IMG/VR virus record: IMGVR_UViG_3300013131_000159
Span: 1 to 31,183 of that record
DNA from: a virus
DNA: 31,183 bases
Strand: one strand, 5' to 3'
In this document: positions 1 through 31,183 of the stretch, in pieces
Position numbering within the stretch: position 1 is the first letter of the stretch
Layout of the letters: each line of letters begins with the position of its first letter
Program-made: the position numbers and the translations under genes
The notes under the pieces: model-generated
Seen by the model: the letters and a program-made list of their open reading frames with translations, nothing else
The model's database searches: none
What the model was told of the DNA's origin: nothing

Positions 1-1
1 A

Positions 2-766
2 GTGACCCTGCACAAGAACGCCGCTAGCGGTGTGGTCAACGTCAGTAAGAAATTACTCGGTGACTGTGCCGAATTGGATGCGGTTCAGAAGTTTGTGGGC
101 AACGTGCGGAACACGCACTACGCGATGACTCAGCCTTGGTCGGATACAGGCTTGCGGCTCTTATCAACTGCTATGTTTCACAAGCGGTATCAGAAGGAAA
201 TGTCGGCGCACCAAGCGGAGTTTGATACTCTCGTTGATAAGTTTCTCAATGCTTACGATTGGGAGATTACGCAGGCGCAGGCAAAACTTGGGGATATGTT
301 TAGTGTGTCGGACTATCCGAGTAAAGAGGAACTGAAGCACAAGTTTAAGTTTCAACTCGTTCAGATGCCCCTGCCTGATGCGGGAGACTTTCGGCTCGAT
401 GTAAACAACGAGGCGCAAGACATACTAAGAAAACAGTATGCGGAGCACTACGAGAGGATGCTCGAAAGTGCGATGAAGGACATATGGGACAAGGCGTACG
501 AGGCTCTCAATAAGATGAGCGAGCGTCTTGATTACAAGGATGCGGATACTAAGAAAATATTTCGCGATAGCCTTGTGGATAACGTGATGGACGTAGTAGA
601 ACTTCTCAGCCTGTGTAACGTCACTAACAATCAGCAGATGTCGGCGATGAAGAGCAAGCTAGAGAACGCGTTACTTGGTGTTACGCCTGATGCCCTGCGG
701 GAGGACGAGTACTTACGCAAGGAGACTAAGGGTAAGGTGGACGAGATATTGAGTCTGTTTAACTAA
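2..766 (+). CDS. DUF3150-like phage protein, 5' end cut by window
   Basis: The reading frame is open to the left edge and the GTG at position 2 has no visible ribosome binding site, so the true start is probably outside the window. The 254 visible residues are soluble and mostly helical, with conserved-looking blocks around residues 37-52 (NTHYAMTQPWSDTG) and 105-130 (a DYPS box, then a MPLPDAGDFRLD stretch). From memory this pattern belongs to phage proteins encoded next to MoxR-like ATPases, probably DUF3150; I could not search for it. The next two genes are exactly that AAA+ ATPase and a VWA protein, which supports a three-component complex. No catalytic motif is visible and the biochemical role is unknown. 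The family name is the uncertain part; the gene itself is clear. Confidence 0.75.
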   Translation: MTLHKNAASGVVNVSKKLLGDCAELDAVQKFVGNVRNTHYAMTQPWSDTGLRLLSTAMFHKRYQKEMSAHQAEFDTLVDKFLNAYDWEITQAQAKLGDMFSVSDYPSKEELKHKFKFQLVQMPLPDAGDFRLDVNNEAQDILRKQYAEHYERMLESAMKDIWDKAYEALNKMSERLDYKDADTKKIFRDSLVDNVMDVVELLSLCNVTNNQQMSAMKSKLENALLGVTPDALREDEYLRKETKGKVDEILSLFN

Positions 767-769
767 TTT

Positions 770-786
770 GTACAACGACGTCGTAC
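770..786. promoter_or_regulatory. Palindromic operator-like site, copy 1
   Basis: GTACAACGACGTCGTAC is a 17-bp inverted repeat with one mismatched pair around a central A. It begins three bases after the stop codon of the DUF3150-like gene and ends 23 bases before the AAA+ ATPase start. The same motif recurs at 1929, 3226 and 5601. A dimeric repressor or activator site is the likeliest reading. A T-run follows, so a weak attenuator hairpin (7-bp stem, 3-nt loop) is an alternative. Confidence 0.6.
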
Positions 787-809
787 TTTTTAAACTAGGA
801 GAAGTTAAC

Positions 810-1928
810 ATGAGCAAGAGCAACTCAGCAGTATCAATGTATGACCTGACTCTGAATCAGGCAACGCAGTTAGTCAAAACCATTGGCATGGAGCGTACCG
901 TCATGGTGCAGGGCCACATGGGCGAGGGCAAGAGCAGTATCCTCAAGGTGTTAGGCGATAACCTCAAAGCCACACACCATATGTATTACTTTGACTGTAC
1001 CACTAAAGATCTTGGCGACATTACTGTGCCTAAGCTGAAAGAAGTTATGGTGGACGATGAGGGGCGCGAGTTTGTGCGGTACGTGCCCAACGAAGAACTT
1101 GGCCTGCATTTGGGCAAGCCGATTATTCTGATGATTGACGAGTATGGTAAGGCGAATCGGGCGGTGCAGAACGCGATGCTAAGGTTGATGCTTGAGCGCC
1201 GGACTGCGGGATATGAGTTACATCCTGACTCGTTAATCTTTGCAACGACAAACCTAGGCGGTGAGGGAGTGGGTGACATACTACCCGCCCATGCGAGGAA
1301 TCGCATCGTGGTGGTGCGGTTGAAAAAGAGCGACAACATCACATGGATTGAGAACTTTGCAATCAACAACAACCTTGATCCTACGCTGATTGCATACGTC
1401 AAGGACAACCCACAGATTTGCCAATCGTACGAGGAAGTATCTAACCCTGACGATAACGAGCACATCTTTCATCCGAAGGCACAACGTACGGCGTTTGTTA
1501 CTAAGCGGTCACTCCATGCGGCGTCTGACATATTGAAGAAACGCGATCAGCTAGATGACATAACGCTGACGTCTGCTCTCATGGGCACTATCGGTGAGCG
1601 TAGCGCGATGGACTTGATGGCGTTTGTCAAGGTAGCGGAGCAGTTACCTAGCCTTGAGTCTATTAAGAAAACACCACGCGAGGCCAAGGTTCCCGATAGC
1701 CCTGCCGCAGTATGTATGGTGATCTATCGCACATTGTCCTGCATTGATCGGGATTGGATTGATGCGTGGATGGAGTACTTGCCACGCTTGGATCGCGAGG
1801 CGCAGGGTCTGTTTGCTAATGGGGTACGTAGTCCCAAGTATGGCAGGCAGTCACTCGTCATGCAGAACAAGAAGTTTACTGAGTGGTCGTTGGCTAACAA
1901 CGATATGTTTACTGCTGACAAGAAATAA
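810..1928 (+). CDS. MoxR/CobS-like AAA+ ATPase
   Basis: This 372-aa protein is an AAA+ ATPase. Walker A is GHMGEGKS (residues 35-42), Walker B is ILMIDE (D110, E111), the sensor-1-like stretch is LIFATTN (142-148), and an LPAHARNR stretch (158-165) matches the arginine-rich box of MoxR-type ATPases. ATG 810 is chosen over an upstream TTG at 768 because a good Shine-Dalgarno (AGGAG, 797-801) sits just before it and the TTG version would translate the palindrome at 770. Known family behaviour: MoxR/CobS ATPases work with a VWA protein to remodel or load a partner. The VWA gene follows directly and a DUF3150-like gene precedes it, so the three probably form one complex. The cellular target in this phage is unknown. 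Confidence 0.92.
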   Translation: MSKSNSAVSMYDLTLNQATQLVKTIGMERTVMVQGHMGEGKSSILKVLGDNLKATHHMYYFDCTTKDLGDITVPKLKEVMVDDEGREFVRYVPNEELGLHLGKPIILMIDEYGKANRAVQNAMLRLMLERRTAGYELHPDSLIFATTNLGGEGVGDILPAHARNRIVVVRLKKSDNITWIENFAINNNLDPTLIAYVKDNPQICQSYEEVSNPDDNEHIFHPKAQRTAFVTKRSLHAASDILKKRDQLDDITLTSALMGTIGERSAMDLMAFVKVAEQLPSLESIKKTPREAKVPDSPAAVCMVIYRTLSCIDRDWIDAWMEYLPRLDREAQGLFANGVRSPKYGRQSLVMQNKKFTEWSLANNDMFTADKK

Positions 1929-1945
1929 GTACAACGACGTAGTAC
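1929..1945. promoter_or_regulatory. Palindromic operator-like site, copy 2
   Basis: GTACAACGACGTAGTAC, a near copy of the site at 770, begins on the base after the ATPase stop codon. It lies 20 bases upstream of the VWA gene start and is again followed by a short T-run. Its left half (GTACAACG) is intact and its right half has one symmetry mismatch. The placement immediately before the next gene argues for local control of that gene. Confidence 0.6.
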
Positions 1946-1965
1946 TTTTATAAGGAAACCATAAT

Positions 1966-3177
1966 ATGTTAATGATTAACAAACCACTTACTCCAGCTCA
2001 ACGCCTGAGTAAAAATGTAGTCGCAATCATGGGCAGTAAGTATCAAGCCCTGTCGGGTACGTTGATGATTGGCTCTCGGCAAATCTGTGACAAGACCCCT
2101 ACTGCTAAAACAAATGGCAGGGACGAGTGGTATGGCGAGAAGTTTGTCGATGGCCTCAACGATCCTGAGTTGCGGTTCTTAATTCTTCACGAGGTCTATC
2201 ACAAGTTGTATCGCCACTTGGTTACGTGGAGGCATCTCTATGATGTTGACGCTGACCTTGCAAACAAGGCGTGTGATTACGTGATCAACCTAAAACTCTA
2301 CGATGACAACAAGCAAGACGGGTTTGCAGTCATGCCCAAGGGTGGACTACTAGACGAGAAGTATCGTGGTCTACACGCAGGCGAGGTCTTTAAGTTGTTA
2401 CAACAAGAACAGGAAGAAGGTGGCGGCGATGGCAAAGGCAAACCCGAAGAGGGAGAAGGCGGCGGTGCATCCGGTAGTATGGATGAACATGATTGGGATG
2501 GGGCGCAAGAACTCTCAGAGGAAGAGAAGAAACAATTGGAGCGCGAACTTGACGAAGCGATCCGTCAGGGAGCGTTGGTCGCGGGTAAGACCGGAACGGG
2601 CGCGATGCGTGGCCTTGAAGAACTGCTGAAGGCCAAGGTAGATTGGCGTGAACAGTTGCGTGAGTTTGTCTCTGAGATATGTGTGGGTAAAGATATGTCC
2701 ACGTGGCGCAGGCCGAATCGCAGGTTCATCAGCGAGGGTGTGTACTTACCGTCATCAATCAGCGAGAGCATGGGTGAACTTGTTATCGCGGTGGATACAT
2801 CGGGGTCAATCGGGCAGAAAGAACTCAGTCAGTTTATGAGTGAGTGCAAGGTGATCTTTGATTCGGTGCGGCCTGAGACTGTACGCATACTCTATTGGGA
2901 TACTGCCATTTGCGGTGATGAAGTCTACAAGCAAGAAGAGTTAGAAAGAATCTTGGATGCGACAAAGCCCAAGGGTGGCGGTGGCACAGACGTTAACTGT
3001 GTAACAACTTATCTCAAGGATAAGAACGTCAAGCCAGAAGCTGTGATTGTATTTACTGATGGCTATCTTGGTGGTGAGTGGGGGTCGTGGGGTGGTATCC
3101 CGTTGTTGTGGTGTTTCATAGACAACCGATCTGCTAACCCGCCGTATGGTAAGAAGTTATTTGTAGACTTGGACTAA
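1966..3177 (+). CDS. Metallopeptidase-like / VWA-domain protein (DUF2201 type)
   Basis: This 403-aa protein has two recognisable halves. The N-terminal part carries LHEVYH with an HExxH zinc-binding pattern (H75, E76, H79), followed by an ADLANKACDYVIN stretch (95-108) typical of the putative metallopeptidase domain DUF2201_N. Residues about 145-190 form a Gly/Glu/Asp-rich linker. The C-terminal VWA domain has a complete MIDAS: DTSGS (277-281), T341 in GGGGTD, and D365 in VFTDG. The start at ATG 1966 follows an AAGGA ribosome site. It lies just after its AAA+ partner, as in MoxR-VWA and CobS-CobT pairs, and the acidic linker also resembles CobT. Whether the HExxH centre is an active protease cannot be told here. 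The function in the phage is unknown. Confidence 0.9.
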   Translation: MLMINKPLTPAQRLSKNVVAIMGSKYQALSGTLMIGSRQICDKTPTAKTNGRDEWYGEKFVDGLNDPELRFLILHEVYHKLYRHLVTWRHLYDVDADLANKACDYVINLKLYDDNKQDGFAVMPKGGLLDEKYRGLHAGEVFKLLQQEQEEGGGDGKGKPEEGEGGGASGSMDEHDWDGAQELSEEEKKQLERELDEAIRQGALVAGKTGTGAMRGLEELLKAKVDWREQLREFVSEICVGKDMSTWRRPNRRFISEGVYLPSSISESMGELVIAVDTSGSIGQKELSQFMSECKVIFDSVRPETVRILYWDTAICGDEVYKQEELERILDATKPKGGGGTDVNCVTTYLKDKNVKPEAVIVFTDGYLGGEWGSWGGIPLLWCFIDNRSANPPYGKKLFVDLD

Positions 3178-3187
3178 GGAGAACGAA

Positions 3188-4135
3188 ATGTTTGGACCTA
3201 AATCATTTGACGAAGCGAAGGAAAAGTACAACGCCGTTGTACCTGTGGTAAGTAAACTTCACTCAATCCAACAAGACGTGCGCCCTATTGGTCAACGTCG
3301 CCGCAAGTGGGAGAGGATTGTGAAGGTCAGCGAAACTTGTTACGGGTTGAGCGATGGTAACTACTCTGATATGTGGTCACCAAGTTTTGACAAGACGTAT
3401 GTCAACAACATGATGCCGATCTTATGGGAGAGGCGCGAAGATGGTGACTATATGCGACTGCGTGGTGTTGTGGAAGGCCACACTTCACACGGTCGTGTAG
3501 AGTTTCTTCATCAGTACTTACCGCCACACATGAGTGCTTATGCAAAAAACGGCAAACTTTACATATGGTGGGGGAGCAAAGCATTTTATTTACCAAAGAC
3601 CAAATATAAATGGAATCATCAAACCAACACGGCATCTGAAGATGACAAAATATTTTTAGAATTTAAACACGTTGGCGATAACAATTTTGAACGTGTTAAT
3701 TTAATCGTGGCTGCCTCCACTCGCATAGACATACCCGCGAAGAAAAGACTTAAACCTTACATTCAATCTTTCTTTGATTGGGTTTGTGTCATGCGTAACA
3801 TGATGGTGTGTACCCATGAAGCTAGAGAAGAGTACGTCAAACAACTTCACACGTGGGCTTATGAAAATAAAATAGACATATCAAACACATTTTATAGAAT
3901 AATGCACAACACCATTGACAGTACTGCCATGCAACAAATTATTGTTGACCCTGCACATCCTATGCGTACTGCGGTCGGTGCTTTGTTGCTCTATGAACTT
4001 GATCTAGTTAATTGGAGGGGCGAACCACTTGATCACAAGTACCCTAGTGAGAAAGAGTTTAAGCGGCACGTCGCGGCTAAGTACAATCTTTGGGTAACCA
4101 GAGCATTAAATTTGTACAAGCAAGAAGAGTTTTAA
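3188..4135 (+). CDS. Unrecognised 315-aa phage protein
   Basis: I do not recognise this protein. It starts at an ATG with a strong ribosome site (AAGGAG, 3177-3182) ten bases after the VWA gene, so it belongs to the same operon. It has no signal peptide, transmembrane segment or familiar catalytic motif. It is rich in Trp, Tyr and His, and its C-terminal part (about residues 190-260) looks helical. A perfect copy of the 17-bp palindrome lies inside the coding sequence at codons 13-19. From about 3540 the DNA becomes visibly more A/T-rich than the start of the gene, which may reflect recombination. Co-transcription with the AAA+/VWA pair makes an accessory or substrate role possible, but that is inference. 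Confidence 0.85.
   Translation: MFGPKSFDEAKEKYNAVVPVVSKLHSIQQDVRPIGQRRRKWERIVKVSETCYGLSDGNYSDMWSPSFDKTYVNNMMPILWERREDGDYMRLRGVVEGHTSHGRVEFLHQYLPPHMSAYAKNGKLYIWWGSKAFYLPKTKYKWNHQTNTASEDDKIFLEFKHVGDNNFERVNLIVAASTRIDIPAKKRLKPYIQSFFDWVCVMRNMMVCTHEAREEYVKQLHTWAYENKIDISNTFYRIMHNTIDSTAMQQIIVDPAHPMRTAVGALLLYELDLVNWRGEPLDHKYPSEKEFKRHVAAKYNLWVTRALNLYKQEEF
3226..3242. promoter_or_regulatory. Palindromic operator-like site, copy 3 (intragenic, perfect)
   Basis: GTACAACGCCGTTGTAC is a perfect inverted repeat around a central C. It lies 38 bases inside the coding sequence that starts at 3188 and encodes part of a KYNAVVP peptide. Perfect symmetry kept within coding DNA argues against a terminator and for a protein-binding site, for example a roadblock or internal operator. 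Confidence 0.6.
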
Positions 4136-4161
4136 TAACTAACTTTATGTGGAGAAAAATT

Positions 4162-5142
4162 ATGTCTACAAAAATCAGAACCGTTGATGATTTGAAAACG
4201 AAAACAAAACTGTCGGTAATCAAATCAAATGAAGAACGCAAGGAAGCGGCTACAAATGGGGAGACTGAGTTTGCGCCTCAGATAAACGAAGTGCCCCTGC
4301 ATCCTAACTTGTATGCGTTTCTCAATGAGTATTTCAAAGTCTACAAGGGGTTGTCGCTTGGCGTTTCAGGGGGAGAGAATTGGTATTGGCATGGGGATAA
4401 CAATAAGCAGCATCGTGCGTACAGAGAAGTTTGGATATACAAGGACAACGAACGTTATGCGCGAGGCTCAGTTGGGTATGGCCCATTTCGCGTGGACCAT
4501 GAGTCTGAGTTTGTGTACATGGTCTATGACCGAACAATTAAGAATAATAAGTACAGGCCCGACAGATATCAGCATCACATGATGTTGTCATCAGACATGA
4601 AGTCTGCGTTAAAACACGCCTATAAATATCTTAAGCCGTATCACATTACCGAAGTGGCGGAGCTGGACAGGGAAGATTACAAAGATAGTCTGCATCAGGT
4701 GGTGTATCACAAGCAGAATCTTGCCAAGGCTTTCCTGTCAGATAAGCTAGACACAAAAGATATCTTGCGAGAGTTACGCACCATGATTACCACAGGGCAT
4801 AAGTTCTCATCAGAAAATTTTCACAACAATTTAGTTCAGTTTTTTGCCAAACAAGATGAAGCTGATGCGGCGTCAAAGAAGTCTACAAATGCCTATTACG
4901 TGTTCATCCGGCCAGGTGAAGGTGACGAATCATACGCTGACATATTAGAGGCTAAGGACGTAGGGAGAAACGTGTATGGCAATACGGCTACGTACTTAAA
5001 CCCGACTACTGTAAAAATGTCTGATATCCCTGTTGACATAGCGGGTAAATTAGCGGTAATTAATATGCTTGAGCACAAACACTATTGCGAAGGTGTTGGC
5101 ATGAAGATCAGTAATGAAGTGTTTTGGGTAGAGCGCGAATGA
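4162..5142 (+). CDS. Unrecognised 326-aa phage protein
   Basis: I do not recognise this protein. ATG 4162 is preferred because GGAG at 4151-4154 is correctly spaced; an in-frame ATG at 4147 and the long upstream extension have no such site. It is soluble, with an aromatic-rich N-terminal domain (residues about 50-160), a lysine-rich helical middle and a C-terminal domain of about 45 residues. That last part, including DIPVDIAGKLAV and ending NEVFWVERE, resembles the end of the next gene's product (VDDLPDWAKERLAV and KDVFWIYPNT), so the two may share a small domain. Its stop overlaps the next start by four bases (ATGA), indicating translational coupling. Position suggests it belongs with the AAA+/VWA module. 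Confidence 0.85.
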   Translation: MSTKIRTVDDLKTKTKLSVIKSNEERKEAATNGETEFAPQINEVPLHPNLYAFLNEYFKVYKGLSLGVSGGENWYWHGDNNKQHRAYREVWIYKDNERYARGSVGYGPFRVDHESEFVYMVYDRTIKNNKYRPDRYQHHMMLSSDMKSALKHAYKYLKPYHITEVAELDREDYKDSLHQVVYHKQNLAKAFLSDKLDTKDILRELRTMITTGHKFSSENFHNNLVQFFAKQDEADAASKKSTNAYYVFIRPGEGDESYADILEAKDVGRNVYGNTATYLNPTTVKMSDIPVDIAGKLAVINMLEHKHYCEGVGMKISNEVFWVERE

Positions 5143-5594
5143 CTATATCTATTGTTGATGCGACAGGTAAAGCCATTGATCTGAAGTTGTGTCCTGATGA
5201 GATCGTTAGAGATTTACATTCTGCCGGTTATCAAATGGTAACTCATCGCGAGCGCGAGAGAAGCCACCACACATATCAAGGTCATAAGTTGACATATTGG
5301 GTCATGTCTTGTCAGTTTACGAACATGATGACGGGCGAGCATTTATCAATGGAGGATGAAAAAATATATCGCCTTGAAATAAACTCAAAGGGTGTTACAG
5401 TTGTGTGCTATGGATTAGATGCAGTAGATAATGAATTAAAACTTTACTATTCTTCCGTTGACGATCTACCCGATTGGGCTAAGGAACGACTAGCAGTTTT
5501 GTATTTACTTGACCCTACCAAACTTAATCAGAACGTTGATAAAGTTGGGCGGCGTATTAACAAGGATGTGTTTTGGATTTACCCTAATACGTAA
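5139..5594 (+). CDS. Unrecognised 151-aa protein with a C-terminal domain shared with its upstream neighbour
   Basis: The start ATG 5139 overlaps the preceding stop in an ATGA junction, so translation is probably coupled and no independent ribosome site is needed. The protein has no membrane segment or known motif. Its last 40 or so residues (VDDLPDWAKERLAV and RRINKDVFWIYPNT) align by eye with the C-terminus of the protein encoded at 4162-5142. This suggests a duplicated domain, or a split of one ancestral gene. It is the last gene before the palindrome pair at 5601-5638, which probably marks the end of the AAA+/VWA-associated block. Function unknown. Confidence 0.8.
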   Translation: MTISIVDATGKAIDLKLCPDEIVRDLHSAGYQMVTHRERERSHHTYQGHKLTYWVMSCQFTNMMTGEHLSMEDEKIYRLEINSKGVTVVCYGLDAVDNELKLYYSSVDDLPDWAKERLAVLYLLDPTKLNQNVDKVGRRINKDVFWIYPNT

Positions 5595-5600
5595 TAAAAA

Positions 5601-5638
5601 GTACAACGCCGTTGTACAAAAGTATCGCGGCGTTGTAC
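5601..5638. promoter_or_regulatory. Palindromic operator-like sites, copies 4 and 5 (tandem)
   Basis: GTACAACGCCGTTGTAC (5601-5617) is a perfect inverted repeat identical to copy 3. A second, degenerate copy lies at 5622-5638; its right half CGTTGTAC is intact and its left half is eroded. The start-to-start distance is 21 bp, about two helical turns, which would place two bound dimers on the same DNA face. The pair sits in a 61-bp gap before the nuclease operon, where a promoter-operator would be expected. No convincing -35/-10 pair was found. Confidence 0.6.
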
Positions 5639-5655
5639 AACAACAAGGAAAAGCG

Positions 5656-5727
5656 ATGACTGATTTTTTGGGCGCAGATTTTTCTGCGTTTGATGCCAGT
5701 TCCCACAAGAAGGTGGCAGCAGTATGA
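5656..5727 (+). CDS. Possible 23-aa leader peptide
   Basis: A short frame starts at ATG 5656 after an AAGGA ribosome site (5645-5649), encodes 23 residues beginning MTDFLGADFSAFD, and ends in an ATGA overlap with the VRR-NUC gene. It is the first open frame after the palindrome pair. It may be a leader whose translation delivers ribosomes to the nuclease gene, or a genuine microprotein. Good spacing and coupling support it; its small size keeps confidence moderate. Confidence 0.5.
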   Translation: MTDFLGADFSAFDASSHKKVAAV

Positions 5728-6023
5728 CGCCTGAAGCGAAAGTAAAAGCTAAAGTGCGTGATGCGTTAAAAAGATTCGGTGCGTACTACGTTATGCCTGT
5801 AACCGGAGGTTATGGGAGACAAGGTGCGCCCGACTTTCTTGTTTGTTACAATGGTCATTTCATTGGCGTTGAGTGCAAAGCGGGTAAGGGAGTAGTAACA
5901 CCACTACAACAAAAAAACCTGCGCGACATTCAAGAAGCTAAGGGATATGCAATTGTGATAAATGAGAATAATTTGGCAGACCTTGAAGGTCTATTACTTA
6001 AACTAAGCAAGGAGCAACCATGA
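5724..6023 (+). CDS. VRR-NUC domain nuclease
   Basis: This 99-aa protein is a compact VRR-NUC fold of the PD-(D/E)XK nuclease superfamily. The catalytic pattern is visible as APDFLV (D37), then GVECKAG (E50, K52), with a following Q62 in TPLQQK and a glycine-rich GGYGRQG turn (28-34) upstream. The length matches stand-alone phage VRR-NUC proteins. Known family activity is structure-specific DNA cleavage, including Holliday-junction resolution in some members. In this phage it probably processes replication or recombination intermediates. It overlaps both neighbours in ATGA junctions, so it is part of a coupled operon running to the DNA polymerase. Confidence 0.92.
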   Translation: MTPEAKVKAKVRDALKRFGAYYVMPVTGGYGRQGAPDFLVCYNGHFIGVECKAGKGVVTPLQQKNLRDIQEAKGYAIVINENNLADLEGLLLKLSKEQP

Positions 6024-6460
6024 ATCACCAAGTAAATATTTACAATTTTGTAAAAGCAAACCCGCGCAAAAACGCATCTGAAATAGCTAGGGCGTTGAAC
6101 ATTCACATACGTAAACAAAACATTTACTCAATGTTAAAACCTATGGTAAAACGACTTCAATTGTTTAAAACCAAAAACAAAACTTATGTAGCAGCACCAA
6201 ACTTTAACGTACCAAAACATAACAATGTAAATAAACCATCAGAACAAGTGAAAGTGTCAGTAGCGCGAGTGCTGAAAAATATGGACAAATTAGCTAGCCA
6301 TATGCCGCCTCACTCTAAAACTGATCATCAGCCATCAGCCCTTGAAAAAATTTTTCAGGCCGAGATTGATTACATCGAATCGGGGATTGAATCGTTAGAG
6401 ATTACCAAGTCCTACATCAAACGCCGCATAGAGCAGATTCGCGCAAATGGAAAAAGCTGA
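6020..6460 (+). CDS. Winged-helix-like DNA-binding protein
   Basis: The 146-aa product has an N-terminal segment (residues about 5-60) that reads as a winged helix-turn-helix: a helix IYNFVKANP, then ASEIARALNI as the turn and recognition region, then a basic wing containing KTKNKTYVAA. The middle is a Pro/Asn/Lys linker. The C-terminal 40 residues are a charged helix (IFQAEIDYIESGIESLEITK), perhaps for dimerisation. It starts with a GGAGCAA-type ribosome site and overlaps the nuclease stop by four bases. It is one of two candidates encoded here for recognising the GTACAACG palindromes; the other is at 13329. The DNA-binding role is inferred from fold-like sequence only. Confidence 0.7.
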   Translation: MNHQVNIYNFVKANPRKNASEIARALNIHIRKQNIYSMLKPMVKRLQLFKTKNKTYVAAPNFNVPKHNNVNKPSEQVKVSVARVLKNMDKLASHMPPHSKTDHQPSALEKIFQAEIDYIESGIESLEITKSYIKRRIEQIRANGKS

Positions 6461-6737
6461 TTACGAGTCAAAGTATTACAAATACAAACCCGTGAAAATT
6501 TACGAAGGTGATTGGGTAGTCATTATGAAAACTAAAGAGAAAGGGTGCGTTCAGCGGGTGCTTAACGGTGGGGAGCGAGTAGCAGTACTCATTCCTAGTG
6601 CCTCTGACTGGCCTTTTCCTCGTTGGGTTTGGATTGATACCGAGAAGGTACGTAAATCATCTATGCCGAAACCGGAGAAAGAACCGGAACTGGATGTTCA
6701 AACCATAACATCTTTAGTTGGGAAATCACTTTTGTGA
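6447..6737 (+). CDS. Small conserved-looking phage protein, 96 aa
   Basis: I do not recognise this protein. It overlaps the preceding gene by 14 bases. The first 70 residues look like a small beta-barrel (YEGDWVVIMKTKEKGCVQRV, then VAVLIPSASDWPFPRWVWI), similar in feel to SH3-like or KOW-type modules. The tail from about residue 75 is charged and probably disordered. It lies within the coupled chain of small early genes. No membrane segment or catalytic motif is seen. Confidence 0.75.
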   Translation: MEKADYESKYYKYKPVKIYEGDWVVIMKTKEKGCVQRVLNGGERVAVLIPSASDWPFPRWVWIDTEKVRKSSMPKPEKEPELDVQTITSLVGKSLL

Positions 6738-6940
6738 AAACAATTGCATGGGCAATAAAAACTAAAACGGGATTCGCACGACCCAATGATCAAGAATTTT
6801 GGGAAGTGCGAGTCCCTCTTTTATTTCGTACAAAAAAGTTAGCGGTTGCATACTTAAAAACCAAGTTGACTTACGGTAAAGGTGTGCCTGTTAAAGTAGA
6901 GTATGCAGTTAAAGAATTAGAGAACTGGAGAGCAACGTGA
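6734..6940 (+). CDS. Small phage protein, 68 aa
   Basis: It begins with GTG in a GTGA overlap with the previous stop and ends in another GTGA overlap, so both boundaries are fixed by coupling. The product is basic and compact, with a likely beta-strand start (KTIAWAIKTKTGFA) and a helix (KKLAVAYLKTKL). It resembles small phage proteins carried between replication genes, but I cannot name a family. Function unknown. Confidence 0.7.
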   Translation: MKTIAWAIKTKTGFARPNDQEFWEVRVPLLFRTKKLAVAYLKTKLTYGKGVPVKVEYAVKELENWRAT

Positions 6941-7173
6941 GTGCAGACGAAGAACAAGTTGGTGGCAATCATTACAAAGAGTTGACGATACAACCGTGGG
7001 AGGCGATGGAATCGTGGCTTACCCCCGGACAGTTTCGCGGATTTTTACTTGGATCAGCAATCGCTTATCTTGCGCGAGTAAATACAAAAGGTGTTGATGG
7101 CAAAGGGGGGCTTCAAGATATTAAGAAAGCTAAACATTACCTTGACAAAATAATAGAACTTGATGACCAATGA
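6937..7173 (+). CDS. DUF3310 (SaV-like) phage protein
   Basis: The 78-aa protein carries the DUF3310 signature: VGGNHYKELTIQPWE (residues 8-22), FLLGSAIAYLARV (36-48) and the C-terminal GGLQDIKKAKHYLDKIIE (57-74). The length matches the domain alone. DUF3310 proteins are common in phages; related sequences are sometimes labelled nucleotide kinases because of similarity to T7 gene 1.7, but no P-loop is visible here, so I would not claim kinase activity. The start is GTG preceded by GAGAGCAAC. It sits in the coupled early operon two to four genes before the DNA polymerase, consistent with a role in nucleotide or replication metabolism. Confidence 0.88.
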   Translation: MSADEEQVGGNHYKELTIQPWEAMESWLTPGQFRGFLLGSAIAYLARVNTKGVDGKGGLQDIKKAKHYLDKIIELDDQ

Positions 7174-7523
7174 CTCCAAGGCCCGTAAAGTATCCTGAAG
7201 TTAAAGTGTCAAACTTTGATGAACCCTGTGCAGTTTCTTCAAGTTGTTTTTCTTTTACGACCAAAAAGAAATATCAAAAAAAATGGCTCAAGAATAAAGA
7301 GTTATACGAAGTAAAAACAAATCTTGGCAATCGCGTAATGACTCCGGTTACAATAGTTGGTTATTCGGATAAAACAGTTTATCTGATGGACATAATTACA
7401 GGCTCTTTGTATGACTCCCTCGCAAGACGATGCCTCACATCAACATACGTTTACATTAAAAAGTTTGTGTTGAAGAAAAATTTAGATAAAGTATTACTAG
7501 AAAAACATCAGGAGCAAACATGA
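7170..7523 (+). CDS. Unrecognised 117-aa early protein
   Basis: The gene overlaps its neighbours at ATGA junctions on both sides, fixing its limits. The protein is strongly basic (a KKKYQKKWLKNK stretch at residues 32-43) with beta-rich middle segments (RVMTPVTIVGYSDKTVYLM) and a lysine-rich C-terminus. Such a charge pattern fits nucleic-acid binding, but no known fold is evident. No signal peptide or membrane helix is seen. Confidence 0.7.
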   Translation: MTPRPVKYPEVKVSNFDEPCAVSSSCFSFTTKKKYQKKWLKNKELYEVKTNLGNRVMTPVTIVGYSDKTVYLMDIITGSLYDSLARRCLTSTYVYIKKFVLKKNLDKVLLEKHQEQT

Positions 7524-7723
7524 AAGACTTAATTGATTTCAAAAAAATTTGGGATTGGTGTGCGTCTAAGTGGCAAACATCTTTTGGTTGTGTTGTGCTT
7601 ATCCTTGTGGCTTTTGTGTTGGGGATGGCGGTAAAGGAAAAGATAATTACTGAGGACTGCCGATTCATGGGATCGTTCCGCGATGGAGCGCAAGCGTATA
7701 ACTGTCAGCCGAGGGTGAGATGA
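7520..7723 (+). CDS. Small single-pass membrane protein, 67 aa
   Basis: A single hydrophobic helix (residues about 21-38, CVVLILVAFVLGMAV) follows a charged, Trp-containing N-terminus. The C-terminal 29 residues carry two cysteines (C47, C62), which could form a disulfide if periplasmic. The start has a clean GGAGCAA site. It is followed directly by a second small membrane protein. The pair sits among replication genes rather than lysis genes, so a holin/spanin assignment is not supported; membrane anchoring of replication, or a superinfection or host-takeover role, is possible. Function unknown. Confidence 0.72.
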   Translation: MKDLIDFKKIWDWCASKWQTSFGCVVLILVAFVLGMAVKEKIITEDCRFMGSFRDGAQAYNCQPRVR

Positions 7724-7935
7724 ACTTTTATAAAACAGTTGCCATCTTCTGCGTAGTCGGTTTGGTTTGGCTACTCGTTGATAACAAAATAGATCGCACT
7801 CACGCAGAGGGATTCAAGATGGGCATACACTATGCCTTAAAATCTAACCCGCCTAGCGAAGAACTTGAACTTGCGTGTGCAGGACTGTGGGTCGGGGAGC
7901 AAAATAAAAAGTATTTTTTAAAAGAGCTTAAATGA
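7720..7935 (+). CDS. Small membrane-anchored protein, 71 aa
   Basis: An N-terminal hydrophobic helix (residues about 5-20, KTVAIFCVVGLVWLLV) is followed by a 50-residue soluble tail with C53 and a conserved-looking SEELELACAGLWVGEQ block. It lacks a lipobox and a convincing signal peptidase site, so an N-terminal anchor with the tail facing one side is likeliest. It overlaps both its upstream partner and the polymerase gene in ATGA junctions. Co-translation with the other membrane protein suggests a heteromeric pair. Function unknown. Confidence 0.72.
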   Translation: MNFYKTVAIFCVVGLVWLLVDNKIDRTHAEGFKMGIHYALKSNPPSEELELACAGLWVGEQNKKYFLKELK

Positions 7936-9761
7936 ACACAATAGTTGTTGACTTTGAAACTTATTACGACAAGGACTTCAGCCTATCCAAGCTGACCACA
8001 GAGGAGTACGTTCGCGATCCGCGCTTTGAAGTCATTGGAGTAGCGGTAAAAATCAACGATGGGGAAACCGAGTGGGGTAGCGGTACGCATGAACAACTTA
8101 GGGAATGGCTATCAACATTCCCTTGGGATAAGTCTTTAACTATCGCCCACAACACCATGTTTGACGGGTCAATTTTAAAGTGGGTGTTTGGTATTGATGC
8201 TTACATTTGGGCCGACACCATGTGCATGGGACGTGCCCTGCATGGGGTGGAGACAAGTGCGTCATTGAAAGCGTTGGCTGAGAAGTATGAGCTAGGTCAG
8301 AAGGGTGATGAAGTAGTACGCGCCATAGGTAAACGCCGCCTTAACTTTTCGGATCAAGAACTATCTTTATATGGTGACTACTGCGTAAACGATGTAGAGC
8401 TTACCTATAAGTTATTTTTTAAAATGATCAACGGGTTTCCGAAGAAGGAACTCAAGCTAATTGATTTGACTCTGCGGATGTTCATAGACCCCGTACTTGA
8501 ACTTGACCTGCCTTTACTTGAACAGCACTTTCTGGACGTGAAGGACAGAAAAGATAAGTTGTTACAGGAAGCAGAAGCAGACAAAGAAACTTTGATGAGT
8601 AACCCCAAGTTTGCTGAACTGCTTAGGAGTTTTGGTGTAGAGCCGCCCATGAAAATAAGCCCTGCAACGGGGCAACCTACACTTGCCCTTGCCAAGAGTG
8701 ACGAAGAGTTTAAAGCCTTGGCAGACCACCCCGATTTGCGGGTACAAGCATTAGTAGCGGCGCGACTTGGCACAAAGAGTACGCTAGAAGAAACTCGTAC
8801 CCAACGGTTTATTGACATAGCCAAGCGTGGGACGTTGCCCATCCCAATCAGATACTACGCAGCCCACACAGGGCGGTGGGGTGGGGATGACAAGATCAAT
8901 ATGCAAAATTTGCCTAGTCGAGGGGATAACGCCAACAAGTTGAAGAAGGCAATTATTGCCCCCGAAGGGTTTGTAATTGTCGATGCCGATTCTGCTCAGA
9001 TTGAGGCTAGGGTGCTAGCGTGGCTAGCGCAACAGGACAACTTAGTTAGTGCTTTCAAGGAGGGTAAAGATGTTTACAAGATCATGGCGTCCGCAATCTA
9101 TAACAAACCACTTCAAGAAATTACAAAAGAGGAACGATTTGTTGGTAAGACTACTATCCTCGGCGCAGGATACGGCATGGGCGCAGTTAAGTTTCAGGCT
9201 CAACTTAAGACGTTCGGCATTGGGGTTGAGATTGATGAAGCCCGGAGGATCATTGAGGTCTATCGGCATACTAACCACGAGATCACAACGTTATGGCGTC
9301 AGGCACAGGAGGTTCTCTTATACATATCGCGTGGCGAGTCGGCGGGGTTGGGCAAGGTCGGAGTGTTAAAAATAGACGGGCGTCCGGGCATCCGACTGCC
9401 GAGCGGGTTATGGATGCGCTATGACGGGCTGAAAGCCGAGATGGATGACATGGGCAGGCCGCAGTTTTCCTATGAAACCCGCCGTGGGCGCACTAAAATT
9501 TACGGGGGTAAGGTCATAGAGAACGTGTGTCAGGCTATTGCGCGGTGCATCATTGGCGAGCAGATGATACGAATCTCAAAGAAATATAAGGTGGTGCTAA
9601 CGGTTCACGATGCAATCACTTGCATTGTTCCCGACGATCCTGTACAAATAGAGGAAGGTGTCTCCTACATAGAGGAGTGTATGCGTTGGGTTCCTGAGTG
9701 GGCCGAAGAACTGCCCGTTAATTGCGAATCAGGAAAAGGAAAAAGTTATGGAGAATGTTAA
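7932..9761 (+). CDS. Family A DNA polymerase with 3'-5' exonuclease (Leu762 type)
   Basis: This 609-aa replicative polymerase has a DEDDy proofreading domain and a Pol I-type palm. Exonuclease motifs are D7/E9 (VVDFET), N74-D78 (AHNTMFD) and Y150-D154 (YCVND). Motif A is DADSAQIEAR, with D353 matching E. coli Pol I D705. Motif B is R402, K406, L410, Y414 in ERFVGKTTILGAGYG, so the residue matching Pol I Phe762 is leucine. Motif C reads VHDA (H559, D560, A561), so the usual glutamate of HDE is alanine. There is no 5'-3' exonuclease domain, as is usual for phage enzymes. It starts at ATG 7932 in an ATGA overlap. It should copy the phage genome together with the primase-helicase at 14701. Confidence 0.96.
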   Translation: MNTIVVDFETYYDKDFSLSKLTTEEYVRDPRFEVIGVAVKINDGETEWGSGTHEQLREWLSTFPWDKSLTIAHNTMFDGSILKWVFGIDAYIWADTMCMGRALHGVETSASLKALAEKYELGQKGDEVVRAIGKRRLNFSDQELSLYGDYCVNDVELTYKLFFKMINGFPKKELKLIDLTLRMFIDPVLELDLPLLEQHFLDVKDRKDKLLQEAEADKETLMSNPKFAELLRSFGVEPPMKISPATGQPTLALAKSDEEFKALADHPDLRVQALVAARLGTKSTLEETRTQRFIDIAKRGTLPIPIRYYAAHTGRWGGDDKINMQNLPSRGDNANKLKKAIIAPEGFVIVDADSAQIEARVLAWLAQQDNLVSAFKEGKDVYKIMASAIYNKPLQEITKEERFVGKTTILGAGYGMGAVKFQAQLKTFGIGVEIDEARRIIEVYRHTNHEITTLWRQAQEVLLYISRGESAGLGKVGVLKIDGRPGIRLPSGLWMRYDGLKAEMDDMGRPQFSYETRRGRTKIYGGKVIENVCQAIARCIIGEQMIRISKKYKVVLTVHDAITCIVPDDPVQIEEGVSYIEECMRWVPEWAEELPVNCESGKGKSYGEC

Positions 9762-9924
9762 GACCGTGGACTACACACCGCATTATTTAGAAGCCGAACG
9801 CAAACTCCAAGAGGCGTATAACTTGTTAAAGCGTAAAAGATTTATAGAAGCAAACACCGCAATTGATGAGGCCGTGGTTGCCTTACGCATGATGCGAGCA
9901 GCAGTAAAAAGCTACGTTGAGTGA
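9748..9924 (+). CDS. Small helical protein, 58 aa
   Basis: A 58-aa frame starts at ATG 9748, fourteen bases before the end of the polymerase gene, behind a purine-rich AGGAAAAGGAAAAA ribosome region. It fills the gap up to the nuclease gene. The product (MENVKTVDYTPHYLEAERKL at the start) is almost entirely helical and highly charged, ending in a predicted helix with EAVVALRMMRAAV. Its boundaries fit the tight packing of the operon, so I call it a gene. No family is recognised. Confidence 0.65.
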   Translation: MENVKTVDYTPHYLEAERKLQEAYNLLKRKRFIEANTAIDEAVVALRMMRAAVKSYVE

Positions 9925-9928
9925 GTAC

Positions 9929-10606
9929 ATGAAAATACCCCCTTGGTCATTCAGCAGCATTAAATCATTTGATCAATGTCCTAGGAAGTATTACCACTTG
10001 CGAGTGGTGAAGGACTTTAAAGAAGATGACAACAAGGAACATTTAGTCTACGGCAAACAGTTTCACGAGGCCGCAGAAAAATACATTCGGGATGGGGAAC
10101 CCTTACCGCCTCAGTTTAATTTTGTTAAGGGCGCTCTGGATAATCTTAATAAGATACCTGGTGAGAAGTTATGCGAATTTAAGATGGGGTTGAGAGAAGA
10201 TTTATCTGCGTGTGGGTTTTTTGAAAATGATGTGTGGTGGCGTGGCGTAGCCGATTTAATTATTCTTGACGAAGAAAAAGGTGAAGCACGAATATTGGAT
10301 TACAAAACGGGAAAGTCTACAAAGTATGCCGACACAGGGCAATTAGAGATGATGGCCTTGGCGGTGTTTAAACACTTTCCTCCAATTAAAAAAGTTAAGG
10401 CAGGACTGTTGTTTGTGGTAGCTAACCAATTAGTTAAAGATAACTACCACGTTGACAACCAAGATAAGATGTGGACAAAATGGCTCCAAGATTATGAGCG
10501 TATGAAGTTTGCTTATGAGTCAGATGTTTGGAACCCACGCCCAAGCGGTTTATGCCAAAAGCATTGTGTAGTAACAATCTGCCCACATAACGGAGCCAAC
10601 TTGTAG
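9929..10606 (+). CDS. PD-(D/E)XK nuclease, Cas4/RecB-like, with cysteine cluster
   Basis: The 225-aa protein starts SFSSIKSFDQCPRKYY (residues 7-22), the usual entry of Cas4/AddB/RecB-family exonucleases. Catalytic residues are visible: H46, D109 (RGVADLI), D124 and K126 (ILDYKTGK), with Q138 following. C17 with C209, C213 and C218 (GLCQKHCVVTIC) forms the four-cysteine pattern that binds an iron-sulfur cluster in this family. ATG 9929 is chosen; an in-frame TTG at 9917 is possible but overlaps the preceding gene. It lies downstream of the polymerase in a replication operon, consistent with end-resection or recombination. No CRISPR array or cas1/cas2 is present, so it is not a CRISPR adaptation gene. 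Confidence 0.93.
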   Translation: MKIPPWSFSSIKSFDQCPRKYYHLRVVKDFKEDDNKEHLVYGKQFHEAAEKYIRDGEPLPPQFNFVKGALDNLNKIPGEKLCEFKMGLREDLSACGFFENDVWWRGVADLIILDEEKGEARILDYKTGKSTKYADTGQLEMMALAVFKHFPPIKKVKAGLLFVVANQLVKDNYHVDNQDKMWTKWLQDYERMKFAYESDVWNPRPSGLCQKHCVVTICPHNGANL

Positions 10607-10616
10607 AGGAGCAATC

Positions 10617-10934
10617 ATGCAAGAAATACAAAACGTAATTGAAAGGCATCCTAACTTAACTGCACATGGTTTTGGAGTTGGCCCCGCAGTCCACCCCGAA
10701 GAATTTAAACTTTGCGTTACTTGGTTGTCTGAAAGAGATTTCCGCATTAGAAGAAGAACAATAAACTATAAATTAACTAGCTACACTTGGAAGCACATAG
10801 TGGAGCGGTCGGTTAAGGAATACATAAGCAACGGTGCATTTATTTGTGCGGCTCTGCACCTTGGGTTTAAGATGAAAAAAATTGATCGGATAAGTCCAAA
10901 TGTATGTTTTAACATGAGGAAAACAGAGGAATAG
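10617..10934 (+). CDS. Conserved phage protein of unknown function, 105 aa
   Basis: It starts at ATG 10617 behind a GAGGAGCAA ribosome site. The sequence contains a block, TINYKLTSYTWKHIVE (residues 49-64), followed by EYISNGAFICAALHLGF (68-84) and a SPNVCFNM ending. From memory this SY-x-x-KH / YISNG / GF / PN-x-x-FN arrangement recurs in many phage and plasmid small proteins, but I cannot attach a verified family name. The middle looks like a helix-turn-helix-type helical bundle. It sits between two nuclease-like genes in the replication operon. Confidence 0.75.
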   Translation: MQEIQNVIERHPNLTAHGFGVGPAVHPEEFKLCVTWLSERDFRIRRRTINYKLTSYTWKHIVERSVKEYISNGAFICAALHLGFKMKKIDRISPNVCFNMRKTEE

Positions 10935-10936
10935 AT

Positions 10937-11248
10937 ATGCCTTACGTAAACAAACCAAGACCTTACAAGAAAGAGTATCAACAACAGGTTGATCGCGGTG
11001 AGCTTGAACGCCGAATGGAAAGGCAACGGGCGCGGCGAGCTTACGACAAAGCCAATCCTGACACCAACGGGAACGGCACTGCCGATTCGCGTGAAGGTAA
11101 AGACCTAGCCCACAAGAAGGCGATGGACAAGGGGGGCAACAACTCACACGGTGTAACGCTACAAAGTAAATCAAAGAACCGATCTTTTAAACGAGACTCC
11201 AAAGGCAACTTAGTGTCTGAAGTTAGCAAAAAAGAACGAAAAAAGTAA
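10937..11248 (+). CDS. HNH-like small basic protein
   Basis: The 103-aa product is very basic. Residues 54-84 (GKDLAHKKAMDKGGNNS, then SKSKNRSF) match the core of a group of phage HNH-type proteins written as DHK...GG.N......N. H59 could be the first HNH histidine, with N69 and N81 following. The usual aspartate before the histidine is alanine here and no CxxC zinc pairs are present, so the nuclease may be weak or inactive. The N-terminal 40 residues form a charged, Arg-rich helix. It begins two bases after the previous stop and is followed by the stem-loop at 11255. Confidence 0.7.
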   Translation: MPYVNKPRPYKKEYQQQVDRGELERRMERQRARRAYDKANPDTNGNGTADSREGKDLAHKKAMDKGGNNSHGVTLQSKSKNRSFKRDSKGNLVSEVSKKERKK

Positions 11249-11254
11249 TCATCA

Positions 11255-11326
11255 TGGGGCAGGGATACAAGAGATTCCGGTAACGTGTGGATTCGGCTTG
11301 TTGTACACACCCCTGCCCCACCTTTT
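11255..11326 (+). terminator. GC-rich stem-loop with structured loop, terminator-like
   Basis: A perfect 10-bp stem pairs TGGGGCAGGG (11255-11264) with CCCTGCCCCA (11311-11320) across a 46-nt loop, followed by CC and TTTT (11323-11326). Inside the loop GTGTG (11285-11289) can pair with CACAC (11306-11310), or TACAA (11266-11270) with TTGTA (11301-11305); these two compete spatially. It is much more G/C-rich than its surroundings and lies in the gap before the helicase gene. It could be a leaky terminator that lowers expression past 11.3 kb, or a folded leader for the helicase. It is not a tRNA, as there are no D, anticodon or T arms in the right places. Confidence 0.5.
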
Positions 11327-11337
11327 ATAGAGCAACG

Positions 11338-12876
11338 ATGCAGGTATTAAATAACAAAGTGCTGCTTTTAAATCTTAAGAACCCACAAAAAGTAACTAGC
11401 TCAATACCTAAAAGTAGGGAGCTACCTGATAACAAAGTAGCAGTTAAATGGGGTCTTGATGAGGTTCACACCCTTAAAAGACTTAACATTCGGAATGTGC
11501 CAAGTCCTATTCTTGGGCATTACAAATGGCCCGGACAACACAAACCCTTTGATCATCAGAAAACTACTTCGGCTTTCTTGACCCTCAATCAAAAAGCCTT
11601 GTGCCTCAACGAGCAGGGGACGGGCAAGACAGGTAGTGTTATATGGGCGGCTGATTACCTTATGACGATAGGCAAGATAAAGAGAGTATTAGTTATCTGC
11701 CCCCTTTCGATTATGGATTCTGCTTGGAGGGCTGACCTGTTTAAGTTTGCCATGCACCGAACAGTTGACATAGCCTATGGTAAGAGCAACAAAAGACAAA
11801 CAATTATTCAAGGCCCGGCAGAGTTTGTAATCATTAATTATGATGGCGTTGAAATTGTAGTTGATGATATTTTAAAGGCTAACTTTGATTTGATTGTTGT
11901 AGATGAAGCTAACGCTTACAAGAATACCCAGACACAAAGATGGAAAACTTTGTACAAACTTGTTAGCTCACGTACTTGGTTGTGGATGTTGACAGGAACC
12001 CCTGCCGCTCAATCTCCTACCGATGCTTTTGGGTTAGCCAAGTTGGTTAACCCGATGGGAGTACCAAAGTTTTTTACGGCCTTTAAAGATATGGTGATGT
12101 ACAAGGTGTCGCAGTACAGGTGGATACCCAAAGAGTCGGCGGTTCAAACCGTGTTTAACGCATTACAACCTGCTATTCGGTTTACAAAAGATGAATGTCT
12201 TGACCTACCGGAAATGACTTACGTGACTCGTGATGTACCACTAACCCCCCAACAAAAGAAGTACTACGACTTACTAAAGAAGCGGTTATTTATACAAGCA
12301 GCGGGCGAAGAAATTACGGCGTTCAACGCAGCAGTTGAACTAAACAAACTCCTACAAATATCTTGTGGTGCAGTTTACTCTGATAGCGGGGAAACAATTG
12401 AATTTACGATTGACAACCGCTACCGTGTGCTTAAAGAAGTTATAGATGAAGCCAGCCACAAAGTGTTGATCTTTGTACCGTTTAAACACGCGATTGAAAT
12501 TATTTGCGACAAACTTACAACAGACGGTATAACAAACGAAATCATAAGCGGGGGCGTATCAGCGCAAAAACGTACTGACATATTTAAGAGTTTTCAAGAA
12601 AGACCAACCCCACGAGTGCTTGTAATTCAACCCCAAGCAGCGGCACACGGTGTTACGTTAACCGCAGCCGACACAATTGTGTGGTGGGGGCCAACACCTT
12701 CGTTAGAAATTTTTGCACAGGCGAACGCTCGTGTGCATCGTCCTGGTCAAAGACATCCAACGACCGTTGTACAATTACAAGGTTCTCACTCAGAAAAATA
12801 TGTTTACAGGTTATTAAATCAAAAAATTGACGTTCACCAAAAAATTGTAGAACTTTACAAAGAATTGCTTGACTAA
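11338..12876 (+). CDS. SNF2-like superfamily 2 helicase/translocase
   Basis: The 512-aa protein contains the helicase motifs in order: motif I EQGTGKT (92-98), motif Ia VICPLS (119-124), motif II VVDEAN (187-192), motif III LTGTP (218-222), and motif VI QANARVHRPGQ (461-471), the SNF2-type arginine-finger box. ATG 11338 is preferred over an upstream GTG at 11287 because the latter lies inside the stem-loop, while GAGCAA precedes the ATG as in other genes here. Phage SNF2-like proteins are known beside polymerases and are thought to remodel protein-DNA complexes or act in replication and repair. No nuclease domain is fused. It follows the stem-loop at 11255, so its transcription may be separately tuned. 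Confidence 0.93.
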   Translation: MQVLNNKVLLLNLKNPQKVTSSIPKSRELPDNKVAVKWGLDEVHTLKRLNIRNVPSPILGHYKWPGQHKPFDHQKTTSAFLTLNQKALCLNEQGTGKTGSVIWAADYLMTIGKIKRVLVICPLSIMDSAWRADLFKFAMHRTVDIAYGKSNKRQTIIQGPAEFVIINYDGVEIVVDDILKANFDLIVVDEANAYKNTQTQRWKTLYKLVSSRTWLWMLTGTPAAQSPTDAFGLAKLVNPMGVPKFFTAFKDMVMYKVSQYRWIPKESAVQTVFNALQPAIRFTKDECLDLPEMTYVTRDVPLTPQQKKYYDLLKKRLFIQAAGEEITAFNAAVELNKLLQISCGAVYSDSGETIEFTIDNRYRVLKEVIDEASHKVLIFVPFKHAIEIICDKLTTDGITNEIISGGVSAQKRTDIFKSFQERPTPRVLVIQPQAAAHGVTLTAADTIVWWGPTPSLEIFAQANARVHRPGQRHPTTVVQLQGSHSEKYVYRLLNQKIDVHQKIVELYKELLD

Positions 12877-12897
12877 AAAAATTATTAGTTGTAAATT
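12869..12897 (+). promoter_or_regulatory. Possible sigma70-like promoter
   Basis: TTGACT (12869-12874) and TAAATT (12892-12897) are separated by 17 bp inside an A/T-rich stretch that overlaps the end of the helicase gene. The -35 box matches 5 of 6 positions and the -10 box 4 of 6. It lies about 25 bp before the ATG at 12922 and could drive the block from the coiled-coil protein to the primase. A/T-rich DNA often gives such matches by chance. Confidence 0.35.
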
Positions 12898-12921
12898 GTA
12901 AGACCCTTGAAGGAGAACATA

Positions 12922-13329
12922 ATGTCTGAAGAGCAACAGTCAAATGTTCCTATTGAAAAATTGGTAAAGATTTATTTAAAAATCAGAACCAAACGAGAGG
13001 AACTAGCCAATGAGTTTGAAAAAGAGAACGCTAATCTTGAAGCTCAAATGAGTAAGATCAAGGGTGCGTTACTTGATCACTGTAAAGCAAACAATGCCGA
13101 TTCAATTCGTACGCCAGAAGGTTTGTTTTACAGAACCATAAAAAAGAAGTACACGACAAACGATTGGGCGTCTTTGCATAACTTTATTCTTGAGCATCAA
13201 GTGCCACAGTTGTTAGCAAAGTCAATCCATCAAAGCAATATGCAAGAGTTTTTGGAATCAAACCCCGAATTGCTTCCACCGGGTTTAAGTGTGGATAGCG
13301 AGTATGTGTTAACAATAAGGAGAAAGTGA
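12922..13329 (+). CDS. Conserved phage coiled-coil protein, 135 aa
   Basis: ATG 12922 follows a strong AAGGAGAA ribosome site. Residues 10-55 form a charged heptad-like helix (KLVKIYLKIRTKREEL, then EKENANLEAQM). The C-terminal half contains KKKYTTNDWASLHNFI and a PPGLSVDSEYVLTIRR ending that I associate from memory with a widespread phage family found near replication genes. Some such proteins resemble Gam-type host-nuclease inhibitors, but the match is too loose to claim. Its stop overlaps the next start, so the next gene is coupled. A DNA-end or replication accessory role is plausible. Confidence 0.78.
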   Translation: MSEEQQSNVPIEKLVKIYLKIRTKREELANEFEKENANLEAQMSKIKGALLDHCKANNADSIRTPEGLFYRTIKKKYTTNDWASLHNFILEHQVPQLLAKSIHQSNMQEFLESNPELLPPGLSVDSEYVLTIRRK

Positions 13330-13598
13330 TGGTGGCAACAGATGCGTACGTATCAATTGAGGAAGTAGCTAAGTATTTTTCTGTATCGGTTTCAACTGTA
13401 CGAGCGTGGTTAAGACAAGGGTTTATACCGAAAGAAGCGTATTTAAAAATTGGGCATACTTACAGGTTCAAGATTAAAGACGTGGAGCATTACTTGATCA
13501 CCGCAAAACAGAAAGAAGTTAAAGTTAAAGAAGAATTAGTCAAAGCTGATAACCCACAGCAGTTAAAGTTAGACTTTGGCACAGATGATGACGTTTAA
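13329..13598 (+). CDS. Excisionase/MerR-type helix-turn-helix DNA-binding protein
   Basis: The 89-aa protein has a clear HTH_17-like domain: YVSIEEVAKYFSVSVSTVRA (residues about 6-25) followed by the WLRQGFIP turn and a GHTYRFKIKDVEHYL wing. The tail is lysine/glutamate-rich. Three near starts exist (GTG 13326, ATG 13329, GTG 13332); ATG 13329 best fits the AAGGAG at 13317-13322. Proteins of this kind act as excisionases or small transcription regulators. No integrase or attachment site is seen, so a regulator is more likely. It is a candidate binder of the GTACAACG palindromes, though MerR-like single domains usually bind direct or asymmetric sites. Confidence 0.85.
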   Translation: MVATDAYVSIEEVAKYFSVSVSTVRAWLRQGFIPKEAYLKIGHTYRFKIKDVEHYLITAKQKEVKVKEELVKADNPQQLKLDFGTDDDV

Positions 13599-13615
13599 TT
13601 TTTAAGGAGAAGTAA

Positions 13616-14512
13616 ATGAGTGACCTTGCAATTTTTAAAAACACAAACTTATCTTTACTGCAAAACGTTTCAGATGATCTGAACGAAACCCTATCCGGTT
13701 CTGGTGGTACAGTTAATCGCCGTATCAGCATCAAAGGTGGTCTGTTCCGCGAAATGATCAACGGCAAAGAAGTACGCAGTATTGAAGATCGTGCTTTGAA
13801 TGTGGTGATTGTCAAAGCCGCACCCATTCATAGCATTTACTTTGCAGGTGAATATGTTGAGGGTCAGGTTTCAAAGCCGACCTGCTGGTCATCTAACACG
13901 CAAACGCCTGATGCTTCTGTGCCAGAAGAGAATCGTCAAGCCGAGCGATGCATGGACTGCCCTCAAAATGTTAAGGGTTCCGGTGCAGGTGAAAGCCGCG
14001 CTTGTAAGCGTAAGCAGCGTGTTGCCATACTTCTTGATGGCGTTATTGAGAAGAAAGAAGTTTACCAAGTAGAGCTTCCGGGCCAGTCGGTATTTGGTGA
14101 AGCCGAGAATGGCAAAATGCCTTTGCAGGCTTACGGTCGCTATCTCAAAGCACACAACACCCCTGCAATCGCCGTGGTAACTGAGATGCGCCTTGATACT
14201 GCTACGTCTACGCCAAAACTTATTTTCAAAGCGGTGCGTCCGTTAGAAGAGGCAGAACTTAAGTCGGCGATTGAAGCACAGACAAGTGAGGAAGCAGCGC
14301 GAGCAGTTACTCTAACTGTGTCTCAAACTGATGGTGTAATGCCTGTTACTATTTCTGACGAGAAGAAGATCATAGAAAACAAAGTAGCCAAGAAAACTGC
14401 ACCTGTTGCTGAAGAAGCGGTTGTAGAACCCAAAAAGGTTGCTAAAAAATCCGTTCCTGAAGTCAAGGAGAAGTCTGACCTTGATGCTATTGTAAACAAC
14501 TGGGACGATTGA
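13616..14512 (+). CDS. Candidate ssDNA-binding protein with zinc-type cysteines and acidic tail
   Basis: The 298-aa protein has a beta-rich core (residues about 35-200). Four cysteines, C90, C112, C115 and C130, sit in a spacing suited to one zinc ion (CX21CX2CX14C). Residues 245-285 are a Lys/Val/Ala/Glu-rich linker with repeated VAKK-type units, and the end, SDLDAIVNNWDD, is acidic with a hydrophobic residue, as in SSB and T7 gp2.5 tails that recruit replication partners. The position directly before the primase-helicase supports an SSB role. No OB-fold can be proven by eye, so the name is an inference. A strong AAGGAG ribosome site precedes the ATG, suggesting high expression. Confidence 0.72.
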   Translation: MSDLAIFKNTNLSLLQNVSDDLNETLSGSGGTVNRRISIKGGLFREMINGKEVRSIEDRALNVVIVKAAPIHSIYFAGEYVEGQVSKPTCWSSNTQTPDASVPEENRQAERCMDCPQNVKGSGAGESRACKRKQRVAILLDGVIEKKEVYQVELPGQSVFGEAENGKMPLQAYGRYLKAHNTPAIAVVTEMRLDTATSTPKLIFKAVRPLEEAELKSAIEAQTSEEAARAVTLTVSQTDGVMPVTISDEKKIIENKVAKKTAPVAEEAVVEPKKVAKKSVPEVKEKSDLDAIVNNWDD

Positions 14513-14700
14513 GCTTTGAGGGAACGCGCACACGTCGGCTCGGCGACGTTAAATAGCCTGTATTCTATGTCAATAGAAGCTCCATGTACCGTGCGTTAGT
14601 ACCTCACCTTTTACGGACGACTAGACTGACGGGTTGAAAAGGGTGTGCCGCCGCAGACACCCCTGTCGTCCGACCTTTCTCTGCGGTTGCTAAGGCGGCT
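14513..14700 (+). ncRNA. Structured non-coding leader upstream of primase-helicase
   Basis: This 188-nt gap, the largest in the window, is G/C-rich and folds well by eye. In the 5' domain, GAGG (14518-14521) can pair with CCTC (14602-14605) and CGCAC (14527-14531) with GTGCG (14591-14595). These enclose hairpins ACGTCG/CGACGT (14532-14549) and TTCTAT/ATAGAA (14563-14578). In the 3' domain, CGGACGAC (14614-14621) pairs perfectly with GTCGTCCG (14665-14672), enclosing GGGTGT/ACACCC (14641-14662). The apical loop can pair with CTGCGG (14681-14686) or GGCGGC (14694-14699), next to the start codon at 14701. It could be a translational switch, a stable phage RNA or a replication origin. No known RNA family was recognised. 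Confidence 0.6.
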
Positions 14701-17550
14701 ATGACAAAAGACTTTTTATCAGCAGTATTGGGGGACACAGGGTTCTACTGCGTGGTGGGGCTTAAGCAAAATGAATCCAAGACGGTTCAGAAGTTTTACG
14801 ACACCATTGATGAAGTAGTAGAAGCAGCACAAAAATTAAACGATGAAGGATTTGATGCTTACTATGGGCTAGCAACTTTTACAGACAAAAAGTCTCGTAA
14901 AAATGACAACGTATCTCAGTTGCGTTCTTTGTTTCTCGACCTTGATTGTGGTGTTGGCAAGGACTATGAAACTCAAAACGATGCGATTGTAGCACTACGC
15001 GTTTTCTGTAAAAAACTTGGGTTGCCTAAACCCATGCTTGTTAATTCAGGGCGTGGTGTTCATGTTTACTGGCCTTTGACTGCGCCTGTTAGCCGAAACG
15101 AATGGGTTAGCGTGGCAGAAAATCTTAAAGCTGCTTGCCGTTTACATAACTTAAAAGCTGACCCTGCCGTTACTGCAGACTCGGCACGAATTTTACGGGT
15201 TCCAGGCACACTAAACTATAAGGACAACCCGCCAAAAGAAGTTAATGTGCTTGGCTCTATGGGGGTGCCTTTTGAGCTACCAGTAATTATTGAGCTACTG
15301 AGACAGGTGTCTGGTGGTAAGAAGCCTTACGTACCCCGTGAAATGGATCCCCTCACGCAAATGCTGGCGGGTAGTTATACAAGTCGGTTTAAGACTATTC
15401 TTATAAAGACTCAAGCTGGTCGGGGTTGCGCTCAGATAGCGAAAGTTATTAAAGAGCAAGAAACAATTAGCGAACCTATGTGGAGAGCCGGACTTTCTAT
15501 CGCGGCATTTTGCGTTGATAGAGAAAAAGCAGTTCATCTCATATCCAACAAGCACCAAGAATACACACCGGAGGGCACTCAGGACAAAGTAGATTTAATT
15601 AAAGGCCCGTATACGTGTGCAAAGTTTGAGGAATACAACCCCGGAGGGTGTGAGGACTGCCCTAATAAAGGAAAAATTAAGTCTCCCATATCACTAGGCC
15701 GTGAAGTTATTGAAGCTAGTGAAGAAGATAACATTGTAGTAGCACCGCCTGTGGCTGCTTCAGCTCCCTCGCAAACATATCAAATCCCTAAGCTACCGCA
15801 CCCATACTTTCGGGGCAGGAAAGGTGGGATATTTGCACACACAAAAAACAAAACAGGGGACGACATTGAAGTTTTAATTTACCACAATGATTTATATGCT
15901 TTACGCCGTATAAGAGATCAAGTGCTAGGTGAGTCGTTGATGTTGCGTCTGCACTTACCGAAAGATGGGGTACGAGACTTTACGGTTCCCCTTACCGCTA
16001 TTCTTGCAAAAGATGAATTTCGCCGTTACTTTGCCGCGCAGGGCGTGGCTGCTATGAACTTGGATGGGCTTATGGAATATGTCACAAAGTGGGTTAATCA
16101 TTTACAAATGGAAACTGTGGCTGATGATGCCGTAACACAATACGGGTGGACAGGTGATATCAACGATCCAAAATCTTTTGTAGCTGGTGAACAAGAGATT
16201 TTTGCAGATCGAATTGAGCTTAACCCAATATCAGGTAAGACTGCCTCTACGTATTCTTACTTTACGCCAAAGGGTACTTTGGATGGCTGGAAACAGACAA
16301 TTGAGTTTTTAAATCAGCCTAAATTTGAACTGCATCAGTATATGTTTGGAGTAGCGTTTGGTTCTCCGCTGATGTTTTTTACTCCAATTAACGGGGCTAT
16401 GTTCCATGCGTACAGTAAAGATTCAGGGCTAGGTAAGACCACGGCTATGTTGGCAGGGGCATCTGTATGGGGTAACCCTGATGAATTAGTTTTGTTTGAA
16501 AAGGATACCGTCAACACCAAAATGAACCGAGCAGAGGTATATCGCCACCTGCCGTTGTTCCTTGATGAGATGACTAACACCCATCCCAAAGACCTGAGCG
16601 ACTTTGGTTATCAGATACCAAGCGGCAAACAACGAAATCGGCTTGGACAGAATGGTAATACCGAACGCTATCGTGGTCTGCCTTGGAAACTTTCATCCGT
16701 TTCTACGGGTAACACCAGCATGATTGAGCGGATTAGTGGGTACAAAGCCCTCCCCAAAGCCGAAGCAGCTCGCATACTAGAGTATCGAGCCGTAAAAACA
16801 TTCTTTGGTGACAAGACACTTACCGATGAATTTAGTAGCAACATAAAAGAGCATTGGGGTCACGCTGGCCCGTTGTACATCCAGTACATATTAAAAAATT
16901 ACAATAAGGTTGTAGAACTATTTAACTCCGTGCAGAAATCGTTTGACAAAGCAGCGTCCTTATCCGCACCGGATCGGTTTTGGTCAGCCCATTGTGCAAC
17001 CACTTTGACGGGGTTGATGATCGCTAAAAAAGCTGGCTTGGTTAACTTTGATATTAAGGCTATAACTAAGTGGCTGCTTGACGTAGTTGAGTCAGCTAAA
17101 CGTGGGCTAGAAAATATGTCAGGCGATCCTGAAGCGATACTGACTGACTACCTTGCAGAACATTACACAAGCGTGTTGCGGATTAAGAGTACTGATGACG
17201 CAAGAGGTAAGACCACAGACATTGATCATTTAATTATCCCTGATGCATCACCGCGCCTTGCTATGGTGGCTCGGTACGAATATGACGTTAAGAAACTTTA
17301 TTTAATGCCAACACCGTTAAAACAATGGTGCGTAAAACATCAGATCAATTACTCTGGGTTTGTGGATGGGTTAAAGCGTGGTCGCACCAAAGCCAAGTAC
17401 GACAACAAGAGAATGGGCAAAGGCACACGGATGAATCTGCCCCCAAGTCCGGTCATAGTGATTGATTGCACCGAATTTATGAACGACGATACTGAGGATG
17501 TGATTGCCTCAACAGCAAATGAGAAAGAGATATTCGACTCTCAGGACTGA
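14701..17550 (+). CDS. Primase-helicase: AEP-type primase fused to P-loop helicase
   Basis: The 949-aa protein combines two activities. Residues about 60-175 form an archaeo-eukaryotic-type (RepB/PrimPol-like) primase: FLDLD (D80, D82), SGRGVHVYW (116-124, H121) and ARILRVPGTLN (162-172). A cysteine pair CEDC (317-320) follows and may bind metal. The C-terminal half is a DUF927-like helicase with Walker A SGLGKTT (575-581) and Walker B LPLFLDEM (D622, E623). Such fusions prime and unwind DNA at phage forks. The start is ATG 14701 with only a weak AAGG before it, lying within a region that can be base-paired, so translation may be controlled. It should work with the polymerase at 7932 and the candidate SSB upstream. 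Confidence 0.93.
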   Translation: MTKDFLSAVLGDTGFYCVVGLKQNESKTVQKFYDTIDEVVEAAQKLNDEGFDAYYGLATFTDKKSRKNDNVSQLRSLFLDLDCGVGKDYETQNDAIVALRVFCKKLGLPKPMLVNSGRGVHVYWPLTAPVSRNEWVSVAENLKAACRLHNLKADPAVTADSARILRVPGTLNYKDNPPKEVNVLGSMGVPFELPVIIELLRQVSGGKKPYVPREMDPLTQMLAGSYTSRFKTILIKTQAGRGCAQIAKVIKEQETISEPMWRAGLSIAAFCVDREKAVHLISNKHQEYTPEGTQDKVDLIKGPYTCAKFEEYNPGGCEDCPNKGKIKSPISLGREVIEASEEDNIVVAPPVAASAPSQTYQIPKLPHPYFRGRKGGIFAHTKNKTGDDIEVLIYHNDLYALRRIRDQVLGESLMLRLHLPKDGVRDFTVPLTAILAKDEFRRYFAAQGVAAMNLDGLMEYVTKWVNHLQMETVADDAVTQYGWTGDINDPKSFVAGEQEIFADRIELNPISGKTASTYSYFTPKGTLDGWKQTIEFLNQPKFELHQYMFGVAFGSPLMFFTPINGAMFHAYSKDSGLGKTTAMLAGASVWGNPDELVLFEKDTVNTKMNRAEVYRHLPLFLDEMTNTHPKDLSDFGYQIPSGKQRNRLGQNGNTERYRGLPWKLSSVSTGNTSMIERISGYKALPKAEAARILEYRAVKTFFGDKTLTDEFSSNIKEHWGHAGPLYIQYILKNYNKVVELFNSVQKSFDKAASLSAPDRFWSAHCATTLTGLMIAKKAGLVNFDIKAITKWLLDVVESAKRGLENMSGDPEAILTDYLAEHYTSVLRIKSTDDARGKTTDIDHLIIPDASPRLAMVARYEYDVKKLYLMPTPLKQWCVKHQINYSGFVDGLKRGRTKAKYDNKRMGKGTRMNLPPSPVIVIDCTEFMNDDTEDVIASTANEKEIFDSQD

Positions 17551-17752
17551 TAACGTTAACCCAGATGGGTTACAGTTTGTAATTGATTGGAAGAACTTGT
17601 CTATTGGTGCGTCTATTTTTATCCCTGCTATAAATACAACACATCTGATTAAAGAAATGCATCAAATAGCAAAGGATAAAAACATTAAACTTGAAGAAAG
17701 GATTTTAATTGATGGGGGCAAATGGGGTGTACGTTTCTGGAGGATCATGTAA
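17519..17752 (+). CDS. Small phage protein, 77 aa
   Basis: The frame from ATG 17519 overlaps the end of the primase-helicase gene by 32 bases. The product has a beta-strand pattern (LQFVIDWKNLSIGASIFIP), a helix (THLIKEMHQIAKDKNIKL) and a glycine-rich ending with GGKWGVRFWRI. From memory, similar short proteins occur near phage replication genes, and the WGVR-x-WR ending is typical, but no function is known. The ribosome site is weak, so coupling to the primase-helicase is likely. It is the last + strand gene before the terminator. Confidence 0.65.
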   Translation: MRKRYSTLRTDNVNPDGLQFVIDWKNLSIGASIFIPAINTTHLIKEMHQIAKDKNIKLEERILIDGGKWGVRFWRIM

Positions 17753-17761
17753 GATACCCTT

Positions 17762-17779
17762 GACAGAGTTGCTCCTGTC
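17762..17779 (+). terminator. Weak secondary stem-loop
   Basis: GACAG (17762-17766) pairs with CTGTC (17775-17779), followed by GCTTTT. It lies ten bases after the last + strand stop and upstream of the main terminator, and may act as an RNA-end stabiliser or auxiliary terminator. Confidence 0.35.
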
Positions 17780-17802
17780 GCTTTTCCTTCAAGTAGGTAT
17801 TT

Positions 17803-17831
17803 CCCCCGGTAGAGTTACCGGGGGGTTTTTT
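17803..17831 (+). terminator. Intrinsic terminator of the + strand early operon
   Basis: CCCCCGGTA (17803-17811) pairs perfectly with TACCGGGGG (17816-17824) around the loop GAGT, then G and six T residues (17826-17831). This is a textbook rho-independent terminator for + strand transcription. Read on the - strand, the stem is followed by AAATACC, not a U-tract, so it is not an efficient terminator for the converging late operon, whose last stop codon abuts it. Confidence 0.9.
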
Positions 17832-20800
17832 CAAAACTCTTCGTCTTCAAGGTCTTGCATTTCACGCAACGCCCTAGCCCGCTCGGTGGGGCTAAGCACG
17901 ATGCCGTGATACATGGTGGCAGTAGTTTTCATGTGCTGCTCCATTGACCGGAGGATAGTGTCAGCATCAATACCAACTTCTGGGTGCTTCTTATTGAAGT
18001 CCATAATTTCTTTCATCACATCACTAGCACCCTGCTGATCCCCAACTCGCGTAGCCATATAGTAATGGCGCAGAAGTTTGGTTTTGGTTTCCCCAATAGT
18101 CCGATCAACTCGTTTACGGTTGGCATTATCTTCCAACTGCCGAACATACTCGGCAGGAGCAAAACCAAATCCTTGAGCTATAGAGTTCCAAGGGCTTACT
18201 TCGCTGACAACCGGATCACCACGCAACGTGTTGGCTCCCTGGGTAGCGTATCGAACCCCTTTAAAAACGTTACCAATGGCTGAAGGGAGCATCTGCTCCA
18301 TACCCCGCATGAAGTCGCCTTCCTCAGTCCAAGTTTTAAAGCCACGATTCATACGCTCAGCCGAACCAATTACTGGGCCTCCCATTAAAACAAGCAGGCT
18401 GGCAATAGCACCTTGGTCACTTGGAGCCATAGAGTCGCGGAAAATTAAATCAGATAAACCAACACGATTAGAAATTTCTAATCCAGTCAGCGGATTGATA
18501 ATTCCTTTATATGGTAACTCGCCAATATATTTACGGGTAACAGTTTCAAAGTCATCTTCGTCATCACCCTTAAGGATGTTGTAGACCATCGCTGCAATAC
18601 CAAACATCGGTATGCCACGTACTCCGGCTAGCAAAGCAGCACTACCAAAAATACCACCAATTTGTGCCATAGCAGCGCGTCGAACGGCAGGGTCTGCATC
18701 ACCGTAAGCCTCCCGAGCAGTCTTAAACATCATGTAGTACATAGACGCACCGTACCGCTTGTACATGAAAAGAACTTTACCAATACCGGACTGAGCGATT
18801 GACGGCGCCGCCGCAGCAGAAATCCCACCGTTTGTTATCTCAGTCAGATAAATAGCGTTTTCGGCTGCGCGTTCTTCCATTTGTTGTTGAGTTAAACCTC
18901 GCTCGTTTGCTTCAGGTTTGTTCTTTAACCGTTGCAACTCAAGGTCATAAGCAGCCATGAGTGATATTTCACGGTTCATCCGCTCGCCGTGGTGAAACAT
19001 TGCACCGGATGCGGCATTAACTTGAGATAAAATATTCTTATCCCCCTGTTGAACATCCAGAATGTCGTACATCTGCGAACGGTTAAACTGACCATTTGCA
19101 CGGCCGACCCGAACTAAAGTTTCATACATCTTGACGTTAGCAGATAAGTTAGGATCGTCAAAGTTGTAATTATCCAGCGAGAACATCGCCTTCATTTTGA
19201 CTTTCTTTCCGGTTAAACCTTCTACCTCACGCTTAAACCCGCTACCCATATAAATGCGCGTAGCACGAGTAAATGCTTTAAATGCTTGTGCAGGGTTATT
19301 GCCTTTGCGGAAAGACAAGTACGGGTAAACAACTAAGGGTATTTGCGATAAGTTAATTAGGGCTGAAGATAAGTTAAACCCCAGCGTCATGTTAAATCCA
19401 AATGACGTAGCAATCTTAGACCACTGCGGGATGTCCGGACTCATGGCAAAGTCAGCGTGTTTAAATACTTCGTCTAAGTACGGACGCGCAATTTCAGGAC
19501 TGCCAGATGCACGGAAATCTTCTTCCATGCGTGTCTTTAACCTAGATAGTTTAGAAGCGTATTCAATATTAGCTAACTGCCGGGATATGCCATAAGCCCT
19601 TCGGCTCAGGGTATCTACAATGTCTTGGTTAAAACCAAGTGTGCCTTGGCGTCGATTAAATGATTGAGCAAAAGAAGATACAGGCATATTGGATAAAATT
19701 AGCCGAATTACCTGATCTTGGGTTTCGCTACCCACTTTGTTATTAGTGAGTATCTTCATTAACTGGCTGGCAAAAGAAGCAGATGGTGCGTTACGGTAAG
19801 CGTTCTTATCTAATTTGGAGAAAGCCTCCACATCGGATACACCTTCTTTACCATCTATATAGTCCATAAATTGTCTGCGTTCACGAGCAGTTTCAAACGT
19901 TTGAACGTACCGCTCAATGTTTCCTTTTGGCCCAGGCGCGTTGTAAGACAGCCAATAGCTACCTTGCCGCTCAAATGGATAATAAGGATCAAGCCCCGCA
20001 CGATCAGTTAACAGGTCAAAGAACTCTTTTTTGGCTCTGGCTGCTTGAGTCTTATCCGATACAGTCTCATCAATTTCTTTGCCCACGACCCGCTTAATTT
20101 CGTCATACATTTTGCTGTAGACTTTGGCTACATCGTTGTAAATTTGTTTACCTGCGGGAGTAAGTCTTTCATATCGTGACTTAAAATCGTCATAGTCTTT
20201 TAGTTCTTCTGGGTTCTTTTCGTACTGTTTCCTGTTGTTTAATGGATTAACCTGTGAGCGCGACGCTTCCAACGCCAAAACAGATGCAAGTTTGTTTTGC
20301 TCAGGATTTTTTGATGCCAGTTCTGAAAGAATTTTAATATCAGCTTCAAGTTTTTGGTTTCGTATAGATTCAGAACCAGACTTCTGCTCAATTAAAGCGT
20401 TAAGCTCTTTGGCTCTTGGCACGTATTTAGCCGAAACGTCTGCTAATGCGTTTAACGGAAGAACAGATAACAATCCACGGCGGAGTAAATCTGGTATTTT
20501 CATAGCCAGAACTTCGTGGAATTTATTTATTTTGTTGTTGTCCAGCACTCCAAATGACTGCGCCCGATCTAACATACCGTTAAACATCTTCTCAACTTTG
20601 CCGGGTTCGGTAAGTGCAGCAGCAAATAGTTTGCCAGCGTTACGACTTTCGGGGGCAGGGGAAAGGATAGACTCAATTAAAGCGTTAGCTTCAGTAAACG
20701 CACTCTGTATCGGCAACGGCTTAATTCCTACCATCTGACGCAGGAAGTTAGTTACCGTGCTTACAAACCGCTGCCATGCGGTAATCTTGCCACCCTTGGG

Positions 20801-23800
20801 GTTTATTGATGCTAACTTTTGTTGAAACTGTGGATTACTAAAGGCTTCAGCTACAAACTCATCAAGGCTTGTTGCGCCGTAAGCTGTGTCCAAAGATCCT
20901 TTTACATCGTCATAAAGTTGTTTGAGCTGTTTTGTAACCGGATGCGATGGGTTATCCAGCACATGAGAAGTAGCAGCGTGAGCACCTTCGTGCAGCAGAA
21001 CATGGGGAACCATGCCTGTTTTAGAGTCTAAGTAAATAGTATCTGTCTTAGGATCATAGTAACCAGGCGTTGCTTTGCCAGCATCGTCTAACAAGTTACT
21101 TTCTACAACGACACGTGTGCGTGGGTTGGTAGATGCTAATTTAGCCGCAAGTCGTGAAACAATTCCTTCGTTACGCCCGGCTAAAGATGTCATGGCGCCT
21201 AAAAAGTCGCCATCTTTTAGCATCTGCTGGATGCCAGGATGCAACGGGAAGCCAAGAGATACTATTTCGTTTTGCAACAGACGCTTCAGGTTTTTCTGTT
21301 CCTGTTGAGCGCGTTGCATTTCAATGTCTACTTGAGCAAATGCCTCTTCCTCTGTCTTGCCTTCCTTAATCAGTTCAACCATCCGCTTGGTATCTACGTC
21401 ACCGTAAACATATTGCAGCGTGGTTTCATTGATTGAGGTTTCAATATTGATAAGTGCCTGAATGTCTTTATCGTTTAATTTACCTTCTTCAAACTTAAGC
21501 ACGTACTTTTGCATTAAAAGTTTGGCATCATTACTTAAGTTTTTATTAACCCAGTTAAAAGCCAGCCGTGCATTAGCGCCGCTAGTACCACGGAAGAAGG
21601 CAGTCTCAATCGCACCCTCACCTTCGCGCCGGAAAAGTGGTGGGTCATATACAACGTCAAATGCTACGTTAATGATGTTGTCCACTACACGGGACATTTT
21701 GCCCATGTAAATGCGGGCAGCGCGGGCAATCTCATTTAACTTAGTTGGGGGTGCTTCCAGAAGCTCTTCAATCTTAACAGCATCAGATGCAGGGGTAGGG
21801 TCGGTCTTTTCAAAACTTGAATACCGTACGCTTTGCACTTCAGCAAAATTAGTTAACGGCCCTTCTTCCTCCACTACTTCCGGCTTTTCTTTTGCCGGAC
21901 GTCCACGCTTTTTAGCAGCTACAGGCTCAGCAGTTTCAGGAGCGCTCGGTGCTTTAGGCTCTTTGGGAGCGGCAGCTTTAGGCTTAGCAGGAGCAGGTTC
22001 TTTAGCAGGTGCAGTAGCAGTTGCTTTAGCACCTCTTTCAGCAGCTCCAGTGGCAGGTTTTCCAGCCAGTTGAGAAGCTGCTTCCGCCTCGATTTCAGCC
22101 ATTTCATCAGCAGTTAACTCCTCTTTTACTGCAGCGGGCTGCTTTCCTTTTCCAGTTTCAGTTGGAACAGCACCTCGCTCAGCACCGCCCAATCCAGCTC
22201 GTTCAGATGCCGCAGGTTTTTGGGCGGTAGGCTCTCGTCGTTTACCAGGAACTCCAGCGCCTTCTCTATCTGCTCCAGAGACAGTTTCTGCAATACTGCT
22301 TGGAACAGGTTTTCTTGCTTTTCCACTTGGCGCCTCCTTAACTTTAATACCACCCTTGGGGCCAAACATTTCACCTTGCGTAGCCAAAGCACCAAAAGCC
22401 TGGCCTGCAACAACTTCAACGCCCTGTTTTGTGGACAAAGAAAGATTAGGGTTAGCCCTAACCTGTTGAAGAACTTTACTTACGGCAGCCGCATCTTGCG
22501 GATTAGCCATATCCTTATTAAGAAGTTGCCGATAGAACCCAGACTGCTTAGCTAATCCTGTGTTATCAAGAACTTCAGGGGTCAGAACCGTTGTAAACTG
22601 TGGCTCAACTGAACCTACTTCTTCGGCAGGGGGAGCTATTCTCTTACCAATCCCAGGTATGCCCAACTGTTGAGGCTCACGGGCTTCTGTTTTTTCTGGA
22701 ATCTGCGCTTCTAATTCAGTAAGGCTAGTCCTAGTAATAGGGGCGGTAGGTGTTGGCCCTTTGATTTCTTCAGTAACTTCTGGCTCAGCGGCACGTACGT
22801 CATAAGCTCTAGCGATAAGTGCTTCTTCACGTGGTGTTAAGTTAAGGTTTGTTATACCAGCTCTACGCAGCTCCGCTTGAAACTTAGCCTCTATATTTTT
22901 AACTGCAGTATCTTCAATCACAGGAAGTAACAACGCCAGCCGTTGCTGCTCTGCCAATATCTCCCTGCCAACCTCCGTCCGTGCATCTGTTTCGGCTAAA
23001 GCAGATTCAAATCTTAATTTATTAAGTTCTGCTTTTCTTTGCTCAGGAGTGATATCTGCGTCAATTAATTCTCTAATTTGACGAGCTTCTAACTCGTCAA
23101 TCATGTCGCGGGTTGATGTATCCCGTGACGGTGCTTCTTCTTTTAACTCACTTATTGCCGGTTCTTTAGTAGGCAGGATATCCCCTAATAAGTCAGGCTG
23201 TGCTGCGCCAAACGTTTCCTGGAGACCAGCCTCACGGGCTTGCCGTGCCATAGCGAACTGCTCTGGCGATAGATTCCCTTGGACTAACTGTTCGGTCAAA
23301 CGGCGATCTTCTTTCCGTTCGCCTTGCTCTCTCATGTACTTGTCGTACTGTTCTTGTGTAGCCGCAACCGATCCGTCGGGTAAAGCTACCGGGGTAAAAG
23401 GCTTTTGGTCGTACCCAAGAAGTGCCGTTTCGGCTTTTTTTTCTGGTTCTTTTTCTGGCTCTTTACCTGCGTCACGGGCTGCTCGGTAGGCTTTTCTTCC
23501 TATGGTCAGGTCAACCAGCATACTTGCCAGCGCACCTGCACCAGCACCATAAGCTCCCTCCTCACCAGCCCCAACCAAAAGTTCTTGCGATGGGTCGTAA
23601 ACACCTTGGGCAATAAGATTTTGGGCTACTTGCTGAGCCGCTTCAGTTGCACCTTCAACCCCACCTTTTACAAACGCTCTAGTAATTAGGGTTTTCCCTA
23701 TTTTTAAATTTGGTGCAACTATATCTAAAAGGCCGGGGCCGATACCCATAGCGGTTGCCATAGCCCGCTCATCACTTGTTACGCCTTTCGCCTCAGCTCT

Positions 23801-24310
23801 CTCACGTGCTTCTCCAGCGCCAGCAGAGACACCAGTAGCCACCCCAGCAGCAACACCTTTACGGCCAAAAGGAGCGAAAGCAAAGAACGGAAGCGTCGAA
23901 CCAAGCGCCTCACCAAGTTTGCGGCCAACGGTATCTTCATATCCCCTCTCCGCTGCAAGCCCACCTTTAACGGGTGCTACAAAACTTTCTACTGCACTAC
24001 GAACTGCGCGTTCTTGTTCATCAGGCAGTATTGAAGCCGCGCCAGTAGTTGCAACTTCAAGTAATCTTGCTGCACCTGGGGCTAATCCTTTACCAAATTC
24101 TTTAATCTGCCCGCCTATAGTTGGCTCTGGCGGTGGTTCCGGCAGAATAGCGCTTTTACGTATTGCTTCAAGTTGACGGTTAAACTCTTCTTGCTGCCGC
24201 TGTCTAGCATAAGATTGCGCTACTGCAATAAGTTGACGATTTGACGCTCCAACCGGACCTTCAATCTCGTAAATTAATCCGTCTGGACCTTGAATTTGAT
24301 AAATAGGCAT
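17831..24310 (-). CDS. Giant internal virion / large polyvalent protein with gluzincin motif
   Basis: This 2159-aa protein is the last gene of the late operon. It begins MPIYQIQGPDGLIYEIEGP, an N-terminal signature shared by many phage internal-virion proteins. Residues about 80-290 are Gly/Ala-rich and partly hydrophobic. Residues about 640-830 are a Pro/Ala/Lys/Glu-rich disordered stretch containing an AT-hook-like KKRGRPAK (800-807). A zinc-peptidase motif HEGAH (H1107, E1108, H1111) is followed by DEFVAEAF (1150-1157), whose glutamate can be the third gluzincin ligand. The C-terminal part (about 1500-2150), including a FMYKRYGASMYYMM stretch near 1845, resembles LPD38-type domains of large polyvalent phage proteins. 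It is probably packaged and ejected into the host. No RNA polymerase motifs were recognised. Confidence 0.88.
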   Translation of the reverse strand: MPIYQIQGPDGLIYEIEGPVGASNRQLIAVAQSYARQRQQEEFNRQLEAIRKSAILPEPPPEPTIGGQIKEFGKGLAPGAARLLEVATTGAASILPDEQERAVRSAVESFVAPVKGGLAAERGYEDTVGRKLGEALGSTLPFFAFAPFGRKGVAAGVATGVSAGAGEARERAEAKGVTSDERAMATAMGIGPGLLDIVAPNLKIGKTLITRAFVKGGVEGATEAAQQVAQNLIAQGVYDPSQELLVGAGEEGAYGAGAGALASMLVDLTIGRKAYRAARDAGKEPEKEPEKKAETALLGYDQKPFTPVALPDGSVAATQEQYDKYMREQGERKEDRRLTEQLVQGNLSPEQFAMARQAREAGLQETFGAAQPDLLGDILPTKEPAISELKEEAPSRDTSTRDMIDELEARQIRELIDADITPEQRKAELNKLRFESALAETDARTEVGREILAEQQRLALLLPVIEDTAVKNIEAKFQAELRRAGITNLNLTPREEALIARAYDVRAAEPEVTEEIKGPTPTAPITRTSLTELEAQIPEKTEAREPQQLGIPGIGKRIAPPAEEVGSVEPQFTTVLTPEVLDNTGLAKQSGFYRQLLNKDMANPQDAAAVSKVLQQVRANPNLSLSTKQGVEVVAGQAFGALATQGEMFGPKGGIKVKEAPSGKARKPVPSSIAETVSGADREGAGVPGKRREPTAQKPAASERAGLGGAERGAVPTETGKGKQPAAVKEELTADEMAEIEAEAASQLAGKPATGAAERGAKATATAPAKEPAPAKPKAAAPKEPKAPSAPETAEPVAAKKRGRPAKEKPEVVEEEGPLTNFAEVQSVRYSSFEKTDPTPASDAVKIEELLEAPPTKLNEIARAARIYMGKMSRVVDNIINVAFDVVYDPPLFRREGEGAIETAFFRGTSGANARLAFNWVNKNLSNDAKLLMQKYVLKFEEGKLNDKDIQALINIETSINETTLQYVYGDVDTKRMVELIKEGKTEEEAFAQVDIEMQRAQQEQKNLKRLLQNEIVSLGFPLHPGIQQMLKDGDFLGAMTSLAGRNEGIVSRLAAKLASTNPRTRVVVESNLLDDAGKATPGYYDPKTDTIYLDSKTGMVPHVLLHEGAHAATSHVLDNPSHPVTKQLKQLYDDVKGSLDTAYGATSLDEFVAEAFSNPQFQQKLASINPKGGKITAWQRFVSTVTNFLRQMVGIKPLPIQSAFTEANALIESILSPAPESRNAGKLFAAALTEPGKVEKMFNGMLDRAQSFGVLDNNKINKFHEVLAMKIPDLLRRGLLSVLPLNALADVSAKYVPRAKELNALIEQKSGSESIRNQKLEADIKILSELASKNPEQNKLASVLALEASRSQVNPLNNRKQYEKNPEELKDYDDFKSRYERLTPAGKQIYNDVAKVYSKMYDEIKRVVGKEIDETVSDKTQAARAKKEFFDLLTDRAGLDPYYPFERQGSYWLSYNAPGPKGNIERYVQTFETARERRQFMDYIDGKEGVSDVEAFSKLDKNAYRNAPSASFASQLMKILTNNKVGSETQDQVIRLILSNMPVSSFAQSFNRRQGTLGFNQDIVDTLSRRAYGISRQLANIEYASKLSRLKTRMEEDFRASGSPEIARPYLDEVFKHADFAMSPDIPQWSKIATSFGFNMTLGFNLSSALINLSQIPLVVYPYLSFRKGNNPAQAFKAFTRATRIYMGSGFKREVEGLTGKKVKMKAMFSLDNYNFDDPNLSANVKMYETLVRVGRANGQFNRSQMYDILDVQQGDKNILSQVNAASGAMFHHGERMNREISLMAAYDLELQRLKNKPEANERGLTQQQMEERAAENAIYLTEITNGGISAAAAPSIAQSGIGKVLFMYKRYGASMYYMMFKTAREAYGDADPAVRRAAMAQIGGIFGSAALLAGVRGIPMFGIAAMVYNILKGDDEDDFETVTRKYIGELPYKGIINPLTGLEISNRVGLSDLIFRDSMAPSDQGAIASLLVLMGGPVIGSAERMNRGFKTWTEEGDFMRGMEQMLPSAIGNVFKGVRYATQGANTLRGDPVVSEVSPWNSIAQGFGFAPAEYVRQLEDNANRKRVDRTIGETKTKLLRHYYMATRVGDQQGASDVMKEIMDFNKKHPEVGIDADTILRSMEQHMKTTATMYHGIVLSPTERARALREMQDLEDEEF

Positions 24311-24318
24311 AGTGATTT

Positions 24319-26235
24319 TTACTGGCCTGGTCTAACACCAACTACACGATAACCACCGTCTCCCCCCAAAGCTGCTATTTTTTGATCGTAGTCTCTATTT
24401 ATTTTATCTTCAATTAGTGCTTTTTCACGCTTTAATGCATTTAGCTGAGCTTTTTGTTGTGGATTTAACGGTGAACCTAATGCAGCAATACCCTGAATTT
24501 TTAGAATTTGCTCATCAATTGGTCTAAATGCCTGATTAAGTGCACGTAGGCGTTGGCTATCTAATTGACTTGTTAATCTACTTCTTGTTGCTTCTTTAGT
24601 TGCATCAATTTGTGCAGCGGTGCCCGCTCTTTGAGCCGCAACTTGTTCAAGGCTAACACCTATCTGACCTGCCGATTTAGCAGCATCAGCATTGAATTTA
24701 TCGGCTTCAGTTTTAAGTGTTATGGCTTTATCAAAGTTACCACGCTTGAATTCGTAATCAGCCCTAGCTTCAAGGTCTTCGGCCTTAGAAATATCTAGAT
24801 TAAGTTGACGTAACTTATCAGACTGCGCTTTCTCAAATTCCATCAAACCTTTACCAGTTTGCCCCATACCAAACCGACGACCCGGAGTTAGAGAAAGAAG
24901 CCGGTTAGCAAAAGTATCTTGGCCTTGAACTTCTTCACGTTGACGTTTAAGTTCTTCAATTGTCTTATCTGCACGGGGGCGAACATCTAGCCCACGTTGT
25001 TTAAGTTCCTTTTCGTAGTCTGGAGTTTGTCGTGTGTACAGCTTACGCAAAAACTCAAGTTCTGGGTTTGTCTTTGCAGCAATACCAGCACCGCTGGCTT
25101 CTCTACGCCCTTGTCCTGAACTTGGTATTAATGTTTGTATGCCTTGTGGTTTTTGTTTTGGCTCTCTGTCTGTTTTTGCATCAAGACCTCCTGGTCCGTA
25201 TCTAGTTCCTTCGTTGCTATATGTAGCTTGAGGAATATCTTTGCGGTTACGAAGCTCAGCTTCTTTAAGCCGCCTAACATCTTCTGGTGATGTAAACAAA
25301 AGTTCTGGAATTATCATACCAAACGGGCCAAAGAATTTTTTAAGCAAGCCACTGCCCGATATGTTTCCTAATCCCATCTTTGAAGCGGGGGGCGTTGCTG
25401 ATGGTGCTGATCCTGATGTAGGAGTAGCGTACGTGCGTTGTGGTAATTCAGGAACACTTGCTGGTTGCGGTCTGGCTGCTTTAAGTCCTGCTGCAACTTT
25501 TTCACGGCGTTCTAATTTTTCACGTAAATACTTTTTCCGTTCCTCTTCAGACATTCCTTCAATTTCACTTATAAAGTCTGCAAACGGATCAAGCTCTCCA
25601 ACTTCTGGTACATAAGGTGCTTTTCCAATAGGATCTTTAGACCCAGCAGCAAACGCCACAATCCCGCCACCAGCATAGTCAGATCTCTTAAACATATTTA
25701 AAGGTAATGGCACACCAGCTATGCCAGGCCGACGACGCAAAGCAAAACGGCCAAAAGCGCTTTTAAGCTCCTTTGGAATATCAGCAACATCACCTTGCAT
25801 GGCTTCACGCAACATACGACGTTTAAGATCTTCCGGATTCATAACACTGCCACCCGGGGCATAATCCCTGGGAACCACGATGTCCTCAATAAAACCACCG
25901 CCTGCTAACTGGGCAGGCTCAGAGGTGGTTGTGTTGGGAGCGGCCATAGGCATAGCTGCCTGGATACCAGCCTGCTGCCGGGATGCCTGTTGTTGACGGT
26001 TACCCTGAAGCGCAATCAGTCCAGCCGCCTGCTCGATCTGCTGTTTGACCGTGGGCGCACCTTCCATCTCTTTGGCCTGTTCAGCGGCAGCGCCTTCCTG
26101 CATTCTCTTGCGGCGGTTAAGCTCCCCCAAAGCCAGGAACGGAGGAACCTGTGGATTAGCCCCGTTGGCGTATTGCATCAACGCCTGCATGGGTACGTCC
26201 TTAAGACGCTCTTGAAGTTGGACTAGGTTAAGCAT
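24319..26235 (-). CDS. Internal virion protein, 638 aa
   Basis: ATG 26235 follows AAGGA on the - strand. The N-terminus (VPMQALMQYANGANPQVPPF, residues 14-33, then LALGELNRRKRMQ) is a pattern I associate with internal or ejection proteins of aquatic podophages. Two glycine-rich boxes, AGGGFIEDIV (about 110-120) and YAGGGIVAFAAG (about 188-199), fit that family. The middle is Pro/Ser/Arg-rich and probably disordered. The last 250 residues are long charged helices suited to coiled coils. No enzyme motif is seen. It lies between two other late proteins with gaps of eight bases, so they are co-translated. A capsid-interior or tail-ejection role is inferred from this context. Confidence 0.75.
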   Translation of the reverse strand: MLNLVQLQERLKDVPMQALMQYANGANPQVPPFLALGELNRRKRMQEGAAAEQAKEMEGAPTVKQQIEQAAGLIALQGNRQQQASRQQAGIQAAMPMAAPNTTTSEPAQLAGGGFIEDIVVPRDYAPGGSVMNPEDLKRRMLREAMQGDVADIPKELKSAFGRFALRRRPGIAGVPLPLNMFKRSDYAGGGIVAFAAGSKDPIGKAPYVPEVGELDPFADFISEIEGMSEEERKKYLREKLERREKVAAGLKAARPQPASVPELPQRTYATPTSGSAPSATPPASKMGLGNISGSGLLKKFFGPFGMIIPELLFTSPEDVRRLKEAELRNRKDIPQATYSNEGTRYGPGGLDAKTDREPKQKPQGIQTLIPSSGQGRREASGAGIAAKTNPELEFLRKLYTRQTPDYEKELKQRGLDVRPRADKTIEELKRQREEVQGQDTFANRLLSLTPGRRFGMGQTGKGLMEFEKAQSDKLRQLNLDISKAEDLEARADYEFKRGNFDKAITLKTEADKFNADAAKSAGQIGVSLEQVAAQRAGTAAQIDATKEATRSRLTSQLDSQRLRALNQAFRPIDEQILKIQGIAALGSPLNPQQKAQLNALKREKALIEDKINRDYDQKIAALGGDGGYRVVGVRPGQ

Positions 26236-26243
26236 ATTTGTCC

Positions 26244-27113
26244 TTAAACAATTTTAAGCGCTTTTAACAAAGCGATCATGTCTTGCGCACCACCAACCCC
26301 TGCAGTAAATGCGCTAGGTGCAGGTTGATAGAAGCTAGCCGCTGCGATTGGAAGCCCGGTAAGCATCTGACGCTGGAACTCAAGCCGTTGTTGTGGGTAT
26401 GCCTCTTCTCTGAGGAACTGATTATAAGCTGCAGTCAATTCGTCTTGGGTTATGCCACGCTGTTGTGTACCGGCGGCAAGCTGTTGGGCTAGATTCTGAA
26501 GTCCTGCCGACTGTTCAGCTTGGCCAATCTGCGTAAGTGCCTGTGTGGCGGAGGTTTGCTGACCAAGACCTTGGAGTCCTGCCTGTATGTCTGCCTGGCG
26601 TTGTCTTTGAGCCGCTTCAAATGCTCCGGCATAACCTTTGCCAGTGATATCACCTAACAGGGTCTGTAGGTTACGCTGAGCCTCAGCTTCCATAATTGCT
26701 TGACGAGAACCGCCGTATGCACCAGCTTTGGCCATCCGGCCTTGCATCTCATTACGGGCGATATCCGCTTGACGGCTAGCCTCCCGGCGCTGAGGTTCTA
26801 ACACGGCCTCCAGGTACGGGTTCATGTAAGACTGAATAGTCCCAATCTGGGGCATATATTGCTGTGACGCACCATAAGTCTGTTGCGCTTGTTGCCCAGC
26901 GGTCTGTAGGTTCTGGGGTACGGTTAGCGCACCAATACCTTTAAAGGCGCTTGTCTGAAGATCTGACGGTCCAGCTGCTAGCTTTCCACCGTAAGGTTCA
27001 AAGGGTAACTCAGATAAAGCCTGGGCCTTGCCAAGCATATCGGTTACATACGGGCCAACGTATGGGGATAGGCTTGATTCGGTGCCTGCTGTAGTTTCCA
27101 TTCCTGTTGCCAT
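26244..27113 (-). CDS. Gln/Ala-rich virion protein, 289 aa
   Basis: ATG 27113 is preceded by AAGGAA. The protein is strikingly rich in Gln and Ala with long amphipathic helices and repeated QQxQ-type stretches (for example residues 75-85, AQQTYGASQQY, and 195-215). A central block MNPYLEAVLEPQRREASRQA (97-116) and GRMAKAGAYGGSRQAI (125-140) matches, from memory, virion structural proteins of podovirus-like phages. No membrane helix or catalytic site is evident. It probably lines the ejection apparatus or capsid interior with its neighbours. The DNA here is more G/C-rich than the flanking late genes. Confidence 0.72.
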   Translation of the reverse strand: MATGMETTAGTESSLSPYVGPYVTDMLGKAQALSELPFEPYGGKLAAGPSDLQTSAFKGIGALTVPQNLQTAGQQAQQTYGASQQYMPQIGTIQSYMNPYLEAVLEPQRREASRQADIARNEMQGRMAKAGAYGGSRQAIMEAEAQRNLQTLLGDITGKGYAGAFEAAQRQRQADIQAGLQGLGQQTSATQALTQIGQAEQSAGLQNLAQQLAAGTQQRGITQDELTAAYNQFLREEAYPQQRLEFQRQMLTGLPIAAASFYQPAPSAFTAGVGGAQDMIALLKALKIV

Positions 27114-27122
27114 GATCGTTCC

Positions 27123-28178
27123 TTATGCCGGAGTGTATTTCCGGGGGTTAATCTGTCTGCCTTGTTTCTTGTTTCCGGTACGTGCTACGCGGACCTTCTC
27201 CATCATTTCATATAACACATCTGCGCCTGCATCAGAGTTACCGTTACCCAGATGGGATACAACATCGGCAGGAATCACAAACTCTCCATGACTAAGCCGG
27301 GCGGGCTGTTTGTTGTCAATAGAGGTCTTGATCTTGTCAGCCATGCCATCGGTCTTGCCCTTCAGGTAACGCCCCTTTTTTAAGCCCATCAGTCCACCAG
27401 ACGCCGCACGGGTATAAGTTACTCCACGGCCTGGAACTCGGGCAGCGGTGTACTTAGGAATACCACCCTGATAACCAACTGGAAGCTGAGGTGCGCCTTT
27501 ACGCCCAAGCAACCCCATCAGACCGCCAAGAAGAGATGCCAATAAAGCATTTTGTTTTGTTGGTTCTGTGAATCGTATAATTTTTTCAATTATTTTTTCA
27601 ATCGTATTAGCATTTACATTGGTAGTTGTTGCTTTGCCATCTTCGTAAACAGTTTGTTGTCCGCCACCACCTGTAGTGGTTACTGTTCCTCCACGAGGAC
27701 CATACAAATCAGAATAACTAACTACCTTTGCGTCAGGTCCTGTACCGTGATAAGCGGTGTAACCCGTTGGACCTTCACCTCCAATATCGCGGTTGAAGGT
27801 TTCTACCAAAGATCCAGGACTATAAATGTCTGAATAATCAACAAAGTAGTCTTTCCCATCATTGGTATGGTAAAAACTGTACCGACCGCCTGGGTCAGTT
27901 GTTTCAACTACACCTTCTGGAGTGTAGACAACTCGTCTACCTTCATCGGTATCAAAAATTAATTCTCCACCAAATCCTAAATATGGACTGTCGTAGTCTC
28001 CAGTGAATAACGATGACAAATCTTGAGGTCCGGCACCACGCATAAAATCAAATATAGGGCCATAATTATCAGAAATTCCAAGATCAAGATTTTCAAATCC
28101 TCTTCCAATATCAAAATTCATTGATGGAGTTGAGAAACTTGGAAAATCAAAATCAAAATCTTCATCAAAAAGAAACAT
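27123..28178 (-). CDS. Virion structural protein with variable N-terminus, 351 aa
   Basis: ATG 28178 is preceded by AGGAAAAG. The protein has two parts. Residues 1-205 are low-complexity, rich in Phe, Asp, Gly, Tyr and Thr, starting with an unusual FDEDFDFDF run. The C-terminal 90 residues (about 262-351) form a domain well known in podophage structural proteins: KGKTDGMADKIKTSID, QPARLSHGEFVIPADVVSHL and ARTGNKKQGRQINPRKY. A small hydrophobic stretch LLASLLGGLMGLLG (about 212-225) lies between them. The DNA changes from A/T-rich to G/C-rich at about 27.55 kb, at the junction of the parts, suggesting a mosaic gene. The exact virion location is unknown. Confidence 0.78.
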   Translation of the reverse strand: MFLFDEDFDFDFPSFSTPSMNFDIGRGFENLDLGISDNYGPIFDFMRGAGPQDLSSLFTGDYDSPYLGFGGELIFDTDEGRRVVYTPEGVVETTDPGGRYSFYHTNDGKDYFVDYSDIYSPGSLVETFNRDIGGEGPTGYTAYHGTGPDAKVVSYSDLYGPRGGTVTTTGGGGQQTVYEDGKATTTNVNANTIEKIIEKIIRFTEPTKQNALLASLLGGLMGLLGRKGAPQLPVGYQGGIPKYTAARVPGRGVTYTRAASGGLMGLKKGRYLKGKTDGMADKIKTSIDNKQPARLSHGEFVIPADVVSHLGNGNSDAGADVLYEMMEKVRVARTGNKKQGRQINPRKYTPA

Positions 28179-28187
28179 GATCTTTTC

Positions 28188-31183
28188 CTAAACGCCGCCT
28201 TGGCTATCAAATGGGGATCGCACTGCGTTGATAATGTTTGCAGCTAACATTGTTGCTTCTTGTTTATTCAAACCTTTATAAGTTAACAAAGGCACAAGTT
28301 CATCTACAACGGCAAGCATGTCGTCTTCAATTTGTAGTGGTAATCCAAGTATTCCTGGCATTTTTCTGTATAGATTTTCATTACCAAAAGACGCAATTTC
28401 CTCTTCTAATCTTGCTTTTTCAGCATCGCTTAATTGAAAATCTTCTCCTCCGCTTCGAAGATCAGCAAATGATGATCCAAGTCTTGATGATCCAAGTCTT
28501 GATAATGCAGGAAGATTTTTAATTCCTTGAGTAATTGCTTGATTAATTAACATTTTTGTTGGATCAACTCCAGATATCTTTGATCCAGCATATATCCCTG
28601 CAATACCTCCTAATTGACTTGGCCTAACAATATCTGAGATATCTAAATCATTGAATCCAATTTTATTTAAAAATTTCTCTCCAAGACCCGGTATTTTAAT
28701 TGAGTAGCCTTCTGGATCCCTTCCGCCAGTTGTGCCGCCAATAGCTCCTGAAACCAAACTAGACAAAAATATATCTTCGGCATTTCTGCCTGTTAATGCA
28801 CCTATTCCTGAATTTAAAGCAGCATTAGTTATAACATTTGCTGCCAACTCATTAAGGCCCGCATTAACAAGGGTTGAAACTACAGGCTGTGTGAATGGGG
28901 AAAATAAATTTGATATGCCTCCAGTTGCCCCTGCCACTGCCATTCCAATTGGGGTGTTCATTACTTCCATAACAAAGTTAAACAGATCGCCAAAAAACCC
29001 TGAACTGGTGTTTGGATCTGAAAAACTAAACGGCGTGATCATTGGTTTTTTATCTGACCCAAGTTTAGGAACTAAAAAATCACCTTTAGGCTCTAGGTAT
29101 ACCCTTATGTGTGAGTCGTCCGCTGTTGGGTCTTCAATACCCAGCTTTTTCATGGCTTCTGGATCTAATGTTTTTGTCCGACCAGTCCAAACATAAAGGT
29201 TTTTATATTTGTCGTTTAGATCGTCATAAGCCTCTTTAATGTCTTTATATTGAGGAACTTTAGATGGGTCTTTGTTAAAATAATCTAATGCAATCTTATT
29301 AAGTTGATCCTTTGTATCTTTGTAGTAATCGTAAGCAGACTTAGATTCAAAGTTTCTGGTAAACCTAGCTTGGCTGGATGGATCCTCTTCAGAAATAGCA
29401 GGATACTTTTCAGCTAATTGCATACGGAAAAACTGTTCGGCTGGAATAGGTACTTGATTAACCTGACCGGTTTCTGGATCTTTTTGCGGAATGTAAACAA
29501 CATCAACTTCATTCCCGGTCTCTGGGTCATAAGTGCGTTTTTGAACGCCACCAAGTTTTGCTAATTCTTTTTCAATTCTTGCAAAGTCTGCTATTTCATC
29601 TTTGCTTGCTGTTACTCCTAAAGCACCAGTCCCTCGACCGAAAGATCCCTTATATTTGCTATTCGGATCTGCACCAATGTATTGAAGACTGGTGTTGTCG
29701 TACATATCTTGCATACCGGTAAGAACGACATCACCCTTTTCATCTAATGCTTTATCTCCAGCTTTTTTAGTTATTAGGGCAAAACCAGTTGACGGATCTG
29801 CGCCATATTGACCAGAACTTCCTTCGCCACGCCTAATTTCCCCCGCTGACTTAGCATATAAAAGATCTTGGGGATTGGCTTTAAAATAAGGAGAGTCTGG
29901 CTTTTTCTCGGCTGCATCTTTAATTAACTTGGTTTCAAGATCTCGTGTTACCGTACCCTTTAACAAAGCATCGTAATACTCTTTAGCTAGTGGATCGGTT
30001 TCTTTTCCTTCACGAAGATTCTTAGCAAATTGTCTAGCAGTGTCAGCATCTTCCCCATACAGGTTCATTCTTGTTATGGCTGCTCTGTTTGCTTCTTGAG
30101 CTTTATTAAATATTGAATCTTGAAGTTCTTTTTTAATGTCTTCAAGACTTCCCCTGGATTCAAAAAACTTTGGATCAAGGGTTTTAGATAAGCTAAAAGG
30201 CGTATCCTTAGTAGAAAACAATCCCTCTAATCCCGTGATGTCTTCTTTAGTTCCAAAGACATCGGTTATTGCTTGATCAAAACCGGTTTGAAATTTACCT
30301 CGCAAATCTGATTCTGTGCCAAAGACATCTTTACCAAGATACTTTTGAGCTGCAAGCTGATCGGCAAGACTAATTGCACCGTATGCCAAAGAAGATTTTA
30401 AATCTTCTGGCTTTATAGCCCCAGACTGAAGTTGTTGAATGTAGTAATTCAACCCAGAGTCAGTGGTAGGCACAGCCCTTCCTAGAACATCTTTGTATGC
30501 TTGAGTTACTAAAGCATTAAAAGTGGGAAGATTAGAAATGCCGCCAGTTGTAGTTGTTTCAGTTGCAGTTGTTCCAGTTGTAGGTAAATTTGCAATTCCT
30601 GTTTTGTAATACTCTGGAATGGAAGTTGTAAAACCTCCGGTTAAAGTTTTTCCTGTACTGGCAAGATACTTGTTAACTAAGTCGCTTGTGGACTTTAGAT
30701 CTGACTTTTGAGCTAAAGACAACAGGCTTGATAACTGTGTCGGGTTTAGCTTTAGTTGATTGGCCCTTTGGTAGATCTCATCATTTGTTGGCGGTCGTTG
30801 ATCGCCTTTTAAAAACTCTCTGGCTGATTTAACTTGGCTGGGTGCAAAATATTCATACCCGGTTGGTAATGGAGCAATATCAGAATAAGCAATTCCCTTT
30901 ATTGTTCCAGGATCAATACCACTTGCCTGCATTAATGACAGGGCATTTGGAGCTAACCGAGTATCGGCAAGATCTAAGGTTGCTAAATTCCCCACTCCAG
31001 TAGTTGCAACTTGTTGAGCTGCTTGTTGCAAAAAAGAAGGTGCAAACTTAGATGGATCGTATCCACCGCCGCCTTTGTCATAAGCACTTTTTACTGCCTC
31101 GTAGCCACCATACTGTTGTAACTCGTATGTAGGTACGCCGGTCGTCATCGACCGTTGCATCAAATCGGCAGCAATTTGCGGGG
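28188..31183 (-). CDS. Large virion/ejection protein with DUF4214 domain, 5' end outside window
   Basis: The frame is open to the right edge (a PQIAADL reading precedes the first in-window ATG at 31160), so the real start probably lies beyond 31183. At least 990 residues are visible. Around residues 215-255 a DUF4214-like block reads AYKDVLGRAVPTTDSGLNYY followed by IQQLQSGAIKPEDLKSSL. The middle is charged and helical. About residues 725-800 are Gly/Ala/Ile-rich and hydrophobic (for example MNTPIGMAVAGATGGISNLF), which could insert in a membrane. No lytic transglycosylase or RNA polymerase motif was recognised. It is the first visible gene of the late operon and is probably an internal or ejection protein. 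Confidence 0.8.
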   Translation of the reverse strand, partial: PQIAADLMQRSMTTGVPTYELQQYGGYEAVKSAYDKGGGGYDPSKFAPSFLQQAAQQVATTGVGNLATLDLADTRLAPNALSLMQASGIDPGTIKGIAYSDIAPLPTGYEYFAPSQVKSAREFLKGDQRPPTNDEIYQRANQLKLNPTQLSSLLSLAQKSDLKSTSDLVNKYLASTGKTLTGGFTTSIPEYYKTGIANLPTTGTTATETTTTGGISNLPTFNALVTQAYKDVLGRAVPTTDSGLNYYIQQLQSGAIKPEDLKSSLAYGAISLADQLAAQKYLGKDVFGTESDLRGKFQTGFDQAITDVFGTKEDITGLEGLFSTKDTPFSLSKTLDPKFFESRGSLEDIKKELQDSIFNKAQEANRAAITRMNLYGEDADTARQFAKNLREGKETDPLAKEYYDALLKGTVTRDLETKLIKDAAEKKPDSPYFKANPQDLLYAKSAGEIRRGEGSSGQYGADPSTGFALITKKAGDKALDEKGDVVLTGMQDMYDNTSLQYIGADPNSKYKGSFGRGTGALGVTASKDEIADFARIEKELAKLGGVQKRTYDPETGNEVDVVYIPQKDPETGQVNQVPIPAEQFFRMQLAEKYPAISEEDPSSQARFTRNFESKSAYDYYKDTKDQLNKIALDYFNKDPSKVPQYKDIKEAYDDLNDKYKNLYVWTGRTKTLDPEAMKKLGIEDPTADDSHIRVYLEPKGDFLVPKLGSDKKPMITPFSFSDPNTSSGFFGDLFNFVMEVMNTPIGMAVAGATGGISNLFSPFTQPVVSTLVNAGLNELAANVITNAALNSGIGALTGRNAEDIFLSSLVSGAIGGTTGGRDPEGYSIKIPGLGEKFLNKIGFNDLDISDIVRPSQLGGIAGIYAGSKISGVDPTKMLINQAITQGIKNLPALSRLGSSRLGSSFADLRSGGEDFQLSDAEKARLEEEIASFGNENLYRKMPGILGLPLQIEDDMLAVVDELVPLLTYKGLNKQEATMLAANIINAVRSPFDSQGGV
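28471..28500. repeat. 15-bp perfect tandem duplication
   Basis: The unit GATGATCCAAGTCTT occurs twice head to tail (28471-28485 and 28486-28500) within the 991-aa late gene, encoding a doubled RLGSS pentapeptide on the - strand. It stays in frame. Replication slippage is the likely origin. Confidence 0.9.

Follow-up and report, generated by a model that had tools for sequence, protein, structure and literature searches.

In MoxR-VWA pairs, which are remodelling machines, the VWA-MIDAS holds an acidic client residue and force comes from the AAA+ ring, as described for CbbQO (PMC4660213) and NorQD (PMC13036017); CbbQO binds rubisco through its MIDAS (PMC4660213). Phages also carry such pairs: a metallopeptidase-VWA/MoxR pair was previously described in jumbo phages (PMC7824862), and gp24 and gp25, which are middle genes in N4, belong to the core genes of N4-like phages (PMC4193335). 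The locus studied here lies in an IMG/VR virus record of 31,183 bases (the window, i.e. the whole stretch analysed), with six genes running in the same direction in its first 5.6 kb. We know of no demonstrated function for the ATPase-VWA pair in N4-like or jumbo phages. An earlier note on this DNA had proposed the six genes as an undescribed system acting together under common operators. All six open reading frames are indeed present on the + strand (Table 1), but the pair itself is not undescribed, since it is already known from N4 (gp24/gp25) and jumbo phages.

Gene layout and core proteins

Table 1. Positions of the cassette genes and palindromes in the window.
Feature	Position	Strand	Remarks
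DUF3150-like gene	2..766	+	5' end cut by contig edge; homologues in 51/52 core relatives, plasmids and MinM2
Palindromic operator copy 1, GTACAACGACGTCGTAC	770..786		one mismatch to GTACAACGNCGTTGTAC
MoxR-type AAA+ ATPase	810..1928	+	phrog_1297, E 2.6e-48
Palindromic operator copy 2, GTACAACGACGTAGTAC	1929..1945		one mismatch to GTACAACGNCGTTGTAC
DUF2201 protein (zincin-like HExxH + VWA/MIDAS), N4 gp25 family	1966..3177	+	
g3188, no recognised family	3188..4135	+	42/52 core relatives
Palindromic operator copy 3	3226..3242		perfect; within 5' end of g3188
g4162, no recognised family	4162..5142	+	C-terminal domain common to g5139; 52/52 core relatives
g5139, small protein	5139..5594	+	C-terminal domain common to g4162; 52/52 core relatives
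Palindromic operator copy 4	5601..5617		perfect; cassette end
Operator copy 5	5622..5638		weaker (14/17)

Two listed gene starts were revised. The GTG at position 2 is not the start of the DUF3150-like gene, because the contig edge truncates this gene at its 5' end; relatives are about 30-45 residues longer at the N-terminus. The TTG at 768, assigned to the ATPase, falls at an operator and was replaced by the ATG at 810, which lies behind AGGAG. Translation of g4162 starts at ATG 4162, and the start codon of g5139 (ATG 5139) overlaps the g4162 stop (ATGA).

The ATPase (phrog_1297) carries the Walker A motif GHMGEGKS and the Walker B motif ILMIDE, with key residues 99-100% conserved over 134 sequences. 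The VWA protein (phrog_1314) matched DUF2201_N (E 6e-28, 98.7 bits vs a Pfam cut-off of 23.2) and DUF2201 (E 1e-19, 71.0 bits vs 26.4), and consists of an N-terminal zincin-like HExxH region (H75/E76/H79) followed by a C-terminal VWA whose MIDAS is formed by DTSGS (277-281), T341 and D365. Among 150 sequences the HExxH was conserved in 99%, D277, S279 and S281 in 100%, T341 in 97% and D365 in 98%. The intact MIDAS and zinc-peptidase motif read earlier from the sequence are confirmed, and the 97-100% conservation of the Walker, HExxH and MIDAS residues over 134-150 sequences indicates strong selection on these sites. Two of the hallmarks of a MoxR-VWA system, a P-loop AAA+ protein and a neighbouring VWA protein with a complete MIDAS, are present, and the conserved motifs fit a mechanism of the CbbQO/NorQD type.

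Such a pair could act as a metal-insertion chaperone like CobS/CobT or NorQD with a metalloenzyme as client, and NorQD, itself a MoxR-VWA pair, inserts metal (PMC13036017). For this cassette we consider such a role highly improbable, as the ATPase reached only 11.4 bits with the CobS model TIGR01650 against a cut-off of 558.6, and a metalloenzyme is absent among the conserved neighbours.

The truncated DUF3150-like protein of the window stayed below the cut-off of Pfam DUF3150 (PF11348; E 0.08, 12.7 bits, cut-off 24.9), and in the alignment of DUF3150-like proteins 20 of 31 members matched DUF3150 at E<=0.01, the best at 3.5e-7.

Conservation of the block and its downstream partners

Searching IMG/VR for the VWA and ATPase proteins yielded 98 loci, and profiles built from these detected DUF3150, g3188, g4162 and g5139 beside the pair; clustering the ATPase at 95% identity and keeping only loci with 4.5 kb or more of sequence behind the VWA gene left a core set of 52 loci. 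The relatives are uncultured water phages, and the block is carried throughout the group. All 52 non-redundant core loci contain the VWA gene, g4162 and g5139, with g3188 in 42 and DUF3150 in 51, and the genes downstream of the ATPase-VWA pair keep identical order and strand in every one of them. The reverse test agreed: AAA and VWA were found in 39 of 40 loci seeded with g3188 that had 4 kb upstream, and in 36/36 seeded with g4162 that had enough upstream sequence. When 14 full-length contigs (59-68 kb) were taken together with the window, AAA, VWA, DUF3150, g4162 and g5139 were present in 15/15 and g3188 in 14/15 (13 of the 14 contigs); DNA polymerase, SNF2 helicase and primase were likewise present in 15/15. 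The cassette shares strand and block with early/replication genes, and the virion genes lie on the opposite strand. The proposed co-occurrence of the three downstream genes with the pair is thus borne out as a consistent arrangement throughout the phage group (52/52 core loci; g3188 in 42/52).

More distant relatives (L009, L013 and L020) keep AAA-VWA-DUF3150, with DUF3150 behind VWA, and the rest only in part. The ATPase-VWA pair is found without g3188, g4162 and g5139 in N4-like, jumbo and Rhizobium phages, indicating that the three genes are clade-specific partners; they are not required in every such system, since the pair stands by itself in N4-like and jumbo phages. The idea of the six genes as one unit therefore holds for a conserved, putatively co-regulated block within this phage group but not beyond it, where the pair stands without the three partners. 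Mirror-tree correlations within the cassette (0.35-0.90) were not higher than those with DNA polymerase (0.74-0.87), suggesting that the genes were inherited with the genome and leaving a separately transferred unit unsupported. The conserved gene order among these related phages is partly a product of ancestry.

None of the three partners had a significant family match in Pfam, PHROGs, NCBIfam or PADLOC; for g3188 and g4162, PDB sequences and the phage collection likewise gave no match, and single-protein scans found nothing, homologues of both being detectable only from alignments. The g3188 family carries a conserved DIRPIGDRxRKWERI, and its likeness is limited to uncharacterised proteins from uncultured phages. 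For g3188 and g4162 AlphaFold gave confident models (mean pLDDT 90 each), and fold searches with these returned no PDB match at E<0.001 (best VIA Z 4.2 and 4.5). A g4162 profile found zero prophages in a genome collection covering 84,980 species of bacteria and archaea (one profile, one collection). Profile comparison revealed no relationship between g3188 and g4162. The C-terminal ~45 residues of g4162 and g5139, on the other hand, are common to both (hhalign 97%, E 2.6e-11), with the motif LPxWxxxRLAxLxM...VxGVGRRI...FWV (given for g5139), and in seven more distant loci this domain adjoins the VWA gene, alone or fused. A Rhizobium TM27A small protein considered as a further carrier was not significant (E 9.1).

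Palindromic arrays at gene junctions

Within the cassette, GTACAACGNCGTTGTAC occurs in two perfect copies, two with one mismatch and a weaker one (14/17), i.e. four to five copies in the cassette and zero elsewhere in the window. The next best independent match within the 31 kb was 12/17, and five shuffles never exceeded 14/17. The common operators proposed earlier proved to be a strong feature, most relatives having 4-13 copies of one palindrome at gene junctions: 84 of 114 cassette loci contain at least four perfect palindromes with a single arm sequence (up to 13), and 60 shuffled loci never had more than one. The arms are fixed per phage and the centre is variable, and the operator sequence differs between phages (arms GTTAGTG, GTTAGGG, GTTAGGC, GTTATAC, TTTAGGGA, TTCGGGCA, GTATGGG and others). 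A ribosome-binding site and start codon follow within 75 bases at 331 of 588 palindromes, vs 24% of control positions. The 14 full-length contigs have 121 sites: 109 within the early block (133 kb), 6 immediately ahead of the SNF2 gene and 6 in the remaining 749 kb.

Mismatches in near-sites usually disrupt the base pairing (37 broken, 9 wobble, 2 paired), which points to putative DNA operators rather than RNA hairpins at the gene junctions, for which compensation would be expected and was mostly missing; an Rfam search gave no match. A conserved HTH protein encoded at 13326 was considered as the reader, but its DNA-binding region is identical or nearly so in phages with differing operators (G002/G010 and G004/G015), so it is unlikely to set operator specificity. 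The best correlation between sequence and operator was that of early gene 1 (rho 0.58, 8 genomes), a lead as candidate regulator, in which an HTH was sought and none recognised.

The operators extend to early genes upstream of the cassette, and this favours one alternative, namely that the six genes only share regulation in one early operon and do separate jobs, with no six-protein machine. All genes correlate with genome phylogeny, and correlations between triad (ATPase, DUF3150 and VWA) and trio (g3188-AAA, 0.35) are below those within each, as separate jobs would have it. Order and adjacency, however, are kept despite the divergence of g4162 (median identity down to 27% among relatives) and the varying small genes in between, and g4162 and g5139 have a domain in common that also comes after the VWA gene in distant loci. 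We therefore regard shared regulation without a common machine as an unlikely account.

Plasmid-borne triads and possible roles

A DUF3150 query from a distant relative matched 42 plasmids (mostly Burkholderiales, 16 conjugative; plasmid gene tables are incomplete) and three cyanophage records, and the HMM matches of the plasmid and cyanophage DUF3150 proteins ranged from E 1e-58 to 1e-39. All four plasmids examined have ATPase, DUF3150 and VWA genes together, three of them consecutively and the fourth, the Simplicispira plasmid, with the ATPase 3.6 kb upstream. In three of the four, type IV secretion and/or PRTRC genes are neighbours of the triad. The cultured cyanophage MinM2 also contains ATPase, DUF3150 and VWA, and its genome holds GGTTCAGnCTGAACC 17 times, with many of the copies placed ahead of start codons within the triad-bearing gene block; two plasmid loci scanned had no palindrome array.

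Plasmids have no virions, so a triad carried on one cannot be there for virion assembly. This weakens the earlier suggestion that the module matures a phage complex and argues against virion assembly as the general role of the triad, although phage triads could have changed function relative to plasmid ones. In such a role the pair would be a chaperone-protease for structural proteins, remodelling and cleaving them, as proposed for the MoxR-metallopeptidase-vWA of jumbo phages (PMC7824862) and reported for tail assembly of Acidianus two-tailed virus; virion proteins of roseophage RPP1 identified by mass spectrometry are encoded near gp24/gp25 homologues (PMC4193335), and core conservation would be compatible with an essential late function. 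Virion assembly may hold for jumbo phages but matches this cassette less well, as the cassette sits in the early/replication block on the strand opposite the virion genes, from which the operators are absent; here we judge it improbable.

Slightly less probable still is an early counter-defence or host-shutoff module that disarms host immunity and is common to phages and plasmids. The early position, the triad on conjugative plasmids and clade-specific adaptors, which could follow differing targets, are consistent with it. The module, however, is present in essentially every group member, defence genes are absent among the neighbours, and the PADLOC matches of the cassette proteins were all weak (best mad8, E 0.0009, over a P-loop stretch). 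Because the genes are core and not patchy, the counter-defence role raised in the earlier note is disfavoured.

The reading we prefer, with about even confidence, is that the cassette is an early-expressed, ATP-driven remodelling machine with clade-specific adaptors or clients, most likely directed at a host or replication complex rather than at the virion. The AAA+ protein would form a hexameric motor on which the DUF2201 protein docks, its VWA-MIDAS metal gripping the client and a client carboxylate completing the site, and the zincin domain may cleave or hold this client. DUF3150 would be the third core subunit and g3188, g4162 and g5139 the adaptors or clients; the C-terminal domain that g4162 and g5139 have in common suggests that they bind one common partner through it. 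A putative DNA-binding protein would read the identical palindromes and switch the cassette along with the early genes upstream of it. Action during takeover or replication, on a host or replication complex, is suggested because the cassette sits with early/replication genes, opposite the virion genes and under operators that these lack, the early timing being deduced from position only. Gene content and order, core conservation, motifs, the common domain, the palindrome arrays and the triad on plasmids are read directly from sequence; complex formation, remodelling, operator function and target are inferred. More tentatively, the triad may be an undescribed phage and plasmid machine which, at establishment, would remodel or cleave a shared target in the host or in replication, and to which this clade would have added three private subunits and a fast-diverging palindromic early-gene switch of a new type.

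Comparison with described systems places the cassette as follows. The CbbQO, NorQD and RavA-ViaA systems, on which the mechanism proposed here is based, likewise join a MoxR AAA+ motor to a partner with a VWA-MIDAS, but lack DUF3150 and have known bacterial clients; to our knowledge their VWA partners are of another architecture, with no DUF2201_N zincin domain. MoxR-vWA ternary conflict systems (PMC7159879) are characterised by a third component such as VMAP, iSTAND, FtsH or a propeller. In N4 (Schitoviridae core; phrog_1297 and phrog_1314) the ATPase adjoins a DUF2201_N-DUF2201 VWA protein as in the window, whose VWA protein aligned with N4 gp25 over 94% at 28% identity (E 1e-18); gp25 matches DUF2201_N at 3e-87. 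Unlike the cassette, N4 yielded no DUF3150 in a search without a positive control, and the stretch examined has neither the g4162/g5139 domain nor a palindrome array. The jumbo-phage loci examined (MIJ3, Muenster) have the same MoxR and metallopeptidase-vWA pair and domain fusion, with virion assembly as the proposed role (PMC7824862); none of the three partners was found there, nor DUF3150 in MIJ3 (again without a positive control).

The palindromes resemble mycobacteriophage stoperators (PMC9283540) in that each phage has its own site, present in many copies close to gene boundaries, with specificity differing among relatives; stoperators are asymmetric, oriented and genome-wide, whereas the cassette palindromes are symmetric and confined to the early block, with no repressor or lysogeny known. 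The Burkholderiales plasmids and the cyanophages MinM2, Pag-Yong1 and Pra-JY27 have all three core families close together, although without g3188, g4162 and g5139 and in a different order (AAA first, DUF3150 in the middle); MinM2 has a palindrome array as well. To the known pair are added a conserved third subunit, DUF3150, and three further clade-specific partners; the plasmid-borne version speaks against a purely virion role, the triad in cultured phages makes the role of phage ATPase-VWA machines easier to test, and the operator arrays raise a second testable question, namely which protein reads them and how specificity shifts from phage to phage. What is new relative to the known pair is the triad on Burkholderiales plasmids and in MinM2, the C-terminal domain common to g4162 and g5139, and the operator arrays.

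Operators and candidate regulators

The gene junctions of the early block carry identical perfect palindromes, 4-13 copies of a phage-specific sequence (L003-L261; L262-L316), and in several contigs one such site lies ahead of the SNF2 gene. Early gene 1, identified in contigs other than L263 as the gene that follows the first operator, encodes a product of ~170-200 aa without family, whose divergence tracks that of the operator sequence more than in other families (rho 0.58, n=8 genomes); it is a candidate regulator. An excisionase/MerR-like HTH protein was found in all contigs of the phage group and is almost unchanged between phages whose operators differ.

Features of the window and of related loci (L, compared loci; G, full-length relative contigs)
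Feature	Location	Remarks
Palindrome array	window 770-5638	
Excisionase/MerR-like HTH protein	window 13326-13598	
2,159-aa protein	window 17831-24310 (-)	separate HExxH stretch (HEGAH)
Early gene 1	L263:7913-8464	
Repeat CCAGTTC...GCGnnGAG	L263:8909-9060	equivalents in G003, G007, G010, G011, G013
Small zinc-ribbon protein	L267:3845-4087, L271:8190-8405, L278:2499-2750	

Surroundings of DUF3150 and a second HExxH protein

Upstream of DUF3150, 2-3 copies of a non-coding repeat are interspersed with the palindromes; it had no match in Rfam and may act as an origin or encode a small RNA. Several phages encode a small zinc-ribbon protein immediately upstream of DUF3150. Elsewhere, the 2,159-aa protein is kept in 14/14 full-length contigs.

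The triad in databases and other replicons

PHROGs (phrog_1314) and many GenBank phage records give N4 gp25-like metallopeptidase-VWA proteins the name 'HNH endonuclease', which looks wrong because Pfam assigns them DUF2201_N and DUF2201. The ATPase-DUF3150-VWA genes also occur in the cultured cyanophage MinM2 (OQ594354.1; L329/L330; e.g. 45662-56967), where GGTTCAGnCTGAACC is present in 17 copies, one immediately ahead of the AlpA-family gene (27195), and on Burkholderiales plasmids (L325-L328), close to conjugation and PRTRC genes.
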